Positions 1 to 64,000 of a stretch of DNA of 64,000 nt are shown here, in pieces. The position numbers were made by a program, and so were the translations under genes. The notes under the pieces were generated by a model, which saw only the letters and a list, made by a program, of their open reading frames with translations, made no database searches and had not been told where the DNA came from. This DNA is from Thalassobacillus devorans. GTDB taxonomy: Bacteria; Bacillota; Bacilli; Bacillales; Halobacillaceae. Each line of letters begins with the position of its first letter. Position 1 is the stretch's first letter. Where the stretch lies: assembly GCF_900176565.1 (NCBI RefSeq), contig NZ_FXEH01000005.1, positions 707,384 through 771,383 on the forward strand, read 5' to 3'.

Positions 1-2079
1 AACACCATCGACATCTTCAATCATATAAATGACCTGGTCAGCGAGTTCAGTCAGAACATCATAGTCCGGACCATTCAACTGAATCTGAATCGGTGCGCCG
101 CTACCGAACCCTGCCCCGATTTCATTGACAGCAATCTCTGCTCCTGGGATGTCGGATACATCGGCATCAATCGCCTGCATGATTTCGCTGGTCGTACGTT
201 CGCGATTGGCAGGATCCACAAGCTGAATCGTATATGTCGCTTCATTGGAAGAGGAAGAGAAACTCTCAAATCCACCGCCACCGACCGTAATGTAATTTGT
301 CTCGATGATATCTTCATAAGCAGTCAGTTTTTCATTTACTTTTTCTGTCACACTCTCCGTAGTTGCAAGTGATGTTCCTGCAGGTGTCGTCACGCTGATT
401 TCTACTTGTCCCTGATCGGAAGGTGGGATAAATTCCGTACCAATCATCGGAACGAGGAAACCGCTGGCTGTTATCGTCAGTACCGTAACAAGGACGGTTG
501 TTTTTCGCCATTTCAACACACGGCGGAGCATGGACTGATACCCATTGTTCACTTTATCGAGGAACCGGTCAAACCAGTACCTGCGACCGGAAGTCTGCAA
601 TGGTTTCGTCAATAATTTCGAAGACAGCATCGGAATCAACGTAACAGAAACGATCAAGGCCGCAATTAAAGCGAACGAGATGGTCAGCGCTAGCGGCGTG
701 AACAGTTCCGATGCGATTCCTTCTACGAAAATGATCGGTAAAAATACAACGATAGTCGTGGTCGCTGAAGCGATGACGGCTGGCGCCAGTTCAGACGCCC
801 CTTCTTTGGCTGCTTCAATCATCGAGTAACCGCGCTGGCGGTAGCTGACGATGTTTTCCAGGATGACGATGGAACTGTCGACCATCATCCCGATGCCAAG
901 TGCAAGACCACCCATGGTCAGTACGTTCAATGTCTCTCCGGTAAAATACATCAACGTAAATGTTGAAATAATGGCGATCGGAATCGAGATGCCAATGACG
1001 ATTGTTGCCCGAATGCTTTTTAAAAACAACAGCAGGACGAGAACCGAGAAGATTCCTCCAATGATGATGTTCATCATGACAGAATCAATCGATTGGGTAA
1101 TGAATTCCGAGGTATCGAGCACAACGCCCATGTTGACACTTTCCGGCAGGCGTTCTTCTATGTCCTCCATCGCCGCGGTGACATTATTGGCTGTCTCGAC
1201 GGTATTACCATCCGATTTTTTCAAAATGGATAGTACTACCGATGATTTCCCGTTAACCTTAGAAATCGTTGAAGCCTCTTCATACGTATCCTCAACGTCA
1301 GCGATCTGATCGAGGCGGATCTGCGCTCCATTCTCTGTCTGCAGCACGGTATCCTCTATTTCTTCAACCGATTCAAATTCGCCATCAATCCGGATTTGCA
1401 GGTCTTTGTCGCCTTTTTCCACGGCTCCCGCAGATGCGGACTTATTGGCGGCATTCAAGGACTGGACAATGGTTTCCGAGGTCAGTCCATATTCGTTCAT
1501 CTGTCCACGGTCGATTAAGACACGGACTTCACGGGCATTCCCACCTTCGATACTGACGGACCCTACCCCTTCCTGGCGCTCCAGAAAAGGAACGATACGA
1601 TCTTCCGCAATCTGCTGAAGCTCTTCCGGACTATCACCGGTGAGGCCGACCCACATGACCGGAATCTGCTGAGGATCAAAACGGAGAACATTCGGCTCGC
1701 CCGCTCCTTCCGGCAGCATCCCTTTCACCTGGTCCACTTTTTCCCTTACATCGAGCAAAGCATTGTCGAGATTCACACCCGTATTGAATTGCATAAAAAC
1801 AATCGAGGCGCCTGTCTGGGATTGCGACTGGACAGTTTCTATCCCTTCGATGGAACTGACCGATGATTCGATCGGTTCACTGATCAATTTTTCTGACTCC
1901 TGTGGTGCGGCGCCGTCATAACTGGTAGATACGACGGCAATCGGCAGGTCGATTTCCGGGTAAAGGTCGATGGCCAGATTACGCAGCGACATGAAGCCGA
2001 GCGCCAGAATGGCCAATACGATCATGATTACCCCAACCGGGCGTTTGACTGATGTATTGACGAGTTTCAAATCAAGCAT
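1..2079 (-). CDS. RND-family multidrug efflux permease (partial, C-terminus outside window)
   Basis: Inner-membrane proton-driven drug/lipid exporter of the AcrB/SwrC superfamily. The first 693 codons are here and the frame is still open at base 1. The N-terminus (MLDLKLVNTSVKRPVGV) leads into a first membrane helix, followed by the large extracytoplasmic loop. A later helix carries GMMVDSSIVILENI, the RND transmembrane-4 signature, with one acidic residue where Gram-negative AcrB has two. The ATG at 2079 follows GGAGG and overlaps the end of the adaptor gene by 8 bp, so the two are translationally coupled. With the upstream adaptor and TetR gene it forms a three-gene efflux operon like yerO-swrC. 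Substrate unknown. Confidence 0.9.
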   Translation of the reverse strand, partial: MLDLKLVNTSVKRPVGVIMIVLAILALGFMSLRNLAIDLYPEIDLPIAVVSTSYDGAAPQESEKLISEPIESSVSSIEGIETVQSQSQTGASIVFMQFNTGVNLDNALLDVREKVDQVKGMLPEGAGEPNVLRFDPQQIPVMWVGLTGDSPEELQQIAEDRIVPFLERQEGVGSVSIEGGNAREVRVLIDRGQMNEYGLTSETIVQSLNAANKSASAGAVEKGDKDLQIRIDGEFESVEEIEDTVLQTENGAQIRLDQIADVEDTYEEASTISKVNGKSSVVLSILKKSDGNTVETANNVTAAMEDIEERLPESVNMGVVLDTSEFITQSIDSVMMNIIIGGIFSVLVLLLFLKSIRATIVIGISIPIAIISTFTLMYFTGETLNVLTMGGLALGIGMMVDSSIVILENIVSYRQRGYSMIEAAKEGASELAPAVIASATTTIVVFLPIIFVEGIASELFTPLALTISFALIAALIVSVTLIPMLSSKLLTKPLQTSGRRYWFDRFLDKVNNGYQSMLRRVLKWRKTTVLVTVLTITASGFLVPMIGTEFIPPSDQGQVEISVTTPAGTSLATTESVTEKVNEKLTAYEDIIETNYITVGGGGFESFSSSSNEATYTIQLVDPANRERTTSEIMQAIDADVSDIPGAEIAVNEIGAGFGSGAPIQIQLNGPDYDVLTELADQVIYMIEDVDGV

Positions 2080-3415
2080 CCTCCTTTATGATGCTGACTT
2101 TCGCTCCGTCAGACAACGTCAATTGACCCGTAGTGACTATTTCAGCACCTGCTTGCAGGCCACCTTCAACCGCAGTGAGATCGGATTGCGCTTCCACTAT
2201 CGTCACTTCCACTTTTTCTGCTACTTCGTCAACGATTTCATAGAGATAAGCTTCGCCGCCTTCTTCCACGACTGCTTCTGTCGGTACTAAAAACGTGTCT
2301 GATACGACGGTTTCCGGAAGCAGGAAGGTGGCCATTGTCCCCGGCTTGATCGCTTCCCCTTCATTGGCGATCGTGGCTTCGACCGGATATAAGCCTGTGT
2401 CATTCGGTACGGAAGCCACATAATCGACTGTCGCAGTCACTGGCTCTTCGACACCATTGATATCTACGTCTATTTCCTGTTCTTTTTCGAATAAATTAAG
2501 CTGATCCGATGTCACTGTCGCTTCGACGGTCATTGGATTTAACGCAACAATTGCTCCAATTGGCTGCTGGTTGGATACCATGTCGCCAACTTTTGCATCA
2601 AGAGAAGTGATTTCTCCGGAAGATGGTGCCGATATGGTATTGTTGGAATTCTGCTCACGCGCCTGATTCAGCTGGACCTGGGCCTGTTCGACTTGAAGCT
2701 GCGCCTGTTCCACGCCTACTTCTGCCTGCGCAAGCTGTTCCTCCGCCTGATCAACCTGTGCTTCCGCTTGTTCTACTTCTGCAGAAGATGGGGCAGTCTG
2801 ATTCTTCGCCTGCTCGTACTGAGCGTATGCCTGATCCGCCCGGTTCTTTGCTTGTTCATATAACACTTCCGGGATGGTGCCCTCGTCTGCCAGCTTCTTT
2901 GTCTGATCAGCGAGCTCTTTCGCCTGCTCATATTGCTGGTAGGCTGCCTGTTCCTGACCCTTGGACTGCTCAGCCCGTGCCTGTTGGGCCTCTTTCGCGG
3001 CATCGACTTGTTTCTTAGCATTCTCGACCCCAAGTGCTGCCTGACGTCTTGAAATCCTGGCATTTTCCAGCTGCTTGCTCGCCTGCTGGACGGCATTTTC
3101 CTGCAGCTCTACTTGACTTTGTGTATCCTGAGCGTCTACTTGCCCGATGGCATCTCCTTTTTCTACTCTGTCCCCTTTTTCTACGTTCAAAGCGACAAGT
3201 TCCCCTGGTGTCCGCGGAATGATTTGTGAAGTATCAGCTGGTGCCGTCCGTCCGACGATTTTCCGCTCAATGCTCAAATCCCCTTTTTCTACGACTGCCG
3301 TTTCTACCGGGGTGACGCGCTCTACTTCTTCTTCCGGTTCTTCATTATTGGAACAGCCACTGATCAATCCGATCGAAAGCAACGCCACGATGGCCGGCTG
3401 GATAATTTTTTTCAT
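2072..3415 (-). CDS. RND efflux periplasmic-adaptor-type (membrane fusion) lipoprotein
   Basis: 447-aa HlyD/AcrA-family adaptor that pairs with the RND permease encoded directly downstream. A signal peptide ends in the lipobox GLISGC, so the protein is predicted to be lipid-anchored on the outer face of the membrane. After a biotinyl-lipoyl-like segment (about residues 60-110) comes an exceptionally Gln/Glu/Ala-rich coiled coil (about 110-255), then the second lipoyl half and beta-barrel domains. The coiled coil contains several near-repeats of the EQAxxQVxQAE type. Gene order adaptor-permease with an 8-bp overlap supports one transporter. The substrate cannot be told from sequence. Confidence 0.9.
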   Translation of the reverse strand: MKKIIQPAIVALLSIGLISGCSNNEEPEEEVERVTPVETAVVEKGDLSIERKIVGRTAPADTSQIIPRTPGELVALNVEKGDRVEKGDAIGQVDAQDTQSQVELQENAVQQASKQLENARISRRQAALGVENAKKQVDAAKEAQQARAEQSKGQEQAAYQQYEQAKELADQTKKLADEGTIPEVLYEQAKNRADQAYAQYEQAKNQTAPSSAEVEQAEAQVDQAEEQLAQAEVGVEQAQLQVEQAQVQLNQAREQNSNNTISAPSSGEITSLDAKVGDMVSNQQPIGAIVALNPMTVEATVTSDQLNLFEKEQEIDVDINGVEEPVTATVDYVASVPNDTGLYPVEATIANEGEAIKPGTMATFLLPETVVSDTFLVPTEAVVEEGGEAYLYEIVDEVAEKVEVTIVEAQSDLTAVEGGLQAGAEIVTTGQLTLSDGAKVSIIKEDA

Positions 3416-3436
3416 ACCATGACTCCTCTCGTCTTC

Positions 3437-4315
3437 CTATATCAATTCAATATTCAAATCTCTGGCAATTTGGCGGCATTCCTTGTCAAATGCAGCTATC
3501 CCTTTAAAATGGGATAGCATGCCTTGGAACAAAATCGGCTGTGGCTGCTCTTTTTTTATTTCATTCAACAGTACATCCACTACTCCATGCAGGTCTTCCC
3601 TTTTCTGCTTTGCCATTTTCAGCGAGTCAATTTTGCCTCTCATCGCAGTCAGCTGCTCTTTCACCCGGCTGTGAGGGTCCTGCTGATGAAATGAAGGAAA
3701 ATGTCGCTTGACATTATCCAAGGTGATCAACGGTTTTTCCTCTTTTTTCAGGATGCCCTCGACTGCATCGACAATTCGCTCCTGAATAAATGAAGCAAGC
3801 CGCTGCGGTTCGACATCGAGTTCATCAATAACGAGCCATTTGGCATACCCATCGAGAATCCCTTCCATAAGGATGGAGCTATCGACTATGTATGGTTCGA
3901 CCGCTTCTCCGAATAGTTCTTTCAGATTTTCACTTGTCCAACGGAAGCTTTCTGCTTTCATCTCTAGGAGAAAGTCATCGACTTGCGGACTGAGCGACAC
4001 ATTATCACGCAGATGCATGATGATAAACTCTTTGTTCTCCATTAAACTGGTGATAAACACTTCGAGTTGACGGGTCATTTTCTCCTTGGGTGGCAAATCG
4101 GTCTGACGCACTTCTTCTACTTTTTGCATCAATTGCTGGTAATAAAATTTATAGATAGCCAAAGTCAGATCTTCTTTCGAGTCAAAATGAAGATAAAAGG
4201 CTCCTTTAGAGACGTCACTTTGGCTGGCAATTTCCTGAATGGAGGTTGCGTGGTAGCCTTTCTGGGCAAATAGCTTCATTCCAGCTTCAATTAACTGGCG
4301 TTTCCGTTCATGCAT
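3437..4315 (-). CDS. TetR/AcrR-family transcriptional regulator of the efflux operon
   Basis: 292 aa, longer than the roughly 190-210 aa usual for the family. Residues 1-55 form the TetR helix-turn-helix domain (KGYHATSIQEIASQSDVSKG followed by AFYLHFDSKEDL). The rest is an alpha-helical ligand-binding part with an extra C-terminal extension of about 90 residues rich in Lys and Glu. It is the first gene of the operon with the adaptor and permease, 21 bp upstream of the adaptor. By analogy with YerO-like regulators it probably represses this operon until a toxic compound binds; that is inference. A candidate operator lies just upstream. Confidence 0.88.
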   Translation of the reverse strand: MHERKRQLIEAGMKLFAQKGYHATSIQEIASQSDVSKGAFYLHFDSKEDLTLAIYKFYYQQLMQKVEEVRQTDLPPKEKMTRQLEVFITSLMENKEFIIMHLRDNVSLSPQVDDFLLEMKAESFRWTSENLKELFGEAVEPYIVDSSILMEGILDGYAKWLVIDELDVEPQRLASFIQERIVDAVEGILKKEEKPLITLDNVKRHFPSFHQQDPHSRVKEQLTAMRGKIDSLKMAKQKREDLHGVVDVLLNEIKKEQPQPILFQGMLSHFKGIAAFDKECRQIARDLNIELI

Positions 4316-4340
4316 CTATATCCCTGCTTCCTTTTCTTTC

Positions 4341-4354
4341 TGACCAGTCAGTCA
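4341..4354. promoter_or_regulatory. Candidate TetR operator
   Basis: TGACCAGTCAGTCA contains the inverted repeat TGAC-N6-GTCA, the kind of site TetR-family repressors bind. It sits 12-25 bp past the predicted -10 of the efflux operon promoter, overlapping the expected transcript start, where a bound repressor would block the promoter. Confidence 0.5.
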
Positions 4355-4365
4355 CAACAAGGTTA

Positions 4366-4394
4366 ATCGTACTAAATTACCAGACAAATTTCAA
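4366..4394 (-). promoter_or_regulatory. Sigma-A-type promoter of the TetR-adaptor-RND operon
   Basis: On the minus strand TTGAAA (4394-4389), a 17-bp spacer and TACGAT (4371-4366) precede the TetR gene by about 50 bp. The spacing is ideal and each hexamer is a fair match. Confidence 0.5.
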
Positions 4395-4448
4395 TCACTA
4401 TCGACTTGTTTTTTAAGCATTTGCTTTTTACAAAAAAAGAGACGAAAA

Positions 4449-4560
4449 GTCGAAGACTTGATTTTGAGATATCTAGGGTCCTTTACCATAAAAGTGTCAG
4501 GGGCGGCTGGAAGCTCACCGTACGCCCATGGAAAGCGAGTAATTTCCCGGGCCTCCAAAC
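4449..4560. repeat. Degenerate copy of GC-rich palindromic repeat family A
   Basis: The 22-bp tag at 4449-4470 (GTCGAAGACTTG then ATTTTGAGAT) is nearly identical to the tag at 40817-40838 beside another copy. The part at 4521-4556, with GGAAAGCGAGTAATTTCCCG, resembles the outer half of the copy at 15164-15285. The matching other arm has decayed, so this looks like an old remnant. The gene-free stretch 4316-4666 otherwise holds the promoter/operator and a terminator. Confidence 0.55.
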
Positions 4561-4620
4561 GCTCTCGAATATAACGGAAACTATCTGCAAATCTGAAAGA
4601 AACCATGCAGTAAGACGCAG

Positions 4621-4656
4621 AAAAGCCAGGTGACTGTGAGGTCACCTGGCTTTTTT
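4621..4656 (-). terminator. Bidirectional-looking intrinsic terminator
   Basis: Perfect 14-bp stem AAAAGCCAGGTGAC (4621-4634) with its complement (4641-4654), a 6-nt loop and T-runs on both strands. It lies just downstream of the minus-strand gene ending at 4667. Confidence 0.85.
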
Positions 4657-4666
4657 GGGGTTCTTG

Positions 4667-5287
4667 TCAGGAAATTTGTCTTCCCATTTCTGACACCATT
4701 AAATCCAATTTCTTCACTTTTGAAAGACCGCTCTTTGGGAAACGGCGATCAAAATTATCGAACATTACCTTAAGGCTTTCCTCCTCCAGTAATATACTGT
4801 AGGTATCAAAGGTATGTCGGTACTGATCAATATACCGCTTCATCTTTTTATAAAAGCTATTCAAATGATAAGTTGAAGAAAAATCAAATGCCTTTGCTAC
4901 ATCACTGTCATACGTCGGGAAATTACCATTAAGTGTATGTAGCATAGCGGTAGCAAGCGGGAATTGCATCGTTGGGTTCCCTTTATGGTTTTTCACTTCA
5001 TAAAGATCAGTTACGACCCGGACGATATTCGGCCTGCTTTCATTGCGTTGATTTTCCATGATTTCAAAAAAACGTTCCTGAAATTCCTGCGTCAGGCTCG
5101 GGTTGTCCAATTTATAAAAATAACGGAAAGCAAACTGGAAGACGAGATCCTTTGTTACATCCGTCTCTTTAAATCGGTCATGCAGGAAGCGATAAACTTC
5201 AATTTTTTCAGGATCGATTTGGTTGATTATGTTTTCCTGATCATCAAGCAGGAGATCTTTGATGTCATCTGCCGTTCTATATTTCAT
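4667..5287 (-). CDS. Unrecognised 206-aa soluble protein
   Basis: I do not recognise this protein. The start at 5287 (MKYRTADDIKDLL) is preferred over an upstream in-frame ATG because GGAGAGGTG sits 6 bp before it. No signal peptide or membrane segment is visible, and it appears mainly helical and charged. The most conserved-looking stretch, about residues 108-138 (PLATAMLHTLNGNFPTYDSD), loosely recalls the 'lh..NP..PIyDs.V' pattern seen in some helix-hairpin-helix-like and uncharacterised bacterial proteins; this is a weak visual resemblance only. It stands alone between the efflux operon and comK, with its own terminator. Confidence 0.75.
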   Translation of the reverse strand: MKYRTADDIKDLLLDDQENIINQIDPEKIEVYRFLHDRFKETDVTKDLVFQFAFRYFYKLDNPSLTQEFQERFFEIMENQRNESRPNIVRVVTDLYEVKNHKGNPTMQFPLATAMLHTLNGNFPTYDSDVAKAFDFSSTYHLNSFYKKMKRYIDQYRHTFDTYSILLEEESLKVMFDNFDRRFPKSGLSKVKKLDLMVSEMGRQIS

Positions 5288-5492
5288 CCGAATCACCTCT
5301 CCTATTGATTTTCCCTTTGCCAAGAATAAGAAAACTATCAATTTTTCCCATTGGAACATGGCATTCAAACGCTCTCTTATTCTAAAGATGATGGCGTTTT
5401 CACGATAAATTATGTATGTTCATCTTACCATAAAAATAGGGAAGGAAAAACGAAAGGGTATTCATTAAGGCAGAAGAAGCTTCCTGCCTGTT

Positions 5493-5960
5493 TCAGGCGT
5501 GATGCAGCCGATTGACAAGCCGGGCGGCAAGTATGAATTGCCGGTTAAAGGAAGCTTTGGAGGTATCAATCGTATACGTCGTATTATCAGAAAAAAGTAT
5601 TTCCATTTTGCCAGGGGCTGATTCTCTCTGGTCCTTGACATGATGGTAGTTAAACCATACTTGTTCGCCGGTAATATTATCACGAAGTGGAAACATGACA
5701 ATTCCCGAAGGAGAACTTACTTCAATCGGCAACTTTTTATCGGTATGCAGGAAAGCACGGGCAAAATCCCTTCTTCCATTAAAGGAGGACCCATATAAAA
5801 TACAGCTGTTATTAAGGATGTTCTGGACGCTCATCTTTGCACAAACCACGTGACTATCTTCCAGTATCAGCGCAGCCAGCTTACCTTCCTGCAGATTCGG
5901 TTTTACCATCATTGTCTTTTTATTGATCAAGTATTCTAACGCTCTTTCAGCACATTCCAC
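5493..5960 (-). CDS. comK: ComK-family competence/transcription regulator
   Basis: 155-aa protein matching the ComK pattern: an early strand region, a central block CILYGSSFNGRRDFARAFLH (compare B. subtilis CRFFGSSYAGRK), then IVMFPLRD and a W-x-x-x-H-H-V motif near residue 105. ComK activates DNA-uptake and recombination genes by binding A/T-rich K-boxes. At 155 residues it is shorter than B. subtilis ComK (192), mostly at the C-terminus, the region involved in tetramerisation and MecA/ClpC-dependent degradation. The GTG start at 5960 follows GGGGTGGAG. A role in competence is inferred from the family; no com operon is in the window. Confidence 0.8.
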   Translation of the reverse strand: MECAERALEYLINKKTMMVKPNLQEGKLAALILEDSHVVCAKMSVQNILNNSCILYGSSFNGRRDFARAFLHTDKKLPIEVSSPSGIVMFPLRDNITGEQVWFNYHHVKDQRESAPGKMEILFSDNTTYTIDTSKASFNRQFILAARLVNRLHHA

Positions 5961-6077
5961 ATCTCCACCCCATCATCTCTCTATTCTATTACCTACGACC
6001 ATATTACTATAATACCTATTTTCAAGTCGCATCGCTTATTGACAAAATTGTGAACAATACCCAATTCACCCATTTGT

Positions 6078-6098
6078 TGGTCACCCCAGAGGTGACCA
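6078..6098. repeat. Perfect 8-bp inverted repeat upstream of yjfB and comK
   Basis: TGGTCACC (6078-6085) and GGTGACCA (6091-6098) are separated by 5 bp. It lies in the divergent space between comK (minus) and yjfB (plus). No T-run follows on either strand, so an operator is as likely as a hairpin. Confidence 0.5.
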
Positions 6099-6129
6099 GG
6101 AAATTCCATATTCATTAATCCAATATCAG

Positions 6130-6137
6130 GTCGATAT
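6130..6137 (+). promoter_or_regulatory. Possible sigma-D -10 element for yjfB
   Basis: GTCGATAT differs by one base from the sigma-D consensus GCCGATAT and lies about 32 bp before the yjfB start, as expected for a motility gene. The -35 region 15 bp upstream (TTCA) is a poor match to TAAA, so this is tentative. Confidence 0.3.
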
Positions 6138-6168
6138 TAGAAATAGTTCAGGAGAAAGGAGTGAAGCT

Positions 6169-6357
6169 ATGGATGTTGCGACCGTCTCTGTCCTGATGAG
6201 CCAGCATTATGTGAAGCAGAATGCCAGTCTTGCCGTGATGGATAAATCGATGGATCAGGCCAGACAGCAAGGTGCCCAGATCGTCGAGATGCTTGAGACT
6301 GCCAAGCCGGAAGTTCAGCACCCGACACTCGGAGGCCGCCTTGATTTACAAGGTTAA
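6169..6357 (+). CDS. yjfB: YjfB-family putative motility protein
   Basis: 62-aa soluble protein of the YjfB family. The start MDVATVSVLMSQ, a helical middle rich in Gln and Met, and the ending HPTLGGRLDLQG are the family hallmarks (B. subtilis ends HP-LG--ID-). Members are small sigma-D-regulated proteins of unknown biochemical role made with the flagellar regulon. A good ribosome binding site (AGGAG) precedes the ATG. It is one of the few plus-strand genes, divergent from comK, and is followed by a strong terminator. Confidence 0.85.
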   Translation: MDVATVSVLMSQHYVKQNASLAVMDKSMDQARQQGAQIVEMLETAKPEVQHPTLGGRLDLQG

Positions 6358-6374
6358 GTGGTGGGAAAAACAAA

Positions 6375-6421
6375 GAAGACGCCGGCTGATCCTGTGCAGG
6401 TTACAGCGGCGTCTTCCTTTT
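6375..6421 (+). terminator. Intrinsic terminator after yjfB
   Basis: Stem GAAGACGCCG (6375-6384) with CGGCGTCTTC (6407-6416), followed by CTTTTTG on plus. The preceding GGGAAAAACAAA gives a T-rich run on minus, so it may also serve the lipoprotein gene ending at 6432. Confidence 0.8.
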
Positions 6422-6431
6422 TGTTTGGAAA

Positions 6432-6704
6432 TTATTCGTTATTTTCATCGTCTTCCATAGTATCTTCGTTCGTCATGTCTTCCTCAGGGGCTTCTTCATC
6501 TGTATCTGCATCCCCATTTTCCTCATCTTTGTTTTCTTCCCCATCCATATTTTCGTCCATTTCGCCATCTTCTTCACCCATGTCAGCTTCTTCATTTTGC
6601 TCTGTGCCGTTTTCACCAGCGTCATCATCTTCAGTAGCACATGCACCTAAAAGGAAAATCGCCAGCGTAGCGGCACCAAACTTCATCCACCATTTATTAA
6701 GCAT
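6432..6704 (-). CDS. Small, highly acidic lipoprotein
   Basis: 90 aa. The signal peptide (MLNKWWMKFGAATLAIFLLG) ends in the lipobox LGAC, so the mature protein is lipidated and displayed outside the membrane. Everything after the cysteine is low-complexity Asp/Glu (with Asn, Gly, Met) and is surely unstructured, typical of salt-adapted Bacillaceae. TTAGGAGG precedes the ATG. No known domain and no obvious operon partner; function unknown. Confidence 0.75.
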   Translation of the reverse strand: MLNKWWMKFGAATLAIFLLGACATEDDDAGENGTEQNEEADMGEEDGEMDENMDGEENKDEENGDADTDEEAPEEDMTNEDTMEDDENNE

Positions 6705-6856
6705 ATTTTATTCCTCCTAATTATTTAGTTCACGCCTATCTTTCCCATATCGGAAAAAATAAACCATATTCAGGAGGAAATTTTTCAAATGGGCAGACGA
6801 AGAGTCGAACAACCTGCTTTACGAGCGAAAATCTGAATTTATGAGTGGTTTTTCAT

Positions 6857-7279
6857 TTATTTCAACGCAAACATGATTTCCGCTTCACATGCCAGCTCGC
6901 CGTCGACCGTTGCTTTCGCTTTCCCTTTGCCCATCGGTCCCTTGGCGCGGACAATCTCGACCTCCAGCTTCAGGCGATCGCCAGGCTGCACCTGACGTTT
7001 AAAACGGCATTTATCGATACCCGTGAAAAAAGCAAGTTTACCCTGGTTATCTTCTTTTTTCAGCATAGCGACAGCCCCAACCTGTGCCAGCGCTTCAACG
7101 ATCAATACCCCAGGCATAACCGGATATTCCGGGAAGTGACCTTCAAAAAACGGCTCATTCACGGTGACATTTTTGTAGCCAGTCGCTTTTTCTCCTTCTA
7201 CGACTTCTTCAATCTGATCAATTAACAAAAATGGATAGCGGTGCGGGATGATCTCTTTGATTTCGTTTATATTCATCAT
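6857..7279 (-). CDS. fabZ: 3-hydroxyacyl-[acyl-carrier-protein] dehydratase FabZ
   Basis: 140-aa hot-dog-fold enzyme that dehydrates 3-hydroxyacyl-ACP in fatty-acid elongation, in the cytoplasm. The catalytic histidine is H48 in [12 protein letters not shown] and the acid is E62 in VEALAQVGA. The N-terminal [11 protein letters not shown] block is typical. The length is normal. AAGGAG precedes the ATG-ATG start. In B. subtilis fabZ (ywpB) also follows flhP, so the locus is conserved apart from the inserted monooxygenase/methyltransferase pair upstream. Confidence 0.97.
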
Positions 7280-7367
7280 ATGTAAAATCTCCTTTCATTT
7301 ATCAACTATGCTCATTATATACATGTTGGAGCATTTCGACAAAATTTCTTATGTAACTCCTTGCGAG

Positions 7368-7393
7368 GTTATAGGGTTAAAAAAATAGGGAAT
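7368..7393 (+). promoter_or_regulatory. Possible sigma-B promoter for the lmo0937-family gene
   Basis: GTTATA (7368-7373), a 14-bp spacer and GGGAAT (7388-7393) resemble sigma-B GTTTAA-N12-15-GGGTAT. It lies about 50 bp before the start codon. The match is partial. Confidence 0.35.
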
Positions 7394-7445
7394 AATCAAA
7401 GTGAACTATATTTTTCCTGCCAATACATTTTAAGGAGGCCAAAAC

Positions 7446-7592
7446 ATGCTGTGGACCATTCTTATTGTCCTGTTGGTCTTATGGTTATTCGGTTTGATCG
7501 GCGGAATTGCCGGGAACCTGATTCACCTGCTGCTGGTCATTGCATTAATCGTTTTTATCGTGAGACTTGCACAGGGTCGAGGAAGACCTTAG
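7446..7592 (+). CDS. lmo0937-family small membrane protein
   Basis: 48-aa hydrophobic protein (MLWTILIVLLVLWLFG, then GLIGGIAGNLIHLLLVIALI) with two short membrane segments separated by a Gly-rich turn and a basic tail ending QGRGRP. This pattern is the lmo0937 family, common in Firmicutes and often stress-induced; no biochemical function is known. A perfect AGGAGG lies 6 bp upstream of the ATG and a terminator follows directly. It is the only coding sequence in the gap between fabZ and the methyltransferase gene. Confidence 0.85.
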   Translation: MLWTILIVLLVLWLFGLIGGIAGNLIHLLLVIALIVFIVRLAQGRGRP

Positions 7593-7599
7593 CTAAAAA

Positions 7600-7623
7600 A
7601 ACCCTCCTGAAGAGGGTTTTTTT
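7600..7623. terminator. Bidirectional terminator between convergent genes
   Basis: AACCCTC (7600-7606) pairs with GAGGGTT (7612-7618) across a 5-nt loop. A-run on the left and T-run on the right serve the plus-strand peptide gene and the minus-strand methyltransferase gene, whose stop codon lies in the T-run. Confidence 0.85.
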
Positions 7624-8680
7624 AGTTAGAAGATACGGATTGGACAGGAGATTCTCTCTCCTCTTCCTGGTTTGCGTCTGTCTTCTCGTCAGCTTTCGGA
7701 CTGAGCCAGAACGTAAACCACGAACCTTCTTTAATAATCGGATCCAAATCGAAAATATCAAAGTCTCCTTTTGCGAAAATCGTATCTAAGTCCGATTGTT
7801 TCGGCAGGGCATAGAGGTTAGAGTGCGCAACAAAGAAACTATTGAACGCGGAAGAAAACGCTTTGCCATGCTCGGTGCCGCTGAGTGGGGTGATAACGGA
7901 AACGACGCCATCCCCCTTCAGGTTTTCATTAATTTTCTCAAGCAGCAGGCTGCGATCCTCCGGATGGATATAATGAAAAATATTATGCAGCAGAATCATA
8001 TCGACTTTACCTTCTTCAGGCTCCCATTCTTCAAAGTCACCTACTTCAAATCTGATATTCGGATAATCTTTCGATTGCAGCCTGGCACTCTCGATCACTT
8101 TTTCATTGATATCGACACCAATCATGTTTATGTCAGGAAAATGGTCGGCCAGCTTCCTTAAATATCCGCCATGACCACAGCCGAGATCGACGATCGTTTC
8201 AATTTTTTGCTCACGTACTTTCCGTTTGATTTTCCGGATGGCAAAATGCTCCAGTAATGCTGATGTCTCCGCAACGATGCCGCCAAACTCTTCATGGTCG
8301 AAGGAAGACCGTTCCTGCGAACGCATAATGTTCGGATAAGCAAGCAACGTCGGCAGGTGCAGTTCCATCATCTCCTTCAACAGTGCCGCTACCCCAGGGG
8401 ATCCATAATCTGACATTAAGGCGCTGCACCGTTTTTTGGAGGTGCGGAATTTACTGTCCTTTTCTTTCAAGTGTTTTAATTCAACTCCGACCTGAACCCA
8501 GGATTCCAGCAAATCTTCGGGATAGCCGGTGCGAAATGCTACTTCTTCAATCGAAGCGGGTTCCTTGAATTCATCGAATAACCCAAGCTCCGAGCCGACA
8601 TAGGCATGCCAACTGTATAAAAACGATTCATTTTTCTTCATCCATTTACGTGCCTGCATAGCTATCGTCCATTCATTCAT
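7622..8680 (-). CDS. Class I SAM-dependent methyltransferase (O-methyltransferase-like)
   Basis: 352 aa. Residues about 1-95 form a helical/winged-helix dimerisation domain of the kind found in plant-type and antibiotic O-methyltransferases. The Rossmann methyltransferase domain follows, with motif I VDLGCGHGGYLRKLADHFPD (around residue 165), the acidic ribose-binding site GVDINEKVIESA and the GDFEEW motif. The start overlaps the end of the FAD monooxygenase gene by 8 bp, so the two are coupled and probably act on the same small molecule, hydroxylating and then methylating it. The substrate is unknown. The pair is absent from this place in B. subtilis. Confidence 0.82.
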   Translation of the reverse strand: MNEWTIAMQARKWMKKNESFLYSWHAYVGSELGLFDEFKEPASIEEVAFRTGYPEDLLESWVQVGVELKHLKEKDSKFRTSKKRCSALMSDYGSPGVAALLKEMMELHLPTLLAYPNIMRSQERSSFDHEEFGGIVAETSALLEHFAIRKIKRKVREQKIETIVDLGCGHGGYLRKLADHFPDINMIGVDINEKVIESARLQSKDYPNIRFEVGDFEEWEPEEGKVDMILLHNIFHYIHPEDRSLLLEKINENLKGDGVVSVITPLSGTEHGKAFSSAFNSFFVAHSNLYALPKQSDLDTIFAKGDFDIFDLDPIIKEGSWFTFWLSPKADEKTDANQEEERESPVQSVSSN

Positions 8681-10013
8681 CTATTTCTACCCCTTCCAGT
8701 TCGTTGCGTTTCCATGGATAATCATCTGTTTCATCAAAAATATAGCGTTGCTGCTGGTGATCTGTAATGCTTTTTTTGCGGACTGGCAGCATACTGCCTT
8801 GTATAGCCCGATCAACGAGGGAAAAATCCCAGATTCCAAGACCTGATGTATTGAGCATTTGTTTCACATGAAGCTGATCATCTTCGTACATCCGCTGCAC
8901 GGCCTGCATCCTCAGCTTTCGCCACCAGGCATATGGATACGAATAGACAAGCGCTGATAGATGGCTCAGCTTCAATAAGAACGACACTCTCGGACGCCGT
9001 ACCTGCTCATAGTAGGAAAGATAGCTATGATATGGCTTGCTCTTGTGCTTACACCAGCTGAGCAGTTCTCCGAGCACGTCGGCATCCTGAATAGCAAGGT
9101 TCATCCCTTCCCCCGCCATTGGATGGACTGTATGCGCGGCATCTCCCAAGAGCGCCATGTTCCCCCGGACGTAACGATCGACGTGATAGGTGTACGGCAC
9201 CATCAGCTGGATCTGTTTCCAATCCTTAATGGCACGAACATACTCTTTCAGCCGCGGCTCCAAATCGCCATAGACTTCATAAACGTGTTCCAGTCCCTTT
9301 TCCTTAATGGCTTTATATTCACCAGCTTTGATTAAGAGCACTGTTCGGATTTCATGATCGGGCAAAGGGAACATCCCAAGGAAAGACTCCTTCGTCGTGA
9401 CGATTTTCCCTTCCAAAAAAGATTCCGGCCGTGGAATGGTGACCGTTAAAAAATGATGGTTGTAATCCTTCCGTTTTATGGACACATCCATCGCCTGGCG
9501 TGTCGGGGAGCTTCTCCCCTCCGCACCGATATAGACATTCGCTGTTATGGCATAGGTTTCTTTTGCCTGCTTGATTTTGGCATGACCGTTTTCAAAACCG
9601 AGAAAACGTGCTCCAGGTATAAAATGAAAGTATTCCCCATACTGACTTGCTTTGTTGCGTAAAATCTCTTTGATTTTTTCATGGGGGATCATTACCGAAT
9701 AATTGTACGTACTGGCAATCCGGTTATAGGTGAGCTCTGTGCTGCCAATTTCCTCAGGGGGTCTGCCGGGATTTATATCGGCTTCCTGGAAGGCGAGCGT
9801 TTCGATTTTATGTCCGTATTGCAACACTTCCGGCAAAAGATCCATTTGATCCAATATCGCTATCGTTTTAGGCTGGAGAAGTTCTCCTTTGTATAAGGGA
9901 GACTCATCTTTCAATTGTTCAGCGACCGTCACATGCACACCGCTGCTTGCCAATTTGACTGCAAGGGCAAGTCCTCCGACTCCTCCGCCAGCTACGAAAA
10001 TTTCCGTTTGCAA
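8673..10013 (-). CDS. FAD-dependent aromatic-type monooxygenase
   Basis: 446 aa, PHBH/UbiH family flavoprotein. The N-terminal dinucleotide-binding motif is VAGGGVGGLALAVKLASSG. The second FAD motif, GDAAHTVHPMAGEGMNLAIQ (around residue 290), carries the GD that contacts the flavin ribityl chain. Such enzymes use NAD(P)H and O2 to hydroxylate or epoxidise aromatic or quinone-like substrates. The start is a TTG at 10013 preceded by AAGGGGG. The coupled downstream methyltransferase suggests tailoring of a menaquinone-like or secondary metabolite; this is inference. Confidence 0.85.
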   Translation of the reverse strand: MQTEIFVAGGGVGGLALAVKLASSGVHVTVAEQLKDESPLYKGELLQPKTIAILDQMDLLPEVLQYGHKIETLAFQEADINPGRPPEEIGSTELTYNRIASTYNYSVMIPHEKIKEILRNKASQYGEYFHFIPGARFLGFENGHAKIKQAKETYAITANVYIGAEGRSSPTRQAMDVSIKRKDYNHHFLTVTIPRPESFLEGKIVTTKESFLGMFPLPDHEIRTVLLIKAGEYKAIKEKGLEHVYEVYGDLEPRLKEYVRAIKDWKQIQLMVPYTYHVDRYVRGNMALLGDAAHTVHPMAGEGMNLAIQDADVLGELLSWCKHKSKPYHSYLSYYEQVRRPRVSFLLKLSHLSALVYSYPYAWWRKLRMQAVQRMYEDDQLHVKQMLNTSGLGIWDFSLVDRAIQGSMLPVRKKSITDHQQQRYIFDETDDYPWKRNELEGVEIDE

Positions 10014-10091
10014 AATCCAACCCCCTTTTTTCTGACTGCTTCTACTCTATTTCCACAAAAAGCAGCCAGGGAAACGCTTTACCATACGAAA

Positions 10092-10128
10092 CACCCCGGG
10101 CCCTCCAGAATTTGGAGGACCCGGGGTG
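10092..10128. repeat. Strong GC-rich hairpin
   Basis: CACCCCGGGCCCTCC (10092-10106) pairs with the arm at 10114-10128 at 14 of 15 positions around a 7-nt loop. It lies between the epuA terminator and the monooxygenase start. Neither strand has a T-run after it, so it is not a standard terminator. Confidence 0.6.
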
Positions 10129-10144
10129 CAGCAGGCGGGCATGA

Positions 10145-10172
10145 AAAAAGCCCCGCATCATCATGCTGGGGC
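10145..10172 (-). terminator. Terminator after epuA
   Basis: On minus, GCCCC-AGCAT pairs with ATGC-GGGGC (one bulge) and is followed by TTTTTTC. It closes the mbl-flhO-flhP-epuA block. Confidence 0.8.
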
Positions 10173-10188
10173 CGGGCTGGTTTCTATA

Positions 10189-10500
10189 TCAATCTGTTTT
10201 TGTGGCGATATTCCAAATGTGCTCCCACGTCTCTAACTTCAGTACATCCAGTGGATCGCCGTCTCCAAGTACACCATAACCTACGATCAACCCGACAATC
10301 AATGCGAGTACACATAAAATCGTGATGACAATCAGACGCAGCCAAATCGGGAAAATCCTGCGACGTGGCGGCTTCTCCTCTTTTTTACGTGACGTTCGAT
10401 TCTTTTCATCGGCACTTTTTGCAGCTGGTTTTGTTTCAGCTTCATTTTTATATTTTTTTCTTGTTGTCGGCTGTTTTTGACCGGTAGGGTTTGTTGACAT
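10189..10500 (-). CDS. EpuA-family RNA polymerase-associated membrane peptide
   Basis: 103 aa. The first 50 residues are hydrophilic and Lys/Arg-rich. One membrane helix follows (IWLRLIVITILCVLALIVGL, about 52-74) and then the family signature GYGVLGDGDPLDVLK-WEHI. This is the EpuA family (annotated by databases as 'DNA-directed RNA polymerase subunit beta'); despite that name it is a small membrane protein, not RpoB. It follows flhP by about 20 bp and is probably co-transcribed. Its cellular role is not established. Confidence 0.8.
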   Translation of the reverse strand: MSTNPTGQKQPTTRKKYKNEAETKPAAKSADEKNRTSRKKEEKPPRRRIFPIWLRLIVITILCVLALIVGLIVGYGVLGDGDPLDVLKLETWEHIWNIATKTD

Positions 10501-10520
10501 GGTTGGGTAACTCCTTACAG

Positions 10521-11351
10521 TTAAGATCTCAGTTGATTGACCAAGCCACTCATCTGATCGCTCAAAGAAATAGATTGGCCATTGAATTGATAGGCTCGTT
10601 GTACCATCAGCATATTCGTCATTTGCTTTTGCATATCGACATTAGAGGATTCGAGTGCCCCAGTCTGTATATGTACGTCATCAGCAGCAACCGCCTGGAT
10701 AATTTCATTTGCTTCCAGATTCAGTTCATCCTCTGCAGGCAGGCGGAAGGTATTGTTCTCACTGGCCTCCAGTATCCGTGGTCGTACCGCTTCTACAATA
10801 CCGAGTCGCCCTTCGACAGATTGACCTTCTTCTCTGTCTACTATAATCGTACCATTTTCAGCTATTGTCAATCCATTAAAACCATCTTCCAGTACAATAC
10901 GGCCGTTTTCACCAAGCACAGGCGCCCCATTGGAATCCGTCAGCATCAACTGATTGCCCCCAATCGGGTTCAAGTAAAAGTTTCCTGCTCGTGTATAACG
11001 GACCTCTGTCCCCTCATCTGTCGGCACTTCTACCTGGAACATATGGTTATCCGTAAGTAAGGCAGCATCAAGACTTCGTTCCGTTGTCTGCAGCGTTCCT
11101 TTGGTCAAATCCACTGTCACAGCACCCAGTTTGGCGCCGGAACCACTGCGGATGCCCTCAGGTGTCATTCGAGGGACAGAGGTGTTTTTCTCATCGAGGT
11201 TGTTGATCTGCTGCATCAATAAAGATGAAAATTCTGCATTACGTGTTTTATATCCCGGCGTATTGCTGTTTGCCAGATTATTACCGATTACGTCCAGTTT
11301 TTGCTGCAGCTGTCCCATCGTCACCGCAGCCTGGATCATTGACCTCGACAT
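10521..11351 (-). CDS. flhP: Flagellar hook-basal body protein FlhP
   Basis: 276-aa distal-rod/hook-family protein (FlgG-like). It has the N-terminal coiled coil with the conserved ANSNTPGYKTRNAEF block and the C-terminal LESSNVDMQKQMTNMLMVQR basal-body signature. Exported by the flagellar type III system and assembled in the rod with FlhO. GGAGGGAC precedes the ATG, 12 bp after flhO ends. Same order (mbl-flhO-flhP) as B. subtilis. Confidence 0.93.
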   Translation of the reverse strand: MSRSMIQAAVTMGQLQQKLDVIGNNLANSNTPGYKTRNAEFSSLLMQQINNLDEKNTSVPRMTPEGIRSGSGAKLGAVTVDLTKGTLQTTERSLDAALLTDNHMFQVEVPTDEGTEVRYTRAGNFYLNPIGGNQLMLTDSNGAPVLGENGRIVLEDGFNGLTIAENGTIIVDREEGQSVEGRLGIVEAVRPRILEASENNTFRLPAEDELNLEANEIIQAVAADDVHIQTGALESSNVDMQKQMTNMLMVQRAYQFNGQSISLSDQMSGLVNQLRS

Positions 11352-11363
11352 ACCTGTCCCTCC

Positions 11364-12182
11364 TTACGTCAATCTGCCAATCTCATTGACAGCTTTGTCC
11401 ATACTTTGATCATAAGCTTTCAACACCCGCTGATTCATTTCAAAATTACGGTAGGTATTCATCATTTCCGTCATCGTTTTGCCGGCATCCACATTGGAAC
11501 GCTCCAAATGGTTTTGCTGTACAGAAAAATTCACACCTGGCGTCTGTCTTGCATTTTCCGCTTCGCCTTCTTCCAGGCGGAACGAGGTATCCCCTTCTTT
11601 AACAAGGCTGTTAGCATCATTAATATAGGCGATGCCAAGCGGAGTATCATTACCAGCCACATTGATCGTGCCATCTGAGGCTACATCAAAATCCATCCCG
11701 CCGACATCAATCCGGCTTCCTTCCTCATCGAGAACATAATTCCCTGTCTGTGTTACCAGGTATCCTTGTCCATCCACGGTGAAATTTCCATTTCGAGTAT
11801 AACGCGCTTCTCCGTCCTCATGTTGAACGGTAAAATATAACGATCCCTCTTCATCAGGAAGGTCGCCGTTAACCAGTGCCAGATCTGTCCCGATTCCTGT
11901 CTCCCGGATATCTCCCTGGGCAAAATCAGGCACCGTTTCCTGCAAGTAAGTGCCGGTATTAAGTCCACCAAGTTCCTGGTTGAACGGGACGTGCAATCCC
12001 CTGCCGGTCGGCAAGCTTTTCGCTTCCATCCGCTGCATCAATAATTCCGGAAATGCACGCATAACACCCTGGTCCGATTTAAACCCTGGGGTATTGGCAT
12101 TCGCCATGTTATTCGATAATGCTTCCTGGCGGCGCTGCTGTGCAATCATGCCAGAAGCAGCCGTATAGAATCCTCTCAGCAA
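11364..12182 (-). CDS. flhO: Flagellar hook-basal body protein FlhO
   Basis: 272-aa FlgF/FlgG-like rod protein. N-terminal MLRGFYTAASGMIAQQRRQE and NNMANANTPGFK are the rod signature; the C-terminal half ends with LERSNVDAGKTMTEMMNTYR, the basal-body C-terminal domain. The start is a TTG at 12182 after GGAAGGAG. It follows mbl, with a family B repeat in the 123-bp gap. FlhO and FlhP are needed to complete the rod in B. subtilis, and their linkage to the actin homologue Mbl is conserved. Confidence 0.93.
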   Translation of the reverse strand: MLRGFYTAASGMIAQQRRQEALSNNMANANTPGFKSDQGVMRAFPELLMQRMEAKSLPTGRGLHVPFNQELGGLNTGTYLQETVPDFAQGDIRETGIGTDLALVNGDLPDEEGSLYFTVQHEDGEARYTRNGNFTVDGQGYLVTQTGNYVLDEEGSRIDVGGMDFDVASDGTINVAGNDTPLGIAYINDANSLVKEGDTSFRLEEGEAENARQTPGVNFSVQQNHLERSNVDAGKTMTEMMNTYRNFEMNQRVLKAYDQSMDKAVNEIGRLT

Positions 12183-12200
12183 GGGAATCGCTCCTTCCTA

Positions 12201-12302
12201 TTAGAAAAACTTGGCTTATCGCCAAGGCTTTATGGCGAAAGCCTTAGTCTTTTCTTATACTTTAACCCTTTAACAAAGTTAAACTTTCTTAAAGTATAAA
12301 AA
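12201..12302 (-). repeat. Family B repeat, copy 1 (multi-hairpin, terminator-ended)
   Basis: About 102 bp between mbl and flhO. Read on minus it holds ATACTTTAA/TTAAAGTAT (12297-12257, with inner GTTAAA pairing), then AAGGCTTT/AAAGCCTT, then CTTGGC/GCCAAG followed by TTTTTCT. Near-identical copy at 19253-19358; diverged copies at 16569, 25582, 43311 and 60181. Confidence 0.8.
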
Positions 12303-12305
12303 CCG

Positions 12306-13310
12306 TTACCTTCTGATTTTATTTTTTGCGATCTTATCGATGTTTTCCAGCATAATTCCAGTACCCTTCGCGACGCAGTTCATCGGCTCTTCTGCGACAA
12401 GGACGGGTACCTTCAATTCTTCTGCCAGTAATTTATCGATGCCATGAATCAACGCACCACCACCCGTAATAATGATGCCACGGTCGATAATGTCTGCTGA
12501 CAATTCCGGCGGTGTGCGCTCGAGAACCGATTTAGCCGCCTGTACAATGACCATCACCGATTCATGAAGTGCTTTTTCAATTTCGGAAGAACGAACCGTG
12601 ATCGTACGTGGAAGTCCGGAAACCATGTCACGTCCGCGAATATCGATTTCTTCATCACGTCCATCAGGGAAAACAGTAGCGACACTGATTTTAATTTCCT
12701 CAGCCGTACGTTCACCGATCAATAGCTTGTACTCTTTTTTAATATAACTTAGGATTTCCTGGTCGAATTTATCACCAGCCATTTTGATAGAAGAAGCCGT
12801 AACGATATCCCCCATGGAAAGGACAGCAACATCTGTCGTTCCACCACCGATATCAACGACCATGTTACCGCTCGGCTGGAAAATTTCCATCCCTGCACCG
12901 ATGGCTGCCACTTTTGGCTCTTCTTCCAGGTAAACTTTTTTCGCTCCGGATTTCTCTGCCGCTTCCCGGATCGCTTTTTGTTCGACCTTCGTTATATTAG
13001 TTGGACAGCATATCAACATGCGAGGCTTTGATAGAAAGCCACGCACATTGATTTTATCTATAAAATGTTTCAACATCGCTTCGGTAACGTCAAAATCAGC
13101 GATCACACCATCTTTAAGTGGGCGGATCGCCTCTATATTACCAGGAGTACGGCCAACCATCCGGCGGGCGTCCTCCCCTACTTCCAGGACTTTTCCTGTA
13201 GTCCGGTCCATAGCGACTACAGAAGGCTCATCCAGGACGATTCCTTTTCCACGCACATGGATCAGCACATTCGCGGTACCAAGATCAATTCCGATATCTC
13301 TAGCTAGCAT
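12306..13310 (-). CDS. mbl: Actin-like rod-shape protein Mbl
   Basis: 334-aa MreB-family ATPase that forms membrane-associated filaments and directs the elongation machinery of the side wall. The start at 13310 (MLARDIGIDLGTANVLIHV) is chosen over an upstream in-frame ATG because it matches the family N-terminus and has GGGAGG upstream. Phosphate-1 motif DLGTAN, phosphate-2 MVVDIGGGTTDVAVLS and the adenosine motif ITGGGALI are intact. The length matches B. subtilis Mbl. It follows spoIIID as in B. subtilis, where the two are co-transcribed during sporulation. Confidence 0.96.
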   Translation of the reverse strand: MLARDIGIDLGTANVLIHVRGKGIVLDEPSVVAMDRTTGKVLEVGEDARRMVGRTPGNIEAIRPLKDGVIADFDVTEAMLKHFIDKINVRGFLSKPRMLICCPTNITKVEQKAIREAAEKSGAKKVYLEEEPKVAAIGAGMEIFQPSGNMVVDIGGGTTDVAVLSMGDIVTASSIKMAGDKFDQEILSYIKKEYKLLIGERTAEEIKISVATVFPDGRDEEIDIRGRDMVSGLPRTITVRSSEIEKALHESVMVIVQAAKSVLERTPPELSADIIDRGIIITGGGALIHGIDKLLAEELKVPVLVAEEPMNCVAKGTGIMLENIDKIAKNKIRR

Positions 13311-13477
13311 GTTTAGTAGATCCTCCCTGTTCAACACAAGACTTTTCTCGCATCCGTTCGAAAACATAATGCATCTAATGTTATATTCTATCATAAAAGT
13401 ACGACCATCGTCGCACCTCTACTGAAAAAACTTTCCAAAATTCGAGGAAATTATACAAAAGGGAGGATCTTTTCTGT

Positions 13478-13765
13478 TTATTGTGAGGGCTGTACAGGCT
13501 GATTGTTTTCTGGCTGTATTTTCATCTGGTACTTACGCTTCGTGGCTTCCCCACCACGGAGATGGCGGATCTCCTTATGGTAGTCGAGGATCTTTTTTAC
13601 TTGCGCGGCCATTTCAGGATTCAACTCTGGGAGCCGTTCAGTCAAATCCTTATGGACGGTACTCTTCGAAACGCCGAATTCCTTCGCGATCACTCGCACT
13701 GTTTTTTTCGTTTCCACAATGTATTCCCCTATCTTGATGGTCCTCTCTTTGATGTAATCATGCAC
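13478..13765 (-). CDS. spoIIID: Sporulation transcription factor SpoIIID
   Basis: 95-aa mother-cell DNA-binding protein that switches sigma-E gene expression and helps activate sigK. The helix-turn-helix is TVRVIAKEFGVSKSTVHKDL (about 22-41) and the second basic contact region is HKEIRHLRGGEATKRKYQ. Nearly identical to B. subtilis SpoIIID for the first 80 residues, with a divergent tail. GTG start at 13765 after AGGAGG. Confidence 0.97.
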   Translation of the reverse strand: MHDYIKERTIKIGEYIVETKKTVRVIAKEFGVSKSTVHKDLTERLPELNPEMAAQVKKILDYHKEIRHLRGGEATKRKYQMKIQPENNQPVQPSQ

Positions 13766-14078
13766 ATCACTCGCCTCCTATGGTTGACTATCCAAGGTGT
13801 GTATTGAGACAAGGTGATTCACTTGGGGTATGTTATCGATGAAAAAGAGCATTTAACCGAAACTGTGTCATTTCTATGTGCGTAACGTTCACCTCGGATG
13901 CTACCGAATGCTCGGTTAATTACATCTTATTAGTGGGCTGGCAGGAATATGTATGAAAAACAAGGCGACAAGTCCTGAAATTAAGCGAAAACCGTCTTTT
14001 TGAGGGTATGAGGGGAAGGACAAGTTCATGACAAAAAAATTTATGCATAATATCCCAATAGGTGTACAAAATAAAAAA
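13766..14078. other. Gene-free stretch upstream of spoIIID
   Basis: 313 bp between spoIIID and the spoIIQ terminator. It must hold the spoIIID promoter (sigma-E in B. subtilis). CATACCCC and AATACACA on minus loosely resemble the sigma-E -10 CATACAAT, but no -35 can be assigned with confidence. No other structure seen. Confidence 0.4.
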
Positions 14079-14097
14079 GCCGCGCAGGACGCGCGAC
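14079..14097 (-). terminator. Terminator after spoIIQ
   Basis: On minus, GTCGCGCG pairs with CGCGCGGC-like bases around TCC and is followed by TTTTTTATTTT. Located just past the spoIIQ stop. Confidence 0.85.
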
Positions 14098-14102
14098 TTT
14101 AA

Positions 14103-15029
14103 TCAGGTTTGTGTCATGGAAATAGAGGATTCGGCATCTTCATTCATACCAGGCTCTTCTTCGACGCCTGTTTCTTCGTCACCTTCACCTGGTGCTTCTT
14201 CTTCCGCTCCAGGTTCCAATTCTCCGATTTCCTCGTCACTTACATCTTGATTTTCTTCTTCATTCGTGGCATCTTCACCTTCAGCTGATCCTTCTTCATT
14301 AGCTGCATCACTGTCTTTTGTTTTTTCAGTGTTCTGTTTTTCCAGTTCACTGAAAGGCTTTCCGAAGAATGATTCTGGATTCAAAGCTTCACCATCTTTG
14401 CGGACTTCAAAGTGTACATGAACTCCACTTGCCTGTCCAAAGATGTTTCTGCCTGAAGTACCAAGGACATCCCCTTGCTTGACTTCCGCACCAGCTTCTG
14501 TTTGTACTTCATCAAGGCTTGCATAAACAGTTGTCACTTCCTGGCCATGATCGATTTGGACGACATTCCCGTAAAGCGGATCTTCTTTCACTTCTGTAAC
14601 GGTACCACTTAACGCTGCTGTGACATCGAATTTCTCATCGTTTTTCGTGATATCGACACCTGTACTCTGGTAATACTTATTGTCATATAATACAAGTGCG
14701 TTTTCCTGGTCTTCCTCAGAAGCGTCGTAATCATAAAACTTCGTTACAATTGTAGAATTCTCCTGCTCTGCTACTGGCATCGTCAACTCTTCACTTTGTT
14801 CCATGACTGGGACAGCATCTTCATCTCCGAATGGATCTTCTGTGATCACTTCATCATTCACATTCGGATCATCCGCAAAATCAACTTCTTCTCCACGCTG
14901 CTGATACCAAAGGACTCCTGCTAAAACTAGAGCTGCAACCGAAAGATAGATTGCCGGGTACACCCACTTCTTACCTAACAAGCGTCGGAACTTAAGTTTT
15001 GTGACGCTCTTTTTTTCTTCATCTCTCAT
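14103..15029 (-). CDS. spoIIQ: Stage II sporulation protein SpoIIQ (M23/LytM-like, forespore)
   Basis: 308 aa. A membrane anchor (WVYPAIYLSVAALVLAGVLW, about 22-41) is followed by an intermembrane-space LytM domain (about 105-215), then a long Glu/Asp-rich tail of some 85 residues. SpoIIQ in the forespore membrane binds SpoIIIAH in the mother-cell membrane to build the feeding-tube channel and hold the engulfing membrane. The metal site is incomplete: the first histidine of the H-x-x-x-D motif is Ser122 (STGVD), while H204-x-H206 is present. This matches the inactive form known from B. subtilis. A sigma-F promoter lies upstream. Confidence 0.93.
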   Translation of the reverse strand: MRDEEKKSVTKLKFRRLLGKKWVYPAIYLSVAALVLAGVLWYQQRGEEVDFADDPNVNDEVITEDPFGDEDAVPVMEQSEELTMPVAEQENSTIVTKFYDYDASEEDQENALVLYDNKYYQSTGVDITKNDEKFDVTAALSGTVTEVKEDPLYGNVVQIDHGQEVTTVYASLDEVQTEAGAEVKQGDVLGTSGRNIFGQASGVHVHFEVRKDGEALNPESFFGKPFSELEKQNTEKTKDSDAANEEGSAEGEDATNEEENQDVSDEEIGELEPGAEEEAPGEGDEETGVEEEPGMNEDAESSISMTQT

Positions 15030-15049
15030 TTGTTCATCACCTCAGCAAC

Positions 15050-15079
15050 CATTCTGAGCAAAAAATGAGAGACTTATAC
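15050..15079 (-). promoter_or_regulatory. Sigma-F promoter of spoIIQ
   Basis: On minus, GTATA (15079-15075), a 15-bp spacer and GCTCAGAATG (15059-15050) fit the sigma-F consensus GYATA-N15-GGNNANANTR with one mismatch. It ends 20 bp before the start codon. B. subtilis spoIIQ is a sigma-F gene. Confidence 0.65.
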
Positions 15080-15163
15080 ATCCAATCAAAAAAAATTATC
15101 ATAAACTGGAAGAAAATTCAGTTAAATAAATGTAAACCAGTACCTGTGAACCGTAGTTAGTTT

Positions 15164-15285
15164 AAGGTGGCCGGGAAATAACTCGCTTTCCGTGGGAAAG
15201 ACGGCAAGCCTCCTCGGGCTTTAGCCCTGCGGGGTCTTGCCAGCCTTCTTCTCCCAGAGGAGTCTCGTCATTTCCCGGCCACCTT
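15164..15285. repeat. Family A GC-rich palindromic repeat, intact copy
   Basis: 122-bp element with perfect 16-bp terminal inverted repeats: AAGGTGGCCGGGAAAT (15164-15179) and its complement (15270-15285). Inner segments are GC-rich and also partly self-complementary (GCAAGCC, CTGCGGGGTCTTGCC). It occupies the middle of the 375-bp gap between spoIIQ and spoIID. No ORF. Confidence 0.85.
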
Positions 15286-15365
15286 CTTCATAATTGCAAT
15301 GGGAGTTACTAAATTAGGTATGGTACATTTATTCATTTACGTAAAAGCTAAAGATCTAAGGCATG

Positions 15366-15390
15366 AAAAAAGCCTGCAGAATGTTTCTAC
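15366..15390 (-). terminator. Terminator after spoIID
   Basis: On minus, AGCTTGTAG pairs with CTGCAGGCT (including G-U pairs) and is followed by TTTTTT. Confidence 0.7.
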
Positions 15391-15404
15391 AAGCTTTACT
15401 CATA

Positions 15405-16436
15405 TTATTCATTCGGGTTTATCATGGCCTGGAGGGTGTTGAGCTGGTCCATTTCGGTGATTTCTGCTCCCTGGTAGTAATGCTGGACGATTTCTTTGTA
15501 GTCACTTCCCTGCTCTGCCATTCCGTTTGCTCCATATTGGCTCATGCCGACGCCATGACCGTAGCCTTTGGTGGTAAAAATCAAATGTCCATCTTTTTGT
15601 TCAATGGAAAAGTCACTGGATTTAAGCCCGAGTTTTTCGCGGATTTCTCTCCCTGAAAACTCTTCACCGCCTACTTCAATACTGCTGACACGGTTGCCTT
15701 CTGTTTTATTGATACGGGAGGCGGTTACATCAGCAGGAAATGTAATTCCGAGCTTAGCTTCCACCTCTTGTACAGAGAGAACTTTCTGATCAAGAAACTT
15801 AGGGGATTGTTTATCCCATGGACTTTCGACGCTTTTCAAATAGGGAAAAGGGTTTTTCCAATAATCTTCCGAGTTTTCGGTATACCCATTGCTCGTTGAG
15901 AAAAAAGCAGCAAAAATCGGTTTTTCTTCATAGGTTATAATTTCACCTGCAGTTTCCCGAACTGCCTGATTGATTTTGTTCATCTTGGTGTCATAGTCAG
16001 CTTTCCATTGGTTCCGTAACTCCGATTCATTTTTGTACACTTGATGTTCCACGGTATCGGTGACATCGGCCTGCTCGGAAATTCCTTCTCCGTTGGAGTA
16101 ATGCTGTACGATATACGTTCTTGCCGCCAATGCCTGTGCTTTTAAGGCTTCAGGTTCAAAATCTGCCGGCATTTCCGATGCGACCACCCGGGCGACATAT
16201 TGTTCCAGCGGTACTTCTTCCACCTTGTTCGTGTTGGTGCGCAGGACATCGATGTTAAAAGGGGAAAGGTCTTCCGGAAGTTCTACCAGTTCCGGCAGCT
16301 CTTCCTGCTTTTCTTCGGCGATGCGCTGTTCCTTGTCTGAGTCAATAAATGGTAAGACGATCAGTGTGGGAATAATGAGTATCATCAGTAATAAAAAAGA
16401 AAATGTGATCAAACCTGGCCGTTTCCAATTTTTCAT
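15405..16436 (-). CDS. spoIID: Stage II sporulation protein SpoIID (lytic transglycosylase)
   Basis: 343 aa. Membrane-anchored peptidoglycan lytic transglycosylase that, with SpoIIP and SpoIIM, degrades septal wall during engulfment. The start at 16436 (MKNWKRPGLITFSF) has GGAGG upstream and gives one N-terminal membrane helix. The SpoIID domain follows: EQYVARVVASEMPADFEPEA with the catalytic glutamate, the ALKAQALAARTYIVQ block and the C-terminal GYGHGVGMSQYGA motif. Follows murAA as in B. subtilis; expected to be sigma-E controlled. Confidence 0.96.
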   Translation of the reverse strand: MKNWKRPGLITFSFLLLMILIIPTLIVLPFIDSDKEQRIAEEKQEELPELVELPEDLSPFNIDVLRTNTNKVEEVPLEQYVARVVASEMPADFEPEALKAQALAARTYIVQHYSNGEGISEQADVTDTVEHQVYKNESELRNQWKADYDTKMNKINQAVRETAGEIITYEEKPIFAAFFSTSNGYTENSEDYWKNPFPYLKSVESPWDKQSPKFLDQKVLSVQEVEAKLGITFPADVTASRINKTEGNRVSSIEVGGEEFSGREIREKLGLKSSDFSIEQKDGHLIFTTKGYGHGVGMSQYGANGMAEQGSDYKEIVQHYYQGAEITEMDQLNTLQAMINPNE

Positions 16437-16568
16437 CCCATGCCCTCCTGCTAGAACGTTAATAGATGTCTCTAGTAAATATTTATACAGAAAAAGGATA
16501 TGGTAGAACCTTTTTAGTAACATGTCTTCAGAAAAACTTGGTTTTTACCCAATTTAAACTGTATGTAA

Positions 16569-16661
16569 TTAGAAAAAAACTGGCTTGTCGACAAGGATGA
16601 GAAAAATATTTTTTCATCATTAACCCTTTTCACAAAGTTAACCTATCTTAACGTATAAAAA
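16569..16661 (-). repeat. Family B repeat, copy 2 (diverged)
   Basis: Located between murAA and spoIID. It keeps the AGAAAAAAACTGGCTTGTCG end, the TTAACCCTTTTCACAAAGTTAA hairpin and the AACGTATAAAAA end of the family; the middle is replaced by an A/T-rich palindrome. A short fragment at 16529-16549 (GAAAAACTTGG) repeats the end once more. Confidence 0.65.
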
Positions 16662-16695
16662 AAGCTCACCCTGCCATTGAAGGCGGGGTAAGCTT
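16662..16695 (-). terminator. Terminator after murAA
   Basis: On minus, AAGCTTACCCCGCC pairs with GGCAGGGTGAGCTT around a short loop, followed by TTTTTTT. Confidence 0.8.
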
Positions 16696-16710
16696 CCATA
16701 TTTCTTGTTA

Positions 16711-18021
16711 TTAAGAAGTAGCTTGCACGGAATCTTCGACTGTTTCTTGTTCGCCTGCAGGATTTTCATTGATGCGCTCAATGTCAGCTCCAAGCTGTGC
16801 CAACTTATCTGCAAAATCGACATATCCGCGATCCAAGTGCTTCAATTCAGTTACACGTGTATAACCATCAGCTACGAGACCAGCAAGTATCAAAGCGGCT
16901 CCTGCCCGCAGGTCGGTAGCAGCTACTTCCGCACCCTGGAGATCGGAAGGGCCTTCGATGATTACACTGCGGCCTTCGATTTTCATTTTGGCATTCATGC
17001 GGCGGAATTCTTCCACATGCATGAACCTGTTTTCAAATACTGTCTCCGTGATAACACTTGTTCCTTTAGCAGAAAGCATCAATGCCATGATTTGTGACTG
17101 CATATCTGTCGGGAAACCTGGGTGAGGCTGAGTCTTGATATCGACTGCTTTTAAATGGTTTGGTCCGATAACACGAAGGCCATCTTCCTCTTCTTCAATA
17201 ATGACACCCATTTCCTGCATTTTAGAGACAAGGGAACGCAGGTGCTCTGCTTCTGCTCCCTTCACAAGCACGTTTCCTTTCGTGATAGCTGCTGCTACCA
17301 TGAACGTACCTGCTTCGATACGGTCAGGGATAATTGTGTGCTCCGCACCTTTAAGCTTATCCACTCCGGTGATACGAATCGTCTCTGTACCAGCGCCTAC
17401 GATTTTAGCTCCCATCTTATTCAGGAAGTTTGCTAAATCGACAATCTCCGGCTCTTTGGCACAGTTTTCCAAGATTGTTTTGCCATCGGCAAGCGCTGCA
17501 GCCATCATGATGTTTTCTGTTGCACCGACACTCGGTACATCCATGTAAATCTTGGCACCTTTCAAGCGCCCATCAGCATTTACTTCGACAAAACCATTGC
17601 CGACATTTACTTTGGCTCCCATTGCTTCGAAACCTTTTAAATGCTGGTCGATCGGGCGGGATCCAATTGCGCATCCACCTGGCATAGCGACCTTAGCATG
17701 ACCATACCGGGCCAAAAGTGGTCCCAGTACAAGTACAGAAGCACGCATCTTACGTACAAATTCAAATGGAGCCTCTGTTTTAATATCGCCAGAAGCGTCT
17801 ACGGTAACTGTATTGTTTTCAAAGCCTACTTCAGCGTCAATATTGCGTAAAACTTCATTTATAGTAACTACATCAGCTAATGCTGGAACTTCATGAAGGA
17901 CACTTTTTCCTTCACTTGCAATTATACTTGCTGCGATGACAGGCAGTACGGCATTCTTGGCGCCTTCAACTTTCACGGTGCCATTCAGCTGCCTCCCACC
18001 ACGGACGATGATTTTTTCCAC
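16711..18021 (-). CDS. murAA: UDP-N-acetylglucosamine 1-carboxyvinyltransferase MurAA
   Basis: 436 aa. Adds enolpyruvate from PEP to UDP-GlcNAc, the first committed step of peptidoglycan synthesis; the fosfomycin target. The nucleotide/PEP site includes [16 protein letters not shown], the active-site cysteine is C117 in [15 protein letters not shown], and [11 protein letters not shown] is near the C-terminus. Its position ahead of spoIID and after ywmB marks it as the main MurAA paralogue. The second copy is at 54111-55397. The tail after residue 420 is acidic and specific to this lineage. Confidence 0.96.
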
Positions 18022-18055
18022 GGTTCATTCTCCTCCGAGTCCATATTCATTATTA

Positions 18056-18775
18056 TTAATATTCAGACGTGATTATTGGTGTGCCTACTGTAATACTTGT
18101 CTTTGCGCCCAAACCTTTGCGGACAGCAAATTGGACATTCATGGCACCTTCTGGCAGCGGGATCGTCTGCTCCCACTCTGGTGTATATCCGGAAATACTG
18201 GTAAAGTCAGTTTCATTTATCGATTCGATTGTTTTTATATCTAGGGCTTGTCTTAATTTTTGATACACTAAAACATCATCAATAATACCATTAAATTCAG
18301 CTTTTGCACAAGAGAAAATAGCGACATTTTCTGTGAAGATTCGACCTTTTTTAACAAAAAAATAATTTGTTAAATAATGTTCACTTGCTTCCCCCCAGCT
18401 TGTCCCTGTTATTTTATAAATGAGTTCGATATGATTGCTCTTTTCCCTTGGGACAATGACAATAAACGTTTCGACGATCCCTTCCTTTTTTTGTGGGTTA
18501 GTCATCGAATATTTAATGCTGTTACGATCAGAAGCCTGCTGCCATTCTGCTTCTGGCAGTTCCTCTTCTATTTGTGCCTGGAGTTCCTCCAAGTGCTGGG
18601 ACGGGAATGACTCCTTCGCCATCACATTCCAGCCATCCACCTCAATGCCCTGGTTTTGTAAATGTTCAGTAATGGCATAAAGTGGCATTTCTTCTGTGAT
18701 TTTGACCCCTGCGAAAGTTTCCAAATCTGTGCTTAAAACCAAAGCAGCAACCAGGATGATCAACAGTCTTCTCAT
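18056..18775 (-). CDS. ywmB: YwmB-family extracytoplasmic protein
   Basis: 239 aa with an N-terminal signal/anchor (MRRLLIILVAALVLS). Matches the YwmB family, whose fold resembles a TATA-box-binding-protein-like repeat but which has no known activity. Residues such as GWNVMAKESF and YKITGTSWGEASEHY are typical of the family. It lies 35 bp upstream of murAA and downstream of ywzB, as in B. subtilis. It is probably co-transcribed with murAA. Confidence 0.82.
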   Translation of the reverse strand: MRRLLIILVAALVLSTDLETFAGVKITEEMPLYAITEHLQNQGIEVDGWNVMAKESFPSQHLEELQAQIEEELPEAEWQQASDRNSIKYSMTNPQKKEGIVETFIVIVPREKSNHIELIYKITGTSWGEASEHYLTNYFFVKKGRIFTENVAIFSCAKAEFNGIIDDVLVYQKLRQALDIKTIESINETDFTSISGYTPEWEQTIPLPEGAMNVQFAVRKGLGAKTSITVGTPIITSEY

Positions 18776-18866
18776 CGTAACAACCCTCTCCTTGATAGAT
18801 TACTATTTTCATTGTTTCCAAGGAGAGGTTATTGCATACGGTTTATTTCTCAACATGATGCGACAA

Positions 18867-19112
18867 TCAGAACAGATGGACCAACTGCTGCGACCATTGA
18901 AGGAAATCAAGGAAGAAACGGCTGACGCTTGTACCAATCGTGATAGTAACCAGAATCATCAATACCCTGACTTCAAATACATGGTCTTTACGGATCCACC
19001 CTTCCAGCTTTATCGCCTGAAGGACCCTCCAGGTAATAATGATAAAAATCAGATGAGAAACCATGCCGGCTAAAGCCTGTTGACCAGCCTGCTGTAAAAA
19101 AGTATCTAACAT
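18867..19112 (-). CDS. ywzB: YwzB-family (DUF1146) small membrane protein
   Basis: 81 aa. The start at 19112 (MLDTFLQQAGQQALAG) is chosen because AGAGGTG and TAGGA precede it and it matches the family length; a longer frame lacks a good site. Two membrane helices (ALAGMVSHLIFIIITWRVLQ and RVLMILVTITIGTSVSRFFL) flank a short charged loop and the ending is the typical FLQWSQQL. Function unknown. Conserved neighbour of ywmB-murAA. Confidence 0.82.
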   Translation of the reverse strand: MLDTFLQQAGQQALAGMVSHLIFIIITWRVLQAIKLEGWIRKDHVFEVRVLMILVTITIGTSVSRFFLDFLQWSQQLVHLF

Positions 19113-19252
19113 ATTCCTATACACCTCTTCAATTTCATTTCCCTTATTGACTATAATCCTTTCCAAACATGCCATGGAGAAATGAAATTGTCAAACCAGC
19201 GGATATCCTAGTCTACTACTACCTTAATTTCACTCGCTGTAAACATACTGAA

Positions 19253-19358
19253 ATTAAAAAAACTTGGCTTGTCGCCAAGTACATATGGCGAAAGCCTTAG
19301 TCTTTTCTTATACTTTAACCCTTTTAACAAAGTTAAATTTTCCTAAAGTACAAAAAAA
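19253..19358 (-). repeat. Family B repeat, copy 3
   Basis: Near-identical to the copy at 12201-12302, including the ATACTTTAA-type hairpin and, on minus, the terminator stem ACTTGGC/GCCAAGT followed by TTTTTTT. It occupies most of the 294-bp gap between the nuoN terminator and ywzB. Confidence 0.8.
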
Positions 19359-19398
19359 CCCCCCCGGCAGATGCAAAAAGCGCATCTCCGGAGGGAGT
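19359..19398 (-). terminator. Terminator of the nuo operon
   Basis: On minus, CCTCCGGAGATGC pairs with GCATCTGCCGGGGG and is followed by GTTTTTTT, directly after nuoN. Confidence 0.8.
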
Positions 19399-19406
19399 GA
19401 TGTTTT

Positions 19407-20912
19407 TTAATAGAACATTTCTGCAAAGTTAAATTGAGTTTGGAAGAATTCTAACACCACTCCAGGGAATAAACCCAGGGTAATGGTACCTGCCGCACAG
19501 AATACCATGGCAATCGTAACTCCAACCGGCATCCTTATCGGTGCTGCACTGCCCGACGGCCGCATGAACATTTGTGCCATAACGCCAAAATAATAGAAGT
19601 AGGAAATGACTGTAGTTCCCATCATGACCGCCGCCAATATGTAGCGGGATGGATCCGAGAACAGAGCTCCTATGAAAATGTTCAACTTCCCAATAAAACC
19701 TGCTGTACCAGGAATCCCGGCTAATGATAACAAGAAGATCGTCATCATGACAGCCACCCATGGCCTGCGATAGAAGAGTCCGGCGAAGATGGATATATCT
19801 TCTGAATGGCTATGCTCACTCATGACCTGGATGACGGCAAACGCTCCTATGTTCATCAGCAAGTACGCCGCCAAATAAAACCACATGCTCTCAAACATCA
19901 TCTCAGAAAAAGCGACGAACGGAACCAGTAGATAACCAGCGTGAGCAATACTTGAATAAGCGAACAGCCGCTTGATATTCCTCTGCTTTAAGGCGATAGT
20001 ATTTCCAGCTATCATCGTTATTCCCGCCAGCACGCTTATGAATATCATCATCGATTGCAACAGGGAAGTATTCGCTTCTAATCCTTGCGCAAATGGAAAA
20101 ACACTCAGTAAGACGCGTAGGATGATGACAAACCCTGCCGTTTTCGATACGACACTCAAGAAAGCGGTTACCGGAATCGGAGCTCCCTGATAGACATCAG
20201 GTGCCCACATTTGAAAAGGAACAGTGGAAATCTTGAATGCCAGCCCGACAAAAGTCAGGATAAAAGCGATACTTAATAAAACCAGTCCATTTTCCGGGGC
20301 AATATTCGATATTTCCCGGGAAATGTCGGCAAGATTCGTACTACCTGTCAATCCATAAATATAACTTAGTCCGAATAAGGTAAAAGCGCTTGAAATTCCT
20401 CCATTGATGACATATTTCATTGCCGCTTCATTTGATTGTGTCGATTTCTTCCTTGTTCCGGCCAGGATATAAGAAGAGATGGACAGTAATTCTAACCCAA
20501 CAAACAGTGTAATCAAGTCAGCGCTGCTTGCCATCATCATAGCGCCAAGCAATGCGCTCATGAGCAGGTAATAGAATTCCCCGCGATAGAGAAGTTCACC
20601 TTTCGCTTCATAGGAAACTCCCATCAAAAGTACCAGCAGCGCTCCGATGAGCAGGAGAATTTTGAAACTCAAAGAAAATGCGTCCAGTCTGTAGGTGTTA
20701 GCAAGAATCATGGCAGGCTCATGCCCTATTTGACTGAAAAGGAAAATCAGGGCGATTCCTATACCCGCTGCGCCAAACCAGCCGAACAGCTTACGATCCA
20801 CCTTTTTATCAGTAAATAAATCGACTAAGGATAAGACGGTAGCAATAATCAATATGGTGAACTCTGGGGCCATCATACTCCATTCATAACTTAACAATGT
20901 TTCCATATCCAT
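19407..20912 (-). CDS. nuoN: NADH-quinone oxidoreductase-like subunit NuoN
   Basis: 501 aa, one of three antiporter-like proton-pumping membrane subunits (ND2 type) with about 14 membrane helices. Signature stretches are LLSISSYILAG and the STVPFQMWAPDVYQGAPIPV loop. The discontinuous-helix lysine lies in IKRLFAYSSIAHAGYLL. Last gene of the eleven-gene operon, 4 bp after nuoM, and followed by a terminator. Confidence 0.95.
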   Translation of the reverse strand: MDMETLLSYEWSMMAPEFTILIIATVLSLVDLFTDKKVDRKLFGWFGAAGIGIALIFLFSQIGHEPAMILANTYRLDAFSLSFKILLLIGALLVLLMGVSYEAKGELLYRGEFYYLLMSALLGAMMMASSADLITLFVGLELLSISSYILAGTRKKSTQSNEAAMKYVINGGISSAFTLFGLSYIYGLTGSTNLADISREISNIAPENGLVLLSIAFILTFVGLAFKISTVPFQMWAPDVYQGAPIPVTAFLSVVSKTAGFVIILRVLLSVFPFAQGLEANTSLLQSMMIFISVLAGITMIAGNTIALKQRNIKRLFAYSSIAHAGYLLVPFVAFSEMMFESMWFYLAAYLLMNIGAFAVIQVMSEHSHSEDISIFAGLFYRRPWVAVMMTIFLLSLAGIPGTAGFIGKLNIFIGALFSDPSRYILAAVMMGTTVISYFYYFGVMAQMFMRPSGSAAPIRMPVGVTIAMVFCAAGTITLGLFPGVVLEFFQTQFNFAEMFY

Positions 20913-20916
20913 AAGC

Positions 20917-22386
20917 TTACCCCCCTATCCCTGGCATGATAGATTCTAAAGTCAACTGCAGTGTATGTGTGATAATGGCAGGGTAGACACCAATCAATAC
21001 AATTAATGCAAGTAAGGCAGCAGCTGGAATCATCTCTATTCTCGTCAAATCATACATTCCTGTAAAAGACTTGATCGTTTTTCCATAGGTGACACCGAGA
21101 ACTGCCCGTAACATGTAGACAGCGGTCATAATTATTCCGAGCGTACCAATTGCAGCCATCCATGGCATCGTCTCGAATAGCCCAAGGAACGCCATGAACT
21201 CGGATACAAACCCGCTCATTCCCGGCAGCCCTAATGACGCCATTCCTGCTGCCAGCAAGAACCCTGCTGCGAGCGGCATCCCTTTGGCTAACCCGCCGAG
21301 ACTGCTGAGTTTTGTAGTATGTGTTCTCTGGTGGATAATGCCAACCAGTAAGAATAATAAGGCTGCGATCAACCCGTGTGACAAAGTCTGGAAAATAGCT
21401 CCCTGAATTCCCGCTTCGTTCATTGCTGCCACTCCAAGTAAAACGATCCCCATATGGGAAACACTGGAATAAGCGAACACACTTTTCAATTCATTTTGCA
21501 CAAAAGCGAGGAACGCCCCGTACAATAAATTAATTAAGCCAAGTATTGCAATGAACGGTGCCACTTTTGCAAACTGATCTCCGAATATTCCCAGACCAAA
21601 GTTGATTAAGCCATAGGCGCCAATTTTGAGTAAGATACCTGCGTGAATCATCACGACTGCGATCGGTGCATGAACGTGCACTCTTACCATCCAGGTATGC
21701 AATGGTACGATTGGCAGTTTGACCCCAAATGCGACTAATAAAGCCAACATACTTCCATAACGGAATTCTTCACTAACTGCCTCACCGCTTGCCATGATAG
21801 CTTTCAGCTCTTCGATATTGGTCGTTCCTGTTTTTGCAAAGATTGCTGCAAACAAAATCAACAGGATTGCTGAACCTAGACCGTTGTATATAAGGAAGCT
21901 ATAGGCTGCCTTTTCTCGTTCAACAAAGCCCCATCGGCCAATCAGGAAAAACATCGGCACCAAGGTTATTTCAAAGAAAATGAAGAACAGGATCAGATTC
22001 TCTGCTGTGAATACTCCAAGCATTCCGATTTCCAAAATGAGGAACCAAAGGAAATAGGCCTTCAATCCTTGCTTAATCTGAGCAGCTGCCACACTGGCTG
22101 ACAATGTCGATACGATTGTGGTCAGTAATATCAGTAACAAAGAAAAACCATCGATGCCAAGCTCATAGTTTACCTGGAACATTCCGTTCCCGAAACTGAT
22201 CCAGCCATGAGAAACTCCCAGGTTACCTCCTCCATGAAACTGTGTGTAGATTACCAGCGATAGTAAAAGCGGCAGTACCGTAGCGAGAATCCCCGTAAGG
22301 CTTACCGTTTTCCTTTCTGCAGACTGAACACTTAATAGCAAAATACCAATCAATGGGGAGAAAATCATTAACGTCAACCAATCCAT
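20917..22386 (-). CDS. nuoM: NADH-quinone oxidoreductase-like subunit NuoM
   Basis: 489 aa, ND4-type antiporter-like subunit. ILFFIFFEITLVPMFFLIG carries the key glutamate of helix 5. LPIVPLHTWMVRVHVHAPIA is the family loop, with VH where most members have AH/EA. ELKSVFAYSSVSHMG holds the helix-12 motif. The ATG overlaps the nuoL stop by one base. Confidence 0.95.
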   Translation of the reverse strand: MDWLTLMIFSPLIGILLLSVQSAERKTVSLTGILATVLPLLLSLVIYTQFHGGGNLGVSHGWISFGNGMFQVNYELGIDGFSLLLILLTTIVSTLSASVAAAQIKQGLKAYFLWFLILEIGMLGVFTAENLILFFIFFEITLVPMFFLIGRWGFVEREKAAYSFLIYNGLGSAILLILFAAIFAKTGTTNIEELKAIMASGEAVSEEFRYGSMLALLVAFGVKLPIVPLHTWMVRVHVHAPIAVVMIHAGILLKIGAYGLINFGLGIFGDQFAKVAPFIAILGLINLLYGAFLAFVQNELKSVFAYSSVSHMGIVLLGVAAMNEAGIQGAIFQTLSHGLIAALLFLLVGIIHQRTHTTKLSSLGGLAKGMPLAAGFLLAAGMASLGLPGMSGFVSEFMAFLGLFETMPWMAAIGTLGIIMTAVYMLRAVLGVTYGKTIKSFTGMYDLTRIEMIPAAALLALIVLIGVYPAIITHTLQLTLESIMPGIGG

Positions 22387-24251
22387 TATAGGTACCCCCC
22401 TGTCCAGACGACGAGGAAGACAAGAATAGCCAGGCCGATGAATGCCATAGCACCATATGTCTGCACTTGCCCCGACTGCAGCTTCGAGCCAAGGCTTCCG
22501 GCAGCCCGGGTGACACCTGCTACGGCTGCTACAATGACTTCCACAATGTATTTTTCTATAAAGCTTCCAAGATAACCGACGGCGCGCGCAGCGTATTCGA
22601 CGGTATATTGATAGAATTCATCTATAAAATATTTGTTAAAGACCAACGTATAGGTCGCAGGCATATGACTGGATAAAAAGTCACGCTGCAACGATTTTTT
22701 ATAATAGATAAGATAGGCAAGGCCGATACCAGCAAAGGCAATCAAGCTTGCCGCCAGCATCACCCATACCGGGCCCTCATGATGTTCAAATGGAAGAAAT
22801 TCGCTGTCCCCTGCCAGCCAATCCCCTAAAAACGTTCCAAACCGGGGAGTATTGATGTAACCGGCAAAAGCCGCCAAGAATGCGAGCACCACCATCGGGA
22901 TTGTCATCGAACGTGATGATTCACGTACTTCTGAGAGCGCAGAGCGATTTTCTCCAGTAAATACCATGAAAAATAACCGGAACATATAAAAAGCTGTAAA
23001 GAATGCGGCTACAAGTCCGATGATAAACAATCCATAACGCCCGTCGTACCAGGTCGCCAGTAAAATTTCATCTTTACTGAAGAACCCGGAGAACAGTGGC
23101 ACACCGCTGATGGCAAGTGTACCGATTAAAAATACAGGGCCTGTGATCCGCATCTTCGTCCATAACCCGCCCATCTTTTCGATGTTCTGCGTGTGTACCG
23201 CATGGATGACACTGCCTGCTGCTAAGAACAATAGTGCTTTGAAGAAGGCGTGAGTCATTAAATGAAAGACACCCGCGACATATCCCGCTGCACCTAGAGC
23301 CATCATCATGTACCCCAGCTGAGAAACGGTAGAATATGCTAACACACGTTTGATATCTGTTTGTACAAGGCCGATGGTGGCGGCAAAGATCGCTGTAAAT
23401 CCACCAACAACAGCCACAACCGTCATAGCTGCCGGGCTTGCTTCGAAAACTGGGAACAAGGCTGCAACAAGATATACACCAGCCGCTACCATGGTTGCCG
23501 CGTGAATCAAGGCGGATACAGGCGTTGGCCCTTCCATAGCGTCAGGAAGCCAGGTATGGAGCGGGAATTGACCTGATTTCCCGACTGCCCCGACGAAGAT
23601 AAGAATAGCAATCAACGTCAGTAGTCCTTCCGGCACTTCTCCACCACTGACACCTGCAAAAATTTCGTTGAATTCAAGACTGCCGACCTGCCAGAATAAG
23701 AGAATCATCCCGATAAGTAATCCGACATCGCCGATCCTCGTCATAACAAACGCTTTTTTTGCTGCTGCTTTTGCTTCTTCCTTATAAAAATAGAAGCCAA
23801 TCAGCAGGAACGAGCCGACACCCACTAATTCCCAAAATATATACAACTGTAAAAGGTTTGGTGAAATCACCAATGCCAGCATCGCAAAGGTGAACAATCC
23901 GAGATAGCTGTAAAATGTCGTCAGTCGTTCATCACTATGCATATAGCCCTTGGAATAAATATGTACAAGAAAACTGACGAGTGACACGATGACAAGCATC
24001 AATGCATTTAGCGGCGTGACTATTACTCCAAAGCGAAATTCCAACTGGCCGATCGTCAGCCAGACCATATCCGCTCCACCGCTTCCATTTGCTATTTGCG
24101 TAAATAGCACGATGACAGAAAGCAGGAAAGAAACCCCTGTAAAACCGATGCCTACATAGCTGCTCTTTTCCTTCCACTGTTTTCCGAAGAAAAGGAGTAA
24201 AAGAAACGACAGCAATGGAAACAAAGGGATCAACCATGCATTTTCTAACAT
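22386..24251 (-). CDS. nuoL: NADH-quinone oxidoreductase-like subunit NuoL
   Basis: 621 aa, ND5-type antiporter-like subunit and the distal pump of the membrane arm. It has YIFWELVGVGSFLLIGFYFY with the helix-5 glutamate, FPLHTWLPDAMEGPTPVSAL with LIHAATMVAAGVY, and IKRVLAYSTVSQLGYMMMAL. A C-terminal lateral helix region (about 510-600) precedes a final anchor helix. Normal length. Found 52 bp after nuoK. Confidence 0.96.
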   Translation of the reverse strand: MLENAWLIPLFPLLSFLLLLFFGKQWKEKSSYVGIGFTGVSFLLSVIVLFTQIANGSGGADMVWLTIGQLEFRFGVIVTPLNALMLVIVSLVSFLVHIYSKGYMHSDERLTTFYSYLGLFTFAMLALVISPNLLQLYIFWELVGVGSFLLIGFYFYKEEAKAAAKKAFVMTRIGDVGLLIGMILLFWQVGSLEFNEIFAGVSGGEVPEGLLTLIAILIFVGAVGKSGQFPLHTWLPDAMEGPTPVSALIHAATMVAAGVYLVAALFPVFEASPAAMTVVAVVGGFTAIFAATIGLVQTDIKRVLAYSTVSQLGYMMMALGAAGYVAGVFHLMTHAFFKALLFLAAGSVIHAVHTQNIEKMGGLWTKMRITGPVFLIGTLAISGVPLFSGFFSKDEILLATWYDGRYGLFIIGLVAAFFTAFYMFRLFFMVFTGENRSALSEVRESSRSMTIPMVVLAFLAAFAGYINTPRFGTFLGDWLAGDSEFLPFEHHEGPVWVMLAASLIAFAGIGLAYLIYYKKSLQRDFLSSHMPATYTLVFNKYFIDEFYQYTVEYAARAVGYLGSFIEKYIVEVIVAAVAGVTRAAGSLGSKLQSGQVQTYGAMAFIGLAILVFLVVWTGGYL

Positions 24252-24303
24252 CCTGACACAACTCCCTTCTGTTCCAGGTTTGCAATTGAACCGATAAGGA
24301 ACC

Positions 24304-24618
24304 TCAGTGCTTCATCGTATTCATCTCATCAATCTGCACTGTCGAGCGGTTCCGGTAAAGGGCGATAAGAATCGCAAGGCCGACAGCAGCTTCAGCAGCT
24401 GCTACGGTTATGGTGAATAACGAAAAAATTTGACCGGTAATACCCGGATTAATGCCATACTTACTGAATGCGACCAAATTGATATTGACCGCATTCAACA
24501 TCAGTTCAATCGAAATCAGGACTATCACTGTATTCTTTTTTGTCAAAGCACCGTAAAGACCAATACAAAACAGCACTAGAGCTAAGAGAAGATAGGCATT
24601 GACTGGTATGGCACTCAT
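24304..24618 (-). CDS. nuoK: NADH-quinone oxidoreductase-like subunit NuoK
   Basis: 104 aa, ND4L type with three membrane helices. [17 protein letters not shown] carries the conserved membrane glutamate of helix 2, and [20 protein letters not shown] the second. Start overlaps nuoJ by 4 bp. Confidence 0.96.
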
Positions 24619-25130
24619 TTTTGCTCCGCCTCCTCCTCGTCATCCCGTTTAGCTAATATGATCGCACCTACTAAAGATACGAGCAGGACCACAGACATCA
24701 ATTCAAACGGGATAACATATTTGCTGTACAATTCGATACCGATCTGCTTTGTGTTTTCCACATGCAGACTGGTCGCCTGGTCGCCGAATGACACCTGGTT
24801 GATCGAGAAGTACATCGTAAAGAAAAATAATACTACTCCGGCACCGACAACCATATTTCTTGTCCGGTTGCCTTTTGTTCTTTGGGTATCGTTATGCCGT
24901 GTGAGCATGATTCCGAAAATCATGATGATCGTAATAGCACCGGAGTAGATCAGCACTTGAGCAATGGCAACAAATTCAGCTGATAACAGGACATATAGCC
25001 CGGCAATAGCAAGAAAAGTAAGGACGAGCGACAGCAACATGTGGATGACTTTTGTTAAATTCAACATCAGAATGCCACCTAATATCGCAAGCAATGCCAG
25101 AACGAGAAAGGCGAATAATTCTCCACTCAT
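24615..25130 (-). CDS. nuoJ: NADH-quinone oxidoreductase-like subunit NuoJ
   Basis: 171 aa, ND6 type with five membrane helices. [20 protein letters not shown] is the family motif containing the pi-bulge helix 3 used in coupling. The tail is acidic ([11 protein letters not shown]). Start and stop overlap both neighbours by 4 bp. Confidence 0.94.
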
Positions 25131-25546
25131 GCTTTATTCTCCTCTCTGATGTTCTGATCATTTTCATCCAGCCACTCCAGATTTTTGAACAGATCGTCAC
25201 GAGAATACTCCGCCAGTTCGAAATTGTTCGTCATAACGATTGCTTCCGTCGGACATACCTCCGTACAGAGATCACATAAAATGCAGATTTCAAAGTTGAT
25301 ATCATAGGTGTCGATGACTTTTCCTTTTTTATCAGGATCCGGGTGTTTTTTCCCTGTCAACTGGATACAATCTGTCGGGCAGATGTTGGCGCACTGGTTG
25401 CAGACAATACATTTTTCCGGGTAGAACTTCTGGATGCCCCGGAAACGATCCGGCATCGGAACCGGCTCATCAGGATACTGGTAGGTCATTTTTTCCCTTG
25501 TCATATTTTTCAGGGTATATTTGAGACCTTTCGCTAAACCAAGCAT
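25127..25546 (-). CDS. nuoI: NADH-quinone oxidoreductase-like subunit NuoI (two 4Fe-4S ferredoxin)
   Basis: 139 aa, TYKY type. Two tetranuclear cluster motifs: CIVCNQCANICP (C46, C49, C52, C56) and CILCDLCTEVCP (C88, C91, C94, C98), which carry electrons of clusters N6a/N6b towards NuoB. An N-terminal amphipathic helix docks it on the membrane. In complexes lacking NuoEFG this subunit is the likely docking point for ferredoxin or another donor. AAAGGGGG precedes the ATG. Confidence 0.96.
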   Translation of the reverse strand: MLGLAKGLKYTLKNMTREKMTYQYPDEPVPMPDRFRGIQKFYPEKCIVCNQCANICPTDCIQLTGKKHPDPDKKGKVIDTYDINFEICILCDLCTEVCPTEAIVMTNNFELAEYSRDDLFKNLEWLDENDQNIREENKA

Positions 25547-25581
25547 ATGTTCAGCCCCCTTTCAGTTGGTATGCTGTACCT

Positions 25582-25628
25582 TTGTTGAAAACCTGGCTTC
25601 TCGCAAAGCAAGACGAAAATATTAGAAA
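25582..25628 (-). repeat. Family B repeat fragment in the nuoH-nuoI gap
   Basis: About 47 bp with GAAAACCTGGCTTCTCGCAA and a second AGAAAAAC end, resembling the outer end of the family B element. It fills the 75-bp nuoH-nuoI gap, the widest in the operon. Confidence 0.4.
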
Positions 25629-26641
25629 AACAGCTCTTTGATAATCGCTGTTACAAAAATATTCGCTAAAGCGATTGGAAGCAGTACTTTCCAGCCAAAT
25701 TCCATCAACTGGTCTGCGCGCAGTCGTGGAAAAGTCACACGCAGCCACATGAAGAAGAAAACAACGACGATGAACTTCATGGTGAACCACACCGCTCCAA
25801 GCCCGATGTCGTTCAGGCCTATCCCTGGAATTGGTGCATTCCACCCGCCAAGGAATAACACAGTAATCAACGCAGAAAGTGCAAATAGATAGACATATTC
25901 CGCCAGCATGAAGAAGGCGAAACGAAAACCGGAGTATTCTACATGGTAGCCCGCTACCAGCTCTGACTCCGCTTCTGGAAGGTCAAATGGTGTCCGATTG
26001 AGTTCTGCTGTCCCGGCGATCAGGAAAATTATGAACGCAACTGGCTGTAAAAAGACAAACGCTACATTCTCTTGATAAACGACGATGTCATAAAGATTAA
26101 GACTGCCTGTAAACAGGATGATCCCTACTACAGACATCACTAACGGAATCTCATAGGAGATCATCTGGGCAGCGGCACGCATGCCCCCCATCAGGGCATA
26201 CTTATTATTAGAAGCCCATCCTGCGGTTACAATGCCGATCGTGGATATACCAGAAATCGCGATGTAATACAGCAACCCGACACCGATATCTGAAAACTTG
26301 AATGCCGGTGTAAATGGAATGACTGCCAATACTAAAAAGGCAGGAGCATAAGCAATCATCGGTGCTAGAATGAACAGCGGTTTATCCGCTTGCTTAGGCA
26401 TCGTGTCTTCTTTTATTAATAGTTTCAATACGTCAGCCACACTTTGGAGCAAGCCGAAGCGTCCACCGACACGGTTTGGGCCGTGTCTAAGCTGCATGAA
26501 ACCCATTACTTTTCGTTCTGCCAGAATCGCAAAAGTTACGAAACCAAGCCCAATCCCCAGCATGGCAACACCTAGTGACAGGAAAATGGCCATGTTCCCC
26601 CAGCCTGGCTGGGATTGTAAAACGGAATCGATCCAGGTCAT
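25622..26641 (-). CDS. nuoH: NADH-quinone oxidoreductase-like subunit NuoH
   Basis: 339 aa, ND1 type with eight membrane helices, forming the quinone tunnel mouth with NuoB and NuoD. RHGPNRVGGRFGLLQSVADV and RTPFDLPEAESELVAGYHVE (the acidic loop with the coupling glutamates) are diagnostic. The ATG shares one base with the nuoD stop. Confidence 0.96.
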   Translation of the reverse strand: MTWIDSVLQSQPGWGNMAIFLSLGVAMLGIGLGFVTFAILAERKVMGFMQLRHGPNRVGGRFGLLQSVADVLKLLIKEDTMPKQADKPLFILAPMIAYAPAFLVLAVIPFTPAFKFSDIGVGLLYYIAISGISTIGIVTAGWASNNKYALMGGMRAAAQMISYEIPLVMSVVGIILFTGSLNLYDIVVYQENVAFVFLQPVAFIIFLIAGTAELNRTPFDLPEAESELVAGYHVEYSGFRFAFFMLAEYVYLFALSALITVLFLGGWNAPIPGIGLNDIGLGAVWFTMKFIVVVFFFMWLRVTFPRLRADQLMEFGWKVLLPIALANIFVTAIIKELFF

Positions 26642-27741
26642 CAGCCATCCACCTCCCCTAAGACGATATCCACCCCTCCGAGAATCGTAATTAAGTTGGC
26701 CATGTTTTCCCCTTCGAGCAGTTTAGGGAGAATTTGAAGGTTGTAAAAGGATGGCCTTCTGAACTTAATACGGTACGGCTCTTTTTTTCCTTCACTGGCA
26801 ATATAACAGCCGATTTCTCCACGAGGAGATTCAATTCTGACAAAAGCCTCCCCTTTAGGGGCTTTTATAATCCGTGGTACTTTTGCCATGAACTTACCAT
26901 CATTCGGAATTTGCTCGACAGCCTGTTCAATTATTTTCAAGGACTCTTCGATTTCTGCCAGTCGGCATTGGTAGCGCGCCCAGGCATCTCCTCCATCTCG
27001 TGTGATGACGTCGAAGTCAAAGCGATCATAGATGGAATACGGTTCGTGCTTCCTGAGATCCCAATCGACCCCGGTACATCTCAAGTTTGCTCCGCTTAGC
27101 GAATATTGCAGGGCATCTTCCTGGGTGTAGCGCCCGACCCCCTTCACGCGGTTTAAAAAGATTTCGTTGCCTGTCACCAGGTCATGATAGCCAGCCAGCT
27201 GTTCTCTCATATAAGGAACGAAATCGCGTACTTTATCAATCCAGCCTTCTGGTGCGTCCCATTTGACCCCGCCGACACGCATATAATTGAATGTCAGCCT
27301 GCCACCGGAAAGTTCATTCAGCAGATTGATAATCGCTTCCCGTTCTCGGAAAGCATAAAGGAAAGGGCTTACCGCCCCGATATCCAATAAATATGTACCG
27401 AACCAGACCAGATGACTGGCTACTCTGCCGAGTTCCATTGCCAACACCCGTAAATATTCGGCGTGATCCGGGAGTTCAAGACTCATCATCGTTTCTACGG
27501 CGTGGCAAATGACATAGTTATTTGTCATTGCTGATAAGTAATCCATCCGGTCTGTATATGGAATGATTTGTGTATATTGTAAGTCTTCCGCAAGCTTTTC
27601 TGTCCCCCGGTGAAGATAACCGATGACCGGGGTCGCTTCCTTGATGGTCTCCCCATCGACTTTGATGACAAGACGGAACACACCATGGGTGCTCGGGTGC
27701 TGCGGGCCTACATTAAGCATCATTTCTTCTGTTCTGATCAT
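26641..27741 (-). CDS. nuoD: NADH-quinone oxidoreductase-like subunit NuoD
   Basis: 366 aa, 49-kDa-type subunit related to the [NiFe]-hydrogenase large subunit; forms the quinone headgroup site. MLNVGPQHPSTHGVFRLVIK contains the conserved histidines of the site. RGEIGCYIASEGKKEPYR lies near the end. The hydrogenase metal cysteines are absent, as in all complex I enzymes. Separate from nuoC, whereas E. coli has them fused. Confidence 0.96.
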   Translation of the reverse strand: MIRTEEMMLNVGPQHPSTHGVFRLVIKVDGETIKEATPVIGYLHRGTEKLAEDLQYTQIIPYTDRMDYLSAMTNNYVICHAVETMMSLELPDHAEYLRVLAMELGRVASHLVWFGTYLLDIGAVSPFLYAFREREAIINLLNELSGGRLTFNYMRVGGVKWDAPEGWIDKVRDFVPYMREQLAGYHDLVTGNEIFLNRVKGVGRYTQEDALQYSLSGANLRCTGVDWDLRKHEPYSIYDRFDFDVITRDGGDAWARYQCRLAEIEESLKIIEQAVEQIPNDGKFMAKVPRIIKAPKGEAFVRIESPRGEIGCYIASEGKKEPYRIKFRRPSFYNLQILPKLLEGENMANLITILGGVDIVLGEVDG

Positions 27742-27744
27742 TGC

Positions 27745-28836
27745 CTACACCTCCACATCATGGGGCTCGTAATCTTTTCTCATCGGATAGCCGACCCAAT
27801 CTTCTCCAAGCAGAATCCGCTTTAAATCCGGGTGGTTAAGGAACTTGATTCCGAATAAATCGTATGTCTCGCATTCCGGCCAATTCGCACCCTTCCACAG
27901 GTCCGTCACCGACTCGATTTCCGGCTGGTCCCTGTCAATTTTCACTTTGAGGGCAACCGACTGTCTGTTGCGGAACGAGAAGAGATGTAAGTAAACTTCC
28001 ATATGCGTTTCAAAATCGGTTCCATGCAGTTCTGATAGATAATCGAACCCAAGCTGTTCATTGAATTTTAGAAACTCCGCGATTTTATGATAGGTATCTC
28101 TTTTTGCTACCAATGTCGGTACGTGTTTGGATAAGCGATTGATATAGGCATCCTCAAATACATCTTCCCCGAGATGCTCCTTAATGACTTTCTTATATTT
28201 ATCAAGGAGAGGCTGGTTCGGAGACGGTTTCTCTTCTTCAGTTTCCTCTTTTTTGTCAGCCCCTGCTTTTTTCTTAGCTCTGGCTGCCGCCGCTTTTGCT
28301 TTAGCGGCTGCTACTGCTTTTGCTTTTTCATCGTCTTCGGCCGACTCGCCGTCAGATGCTTCACGTTTTTTCCTGGCTGCTGCAGCTGCATTTGCTTTAG
28401 CAGCTGCTGCCGCTTTCTTCTTAGCTGAATCATCTTTATCAGAGGTTGAATCACTTTCGGTTTTCGATGACTCTTCCTGATTTCTTTTCTGTTTGGCTAA
28501 AGCAGCTGCTTTCGCTTTGGCTGCGGCCGCTGCTTTCTTTTTTGCCAGGTCATCCGGCTTTTCGGATGTCTTCTCTTCCGGATTAGCCGCTTCTTCCTGC
28601 TTTCGCTTCTGCTTGGCTAAGGCTGCAGCTTTTGCTTTAGCCGCGGCTGCTGCTTTTTTCTTTGCCAGGTCTTCATCAGTATCTGAGGTTTGGGATGCTT
28701 TCTCCTTATCTTTGACTGTGGCATCTTCTTCTCCCTCAGCCGCTTTTTCTTTCTCCTTCTTTTTCCTCAATGCCTCTGCCTTAGCTTTTGCCGCTGCGGC
28801 GGCTTTCTGCTTTTCCAAGTCTTTTTCATCACTCAT
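27745..28836 (-). CDS. nuoC: NADH-quinone oxidoreductase-like subunit NuoC with long Ala/Lys-rich repeat extension
   Basis: 363 aa. Only the last 155 residues or so (from about 205) are the NuoC/30-kDa domain, with [20 protein letters not shown] and [20 protein letters not shown] as signatures. The first 200 are low-complexity: five copies of a module like [20 protein letters not shown] separated by acidic linkers rich in Ser, Asp and Glu. This is likely an extended or helical cytoplasmic tail. The modules match in protein but differ at synonymous sites, so the amino-acid pattern appears to be maintained. Start overlaps nuoB by 4 bp. Confidence 0.93.
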
Positions 28837-29351
28837 CGACTGGTCACCCGCTTTCCGGTTTTGGCTTCATAGCGGATTTTCTCCTGTAATTTGTTGATTC
28901 CATAAATAAGCGCAGCTGGGTTTGGAGGACATCCCGGGATATATACATCAACTGGGACGATTTGGTCGACTCCTTTCACAACTGCATAGGATTTTATATA
29001 AGGGCCTCCTGCTGTTGCACAGGATCCCATGGCAATCACATATTTGGGTTCCGGCATCTGATCGTACAAACGGCGTAATACCGGCGCCATTTTTTTCGTA
29101 ACGGTGCCCGATACTATCATGACATCCGAATGACGTGGAGATGTTCGGAAAAAGGATCCAAAACGATCCAGGTCATAATGTGAGGATCCGACCCCCATCA
29201 TTTCAATCGCACAGCAGGCAAGACCGAAAGTCATCGGCCATAACGAATTGCTCCTTGCCCAGGCTTTGACTTGTTCTAATGTCGTCAAAAAGACATTTCG
29301 TTCCATTTCTGCTTTTTCTTGAAGGGAAACATTTTCTAAATTTAAATCCAT
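28833..29351 (-). CDS. nuoB: NADH-quinone oxidoreductase-like subunit NuoB (cluster N2)
   Basis: 172 aa, PSST type. The start at 29351 ([13 protein letters not shown]) has AAGG upstream and overlaps nuoA by 10 bp; an earlier in-frame ATG is inside nuoA and less likely. Ligands of the terminal 4Fe-4S cluster N2 are C46-C47 (GLACCAIE), C111 (GSCATAGG) and C141 (PGCPPNP). It passes electrons to quinone bound against NuoD. Confidence 0.96.
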
Positions 29352-29716
29352 CGTAGCACCTTCTTTTTCCAAGCATAGATGAGGCCAATCAAAAGCATGA
29401 CGACAAAAATAAGCATTTCAATCAATGCGAAGACGCCCAGTTCTTCATAGGCAACGGCCCACGGGTACAAGAAAATGGTCTCCACATCAAATATGACGAA
29501 CATCAAAGCGAAGATATAATAGCGGGCGTTGAACTGGACACGTGCATCCTGGAAAGGGTCAATCCCACTTTCATACGTCGTCCGTTTCTGTTCCGTCGGT
29601 TTATTTGGACGGAGCAGCCTCCCAAGTGATAAAGCCACAATCGGAAGCAAAATACCAAGCGCCAAAAAGATAGCTACCACTAAATAACTGTTCTGATATG
29701 TAAAAAGATCCGCCAT
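29342..29716 (-). CDS. nuoA: NADH-quinone oxidoreductase-like subunit NuoA
   Basis: 124 aa, ND3 type with three membrane helices. The loop [20 protein letters not shown] contains the conserved ESG/D block, and [16 protein letters not shown] is the helix-2 signature with its acidic residues. First gene of the operon, 58 bp downstream of a strong promoter and with a GGGGGAGGGG ribosome binding site. Confidence 0.96.
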
Positions 29717-29774
29717 TTCCCCTCCCCCTTCTAAATAAAAATTTTAGAAGATTAGCAATTTTGTAATCGCTATC

Positions 29775-29803
29775 ATTATAGCAAATCCTGTATATAGTGT
29801 CGA
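29775..29803 (-). promoter_or_regulatory. Sigma-A promoter of the nuo operon
   Basis: On minus, TCGACA (29803-29798), a 17-bp spacer and a perfect TATAAT (29780-29775), about 60 bp before nuoA. Confidence 0.75.
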
Positions 29804-30160
29804 TATGACCCGAGTGATATATATCCAGAATTTACTATCTTTCGTTTTCTTCCCATCTTTACTTTAAATCAAATACAGTTTTCGTGCGATGACAAACGTG
29901 GTTGCCGGCAAAGGTTTTTTCAATTATAATGTTTGTTTAAGTTTTATGAGTTGTCCTGCTGAATCATGAATTATTCTTTTGTTATAAAACAAAGAAATCC
30001 TGCTGCTCTCCCAAAATATATCTGGCTCCTCACCTGTATATGCTACAGTTGGGGAGCCAGTTGCTTTTACCGAAATTAGAAATTCTATTAAATTTGCTGG
30101 ATTGTCACAAAAAAGATAAGTAGTTTTCAAATCGATTTATATTAAAGATTTCTTAGACTA
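29804..30160. other. Gene-free stretch between the atp and nuo operons, with a two-step hairpin
   Basis: About 360 bp. CTGGCTCC (30022-30029) pairs with GGAGCCAG (30053-30060) and an inner CTGTA/TACAG pair lies in the loop, giving a nested hairpin. An open frame at 29924-30130 on minus has a TTG start but no ribosome binding site, so I do not call a gene. Nothing else is evident. Confidence 0.45.
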
Positions 30161-30168
30161 CAAAAAAA

Positions 30169-30190
30169 CTGCTTTCCAAATGGAAAGCAG
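30169..30190 (-). terminator. Terminator of the atp operon
   Basis: On minus, CTGCTTTCC and GGAAAGCAG pair perfectly around a 4-nt loop and are followed by TTTTTTT. Confidence 0.9.
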
Positions 30191-30200
30191 CTTTTTGTTA

Positions 30201-30629
<429 letters not shown>

Positions 30630-30698
30630 CTATAGGGATGGGCTGGCAAAGAGGCATCCGCACCCTTTTGCCTGCCCTTCCTTCAGGTAAGAAAATTC

Positions 30699-32126
<1,428 letters not shown>

Positions 32127-32153
32127 CTAACTATTCGAAGTCCAGGAAGCTTA

Positions 32154-33023
<870 letters not shown>

Positions 33024-33056
33024 TCACCACCCTTTCTAACAAAGGTTGCGTTCCAA

Positions 33057-34571
<1,515 letters not shown>

Positions 34572-34580
34572 TCACCCCTA

Positions 34581-35707
<1,127 letters not shown>

Positions 35708-35789
35708 CTATGACAAGGTGTCATCAGTCGAATTCTCTTAATTTGAACATGTACAAATTCCCTATCAATCCGTTACAAAGTACAAAGCA

Positions 35790-35822
35790 ATGGCGAAGAC
35801 CTGCTTAGATGCCCTTCGCCAT
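35790..35822 (-). terminator. Hairpin in the atpE-atpF gap
   Basis: ATGGCGAAG (35790-35798) pairs perfectly with CTTCGCCAT (35814-35822). No T-run follows on minus, so it more likely stabilises the upstream atpE message or partly stops transcription, consistent with c-ring subunits being needed in excess. That effect is inferred. Confidence 0.6.
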
Positions 35823-35838
35823 CACTCAAACTGCTATA

Positions 35839-36090
<252 letters not shown>

Positions 36091-36102
36091 TTAAAACTTA
36101 TA

Positions 36103-37216
<1,114 letters not shown>

Positions 37217-37217
37217 G

Positions 37218-37436
37218 CTATTCGTCTCCCGTATATTCTCGTACTAAATGAATCGTTCCGTATGTACCTGCTCCTACCCCTAAAAATATACCGAGGATCA
37301 GAAAGAGTGGTTGAACAGCAAACTGTTCGTCGAGCCACTTCCCGAGGAATGCTCCAGCAAGTGGTCCGCCAGCCAACTGCGATACGATTGCACTCGTCAG
37401 CGCCATCGCTCGTAATGGATTTTTCGGTACCTTCAA
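37218..37436 (-). CDS. atpZ: AtpZ/AtpI-family membrane protein
   Basis: 72 aa from the TTG at 37436, preceded by GGGAG 8 bp away; the frame stays open further upstream through non-coding-looking sequence and the promoter, so longer starts are rejected. Core: RAMALTSAIVSQLAGGPLAG and LGKWLDEQF-PLFLILGIFLG, two membrane helices as in AtpZ (calcium/magnesium transport accessory of F-type ATP synthase). First gene of the operon. Start uncertain. Confidence 0.78.
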   Translation of the reverse strand: MKVPKNPLRAMALTSAIVSQLAGGPLAGAFLGKWLDEQFAVQPLFLILGIFLGVGAGTYGTIHLVREYTGDE

Positions 37437-37517
37437 ACCCAACGCTCCCATCATTATTAGTGGATGGAAAACACAGTAGAATACAGTTATGAAAACCTTA
37501 TCATTCCACACTAAGTA

Positions 37518-37546
37518 AGCATACAATAGGGGTTTTGGGATGTCAA
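37518..37546 (-). promoter_or_regulatory. Sigma-A promoter of the atp operon
   Basis: On minus, a perfect TTGACA (37546-37541), 17-bp spacer and TATGCT (37523-37518). It lies about 80 bp before the atpZ start and is the best promoter match in the window. Confidence 0.85.
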
Positions 37547-37661
37547 TGTGTTTGTGAGCAAAAATACATAAGAATTGACAATTTTCAACAGGAAATCCTC
37601 TTCCTGAAAAATGCCCTTTTAACATTATATAAGATTTTTGAAATTTGAAAAGAGACACCAT

Positions 37662-37690
37662 AAAAAAAAGGACCTGTAAAGCCCTTTTTT
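37662..37690 (-). terminator. Weak terminator after the subtilase gene
   Basis: On minus, AAAAAAGG pairs with CCTTTTTT around an imperfect loop, with a trailing T-run; it includes the stop codon. Confidence 0.45.
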
Positions 37691-39866
37691 AATGGAAATT
37701 ATTGATTTCGACAGGAACGCCGTAGCTATAATGTTTATTTTCGTTTTCAACTGTGATGACAGCGATATAGCGCCCATCTTTCCCGATTTCATGACTGGAA
37801 AGCTCCCCTTCCACTACTCCTTGCTGCTGATCTGACAGCTCGAACAGCGTCCGTTCATGCATAAGCGTATCAGGGTTATACAGGTCCACCTTCACGTTGT
37901 CGGCGTCTTCAGGCAAGTAAAATTGGTAGTCATAAGTGGAAGAATCAAAGTCTGAAACTGCTATTTCAAAGCCCATGGCGCGCGGGTAATCACTTGTTTC
38001 CATCATGAATAAATAAGGTAGATCAAACGTTTGATCAGGCACAGCCATGCGAATCCAGCCTTGATGGAGGCCCTTTTCAAGGAAAGCAGGCGTCACATTC
38101 AGTCCGATTTCGATGCTTTTCGACTGCTCAGGTGCCAGTGTAAAAGCTTTTGGAAGATCCCAAATTAATCCCTGCATTTTCTTCGGAAGTGAAAAATGAA
38201 CTTTTTGTGAACTTTTGCTGGTGTTCTTAATCTGGACCTTTATTTTCTTTTTTGGAAAGCTGCTGTTGAAGCGACCGAAGTTCAATTGGGCAGGTTCAAT
38301 TTGCAGTTTCGGCTCTACTGCCGATGGAACATTCACCTTCCCCATCCCCTGTTCCGTGGGAGCAAGCAGATGCCCTTTTTTGTTTTTTAAGGGCGTGGCG
38401 GTCGATAGTAAAGCTGTTTTAATATCTTCCGGCTGCCAGTCCGGATGTGCTTCTTTGATTAAAGCTGCCACCCCGGCAATATGAGGCGCGGCCATACTTG
38501 TACCCTGAAGCTCCTGATAGCCGCCGGGAATTGTGCTGGTGATGGCTACTCCCGGAGCCAGAATATCCGGTTTAATCGCCCAATTGGCCGTAACAGGACC
38601 CCGGGAGCTGAATGGTGCCAATGAATCGACGATATCCACATACTCTGTGTCCACCCAACCTGCATTTGGGGAGTCACTCTGCTGCTTCAGCCATTCACCA
38701 TCTTCTTCAGACACAGCTACTACAGGTATGTTAATCGAGCCATCATCAATCGTTCCCTGAAACTCTCCCGCTTCATTATTATATACAATCAATGCAATTG
38801 CTCCGTTTTTCTCAGCTAACTCAGCTTTTTCCGTGAATGGGACTTTTCCACGTTTCATGACGACAATTTTACCCTGGGCTTTTTCGATTGGCTTATCACC
38901 CAGCCCGCCGTATACCAGTTGATAACGTTTGTCCAGCTTCCAATCGGTCGATCCCATCATCGGGATAAGTGGAATCTCTTTTTTTGCAAAACGATCGATC
39001 AATACGGGTATCTTCAAAGGCGGAGTCGATGCCCCAACCGTAATAGCCTTAGTAGCTGTAGCTGGTGAGCCGACTGTCCAATCATCCGGTCCTGTATTGC
39101 CGGCTGCTACGACAACAGTTGTTCCAAGTTCAACCGCTTTATCCACTGCAACACTTGTCGGCCAGTCTGGTCCGTTGACATCATTTCCGAGCGAGAGGTT
39201 GATGATGTCCATGTTATCTTTCACTGCTTCCTCCATGGCAGCAATGACATGGACTGAAGTTCCGAACCCTCCTGGACCAAGCGCTCGATATCCGTATAAC
39301 TCCGCATCCGGTGCGATTCCTTTCATCTTACCATTAGCCCCAATTACCCCGGCAACATGTGTGCCGTGAATGGTCGGGCTTTCTTCTGTACTTTCCATCG
39401 GATCGTCATCGAAATCAAATACGTCAAAGCCGCCTTTGTAATTGGCAGCAAGGTCAGGGTGGGTATAATCAAGACCAGTATCAATGACCCCAACCTTCAC
39501 CCCTTTTCCTGTAAAAGGAACAGTTCGTTTTTCACGGTTTTCTTGCAGCAAAAATGGCACCGATTCGTTTAGATTCTCATCCATCGTTCGATAGGTCTGA
39601 ACCGGATGCTGGTTGACAATCGCTTCTATTTTGCTCAGTTTGGACAGGTGAGCAGGCTTTCCTTTCACGGCTATACCATTGAATACCGTGTCATATACAG
39701 CCATCACTTCAAGGCGAGGAAGCATTCGCTCGATATCTCTTTTGACAAAATGAGGATCACCATCGACCTCAATGATTCTCGTGATTTCCTCTCTATCCTC
39801 TGGTTGTTCAAATCCGGGTAGTATGGTAAGTGTTACACAAAATAGTATCAGGTACAGAAATCGCAA
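37689..39866 (-). CDS. Secreted subtilisin-family serine protease (Vpr-like, with PA domain)
   Basis: About 725 aa. The start is probably the TTG at 39866, ten bases past AAAGGGG; a TTG at 39875 is one base from that site. Numbering from 39875: signal peptide 1-21; inhibitor I9-type propeptide 30-100; S8 catalytic domain with D132 (VIDTGLDYTHPDL), H170 (HGTHVAGVIGA), oxyanion N260 and S460 (GTSMAAPHIAGVAAL); a PA domain inserted at about 318-405; then Fn3-like and beta-rich C-terminal domains to 728. Matches the minor extracellular protease Vpr. Lies between upp and atp, where B. subtilis has none. Confidence 0.92.
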   Translation of the reverse strand: MRFLYLILFCVTLTILPGFEQPEDREEITRIIEVDGDPHFVKRDIERMLPRLEVMAVYDTVFNGIAVKGKPAHLSKLSKIEAIVNQHPVQTYRTMDENLNESVPFLLQENREKRTVPFTGKGVKVGVIDTGLDYTHPDLAANYKGGFDVFDFDDDPMESTEESPTIHGTHVAGVIGANGKMKGIAPDAELYGYRALGPGGFGTSVHVIAAMEEAVKDNMDIINLSLGNDVNGPDWPTSVAVDKAVELGTTVVVAAGNTGPDDWTVGSPATATKAITVGASTPPLKIPVLIDRFAKKEIPLIPMMGSTDWKLDKRYQLVYGGLGDKPIEKAQGKIVVMKRGKVPFTEKAELAEKNGAIALIVYNNEAGEFQGTIDDGSINIPVVAVSEEDGEWLKQQSDSPNAGWVDTEYVDIVDSLAPFSSRGPVTANWAIKPDILAPGVAITSTIPGGYQELQGTSMAAPHIAGVAALIKEAHPDWQPEDIKTALLSTATPLKNKKGHLLAPTEQGMGKVNVPSAVEPKLQIEPAQLNFGRFNSSFPKKKIKVQIKNTSKSSQKVHFSLPKKMQGLIWDLPKAFTLAPEQSKSIEIGLNVTPAFLEKGLHQGWIRMAVPDQTFDLPYLFMMETSDYPRAMGFEIAVSDFDSSTYDYQFYLPEDADNVKVDLYNPDTLMHERTLFELSDQQQGVVEGELSSHEIGKDGRYIAVITVENENKHYSYGVPVEINNFH

Positions 39867-39994
39867 TGTCGTCAAGCCCCTTTCGTTGCTTCTATTATTT
39901 GAAAAAACAAGCGGGCTATACTTGCGAGAGGTTATAAATAAGTAAAATTGGCAGGTGGCTTATTGGCTCCCCAGGCCTTTCACCGTATAAAAAA

Positions 39995-40026
39995 AGCCCT
40001 GCCTCCCTAGTAGGGGCGGCAAGGCT
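39995..40026 (-). terminator. Terminator after upp
   Basis: On minus, AGCCTTGCC-GCCCCT pairs with AGGG-AGGCAGGGCT and is followed by TTTTTTT. Confidence 0.85.
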
Positions 40027-40043
40027 CTGAGTGAATATAAAGT

Positions 40044-40676
40044 TTATTTCGTTCCGAACAAGCGGTCGCCGGCATCGCCAAGACCTGGGACGATATAGCC
40101 TTTTTCGTTCAACTTTTCGTCAAGAGCAGCGAGATAGATATCTACATCCGGGTGCTCTTTCTGTACAGCTTCGACACCTTCAGGAGCAGCAACGATACAC
40201 ATCAGGCGAATCTGGCGTGCGCCGCGTTTCTTCAAGGACTCGATAGCCGCATTCGCAGAACCACCTGTTGCGAGCATTGGGTCGAGAACGATCAGTTCCC
40301 GTTCTTCAATATCGCTTGGGAGTTTCACATAGTATTCAACAGGCTGGAGTGTTTCTGGATCCCGGTACAACCCGACGTGTCCTACTTTAGCAGCCGGAAT
40401 AAGCTGGAGCATTCCGTCCACCATGCCAAGCCCTGCACGTAAAATCGGTACGAGGCCGATTTTCTTTCCGCTCAATGCTTTCGCCTTCGCTCCGTCCACG
40501 ACTGGTGTATCGATTTCCACTTCTTCAAGAGGCAGGTCACGTGTAATTTCAAAAGCCATCAAGGCAGCCACTTCATCTACCAATTCACGGAAATCTTTCG
40601 TACCTGTGCTCTTTTTCCGTATGTATGTCAACTTATGCTGGATTAACGGGTGATCCAATACGTACACTTTTCCCAT
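40044..40676 (-). CDS. upp: Uracil phosphoribosyltransferase
   Basis: 210 aa. Makes UMP from uracil and PRPP in pyrimidine salvage. The start at 40676 ([20 protein letters not shown]) has AAGGAG upstream and matches the family; a longer frame does not. PRPP loop [11 protein letters not shown] and uracil-binding [17 protein letters not shown] are intact. Confidence 0.97.
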
Positions 40677-40738
40677 TGCCGATCCACTCCTTATTAAATA
40701 GTAGTTTTCCATAATCCCTTAAATTTTGCATCCTTCAA

Positions 40739-40767
40739 ATTGTACATAATAATAGGCATTCCTGCAA
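40739..40767 (-). promoter_or_regulatory. Promoter of upp
   Basis: On minus, TTGCAG (40767-40762), 17-bp spacer and TACAAT (40744-40739), about 60 bp before the start codon. Confidence 0.65.
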
Positions 40768-40816
40768 GGCACATCACAAAGGAAAATATACCCTTATTCA
40801 ACACAACAAATAGAAA

Positions 40817-40969
40817 GTCGAAGACTTGATTTCGAGATGTTTTTCTGGTTAACGGTCCGGTGGGGAACGACTCCCTTTCCGCGGACATGCGCTGAGCCTC
40901 CTCGAGCTGACGCTCTGCGGGGTCTCACCTGTCATGCTCATCCCGCAGGAGTCTCGCCGTTCCCCACCG
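40817..40969. repeat. Family A GC-rich palindromic repeat, copy with flanking tag
   Basis: Palindrome 40858-40969 with perfect 12-bp ends CGGTGGGGAACG/CGTTCCCCACCG, preceded by the tag GTCGAAGACTTG-ATTTCGAGAT (40817-40838), which also occurs at 4449. Interior has GAGCCTCCTCGAG and CTGCGGGGTCT in common with the copy at 15164. Confidence 0.85.
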
Positions 40970-41118
40970 ACCCTTCCCATAGGAAGTTCACGAAATCACG
41001 CTTGTAGAAACCGCTTCCTCATGTCACACGTTTGGTCTCCATTACATTTATTATAAATGCGCATTGATGAAGGTTCAGTTATCCACTTTTTGAAGGGGCC
41101 GTTTATCCAAAACTGGCT

Positions 41119-41240
41119 GGATGGGCAGGGAAACGGGGAGACTCCCGCGGGAGAAGGGGCTAGGCGAGATCCCACAGGGCGTAGCCCGAGGAAGCTCGCC
41201 AGGTCCCCCGCAGGAAAGCGAGTCGCTTCCCAGACCATCC
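41119..41240. repeat. Family A GC-rich palindromic repeat, opposite orientation
   Basis: 122 bp. Ends GGATGGGCAGGGAA (41119-41132) and TTCCCAGACCATCC (41227-41240) pair at 11 of 14 positions. The interior reads as the reverse complement of the other copies (GACTCCCGCGGGA, CCCGAGGAAGCTCGCC). With the copy at 40858 it fills most of the 678-bp gap between upp and glyA. Confidence 0.8.
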
Positions 41241-41313
41241 TTTCTCCAACATGGCAACGGCCCCAACTTTTTGTAATACTAATATTAATATTTAGCAGTG
41301 CCGAAGTACAAGA

Positions 41314-41345
41314 AAGTCCCGCTGCCGAAAAACGGAGCGGGACTT
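41314..41345 (-). terminator. Terminator after glyA
   Basis: On minus, AAGTCCCGCTCCG pairs with CGGCAGCGGGACTT around AAA/TTT loop bases, then TTCTTG. Confidence 0.75.
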
Positions 41346-41354
41346 GGTTCTACG

Positions 41355-42590
41355 TTATTGATAAAGCGGGAATTGATTCGTCAAACGAAGCACGCGGTCT
41401 TCTGCTTCTTTCAGCTTCGCTTCATCTTCATGGTTTTTCAATGTGAAAGCGATAATTTCTGCAATTTCGTCCATTTCTTTTTCACCAAAGCCACGGGAAG
41501 TGACAGCGGCCGTACCAATACGGACACCACTAGTTACAAACGGACTTTCCGGATCGAATGGAATGGTATTTTTATTGGTTGTGACACCAATATCATCTAA
41601 AGCTTTTTCCGCCACTTTACCTGTCAGGTTCAACGGTCGTACATCTAATAGAAGCAAGTGGTTGTCCGTACCGCCGGATACGATGCGGATTCCATGCTTT
41701 TGTAACGACTCGCCAAGGCGCTTGGCGTTTTTAACCACCTGTTCAGAGTATGCTTTGAAATCTTCCTGCAGTGCTTCATAGAAGGAAACAGCTTTCGCAG
41801 CAATAACATGCATCAATGGACCACCCTGCATACCCGGGAAAACGGTCTTGTCAATTTTCTTGGCGAATTCTTCTTTGCAAAGAATCATACCGCCACGAGG
41901 TCCACGCAATGTCTTATGCGTGGTTGTTGTAACAAAATGAGCATGAGGAACAGGGTTCGGATGGTGACCGGTAGCCACTAATCCGGCGATATGAGCCATA
42001 TCAACAAGCAAATAGGCATCTACCTCATCAGCAATCTCACGGAATTTAGCAAAATCAATCTTGCGGGAATACGCACTTGCGCCAGCAACGATCAATTTCG
42101 GCTTCAATTCTTTCGCGCGTTCCAGGACAGCATCATAATCAATTTGTTCTGTCTCTTTATCGACACCATAATCTTCGAAATTGTAAAGCTTACCACTGAA
42201 GTTGACAGAGCTTCCGTGCGTCAAGTGACCACCATGATTCAGGTTCATACCAAGTACAGTGTCGCCAGGTTCAAGGACAGTGAAATAGACTGCCATGTTC
42301 GCCTGCGCACCGGAATGTGCCTGCACATTGACATGGTCAGCTCCAAACAATTTTTTCGCGCGGTCACGGGCAAGGTTTTCGACAACATCTACATGTTCAC
42401 AGCCACCATAATAGCGACGGCCAGGATAGCCTTCCGCATATTTATTGGTCAGAACGGATCCCATCGCTTCCATGACTGCTTCAGAAACGAAGTTCTCCGA
42501 TGCGATCAGTTCGATTTTTTCCTGCTGGCGTTTCTTTTCCGCTTCCATTGCCTCGAATACTTCTAAATCCCTTTGTTTGACTTGTTGCAT
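41355..42590 (-). CDS. glyA: Serine hydroxymethyltransferase
   Basis: 411-aa PLP enzyme that interconverts serine and glycine and supplies 5,10-methylene-tetrahydrofolate. The PLP lysine is K226 in [21 protein letters not shown] at the N-terminus and the substrate-binding residues are typical. GGGGA precedes the ATG. Follows ywlG by 35 bp, so the two probably share a transcript. Confidence 0.98.
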
Positions 42591-42625
42591 GTTCAGTTCC
42601 CCTCTCTATTTCCATCAAATTTGAT

Positions 42626-43195
42626 TTAATCACAATCTGCTTCCACTTGAGGTTTCTTATAAACCGCACGTTCGCCGCCAATCAGTCGTGGTCTCGTCCG
42701 GGCAGCTGTCAGGTGAGCTTTCCCAATCGTCTTCTGGTTAAACCGAAGCGGGACGGCCACACGTTTTAAATGCATACCAATCATCGTATCACCGATGTCG
42801 ATACCGGACTCAGCTTTGATTTCCTCAACAACGACAGGGTCTTCCATATGGTTAAAGGCGTAAGCAGCCATCGCTCCTCCCGCTTTTGGGACCGGGATAG
42901 CCGATACTTGCTCGTACCCTCGTTTTTCCATCGTCGTTCGTTCCATCACAAGAGCTCGATTCAAATGCTCACAACATTGGAAGACGAGCTCGACTCCTTC
43001 GTTCTCTTTCAATCCCTGAAGTTCTTCAAACAACACAGCAGCAATTTCTTCACTCCCGGAAGTGCCGATCCGCTCGCCTGCGATCTCGCTGGTCGAGCAG
43101 CCAATGACGAATTGTTCCCCAGTTTTCAAATGATCGCTGGCGGACAGTTCCTCTACAAGCTTCTGGACGTCTTGCCGGATGGATTCCTTACTCAT
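42626..43195 (-). CDS. ywlG: TIGR01440/UPF0340 family protein YwlG
   Basis: 189-aa soluble protein of the YwlG family. Conserved blocks: FVIGCSTSEIAGERIGTSGS, FQCCEHLNRALVMER and GIDIGDTMIGMHLKRVAVPL. No known activity. Conserved between rpiB and glyA in Bacillaceae, hinting at a link to sugar-phosphate or one-carbon metabolism. Confidence 0.9.
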   Translation of the reverse strand: MSKESIRQDVQKLVEELSASDHLKTGEQFVIGCSTSEIAGERIGTSGSEEIAAVLFEELQGLKENEGVELVFQCCEHLNRALVMERTTMEKRGYEQVSAIPVPKAGGAMAAYAFNHMEDPVVVEEIKAESGIDIGDTMIGMHLKRVAVPLRFNQKTIGKAHLTAARTRPRLIGGERAVYKKPQVEADCD

Positions 43196-43240
43196 GATGC
43201 AGGAACACCTCCATGAGGATGTAATGTAAAGCTTTGTTAT

Positions 43241-43270
43241 ATTTTAGCATTGACCGGGATCCATTTCCAA
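43241..43270 (-). promoter_or_regulatory. Promoter of ywlG-glyA
   Basis: On minus, TTGGAA (43270-43265), 18-bp spacer and TAAAAT (43246-43241), about 45 bp before ywlG. Confidence 0.5.
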
Positions 43271-43310
43271 AAGGAAACCATAGATTTATCCTCTATTGCC
43301 ATGGCCAATG

Positions 43311-43397
43311 TAGAAAAACTTTTTGCTTACCGCTAATTAATTTTTGGGAAAATCTACTTTACCCCTTTAAAATGTTAAATTTTCTTAAAGCGGAAAA
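43311..43397 (-). repeat. Family B repeat, copy 4 (diverged)
   Basis: TAGAAAAACTTTTTGCTTACCG through TTAAATTTTCTTAAAGCGG keeps the family's two ends and the TTTAAAATGTTAAA hairpin core; the central CTTGGC hairpin has decayed. Lies in the gap between rpiB and ywlG. Confidence 0.6.
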
Positions 43398-43424
43398 GGA
43401 GAAGCGTATCCCTAAGGCTTCTCC
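43398..43424 (-). terminator. Terminator after rpiB
   Basis: On minus, GGAGAAGC pairs perfectly with GCTTCTCC and is followed by TTTTCC. Confidence 0.75.
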
Positions 43425-43445
43425 AACACTCTATTTTCTATTCTA

Positions 43446-43886
43446 TTATTTATTTTCGTATTCGGCAATCTTTCCTACGCGGTTGGCATGACGACCACCT
43501 TCATAGTCAGTCGACACCCAGGTACGGACGATTTCTTCGGCAAGACCCGGGCCGATGACACGCTCGCCCATGCACAGGACATTGGAGTCATTGTGCTCCC
43601 GTGTTGCTTTGGCACTGAATAAGTCATGCACTAGGGCAGCACGGATGCCTTTCACTTTATTGGCAGAAATGGTCATACCAATCCCTGTACCGCAAATCAG
43701 GATCCCTTTATCGAATTCGCCACTTGCGACACGCTCAGCCGCCGGCAAAGCGTAATCGGGATAGTCGACAGAACCTTCACAGTCGCATCCGATATCTTCA
43801 TATTGAATGCCCAACTCTTCCAGTACCGCTGCTGCTTGTTTTCGTAAGTTTGTTCCTCCATGATCGGAGGCAAGGATAATTTTCAT
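43446..43886 (-). CDS. rpiB: Ribose-5-phosphate isomerase B
   Basis: 146 aa, RpiB/LacAB family; interconverts ribose 5-phosphate and ribulose 5-phosphate. SDHGGTNLRK, the catalytic cysteine in ILICGTGIGMTISANKVKG, and NVLCMGERVIG are diagnostic. Same place as B. subtilis ywlF. AAGGAGTGG upstream. Confidence 0.95.
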   Translation of the reverse strand: MKIILASDHGGTNLRKQAAAVLEELGIQYEDIGCDCEGSVDYPDYALPAAERVASGEFDKGILICGTGIGMTISANKVKGIRAALVHDLFSAKATREHNDSNVLCMGERVIGPGLAEEIVRTWVSTDYEGGRHANRVGKIAEYENK

Positions 43887-43960
43887 GCTGACACCACTCC
43901 TTCATCTACTAACAGTATTGTAACGTGTCAGACGATCAAATGGAAGCGGTGAAAAATTAC

Positions 43961-44584
43961 TTATTTATCGTCATTCTGGTTCTTCTCCAGTTTTTCCAAA
44001 AGCAGGACGACATTCTTCTCTATCTCTTTCATCGTTTCGTGATAGATTGTTTCATTTCCCCCAAACGGGTCACTGATATCAAAGCTCGGGAGGTTACTTT
44101 CCATCTTACGGATTTCTTCCAAATCATCTTTCAATGCTTCATATAGTTTTTCCTGCATGGTTTCTTCACCATAGTCATTCCGGTGTTTGTTGATAAACTG
44201 GATCCGTTTCTCTTCCATTTCCGTATAAGCCTGTTTCAGATCCTCCCAATCGGAGGCCTGATCTTTGGCTGCATATTCTTTCAGAGTAAAATATTTATCC
44301 TGCCACTGCTCGTATTGCATGGCGAGTGACTGTTTATGCTGTTCGCTCATCGTCAAAACGAGGTCCGCCCATTCCAGCAGCTCCGGTGTCACCGGCTGGG
44401 ATTGATGATCGATGTCGATCCCTTGTTTCTTCAGCACTTGTTTCGCTCCCTCAGAAATGGGCATTCCACTTCCGGCAAAAATCCCGGCGGATTGAACGTT
44501 CACATCGCCGGCTTTATTTATGAGTAATGCTTCTGCCATCGGGCTGCGGCATGTATTTCCGGTGCAGACGAACAGTATATTCAT
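43961..44584 (-). CDS. ywlE: Protein-arginine phosphatase YwlE-type, with an insertion
   Basis: 207 aa from the ATG at 44584 after GGAGGAG. The P-loop FVCTGNTCRSPMAEALL carries the nucleophile cysteine, and the threonine after it (CTGNT) is the residue that gives arginine-phosphate selectivity. DPFGGNETIY near the end supplies the general-acid aspartate. B. subtilis YwlE is about 150 aa; here an extra segment of roughly 55 charged residues (about 111-165, rich in Glu/Lys, predicted helical) sits between the FTLKEY and DPFGG motifs. YwlE reverses McsB arginine phosphorylation in the stress response. Confidence 0.88.
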   Translation of the reverse strand: MNILFVCTGNTCRSPMAEALLINKAGDVNVQSAGIFAGSGMPISEGAKQVLKKQGIDIDHQSQPVTPELLEWADLVLTMSEQHKQSLAMQYEQWQDKYFTLKEYAAKDQASDWEDLKQAYTEMEEKRIQFINKHRNDYGEETMQEKLYEALKDDLEEIRKMESNLPSFDISDPFGGNETIYHETMKEIEKNVVLLLEKLEKNQNDDK

Positions 44585-44651
44585 AGCCTGAACTCCTCCT
44601 AGTATCCCTGTTTTCACCTTATTATTTTACCATAGGAGAAAGCTTGAAACA

Positions 44652-45200
44652 TTAGAACAGCATGTTGAGACCGATACCACATAAAATGCTGCCGCCCAGC
44701 AATTCACTATATACACCAAGAAAGCCTTTCGCTTTCCGCCCAAGCAGGAAGCCTGTCCATGTAAGGATCATGCTCATTACCCCAAACATCAATACCGCCA
44801 TCAGCACCCCGACTCCGGAGAGTCCAAGACTCAGACCGGCGGAAAAACTGTCGAGGCTGACGCTGAAAGCGAATAGTACAACACCGATCCCGATAGGCGA
44901 CTGGGGCTTTTTATCGTCACGGAAGGAAGAAAAAAACATGTGAGCCCCAATCCCAATCAACAACAGTCCTCCAATCAGCATTGTCATATCACTCAACGGC
45001 GCAAACACAAGCTTGCCGATAATTATTCCGATAAATGGCATGAGGATGTGAAACATACCTACTAACATACCTAAGAAAAATATTCGTTTCAATCGCATCC
45101 GCTGCATTCCCATGCCCAACGACACCGAAAACGCATCCAATCCGAGTGCGAATGCAAGTATAAATAAGGATGTGAACTCCCCTAACCAAACGGTTTCCAT
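44652..45200 (-). CDS. mntP: Manganese efflux pump MntP
   Basis: 182-aa six-helix membrane protein. Two inverted halves each carry the acidic motif: ALGLDAFSVSLGMGMQ and SVSLDSFSAGLSLG, the family's metal-binding aspartates. Exports Mn2+. The ribosome binding site GGGGAGG lies inside a terminator-like hairpin (see 45207-45245). Same place as ywlD in B. subtilis. Confidence 0.92.
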   Translation of the reverse strand: METVWLGEFTSLFILAFALGLDAFSVSLGMGMQRMRLKRIFFLGMLVGMFHILMPFIGIIIGKLVFAPLSDMTMLIGGLLLIGIGAHMFFSSFRDDKKPQSPIGIGVVLFAFSVSLDSFSAGLSLGLSGVGVLMAVLMFGVMSMILTWTGFLLGRKAKGFLGVYSELLGGSILCGIGLNMLF

Positions 45201-45206
45201 AGAAAA

Positions 45207-45245
45207 ACCTCCCCGGACATGCTATCTCACTATATGCGGGGAGGT
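45207..45245 (-). terminator. Hairpin that contains the mntP ribosome binding site
   Basis: ACCTCCCCG (45207-45215) pairs perfectly with CGGGGAGGT (45237-45245). Read on minus, the 3' arm is the mntP Shine-Dalgarno, then TTTTT, CT and the ATG. It looks like an intrinsic terminator placed after tsaC but only 6 nt before mntP. Confidence 0.75.
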
Positions 45246-45262
45246 GCTTCGATATGCTTTTA

Positions 45263-46309
45263 TCAAAATTGGTTAATTTTCTTAACAGCCGCTTTTTGCA
45301 GACGGTTCATAATTGCTTCTCCATACTCTTCTTCCGAAAAAGTTTCGCAAAGAATGACATCGACATCTGCTTTTTTGAATTCGCGGAGCGCGCTATATAG
45401 ATGTACGGCAATTTCTTTCAAATTTTCCCGGGATCCGCAAGCAAGGACTCGCTGACCTGGAAGCTGCCCGGCCAGTTCATTGCTGGCGATTATTCCGACA
45501 CGGCTGCCGTCCTGTTCAATGGTATAAAGCTGATCCTTAAAAAACTGGTCGTCTCCATCAATCAGCCATAGTGGTGCTTCTGGAGCATAGTGGGTGTATT
45601 TCATTCCAGGGGATTTTGGAGCTTCCTGTTGAGAAGCAAGAGCAGGATCCATCATAGTCGTGCCCACAGCTGCTTCCATTTGCTGCCTGGTAATGCCACC
45701 GGGACGCAGAATGATGGGGATTTCACTGGTACAGTCGACTACCGTGGACTCAAGACCAACCCCCGTTGCACCACCATCGATCAAACCCGCTATCCTTCCG
45801 TTTAAATCCTGAAAGACATGATCGGCAGTTGTCGGGCTCGGCCGCCCTGAGCGGTTGGCACTTGGAGCCGCCAGTGGTACTTCACATGCTTCCAATAACG
45901 AAAGGGCGACAGGATGGTCAGGTATTCGTACGGCTACTGTTGATAACCCGGCTGTAACATTTTGGGCAGCAGCGCCACTGCTTTCCATTACCAATGTCAG
46001 TGGCCCCGGCATGAATGCTTCCATCAATTTTTTAGCCATCTCTGGAATTTCAGTTACCAGCTGGTGCACTTGCTCAGGCTGTGCCACGTGAACAATCAGC
46101 GGGTTGTCCGAAGGCCGTCCTTTTGCTTCAAATATACGGCGGACCGCCTGTTCACTGGTTGCATCAGCGCCCAGTCCATACACGGTTTCTGTCGGAAAGG
46201 CTACTACCTCCTGTTGTTTCAGTAGTTCAGCTGCTCGCTTGATATCATTTTGGTGCTCCTCTATACGCATCGGATCTATTTTCCACACTTTTGTTTCTGC
46301 AGGCATCAT
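45263..46309 (-). CDS. tsaC: L-threonylcarbamoyladenylate synthase (Sua5/YwlC)
   Basis: 348 aa. Makes threonylcarbamoyl-AMP from threonine, bicarbonate and ATP for the t6A modification of ANN-decoding tRNAs. The YrdC domain (1-210) contains VVAFPTETVYGLGADATSEQ and KGRPSDNPLIVHV; the C-terminal Sua5 domain follows after a linker around 230. Upstream lies a DnaA-box cluster. ATG-ATG start with GGAG. Confidence 0.95.
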   Translation of the reverse strand: MMPAETKVWKIDPMRIEEHQNDIKRAAELLKQQEVVAFPTETVYGLGADATSEQAVRRIFEAKGRPSDNPLIVHVAQPEQVHQLVTEIPEMAKKLMEAFMPGPLTLVMESSGAAAQNVTAGLSTVAVRIPDHPVALSLLEACEVPLAAPSANRSGRPSPTTADHVFQDLNGRIAGLIDGGATGVGLESTVVDCTSEIPIILRPGGITRQQMEAAVGTTMMDPALASQQEAPKSPGMKYTHYAPEAPLWLIDGDDQFFKDQLYTIEQDGSRVGIIASNELAGQLPGQRVLACGSRENLKEIAVHLYSALREFKKADVDVILCETFSEEEYGEAIMNRLQKAAVKKINQF

Positions 46310-46379
46310 TCTTTAAGCTCCTTCACAAATCGTCTACTGCTATTATGCGACGGGAGATCTCAGGAAGCAAGTAAAGGAG

Positions 46380-46552
46380 TTAATCACAAGTTATTCACAT
46401 TTTGTAGACAATTCTCTCATTAAAAAAGCCTGTAATTCCACGATTTTGTGTAAGTTTTACACAGGACACTCCATTTATCCACACAAATCACCCACAGACG
46501 TGTATAACTTTTCTCAATTGGATACATAAATCCAGGAATTCTCTGTGGATAA
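46380..46552. promoter_or_regulatory. DnaA-box cluster upstream of tsaC/ywlC
   Basis: Two perfect DnaA boxes: TTATCCACA (46475-46483) and its complement TGTGGATAA (46544-46552, inside the next gene). One single-mismatch box TTATTCACA (46391-46399) and weaker 7-of-9 sites at 46380, 46456 and 46505 surround them. TGTGTAAGTTTTACACA at 46447-46463 is a perfect palindrome with a 3-bp centre. B. subtilis is known to carry a DnaA-box cluster upstream of ywlC that titrates DnaA; conservation here is inferred from position and sequence. Confidence 0.7.
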
Positions 46553-46924
46553 GTCAGTACCTGTTGGTAACTGCTCAGAATCAGAGGGCTTGAAATCGAA
46601 ATGCCTCAACAATGTGTCCAGCTGTTGTGAGTGACTGTTTACGACAACTGACTCATATTCTGATTGGTTAATGTCTGCAATGATAGCTTGGAAAATTACC
46701 AGCAATAATTCCGGTGTCGCTTCACTGAATAAGGTCAGCTGTTTCAACTGCACCGTCGACTGTCCCATTGGTTTCAGCAGATAGCTGCCGAGCAGCATCT
46801 GACCTTCCTGGATCAAGAATCCATCCGAAAGGAGTTCGTCACGATTCCAGGTAACATTTGCCGGGTGGTTATACTTATTTTTTAATAGTTTCCAGTGTTT
46901 TTCTTCCAGCTTAATAATTTCCAT
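46514..46924 (-). CDS. Small protein at the ywlB position, unrecognised (possible remote GNAT)
   Basis: 136 aa from the ATG at 46924, preceded by AAAGGAGTG. Sits between spoIIR and tsaC, where B. subtilis has ywlB (a predicted N-acetyltransferase). The sequence has alternating strand/helix character, with VQLKQLTLFSEATPELLLVI and SEYESVVVNSHSQQLDTLLR reminiscent of the last GNAT helices, but the acetyl-CoA loop is not convincing. The ribosome site lies in a hairpin like that of mntP. Function unknown. Confidence 0.7.
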   Translation of the reverse strand: MEIIKLEEKHWKLLKNKYNHPANVTWNRDELLSDGFLIQEGQMLLGSYLLKPMGQSTVQLKQLTLFSEATPELLLVIFQAIIADINQSEYESVVVNSHSQQLDTLLRHFDFKPSDSEQLPTGTDLSTENSWIYVSN

Positions 46925-46932
46925 AACAAAAA

Positions 46933-46972
46933 CACACTCCTTTTCTATCACTAATCTATGAAAAGGAGTGTG
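46933..46972 (-). terminator. Hairpin that contains the ribosome binding site of the ywlB-position gene
   Basis: CACACTCCTTTTC (46933-46945) pairs perfectly over 13 bp with 46960-46972. On minus the 3' arm holds AAAGGAGTG, followed by TTTTT, GTT and the ATG. It follows spoIIR directly. Confidence 0.8.
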
Positions 46973-46981
46973 CGAATTATG

Positions 46982-47599
46982 CTAAGAAAATAGAGATTTA
47001 ATCTGATTCCAGACTTTTACGAGGAAAAATTCTACTTCCACTTCCTGTGTGCCTGGCTGCGCGCTTGTCTCCTGACCTGCGTCCGCAGCGGATGCTGTGG
47101 AAGTACCGTTGCCAAAATCGAGGAAACATAGCGGCGGGAATAATACGCACCACCAATTATCGCCTTTGCCTGCTCCCAGCGTAATCAAAATAGCTTCATA
47201 CGTGCCAGCCGGGTAGATAAAATTACCGTACAGCTTAGTCGGGAATTCCACCCGATCATCGTATTTTACCTGATAGGCCTGATCCACTTCTGCATCTTCC
47301 AGTGTGTCAGCAACGATCTTCTCTACCTCTCCAATTCGCCGTTCGATCAATGTCCTTGCTGTTTCGATCGATGTCAGCTTTTCAACCCACGTGGTAATTT
47401 CCTCATTGACTTTGTCGCGGATCTCCCGCTTCAATTCCTGATCGTCTTCTCCATTGCTGTTAGCCAGTATCCGAAGACGAATCGCCTCATCCGGGATAAC
47501 CTGGTATTCCGGTCCAGTAGTTGTTGCCCCTGTTGTTGTGATCGGTGAAGCTGTTATAAAAATCGTAATAATAATAAGCGATATAAGTGCTTTTTTCAT
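46982..47599 (-). CDS. spoIIR: Stage II sporulation protein SpoIIR
   Basis: 205 aa. Secreted forespore signal that activates the SpoIIGA protease to process pro-sigma-E. Signal peptide MKKALISLIIITIFITASP; conserved IPDEAIRLRILANSNGEDDQ and AGKGDNWWCVLFPPLCFLDF. A sigma-F promoter is predicted upstream. Placed after prmC as in B. subtilis. Confidence 0.96.
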   Translation of the reverse strand: MKKALISLIIITIFITASPITTTGATTTGPEYQVIPDEAIRLRILANSNGEDDQELKREIRDKVNEEITTWVEKLTSIETARTLIERRIGEVEKIVADTLEDAEVDQAYQVKYDDRVEFPTKLYGNFIYPAGTYEAILITLGAGKGDNWWCVLFPPLCFLDFGNGTSTASAADAGQETSAQPGTQEVEVEFFLVKVWNQIKSLFS

Positions 47600-47623
47600 T
47601 GTTCCTGCCCCCTTCTTGTTTTC

Positions 47624-47653
47624 AAGTATGGGCAGGACAATCTGTTTTTAAAC
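47624..47653 (-). promoter_or_regulatory. Sigma-F promoter of spoIIR
   Basis: On minus, GTTTA (47653-47649), 15-bp spacer and GCCCATACTT (47633-47624). One mismatch in each element against GYATA-N15-GGNNANANTR. Confidence 0.5.
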
Positions 47654-47663
47654 TCTTAATCTA

Positions 47664-48530
47664 TTAATTTTCTGCTATTGCAAAAATCATGCGTGGCTTT
47701 CCATTGATATCCGTACGTATTTCAATTTGATAGACAGGCAGCTCCTCTTCCATAATCGCTCTGACCGCTTCCCCCTGTTGATGGCTGATTTCGAAGGCGA
47801 TCAGCTGAGGACTGGAACCTGATTGCTTTATCTGTCTGGCGATTGTCCGGTAGGCAGCAAGACCTTCGTCCTCTGCAAATAACGCCAGGTGAGGATCGAA
47901 TTGACTGACTGTTTCGGACAGCTCTTCCTGTTCGGCATAGGAAATATACGGCGGATTGGAAACAATGATATCAAATTCCTGGCTGGCAACCGGTGAAAGG
48001 AAATCTCCTTGATGAAAGATGACTTCCGCACCAAGGTTCTTCGCATTTTGACCGGCCACTTGTAAGGCTTCTGCCGAGATGTCCGTTGCATGAACCTCAA
48101 CATTTTCCGCTTCAAGCGCGAGTGTACAGGCAATCGCCCCACTCCCGGTTCCAAGATCTACAATGTTCAAAGGATTGGAGCGGGATGTCTGGTGAAGCAA
48201 TTGCAGCACTCCCTCAACCAGCTCTTCTGTCTCCGGTCTTGGCACTAGGACGTCAGCGTTGACCGTATATCGTCGTCCATAAAATTCCGCCCAGCCAGTC
48301 AAGTGCTGGACCGGTATCCCCGTTTCCGCATGCTGCTCAACATCCTTCACAAAAGGTTTCCGTTTATCATCAGGAAAAGGGTCGCGTCCATGGACGAGCA
48401 GCCCAGTATAGGTCATATTGAGATGATGCTCGAGCAGCCAGTCTGCGACACGCTCTTCGCGGTGATGTGTTTTTAAAAAAAGAGAAGCCCAACGCCGGGC
48501 TTCCTCAATAGTGGTAAAAGCTCTTCCCAT
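47664..48530 (-). CDS. prmC: Release factor glutamine methyltransferase PrmC
   Basis: 288 aa from the ATG at 48530, one base after the prfA stop. Methylates the glutamine of the GGQ motif in RF1/RF2 using SAM. N-terminal helical domain, PRPETEELVEGVL, motif I VDLGTGSGAIAC and catalytic NPPY (192-195). Translationally coupled to prfA, its substrate. Confidence 0.95.
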   Translation of the reverse strand: MGRAFTTIEEARRWASLFLKTHHREERVADWLLEHHLNMTYTGLLVHGRDPFPDDKRKPFVKDVEQHAETGIPVQHLTGWAEFYGRRYTVNADVLVPRPETEELVEGVLQLLHQTSRSNPLNIVDLGTGSGAIACTLALEAENVEVHATDISAEALQVAGQNAKNLGAEVIFHQGDFLSPVASQEFDIIVSNPPYISYAEQEELSETVSQFDPHLALFAEDEGLAAYRTIARQIKQSGSSPQLIAFEISHQQGEAVRAIMEEELPVYQIEIRTDINGKPRMIFAIAEN

Positions 48531-48531
48531 G

Positions 48532-49602
48532 TTATTCACCAATCTGTTCCAGTTTTTTCGTCTGTTCTTCCACAATCAAAGCATCAAGAATTTCATCCAG
48601 CTTGCCTTCAAGAATCTGATCAAGCTTTTGGATCGTCAAACCGATACGGTGATCAGTGACACGGCTTTGTGGGAAGTTATACGTACGGATTCGTTCGGAA
48701 CGGTCCCCGGACCCGACAGCAGATTTACGGTTTTCATCATACTCCGCCTGTGCTTCCTGCTGAAACTTGTCGTAAATACGGGCACGGAGTACCTTCATCG
48801 CTTTTTCTTTGTTCTTAATCTGTGACTTTTCATCCTGACACGAAACGACAACTCCCGTAGGTTCGTGTGTCAGACGCACGGCAGACATGGTCGTGTTGAC
48901 ACTCTGACCGCCTGGACCACTGGATGCGAATGTATCGACACGGATATCCTTATCATGAATTTCGACTTCCACTTCCTCTGCTTCCGGAAGTACCGCTACA
49001 GTCGCTGTCGAGGTGTGAATACGACCGCCGGATTCTGTTTCCGGTACACGCTGGACACGGTGAGCACCATTTTCATATTTTAGCTTGGAGTATGCCCCCT
49101 GTCCATTCACCATAAAAATGACTTCCTTATAGCCGCCGACATCATTTTGATGAGACTCGATGACTTCTACCTTCCACCCCTGTGTCTCTGCGTAGCGGGT
49201 ATACATACGGAATAAATCCCCGGCAAATAAAGCTGCTTCATCACCGCCGGCTGCCCCGCGAACTTCCATGATGACGTTTTTATCATCATTAGGGTCTTTC
49301 GGCAGCATCAGGAACTTCAACCGTTCCTCGAGTTCTTCTTTTTGCGGGTTCAATTCATCGATTTCTTCTTTTACCATTTCATGCATATCATCATCCAGGT
49401 TATCCTTCAGCATCACTTTTGCATCGTCCAATTGGTTGCTGATCTCTTTATATTCACGATAAGCCTGAACGGTCTCTTCCAGGTCCGACTGTTCTTTGGA
49501 GTACTCGCGCAATTTATTGGGATCACTGATGACCTCCGGATCACTGAGGAGTTCATTCAATTTTTCATAACGATCTTCAAGGGATTGCAAACGTTCTAAC
49601 AT
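48532..49602 (-). CDS. prfA: Peptide chain release factor 1
   Basis: 356 aa. Terminates translation at UAA and UAG. Peptidyl-hydrolysis motif GGQ at 231-233 ([14 protein letters not shown]); codon-reading P-x-T motif PET at 187-189. The N-terminal coiled-coil domain covers 1-110. First gene of the prfA-prmC unit. Confidence 0.97.
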
Positions 49603-49687
49603 GTTGATCCACCTCTTTCTCTATAACAGTCTAATTATATTATAGAGACATTGCACTTACAAGATGACGGGTTAAACAAAAAAAGAA

Positions 49688-49707
49688 AGGCAGCTTTTTA
49701 GCCGCCT
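49688..49707 (-). terminator. Terminator after the lipoprotein gene
   Basis: On minus, AGGCGGC pairs with GCTGCCT around TAAAAA and is followed by TTCTTTTTTT. Confidence 0.75.
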
Positions 49708-49720
49708 GAAGATGAGTCTT

Positions 49721-50113
49721 TTAGCGCACCCGCACTTCGATATCGTATCGTGGTACGGCGCGGTATATTGCCTGTTCAATTTGCTCTTCCCACTCTTCGC
49801 GTTCACCGTCGGCCAAACGTCCGTTATCCACATTTGCCGTGACACGTACGATCGGACCTTCTAATATGACGCGTTCTACTTCGACTCCCGGCACACTTTC
49901 AGCAGCCTGTCTGACTTTTTCCCTATCCTGCTTTAACCCCCAGCTGTCACCGACGTTATTGATTGTACGAGGGTTATCGATTTGTGAGCCTCTTTCTTCT
50001 GGATGCTGTGTATCCATCAAGTCCTGGGTAGGTCCCTGGCCTTGTTCATCTCCTCCGCATGCTGCCAGGAGAATCGCTGTAAAAACCATTATTGCAGTCA
50101 CATGATATTTCAT
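49721..50113 (-). CDS. Lipoprotein, possibly YhcN/YlaJ-type sporulation lipoprotein
   Basis: 130 aa from the ATG at 50113 (GGAGTGG upstream). Signal peptide MKYHVTAIMVFTAILLAACG with lipobox LAAC. The mature domain (about 65-130: VRQAAESVPGVEVERVILEG, then RVTANVDNG) resembles the YhcN/YlaJ fold found in spore lipoproteins, but similarity is only visual. It stands alone between tdk and prfA with its own terminator. Confidence 0.72.
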   Translation of the reverse strand: MKYHVTAIMVFTAILLAACGGDEQGQGPTQDLMDTQHPEERGSQIDNPRTINNVGDSWGLKQDREKVRQAAESVPGVEVERVILEGPIVRVTANVDNGRLADGEREEWEEQIEQAIYRAVPRYDIEVRVR

Positions 50114-50204
50114 GAATTTCCACTCCTTGCACTTTTCTTTTAGCATGCCCGCGGAGTTAGAAAATATGAATTAATAAACCTCAATAACACGTTTAGTCAA
50201 AAAA

Positions 50205-50237
50205 AGCACCAAAACCTCCTTGGAAGGTTTTGATGCT
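50205..50237 (-). terminator. Terminator after tdk
   Basis: On minus, AGCATCAAAACCTTCC pairs with GGAGGTTTTGGTGCT and is followed by TTTTTTTG. Confidence 0.9.
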
Positions 50238-50254
50238 TGATTGTTTAAAATCGT

Positions 50255-50869
50255 TTAATTGGAAATTTTGGCTTTCAGCTGCGATTGCCTGGGCTTGTTT
50301 GGTACTTCATGGTGGTGGCGGCAGCGGGGCTCGTATGATTCTGATGCTCCGACCATGATGATTGGGTCGTCATAGGAAGCTGGCTTTCCATCAATCAAAC
50401 GCTGCGTACGGCTCGCCGGTGAACCACAAACAGGGCAGATCGCATTCAGCTTTGTTACCATTTCACTTAATGCCATCAATTCCGGCATACAACCGAATGG
50501 TACACCACGGAAGTCGGTATCAAGGCCTGCGACTATGACACGGATACCTTTATCTGCAAGCTCCTCCACGACGTCTACTACTTCTTCATCAAAAAATTGC
50601 ACTTCATCAATACCGACAATATCGATCGTATCGTCGACCGCCTTCAAAATTTCTCCAGAGTGCTCTACAGGGCGGGCGAGCACAGAGGTTCCATTATGAG
50701 AGACGATTGCATCTTCGGAATAACGATCGTCGATCAAGGGCTTGAACACCCGAACAGACAGATTGCCATATGTAGCACGGCGAACACGACGAATCAACTC
50801 TTCGGACTTACCACTGAACATACTGCCACAAATCACTTCTACCCAACCGCTTTGCTTCATCACATACAC
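50255..50869 (-). CDS. tdk: Thymidine kinase
   Basis: 204 aa from the GTG at 50869 (MYVMKQSGW), with GGGAG 11 bp upstream. Phosphorylates deoxythymidine in salvage. P-loop GSMFSGKS (15-22), DEVQFF with the catalytic residues, and a zinc lasso CPVCG...CRHHH at the C-terminus. Follows the L31 gene as in B. subtilis. Confidence 0.96.
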
Positions 50870-50928
50870 GTTGTTAGTCGCTCCCTTCCCGAATCTCCAT
50901 CTCGAACAAACAGGCGTTAACACAGAAG

Positions 50929-50965
50929 AAGAGGGCTGACGGCATTCCTGCGACAGCCCTCTTTC
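50929..50965 (-). repeat. Hairpin in the rpmE2-tdk gap
   Basis: On minus, GAGGGCTG pairs with CAGCCCTC across a 15-nt loop, followed by TTCTTCTG. It may be a second, weaker terminator after the L31 gene or a tdk leader element. Confidence 0.5.
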
Positions 50966-50974
50966 GTACAAAAA

Positions 50975-51003
50975 AACAGGCAAAGTTAGACAATTTGCCT
51001 GTT
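50975..51003 (-). terminator. Terminator after rpmE2
   Basis: On minus, AACAGGCAAA and TTTGCCTGTT pair perfectly, followed by TTTTT. Confidence 0.9.
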
Positions 51004-51043
51004 TTTCGCGTGAATTCGTCTATCCCTATCAGGATAACGAAGA

Positions 51044-51289
51044 TTACTTAATGTTATATTTTTTCTTAAAGCGATCGACACGTCCGCCTTCTTTGTCAGC
51101 TTTTTGCTTACCTGTGTAGAACGGGTGAGAAGCTGAGCTGATCTCCACGCGGATCAATGGGTAAGTGTTGCCATCTTCCCATTCGATAGTTTCGTTGGAG
51201 TCCTTAGTGGATCCAGTTAGAAACTTGTAATCAGAACTTGTGTCTTGAAATACGACTTTGCGGTATTCTGGATGAATGCCGTTTTTCAT
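51044..51289 (-). CDS. rpmE2: Ribosomal protein L31 type B (zinc-independent)
   Basis: 81 aa. [20 protein letters not shown] and [20 protein letters not shown] are L31 signatures. The CxxC zinc-binding cysteines of type A L31 are absent; there is no cysteine in the protein. AAAGGAGTGG upstream. In B. subtilis the L31 gene next to rho is the zinc-binding type. Confidence 0.95.
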
Positions 51290-51426
51290 GTTCTTCCACT
51301 CCTTTTTGCCCTGAATCCTTTGGAAACAGAGTTATTGTAAGAGCCGTATCAGGCAGAATCTGCCCTGTCTCGAAACTCACATAGAATGATTATAACAGGG
51401 GCATTTTTGCAATGCAAGAACTTGTT

Positions 51427-52728
51427 TTATTTTCCTGAAGTCTGTGTTCTTCTCCCTGTCGATTTGCCTTTCATCTCTTTATCCATGATATCGAAAAACT
51501 CTTCGTTATTCTTAGAAGTTCTTAACCTGCGTAAGAAACGCTCCGCGAAATCAGGCGTATCGGACAATGTTTTGCGGACCGCCCACATTTTTTCCAGATG
51601 CGCTTTCGGAAGCAGCAATTCCTCTTTCCGTGTACCGGAGCGAAGAATATCGATTGCCGGGAAGATACGGCGCTGCGCCAGGCTGCGATCCAAATGAAGT
51701 TCCATGTTCCCGGTACCTTTGAATTCCTCATAGATGACATCATCCATGCGGGAACCCGTATCGACGAGTGCGGTAGCTAAAATCGTAAAGCTGCCGCCTT
51801 CTTCAATATTACGGGCAGCCCCAAAGAATCGCTTCGGACGGTGGAACGCTGCCGGGTCGATCCCGCCGGAAAGCGTACGGCCGCTTGGCGGTATGACCAG
51901 GTTGTAGGCACGGGCCAGGCGTGTGATGCTGTCCATCAAAACGATGACATCACGCTTTTGTTCTACGAGACGCATGGCACGCTCGAGCACCAGTTCAGAA
52001 ACTTTGATATGGTTCTCCGGTACCTCATCAAATGTTGAGCTGACGACATCGACATCGGCAGCTACAGAACGTTCGATGTCTGTTACTTCCTCCGGTCGTT
52101 CATCGACGAGCAGAATGATCAGCTTGGCATCGGGATGGTTTTTAGAAACACTGTCTGCGATTTCCTTAAGCAGCATCGTTTTCCCTGCTTTTGGTGGTGC
52201 CACAATCAGTCCACGCTGTCCGAACCCTACAGGAGCCATCATATCCATTACTCGGGTTGAAATGTTCTTGCTTTTTGTTTCCAGCTTCATCATTCGATCC
52301 GGATATAGCGGCGTCAATGCCGGGAAGTGGACACGTTCTTTCGCTGTCTCGGGATCTTCGCCATTGACGGCATCAACATGCAGGAGGCCGTAATAACGTT
52401 CATTTTCTTTTGGCGGACGGACTTTACCAGATACTTTATCTCCGTTCCGCAAATCAAAACGACGAATTTGGGACGCAGAAATGTAGATATCCTCCGCGCT
52501 AGGTGAATAATTGATTGGACGCAAGAAACCGAACCCTTCTGATGGGATGATTTCCAGGATTCCGTCCATGAATAAATAGCCGCCTTTTTCGGCCTGTGCT
52601 TTCAAAATCGCAAAAATCAGTTCGCGTTTTGTGAGTTTAGCGTAATAAGACACTTTGAACTGCCGTGCCAGTGCATATAAATCTTTGAGAGTCAACGTTT
52701 CTAAATGAGAGATTGTCAATTCAGCCAC
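51427..52728 (-). CDS. rho: Transcription termination factor Rho
   Basis: 433-aa hexameric RNA-dependent ATPase. Short N-terminal helical domain (1-50), cold-shock-like RNA-binding domain ([18 protein letters not shown], 54-120), Walker A APPKAGKT (177-184), Walker [11 protein letters not shown], and Q-loop/R-loop region near [20 protein letters not shown]. No long insertion. GTG start at 52728. Confidence 0.97.
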
Positions 52729-53053
52729 AAAATCACCACACTATTATATTTTTGTTACTTGTCCGTCTGCCGTCTCGAGCCCTGCAACACTATCTATCTA
52801 ACGAAAAATGAAAAGTAGGAGGGGACAGCCATACACTTAGCAAAAGATGCTGTACTTTTAGCAGAACACTTCTTAGGAAGTGAGAGAAGATATTCTCGAA
52901 GCTATAATCAGAAGCTTACAGAGGTTTTTCACTATTAACGGGTTGATTAAACTTTAATCATTTTAACTCTTTTCCATGAAACTATTCAATATAAAACATA
53001 AAAAAAATCAAATTACTTTCCTGTACGTTTGTTTTGCGGCTTTTATAAGGGAA
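52729..53053. other. Gene-free leader region upstream of rho
   Basis: About 325 bp between the glpX terminator and rho. It is A/T-rich with only small hairpins (CACTTC/GAAGTG at 52868). B. subtilis rho is autoregulated through its leader; nothing specific for that can be pointed to here. Confidence 0.3.
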
Positions 53054-53079
53054 AAGGAAGCCGTCAGGACGGCTCCCTT
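53054..53079 (-). terminator. Terminator after glpX
   Basis: On minus, AAGGGAGCCGTC pairs with GACGGCTTCCTT and is followed by TTCCC. Compact stem. Confidence 0.8.
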
Positions 53080-53084
53080 GCCAG

Positions 53085-54053
53085 TTATGGTCTGATTACT
53101 AGATTCGGTTTCTTTTTCAAACTGTGGTCACCGTCGATAAAACGGACAGTCCCTGATTTGGCACGCATGACGACAGTCTGGGTCGTTGCTTTCGTCCCTT
53201 TGAACTGGACACCTTGCAGCAATTCGCCGTCTGTTACGCCGGTAGCGGCAAAGATCGCGTCATCACCGGAACAAAAATCGTCCATGTACAGGACTTTGTC
53301 GATGTCTGCAATGCCCATGCTTTTGCAGCGCTCCAGCTCCTCATCGTTAGCAGGGAGGAGCTTGCCTTGTATTTCTCCGCCAAGGCATTTCAATGCCGCG
53401 GCAGCAAGTACTCCTTCAGGAGCACCGCCAGAGCCAAACAGAATATCAACGCCGGTATGATCAAATGCCGTGTTGATGGCTGCTGCTACGTCACCATCCG
53501 GGATCAGTTTGATCCTCGCGCCAGCTTGACGGATTTCTTCAATGATCCCTTCATGGCGTTTTCGGTTCAAAACGATAGCCACAACATCTTCCACATCTTT
53601 ATTCTTCGCCTCAGCTACCGCCTTCAGGTTGTCCGCAATCGAAGCATTGATATCTACTTTCCCTACTGCTTCCGGACCGACTGCGATTTTATCCATATAC
53701 ATATCAGGGGCATGAAGCAGGGCACCATGATCGGCAATCGCAATTACCGCGAGAGCATTCCATGTCCCCTGTGCAACAATGTTGGTCCCTTCCAGAGGGT
53801 CGACAGCAACGTCGACACGTGGACCGTATCCATTACCGAGCTTTTCCCCAATATAAAGCATCGGTGCCTCATCCATTTCCCCTTCACCAATAACGACAGT
53901 ACCTTTCATCGGGATGGTATCAAAGACGTCACGCATGGCAGATGTCGCTGCGTCATCCGCTTCCTCTTTTTTCCCTCTTCCCATCCATCGTGCCGATTTA
54001 AGTGCCGCCGCTTCGGTGACACGTACTAATTCCATTGTCAAACTTCTTTCCAT
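53085..54053 (-). CDS. glpX: Class II fructose-1,6-bisphosphatase
   Basis: 322 aa, GlpX family; dephosphorylates fructose 1,6-bisphosphate in gluconeogenesis. [38 protein letters not shown] (metal-binding aspartate and glutamate) and [16 protein letters not shown] are diagnostic. Co-directional with murAB, fba and tal. GAGAGG upstream. Confidence 0.96.
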
Positions 54054-54110
54054 GGTTTTTCCTCTCCATTCATATCTGAATTTTTCCTCATCTCCATGGA
54101 AACTAAGATC

Positions 54111-55397
54111 CTATGAATTCTGGAACTGCTCTACTTCTTCTTCGGTCATTTTTTCATGCCAGATGGTCGCACCTAGATTCGTTAGCTTCTCTACGAGGTC
54201 CTCATATCCTCGCTCGATATGCTCGATTCCGGTGACTTCTGTAATCCCCTTAGCCATCAGACCAGCAATAACAAGTGCTGCTCCGGCACGGAGGTCGGTC
54301 GCTTTGACTTTCGCCCCTTGTAACGGAGATGGACCTGCCACAATCGCGGCTCCACCTTCCACTTTAATGTGGGCATTCATACGTCGCAGTTCGTCGATAT
54401 GCTTGAAACGTGCCTGATAGATTGTATCAGTGACGACACCTGTCCCATATGCTTTTGTCAAAAGCGACGTGAACGGCTGCTGTAAATCCGTTGGAAAACC
54501 TGGGTGCACGAGTGTTTTGATATCGACACTCTTCAGCTTATCGCTCGTTTTAATGAACAATTGCTCATCGCTTTCTTCCACTGTGACTCCCATCTCACGC
54601 AGTTTGGCAAGCAGGGATTCCAAGTGTTGAGGAATTACGTTATCGATCAGGATTCCATCCCCAAGCGCTGCTGCTAGAATCGTATAGGTTCCCGCTTCGA
54701 TACGGTCAGGAATGATGGTGTGGTTACAGCCGCTAAGTTGATCCACACCTTCAATCCGGATGACATCGGTTCCTGCACCCTTGATCTTCGCCCCCATACT
54801 GGTAAGCAAGGTCGCTACATCAATGATTTCCGGTTCCTTGGCAGCATTTTCGATAACCGTTTTTCCTTTAGCCCTTACCGCTGCCAGCATAATATTGATG
54901 GTCGCGCCGACACTGACGACATCCAGATAGATCCGTGCCCCGCGCAGCTCTTCTGCACGCAGATAGATAGCCCCCTGCTCATTAGTCACCTGCGCCCCAA
55001 GCGCTTCAAAGCCTTTAATATGCTGATCGATTGGGCGAGGGCCAAGATGACAGCCGCCGGGAAGACCAATGACTGCTTTTTTGAACCGGCCAAGCATCGC
55101 TCCCATGAAATAGTAGGATGCTCGCAGCTTTTTCACTTTTCCATTTGGCAATGGCATCGAAATCATTTCACTCGGATCGATTTCAATCGTCTGCCCCTCT
55201 TTTTTCACTGTACCGCCGATTTCCTCGAGCAGGTCGCTCAGAATCTGCAGGTCAGAAATTTTCGGCAGGCCTTCGATCGTGACTGGAGAATCCGCCAGAA
55301 TCGCCGCAGGAAGCAAAGCAACCGCGCTGTTTTTCGCACCACCGATTCTGACTGTCCCCTCTAATCTTTTTCCGCCTTCTACAAGTAATTTTTGCAT
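54111..55397 (-). CDS. murAB: UDP-N-acetylglucosamine 1-carboxyvinyltransferase MurAB (MurZ)
   Basis: 428 aa from the ATG at 55397 ([16 protein letters not shown]) after GAGGAG. Second MurA paralogue; active-site cysteine C116 in [15 protein letters not shown]. Its place between fbaA-tal and glpX-rho identifies it as murAB/murZ. C-terminus is acidic. Confidence 0.95.
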
Positions 55398-55570
55398 GGC
55401 TAACTCCTCGCTTTTATGTCCTGCAATCCACCCGCAAATGTCAGGCATTTAACAAGCATTCACCGGCGATTGTCCGATTGATTGACTTTCCCGGTACTCT
55501 TAATAGAAATCCAGTTTTCAGTCAACCTGTTCCTGCGCTGTTAGTTTGTACAATTTTACCAATTTCATGC

Positions 55571-56218
55571 TTATTTTTGTTGACTCTGATTCCAATCCGA
55601 AAGAAACTTTTCAATTCCCTGGTCAGTCAATGGATGTTTAACCAATTGGCTTAATACTTTGAAAGGAACCGTAGCGATATGTGCGCCGTTCAGTGCTGCT
55701 TCTGTGACGTGGACGGGATGACGGACAGATGCGGCGATGATTTCCGTTTCAATTCCATGGCGATCGAAAATTTCCGCAATCTGCGCAATCAGGTCCATTC
55801 CGTTATGCCCGATATCATCCAGACGGCCTAAGAACGGGGAAACATATGCAGCGCCCGCTCTCGCCGCGAGCAAAGCCTGATTAGCAGAAAAAATCAATGT
55901 GACGTTGACTTTGATGTTAAGTTCAGACAAGGCTTTGACTGCTTTCAAACCTTCCAGCGTCATTGGCACCTTAACGGTAATATTCGGTGCGATGGCTGCC
56001 AGTTCCTTCCCTTCCCGGATCATTCCTTCTGCATCTTCAGAAACAACTTCCGCACTGACAGAACCTTCGACTTCCTTTGTGATCTCCTGCAAACGTTCAT
56101 GAAAAGAAACACCTTCTTTAGCTACCAGGCTGGGGTTAGTCGTAACCCCTGCCAGCACGCCTAAAGCATTGGCTTCTTTGATATCGTCGATATTCGCTGT
56201 ATCAATAAAAAATTTCAT
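55571..56218 (-). CDS. tal: Transaldolase / fructose-6-phosphate aldolase family
   Basis: 215 aa from the ATG at 56218 ([20 protein letters not shown]) after GGGAGG. Small MipB-type transaldolase; Schiff-base lysine in [11 protein letters not shown], with [19 protein letters not shown] and FLGRLDDIG. Substrate preference (transaldolase vs F6P aldolase) cannot be decided by eye. Downstream of fbaA, as B. subtilis ywjH. Confidence 0.94.
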
Positions 56219-56264
56219 GTAAATAATCCTCCCTATCGATGGTTGCGTTTTCATAAGATTGTTA

Positions 56265-56296
56265 AAAGGAAACCGTTTCTAGCAACGGCTTCCTTT
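56265..56296 (-). terminator. Terminator between fbaA and tal
   Basis: On minus, AAAGGAAGCCGTT pairs with AACGGTTTCCTTT (one mismatch), followed by TAAC. tal has its own ribosome site beyond it, so partial readthrough is likely. Confidence 0.75.
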
Positions 56297-56312
56297 GGAC
56301 ATACTTCATTAT

Positions 56313-57176
56313 TTACGCTTTGTTAGAAGAACCGAATTCACGCATTTTACCAATGACTGTTTCTTTGATGGCGTCGCGTCCTGGTCCAAGGTACTTACGC
56401 GGATCGTAAAGGTCCGGCTTTTCAGCCAGTACTTCACGTACTGCTTTCGCCTGGGCAACCTGGTTTTCTGTATTGACATTAATCTTTGCAGTACCAAAAG
56501 AAATAGCTTTTTTGATGTCATGAGTCGGGATGCCAGTACCACCGTGCAGGACAAGCGGCTTATCGACAAGACCCATGATTTCTTCCATGCGGTCAAAGCC
56601 CAGGTTAGGCTCCCCTTTGTAGGGCCCATGTACAGAACCCAGTGCTGGCGCAAATACGTCAACATTAGTTTCATCCACAAGCTGTTTGCATTCAGACGGA
56701 ATAGCATAAGCTGCTTCTGCGTCATCAACAATCAAGTCATCTTCTTGTCCACCAACACGGCCAAGTTCTGCTTCAACAGATACGCCATGCATATGTGCAA
56801 GCTCGACTACTTTTTTCGTAACAGCAATGTTTTCTTCAAGCGGGTCATGGGATGCATCGATCATGACAGAAGTGAATCCGGCATGAATCGCTTTTGCACA
56901 GCTCTCGAAGCTGGAACCATGGTCCAGATGAATCGCAACAGGAACAGTAGTTCCATAAGCATCCATCAGTGCTTTTACCATGGATACTACGACATTGAAA
57001 CCACCCATATATCTTGCTGCACCTTCGGATACACCGAGGATGACTGGTGATTTTTCTTCTTCTGCTGCTTGAAGAATCGCTTGCGCGTATTCTAAGTTAT
57101 TCAGGTTAAACTGCCCAACGCCGTAGCGCTGTTCCTTCGCAGTTTCGAGCATTTCCTTCATTGATACTAAAGGCAT
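56313..57176 (-). CDS. fbaA: Class II fructose-bisphosphate aldolase
   Basis: 287 aa from the ATG at 57176 ([20 protein letters not shown]) after GGAGGAG. Zinc-dependent; HLDHGSS, the SVHG and LHGGTG histidines are metal ligands, and [19 protein letters not shown] is typical. Central glycolysis/gluconeogenesis enzyme. Confidence 0.97.
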
Positions 57177-57358
57177 GAAAGCTCCTCCTTCGATAGGTAT
57201 ATTATTTACTAGCACATGTGCAAGACGTATCACAGATATGCTATGTAAGTTTAATCACAGTATAAGAATACCAATACCCAGAAGAAGGTGCAACAACCGG
57301 AGAACGAAAGAGCGCTTACATCAATAATTTTCTCAAAAAGTCATTTTTTGTACAACTA

Positions 57359-57718
57359 TTATTGCAAGATTTTGGAGATTTCTTCCCGGATATCCATGAT
57401 ATTGAAGGGTTTAGACACCACTTTCTTTACAAAGTGGAAATCCTTCTCTTCCCCGAGGCTTTCCACGGATAATCCAGTCATCAGAATGGCTGGTTTGTCG
57501 TATCCTGTCTCATTCAAACGGTGCAGCAGTTCCCCGCCATTCATGACCGGAAGATTATAGTCAACCACCAGCAGGCTCGGGTCATTTTTCTCAATATAGT
57601 CAAGGGCTTCCTTTCCGGTTTCCGCGGTTGATACCGCGTACCCTTCTCCTTTGACCACTTCTTCCAGTAAGAGCCTGATCCCTGGCTGGTCGTCTACAAT
57701 CAACACTTCTTTGGCCAT
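57359..57718 (-). CDS. spo0F: Spo0F-type single-domain response regulator
   Basis: 119 aa. Receiver domain only: acidic pocket D9-D10 (VLIVDDQPG), phospho-acceptor D53 (VVDYNLPVMNG), T81 and K103-P104. Conserved position between fbaA and pyrG and the sigma-H promoter support Spo0F, the phosphorelay carrier between kinases and Spo0B. The beta3-loop and the alpha4 region (MTGLSVESLGEEKDF) differ strongly from B. subtilis (MTAYGELDMIQES), so kinase contacts may have shifted. Start at 57718. Confidence 0.85.
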   Translation of the reverse strand: MAKEVLIVDDQPGIRLLLEEVVKGEGYAVSTAETGKEALDYIEKNDPSLLVVDYNLPVMNGGELLHRLNETGYDKPAILMTGLSVESLGEEKDFHFVKKVVSKPFNIMDIREEISKILQ

Positions 57719-57728
57719 GATTGCTCGC

Positions 57729-57758
57729 CTACCTTTCTGCAATTAAATTACGCTTCAT
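57729..57758 (-). CDS. Putative 9-aa leader peptide of spo0F
   Basis: ATG at 57758 reads MKRNLIAER and stops at 57729. A perfect AAGGAGG lies 6 nt before the ATG, stronger than the site of spo0F itself. The stop TAG sits inside the spo0F ribosome-binding region, 10 nt before its ATG. Supports a translated upstream ORF coupled to spo0F; expression not shown. Confidence 0.45.
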   Translation of the reverse strand: MKRNLIAER

Positions 57759-57779
57759 CCGATACCTCCTTCTCTTTCC

Positions 57780-57807
57780 ATTCGATATAAATTGACTTAT
57801 TTCCTGC
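57780..57807 (-). promoter_or_regulatory. Sigma-H promoter of spo0F
   Basis: On minus, GCAGGAAAT (57807-57799), 12-bp spacer and ATCGAAT (57786-57780), fitting RNAGGAWWW-N11-12-RNNGAATWW except the last two bases. B. subtilis spo0F is sigma-H driven. Confidence 0.75.
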
Positions 57808-57890
57808 TTATTAGCCGGTTAATTTGTTCTCAAGCTTTCGGATTTATGCTAAGCTATGAAAACTGAATGGAAAAATAAAGGGGGATGTTC

Positions 57891-58406
57891 ATGTTAAAAA
57901 TGCTAACGACCCAGTTGACTGGTAAATTTCAGCAAATTCAGGAGAAGGAAGCATTAGCTATCGAAGATGCAGCGCGTGCATTAGCTCAGGCTATTATAGG
58001 GGATGGCAGCATCTATGTAAAAGGCTTTGAGGAAATGCTGGCAATTGAATCGGAAATGATCGACGGAATAGAAACATTGCCGAAATGCCGACGCTATGAA
58101 CCTGGTGCAGCATTGACTTCCATTGACCGGGTGATTGTGGCTTCCAGGTTTGCCGATCATGAAGAAGCGATTACCATCATGAAGGAAGCACAGGAGCAAG
58201 GTGCCCAGGTCATCGGTCTTTCTGCTGTGAAAACGAATGATGATCCACTATTTAAGCAAGCGGACTTCCCGATTGATACAAAAGTGACCGAACCCCTGCT
58301 TCCTTTTGATATGGAACGAATCTGTTTTCCAAGCGCGATGGCAGGATTGTACAGCTATTATGCTATCTATATTACAGTAAAAGAAATCCTGTCCGAATAC
58401 GAATAA
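57891..58406 (+). CDS. ywjG: DUF2529 family protein YwjG
   Basis: 171 aa from the ATG at 57891, which has AAAGGGGG 7 bp upstream; an ATG at 57885 is inside that site. SIS-like alpha/beta protein with DGSIYVKGFEEMLAIESEMI and VIVASRFADHEEAITIMKEA. Family of unknown activity, conserved divergent from spo0F in Bacillus. Confidence 0.88.
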   Translation: MLKMLTTQLTGKFQQIQEKEALAIEDAARALAQAIIGDGSIYVKGFEEMLAIESEMIDGIETLPKCRRYEPGAALTSIDRVIVASRFADHEEAITIMKEAQEQGAQVIGLSAVKTNDDPLFKQADFPIDTKVTEPLLPFDMERICFPSAMAGLYSYYAIYITVKEILSEYE

Positions 58407-58445
58407 GTCCCGCTCTGCACCCCAGGGGTGTCCAGGAAATGGAAA

Positions 58446-58481
58446 AAAAGCGCGAAACCTTCGATGAGGGTTCGCGCTTTT
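58446..58481. terminator. Bidirectional terminator between ywjG and pyrG
   Basis: AAAAGCGCGAA-CC pairs with GG-TTCGCGCTTTT; A-run on the left, T-run on the right. Confidence 0.9.
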
Positions 58482-58484
58482 TTA

Positions 58485-60146
<1,662 letters not shown>

Positions 60147-60180
60147 TCATAGAAATCCTGTTTTATAGGCTGGAGCAATT

Positions 60181-60242
60181 TAGAAAAACCTGCTATCGCC
60201 AAGTACTTATGGCGAGAGCTTAATTTTTCATAGTAAAAAATA
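60181..60242 (-). repeat. Family B repeat, copy 5 (half)
   Basis: TAGAAAAACCTGCTATCGCC through TATGGCGAGAGCTTAA matches the hairpin/terminator end of the family; the ATACTTTAA half is missing or decayed. Lies in the pyrG leader, downstream of the attenuator. Confidence 0.6.
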
Positions 60243-60274
60243 AAAAGCGCTCCCCTATTATGGGGAGCGCTTTT
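60243..60274 (-). terminator. pyrG leader attenuator (also rpoE terminator)
   Basis: AAAAGCGCTCCCC (60243-60255) pairs perfectly over 13 bp with 60262-60274; on minus it is followed by TTTTTATTTTTT. The 5' arm on minus, AAAAGCGCTCCCC, ends in a C-run that could pair with a G-extended transcript start. Position +30 to +61 of the pyrG transcript. Confidence 0.8.
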
Positions 60275-60300
60275 GAAATTCGTTCAACGTAATTTTAAGA

Positions 60301-60340
60301 GCCCAAATAGAATTGTACTGATTTACGATTTGAAAGTCAA
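60301..60340 (-). promoter_or_regulatory. pyrG promoter with GGGC transcript start
   Basis: On minus, TTGACT (60340-60335), 17-bp spacer, TACAAT (60317-60312), then seven bases to GGGCTC starting at 60304. B. subtilis pyrG transcripts begin with GGGC and respond to low CTP by repeated G addition; the same start sequence is present here. Confidence 0.75.
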
Positions 60341-60347
60341 GGAGCAA

Positions 60348-60869
60348 TTAGAGGTCGTCATCTTCCTCTTCATCATCACCTACAAAGCTGATATCATCCT
60401 CAATGACTTCTTCATCTTCTTCGTCGAGATCATCATTATCATAATCACCTTCGAAGTCATTACCGCTCTCATCAAGATCCAGATCCTCATCGTCCAAATC
60501 GAGTTCTTCATCCAAATCTTCTTCGAACAATGCTTCATCAGCTGTTACTTCTTTACGCTTCGCCTTTTTCTTCTTACGCTTCTTCGGAAGGTTGGAAATT
60601 TCTTCTTCCATCTGCTCCACTGGATACCAGCGTTTCAACCCCCACTTATTCGTACCAATGGTCATGAAGCCACCATCAATATTCATATCCGTATAAAACT
60701 GGGCGATAAAATCTTCTTTCTCCTTTTCCGTGTAGCCCTTCATATCTGCAATTTCGTGGAATAGGTCATTGAAGTCGACTGCCTCTCTTTTTTCTTCCAG
60801 CATGACTGCTGCAAGATCGATCATAGACATTTCTTCAATCTGATCTTTACTATACTGTTTCAAGCTCAA
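60348..60869 (-). CDS. rpoE: RNA polymerase delta subunit
   Basis: 173 aa. N-terminal winged domain (1-90; NKWGLKRWYPVEQM at its end), Lys/Arg patch KKRKKKKAKRKE, then an intrinsically disordered Asp/Glu tail (about 115-173). Delta increases polymerase recycling and promoter selectivity. Start is a TTG at 60869, 9 bp after AAGGAG. Confidence 0.95.
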   Translation of the reverse strand: MSLKQYSKDQIEEMSMIDLAAVMLEEKREAVDFNDLFHEIADMKGYTEKEKEDFIAQFYTDMNIDGGFMTIGTNKWGLKRWYPVEQMEEEISNLPKKRKKKKAKRKEVTADEALFEEDLDEELDLDDEDLDLDESGNDFEGDYDNDDLDEEDEEVIEDDISFVGDDEEEDDDL

Positions 60870-60954
60870 GGTTCAGCACTCCTTTAATGAAAATTAAGGT
60901 ATATATGTGTACATTCATTAAGTCATACGTATCTCATATTTAACCATACCTCAT

Positions 60955-60983
60955 ATTATATGGTTAGCGTATATAAAAATCAA
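60955..60983 (-). promoter_or_regulatory. Promoter of rpoE
   Basis: On minus, TTGATT (60983-60978), 17-bp spacer and perfect TATAAT (60960-60955), about 90 bp before the start. Confidence 0.7.
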
Positions 60984-61107
60984 TGATTGGCCGGTTTTCC
61001 TTTCCACCCTTACATTTCCCTTACCCTTTGAGTTGGTTTCCCACCTGTTTTTATCGTAAAATAAGTCTATCCGACTTACAGCTATCATAAACAAAGGAGA
61101 GAGAATC

Positions 61108-61419
61108 ATGCGGACATCAAAGTGGCTGCTTATCATTGTGGCCGTCCTTATTGGTGGGGTCTACTTTTATAATAATTACGGCATGCTGCACAGCGAAGAA
61201 ATGAGCGATGCCCAAATCGAGAAAAAGGATCATTCGGAGGACGACTATTATATTTATGTAGACGGTGAAAAATATAAAGTCAAAGACGAAAATACCTGGA
61301 TGCTTTTAGATGAAGAAAAAAATTATGATTTTACTTACGAATGGTACGGACAAAAGACGCCTTACATCAAAGAAATCAATCAGACCGGTGACCACGACGA
61401 CGTTGGCGGCGGTCATTAA
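61108..61419 (+). CDS. Small membrane-anchored or secreted protein, unrecognised
   Basis: 103 aa. One N-terminal hydrophobic segment (WLLIIVAVLIGGVYFYN, 6-22) without a lipobox, then a hydrophilic acidic domain with many Tyr (DDYYIYVDGEKYKVKD). Ends in a His/Asp/Gly tail DHDDVGGGH that could bind metal. AAAGGAGAG upstream and a terminator downstream mark it as a real gene, divergent from rpoE. Function unknown. Confidence 0.75.
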   Translation: MRTSKWLLIIVAVLIGGVYFYNNYGMLHSEEMSDAQIEKKDHSEDDYYIYVDGEKYKVKDENTWMLLDEEKNYDFTYEWYGQKTPYIKEINQTGDHDDVGGGH

Positions 61420-61428
61420 TGACAACTA

Positions 61429-61453
61429 ACACTCCCACTCAGTTTGGGAGTGT
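61429..61453 (+). terminator. Terminator after the small secreted-protein gene
   Basis: ACACTCCCA pairs perfectly with TGGGAGTGT, followed by TTTTTT. Confidence 0.9.
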
Positions 61454-61491
61454 TTTTTGCGCATTTTTGCAGACATGCCACGAGCCAGATG

Positions 61492-61635
61492 AGTGTCTCT
61501 CTTATAAGGTTTAATCCTCTCTTTTTTTAAAATTTGTCTCTCTTTTTCTCAAAATTGTCTCCTATCGATAGGAGATTTTCACTCTTCCTTAGGGGGATGT
61601 CTCCCATATTCCCAGATTGTCTCTTATCCCCACCA
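61492..61635. repeat. Degenerate 20-22 bp tandem repeat array (seven units)
   Basis: TGTCTC occurs exactly at 61494, 61535, 61556, 61598 and 61618, with degenerate versions near 61515 (TCCTCTC) and 61579 (TCACTC). The spacing (41, 21, 42, 20) fits a unit of about 21 bp. The fourth unit contains the perfect 18-bp palindrome TCTCCTATCGATAGGAGA (61558-61575). Fills the 330-bp gap before icmF's terminator. Confidence 0.65.
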
Positions 61636-61703
61636 AAAGCAGGGCAGCACAAGCCCGCAGAAATCGATCCGTTCCCTCGCTCCCCCTGATGCTATCTAAA
61701 AAA

Positions 61704-61736
61704 TCGAGTATGATACCTTTTCGGTTTCATACTCGA
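61704..61736 (-). terminator. Terminator after icmF
   Basis: On minus, TCGAGTATGAAACC pairs with GGTATCATACTCGA (one mismatch), followed by TTTTTTAG. Confidence 0.85.
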
Positions 61737-61749
61737 CTTCGATGCTATC

Positions 61750-64000
61750 TTACATATTCCGGCGATATTGTCCCCCTACTTCGTAGAGGGCGTTGGTGAT
61801 TTGGCCAAGGCTCGCTACCTTTACGGTTTCCATCAATTCCGCGAAGATGTTACCGTTGCTTGCCGCTACCTCTTTCAAGCGCTGCAAGGCTGCTTCTGTT
61901 CCGTCTTCATTCGATTGTTGGAATGCGCGCAAGGACTGGATTTGATGTTCTTTTTCCTCTTTGGTCGCACGCGCGATTTCCATGGAATTGATTTCATCTT
62001 CTGAAGGCGGTGTCGGATTCAAGTAAGTGTTTACGCCCACGATCGGCAGTTCGCCGGTATGCTTTTTGCTTTCATAGTATAGCGATTCTTCCTGGATCTT
62101 ACCGCGCTGGTATTGGCGTTCCATGGCGCCTAATACCCCGCCGCGATCGTTGATTCGTTCGAACTCCTGAAGAACTGCTTCTTCCACCATATCGGTCAAC
62201 TGTTCAATAATATACGCCCCTTGCAGGGAGTTTTCATTTTTGGTCAGACCGAATTCCTTGCTGATGATCATCTGGATCGCCATGGCCCGGCGGACGGATT
62301 CCTCTGTCGGTGTGGTGATCGCCTCATCATAAGAATTGGTGTGAAGCGAATTACAGTTATCCTGGATAGCAATCAACGCCTGCAATGTCGTACGGATATC
62401 ATTAAAGTTGATTTCCTGTGCGTGCAGGGAACGTCCAGACGTCTGGATATGGTACTTCAGCTTCTGGCTTCGCTCATTGGCACCATATTTTTCTTTCATA
62501 ATGATTGCCCAGATTCTGCGGGCAACACGGCCCATGACGGTATATTCCGGATCAAGACCATTAGAGAAGAAGAAGGATAAGTTTGGTGCGAACTTATTGA
62601 TATCCATACCACGGCTTAAATAGTACTCGACGTATGTGAAGCCGTTTGCCAGCGTGAACGCGAGCTGGGTAATCGGGTTGGCGCCTGCTTCTGCAATATG
62701 ATAGCCGGAAATGGAGACAGAATAGTAGTTACGGACATCATGGTCGATGAAATACTGCTGAATATCCCCCATCATGCGCAATGCGAATTCCGTTGAGAAA
62801 ATACACGTGTTCTGTCCCTGGTCTTCTTTCAAAATGTCAGCCTGGACGGTACCCCGGACAACGTGAAGCGTTTCCGCTTTAATCTGCTCCACTTCCTCTT
62901 TGTCAGGTTTACGTCCATTCTCTTCTTCAAATTTTTCAAGCTGCTGGTCGATTGCTGTGTTCATAAACATGGCTAAAATGATTGGTGCAGGACCATTGAT
63001 CGTCATGGAAACAGACGTCAAAGGATTGGTCAAATCAAAGCCGTCATATAGCTTTTTCATATCTTCCAATGTACAGATGCTGACACCGCTTTCGCCGACT
63101 TTTCCGTAGATGTCGGGACGTTCATCCGGGTCTTCCCCGTACAATGTTACCGAATCAAATGCGGTACTCAGACGCTTCGCATCATCATCTTTCGATAAGT
63201 AATGGAATCGGCGGTTGGTACGTTCTGGCGTTCCTTCACCTGCAAACTGTCTCTTTGGATCTTCTCCTTTTCGCTTGAACGGGAATACCCCTGCGGTAAA
63301 TGGAAAAGCTCCTGGTACGTTTTCTTTTAACAGCCAGACGAGGCGATCGCCCCAATCGGTGTAAGATGGCAAGGCGACTTTCGGGATTTTCAGACCGGCA
63401 AGGCTTTCTGTCGTCAAATCCATCGTGATTTCCTTGTCACGTACCTTAAACGTATACGTATCTCCGCTGTAGCGCTCTTGGAGATCATCCCAATCATCCA
63501 GCTTTTCTTTCGCATCCGGGTCGATATCCCGCTCGTACTGCTGGATCAGTGCCTCGATTTTTTCCTTCGCTTCCTCATCATCCAGCGCTTCTGCAGTTCC
63601 CTTCAATTGATAGAGTTTGCGGGCTTTTTCGGCCTGCTGCTCGGCATTATCATGATAGTTGCGCACCAGCATGGCTATGTCGCGCAAGTATTGCTTCCGC
63701 TCATTCGGAATGATGACATTCTGCTTTTCCACACTGGCTGTTCTTTCAAAGGAAGTGGTGTCTTCCCAGGCATAGTCTTCATTCAGCTTATCAACGATCG
63801 CAGCAAAAAGGGTGTTTGTGCCCGGATCATTGAACTGGCTTGCAATCGTTCCGAATACCGGGAATGTCGACGGGTCTTCATGGAAGAGCATATGACTGCG
63901 CTCATATTGCTTCCGCACTTGCTGGAACGCATCCTCCGAGCCCTTCTGTTCGAATTTATTAATAACAATAAAGTCAGCAAAATCGATCATATCAATTTTC
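61750..64000 (-). CDS. icmF: Fused isobutyryl-CoA mutase IcmF (partial, N-terminus outside window)
   Basis: About 750 C-terminal residues; the frame is open at base 64000, where it reads [10 protein letters not shown]. Full IcmF (about 1,080 aa) fuses an N-terminal B12-binding domain, a MeaI-type G-protein chaperone and the substrate-binding mutase barrel. Here the end of the G domain is seen ([11 protein letters not shown], the base-specificity NKxE motif), then the linker, then the mutase ([60 protein letters not shown]). Uses adenosylcobalamin to interconvert isobutyryl-CoA and n-butyryl-CoA. Confidence 0.93.

Follow-up and report, generated by a model that had tools for sequence, protein, structure and literature searches.

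A conserved hairpin over the mntP ribosome-binding site of Thalassobacillus devorans and a putative sporulation promoter embedded in it

Genes at the locus

The window analysed here is the whole stretch of 64,000 nt of Thalassobacillus devorans DNA, and all positions refer to it. On its minus strand the genes follow one another in the order spoIIR, a small gene, tsaC, mntP, a ywlE-type phosphatase gene, rpiB, a TIGR01440 gene and glyA, ywlE and glyA being named from their position and from the B. subtilis gene order. The tsaC gene (45263..46309, minus strand) encodes L-threonylcarbamoyladenylate synthase and is the origin of the read-through RNA considered below; the mntP-like gene (44652..45200, minus strand), whose counterpart in B. 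subtilis is ywlD, lies immediately downstream. The small gene between spoIIR and tsaC (46514-46951) had no match in either Pfam or NCBIfam, and its Shine-Dalgarno sequence is the second most buried in the window.

The mntP product matches the Pfam family Mntp (PF02659) with 126.8 bits, above the cut-off, and it stays below the NCBIfam cut-offs of both NF008546 MntP (51.6 vs 214 bits) and YtaF TIGR02840 (57.9 vs 149.6 bits). Its nearest named match is an MntP of T. devorans with 96% identity. The name MntP rests on the Pfam match, and the cargo of this putative pump is a presumed one. Between the two NCBIfam models, both below cut-off, the sporulation family YtaF scores slightly above the MntP equivalog for the 44652-45200 product.

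Hairpin in the tsaC-mntP gap

The stop codon of tsaC is at 45263-45265, after which the minus strand reads ...CACCTCCCCG-[CATATAGTGAGATAGCATGTC]-CGGGGAGGTTTTTCTATG. A first-pass annotation of this gap had described a terminator-like hairpin burying the mntP ribosome-binding site, and both the hairpin and the burial are confirmed. Precisely, the 5′ arm ACCTCCCCG (45237..45245, minus strand) forms a perfect 9-bp stem with the 3′ arm CGGGGAGGT (45207..45215, minus strand) around a loop at 45216..45236 of the same strand, and the mntP Shine-Dalgarno sequence GGGGAGG (45208..45214, minus strand) lies within the 3′ arm. The run of five T's described on the 3′ side of the stem is present as well (45203..45207, minus strand), although the first of the five is paired in the stem.

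The RNA corresponding to 45190-45280 folds with −25.9 kcal/mol (z −3.75), and none of 200 shuffled sequences was as stable. The mntP Shine-Dalgarno sequence is the most buried among 56 genes of the window (unpaired 0.000); since values below 0.02 were found for 4 of the 56 genes (and below 0.2 for 14), burial alone is not unique and the single site is suggestive only. The hairpin is more than a chance structure because it is conserved, both in the upstream pairing of the Shine-Dalgarno sequence and in the covariation of the arms.

Conservation in relatives

At E ≤ 0.001, 98 of 101 genomes gave an mntP match, in some cases just a weak match to a paralogue; we read 90 mntP leaders (L001-L090). 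Conservation covers the loop as well as the stem. In the minimum-energy fold the Shine-Dalgarno sequence is paired upstream in 89 of the 90 relatives. The arms covary: the leaders' own arms pair with −18.25 kcal/mol vs −14.7 kcal/mol for swapped arms, a difference reached in 0 of 20,000 permutations (74 of the 90 leaders), and in an alignment of 29 leaders of one type the cells with a double change were 24 vs 11.4 in shuffled alignments (0 of 500). When 68 leaders of mixed type were aligned together (L022, L024, L046, L086 and near-identical rows having been omitted), RNAalifold gave no structure, because arms and registers differ among them; in its place we used arm swapping and the 29-sequence single-type alignment.

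The first-pass annotation had suggested that the hairpin could end tsaC transcription or block mntP translation, and had proposed to check in relatives whether stem and T-run are conserved together. Here the two part company: the upstream pairing of the Shine-Dalgarno sequence is kept in 89 of 90 leaders, while the 8 nt that follow the stem contain at least 5 T in 22 of 90 (17 of 38 leaders of the family to which the window belongs, 5 of 51 elsewhere, 1 of 90 without pairing), so that the run is not conserved outside that family and termination is at best secondary. An intrinsic tsaC terminator that overlaps the mntP ribosome-binding site by coincidence would account for a G+C-rich 9-bp stem followed by T's, and in the window's family there is no second terminator between tsaC and mntP. 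It would not account for a Shine-Dalgarno pairing that persists where the T-run does not, nor for two leaders (L015, L023) that, as judged by eye, retain the mntP hairpin in addition to a distinct terminator-like hairpin behind tsaC. We consider this explanation unlikely.

Promoter-like element inside the hairpin

The hairpin region also has a promoter-like layout, GCATA-N16-CATATAGT. The putative −35 element GCATA (45253..45257, minus strand; KCATA or KTCTA in relatives) belongs to the top-scoring site of the window for a matrix trained without Thalassobacillus. The putative −10 element CATATAGT (45229..45236, minus strand), preceded by a G at 45237, was placed by the alignment of leaders and by the matrix; it agrees with CATANNNT, the form seen in relatives, which is the sigma-E-type −10 form. 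With the start taken as 13 bases beyond the C of CATA, transcription is predicted to begin at the A of TAGC (45223, minus strand), about 23 nt before the ATG and at the 3′ edge of the hairpin loop. The loop would hold both the −10 element and the start site, and the 5′ arm would lie on the 5′ side of the start.

Among the 90 leaders, nearly all have TTCTA, GTCTA or KCATA followed by N16 and CATA, CATA being preceded by G in 98% and position +7 being T in 93%, counts that are not unbiased, as the CATA anchor was picked by a score rewarding these same features. In 37 distant leaders T at +7 was found in 26. The −35 form is GCATA in the window, ACATA or TCATA in its family and TTCTA or GTCTA in most other families. 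GCATA was present in 37 of 40 further leaders, which belong to the other families within the class, vs 5 of 56 genes of the window, the stretches searched being slightly different in the two sets. With a matrix derived from 85 leaders without Thalassobacillus, the mntP site ranks first in the 64 kb (17.0 vs 13.4).

Some results count against a sporulation promoter. The organism's own genome shows no enrichment of the bare pattern (31 matches vs 32 for a reversed-pattern control). The sigma-E genes spoIID and spoIIID of the same window are absent from the 25 best matrix matches, and their upstream regions, read as positive controls, gave no clear match. A sigma-70-type scan found nothing at the mntP hairpin site. 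According to one paper, sigma-E −35 elements have ATA and those of sigma-K have AC (PMC3789822). The TTCTA or GTCTA of most other families is without the ATA given there, and this counts against sigma-E. A sigma-K promoter was tried and rejected, the AC −35 misfitting the spacing. On balance the CATA −10 and the −35-like block at fixed spacing resemble a mother-cell promoter, most likely of sigma-E.

The first-pass annotation had also proposed a small manganese switch, having seen no yybP-ykoY motif. The absence of the motif is borne out: at E ≤ 5 the Rfam search of 40-50 kb returned 4 weak matches, none of them inside 45202-45263. The switch itself is not. A metal- or metabolite-sensing riboswitch over mntP translation would fit a conserved loop and stem before a gene of metal-exporter type, and a manganese riboswitch is described for E. 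coli mntP in PMC11647493; the conserved loop bases, however, are those of a −10 element at fixed distance from the −35, the length of the loop varies (down to a few bases in L016 and L031), nothing resembling a ligand site is conserved, and related hairpins stand upstream of two genes unconnected with metals, yunB and gerR. We regard such a riboswitch as highly improbable. Two observations had been named beforehand as speaking against the switch: an mntP promoter starting inside the hairpin, which the predicted start suggests, and a stem lost in close relatives, of which we saw the opposite. The hairpin is no manganese switch, and termination is not its main role.

The inverted repeat might instead be the DNA operator of a mother-cell regulator, SpoIIID or GerR, with the RNA hairpin as a by-product. 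The SpoIIID site is GGACAAG; the GGAC/GTCC arms resemble it, and GACAAG lies beside the predicted start in distant families. Against an operator, the arms shift jointly to unrelated sequence (e.g. in L070) with their complementarity to the Shine-Dalgarno sequence retained, and the distance between them is variable, so this reading appears improbable from the sequences compared. As a separate observation, five distant mntP leaders (L235, L247, L253-L255) carry GGACAAG or GACAAGG beside the −10 element or the predicted start.

Folding of the two RNAs

We compared the RNA reading through from tsaC with the RNA beginning at the predicted start. Over the 90 leaders, the Shine-Dalgarno sequence is on average 0.12 unpaired in the former vs 0.55 in the latter; it is below 0.2 in the read-through RNA of 73 leaders, above 0.5 in the predicted-start RNA of 57, and both hold in 42. 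In the distant set (37 of 40 leaders) the two means come to 0.22 and 0.61, respectively, and for the window's own mntP the values are 0.00 and 0.43. In 33 of the 90 leaders the Shine-Dalgarno sequence is still half or more paired in the predicted-start RNA, which counts against release by an internal start. Of 473 paired Shine-Dalgarno bases, 470 have their partner upstream of the predicted start, as in a hairpin of the sigG type.

Similar hairpins at other genes

A covariance model (R1) was built from 29 mntP leaders and run on 61 genomes, matches opposite mntP hairpins being excluded. It misses the window's own mntP site because the arms differ in the window's family, and this counts against the promoter-in-hairpin reading. 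At E ≤ 0.03 there were 14 places not at mntP, 12 of them at yunB, spoVR, spoVD (2), ylxY and gerR/rsfA-like genes (7), and the remaining 2 at a YjbE-type TerC gene and a TIGR04086 gene. The YjbE-type TerC gene, with its match upstream (L310, E 0.013), is another putative metal transporter. Besides gerR, the matched genes presumably belong to sigma-E as well. The gerR gene itself is turned on by sigma-E, as stated in PMC517825.

Upstream of gerR-type genes a good promoter was present in 10 of 30 cases, with a hidden Shine-Dalgarno sequence in 7 of those 10, and none in the rest. Upstream of yunB, CATA was found in 29 of 30 cases and, by our count, about 24 of 29 had a Shine-Dalgarno value under 0.2, with the promoter score reached in just 2 of 29; the arms covary (0 of 20,000 permutations). 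The yunB leaders (L345-L374, for example L367) carry long hairpins with perfect stems, whose loop contains CATA and whose 3′ arm includes the Shine-Dalgarno sequence.

Distribution of mntP and sporulation

We surveyed 161 genomes of the class that were at least 95% complete, requiring E ≤ 1e-15 for mntP and counting one genome with a 22.5-bit SpoIIID match among those that lack SpoIIID. SpoIIID and mntP occurred together in 104 genomes, mntP alone in 0, SpoIIID alone in 15 and neither in 42, numbers which overstate independence since the genomes are related. In the class surveyed, mntP is confined to spore formers. Three spore-less genomes of one genus in the window's family (G009, G012, G015) are without SpoIIID, gerR, yunB and mntP; in them ywlE comes immediately after tsaC, and spoIIR was not found in the vicinity. 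A congener (G018) retains SpoIIID, spoIIR, tsaC, mntP and ywlE. The genomes with SpoIIID and no mntP at the threshold used were G055, G113, G116, G123, G124, G141, G155, G156, G169, G170, G177, G193, G213, G234 and G244.

For B. subtilis, PMC10448178 reports that PywlDE-lacZ expression is abolished by glucose and that a ywlD mutant has normal manganese at T2, both as expected for a sporulation gene. In PMC7231995, a ywlD deletion is only used. We found no statement in the open-licence papers searched that ywlD or mntP is a sporulation gene.

Discussion

We consider, with a probability of roughly three in four, that the hairpin is a translation block gated by the start site, with a mother-cell sporulation promoter, most likely of sigma-E, embedded in it. 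This promoter would span the 5′ arm and the loop. The tsaC read-through RNA, having both arms, would fold and hide the mntP Shine-Dalgarno sequence, so that mntP would be left untranslated in growing cells; RNA from the embedded promoter would start at about 45223, past the 5′ arm, could not form the hairpin and would be translated. In Thalassobacillus the T-run, as a possible weak terminator, may additionally end part of the tsaC read-through RNA. Translation of mntP is probably restricted to messages begun inside the hairpin during spore formation, the gene staying silent on ordinary ones. Use in the mother cell is supported by the joint occurrence of mntP and SpoIIID, by the three spore-less congeners that have lost spoIIR and mntP and kept tsaC and ywlE, and by the genes at which the covariance model R1 mostly finds its further matches.

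A broader proposal, which we put forward tentatively and hold to be somewhat short of an even chance, is that mntP of Bacilli is a mother-cell sporulation gene whose product exports Mn2+, or an ion like it, from the mother cell in the direction of the developing spore, and that its promoter-in-hairpin is one of a class (mntP, yunB, ylxY, some gerR) blocking translation of read-through from growth operons. If this is true, mntP of Bacilli would belong to spore development instead of metal homeostasis. Such a shift would fit the loss of the gene along with sporulation and the absence of a manganese phenotype for ywlD in growing B. subtilis, and would offer a candidate route for the manganese loading of spores. 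The single case of sigG would then become a general design for silencing developmental genes downstream of growth genes.

In phage T4, the early read-through RNA of e and soc hides the ribosome-binding site, and late promoters start inside the hairpin. The layout is like that of mntP and differs in being a phage system with another sigma factor. The E. coli mntP leader, in PMC11647493 a yybP-ykoY manganese riboswitch acting with Rho, serves a pump of the same family and is likewise a case of 5′-leader control, but its aptamer has no counterpart in the Thalassobacillus mntP leader according to Rfam. Closest in logic and developmental setting is sigG (spoIIIG) of B. subtilis, for which, in PMC5942855, a large hairpin was proposed to block translation of the spoIIG-operon read-through RNA, the RNA from the sigG promoter being unable to form it; for mntP the start is a predicted one. 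Moreover, sigG is a forespore gene (sigma-F/G), whereas the mntP promoter resembles the mother-cell type. Unlike sigG, mntP is a transporter gene, the upstream gene tsaC is a housekeeping gene, and the same arrangement is found again at yunB and at some gerR genes.
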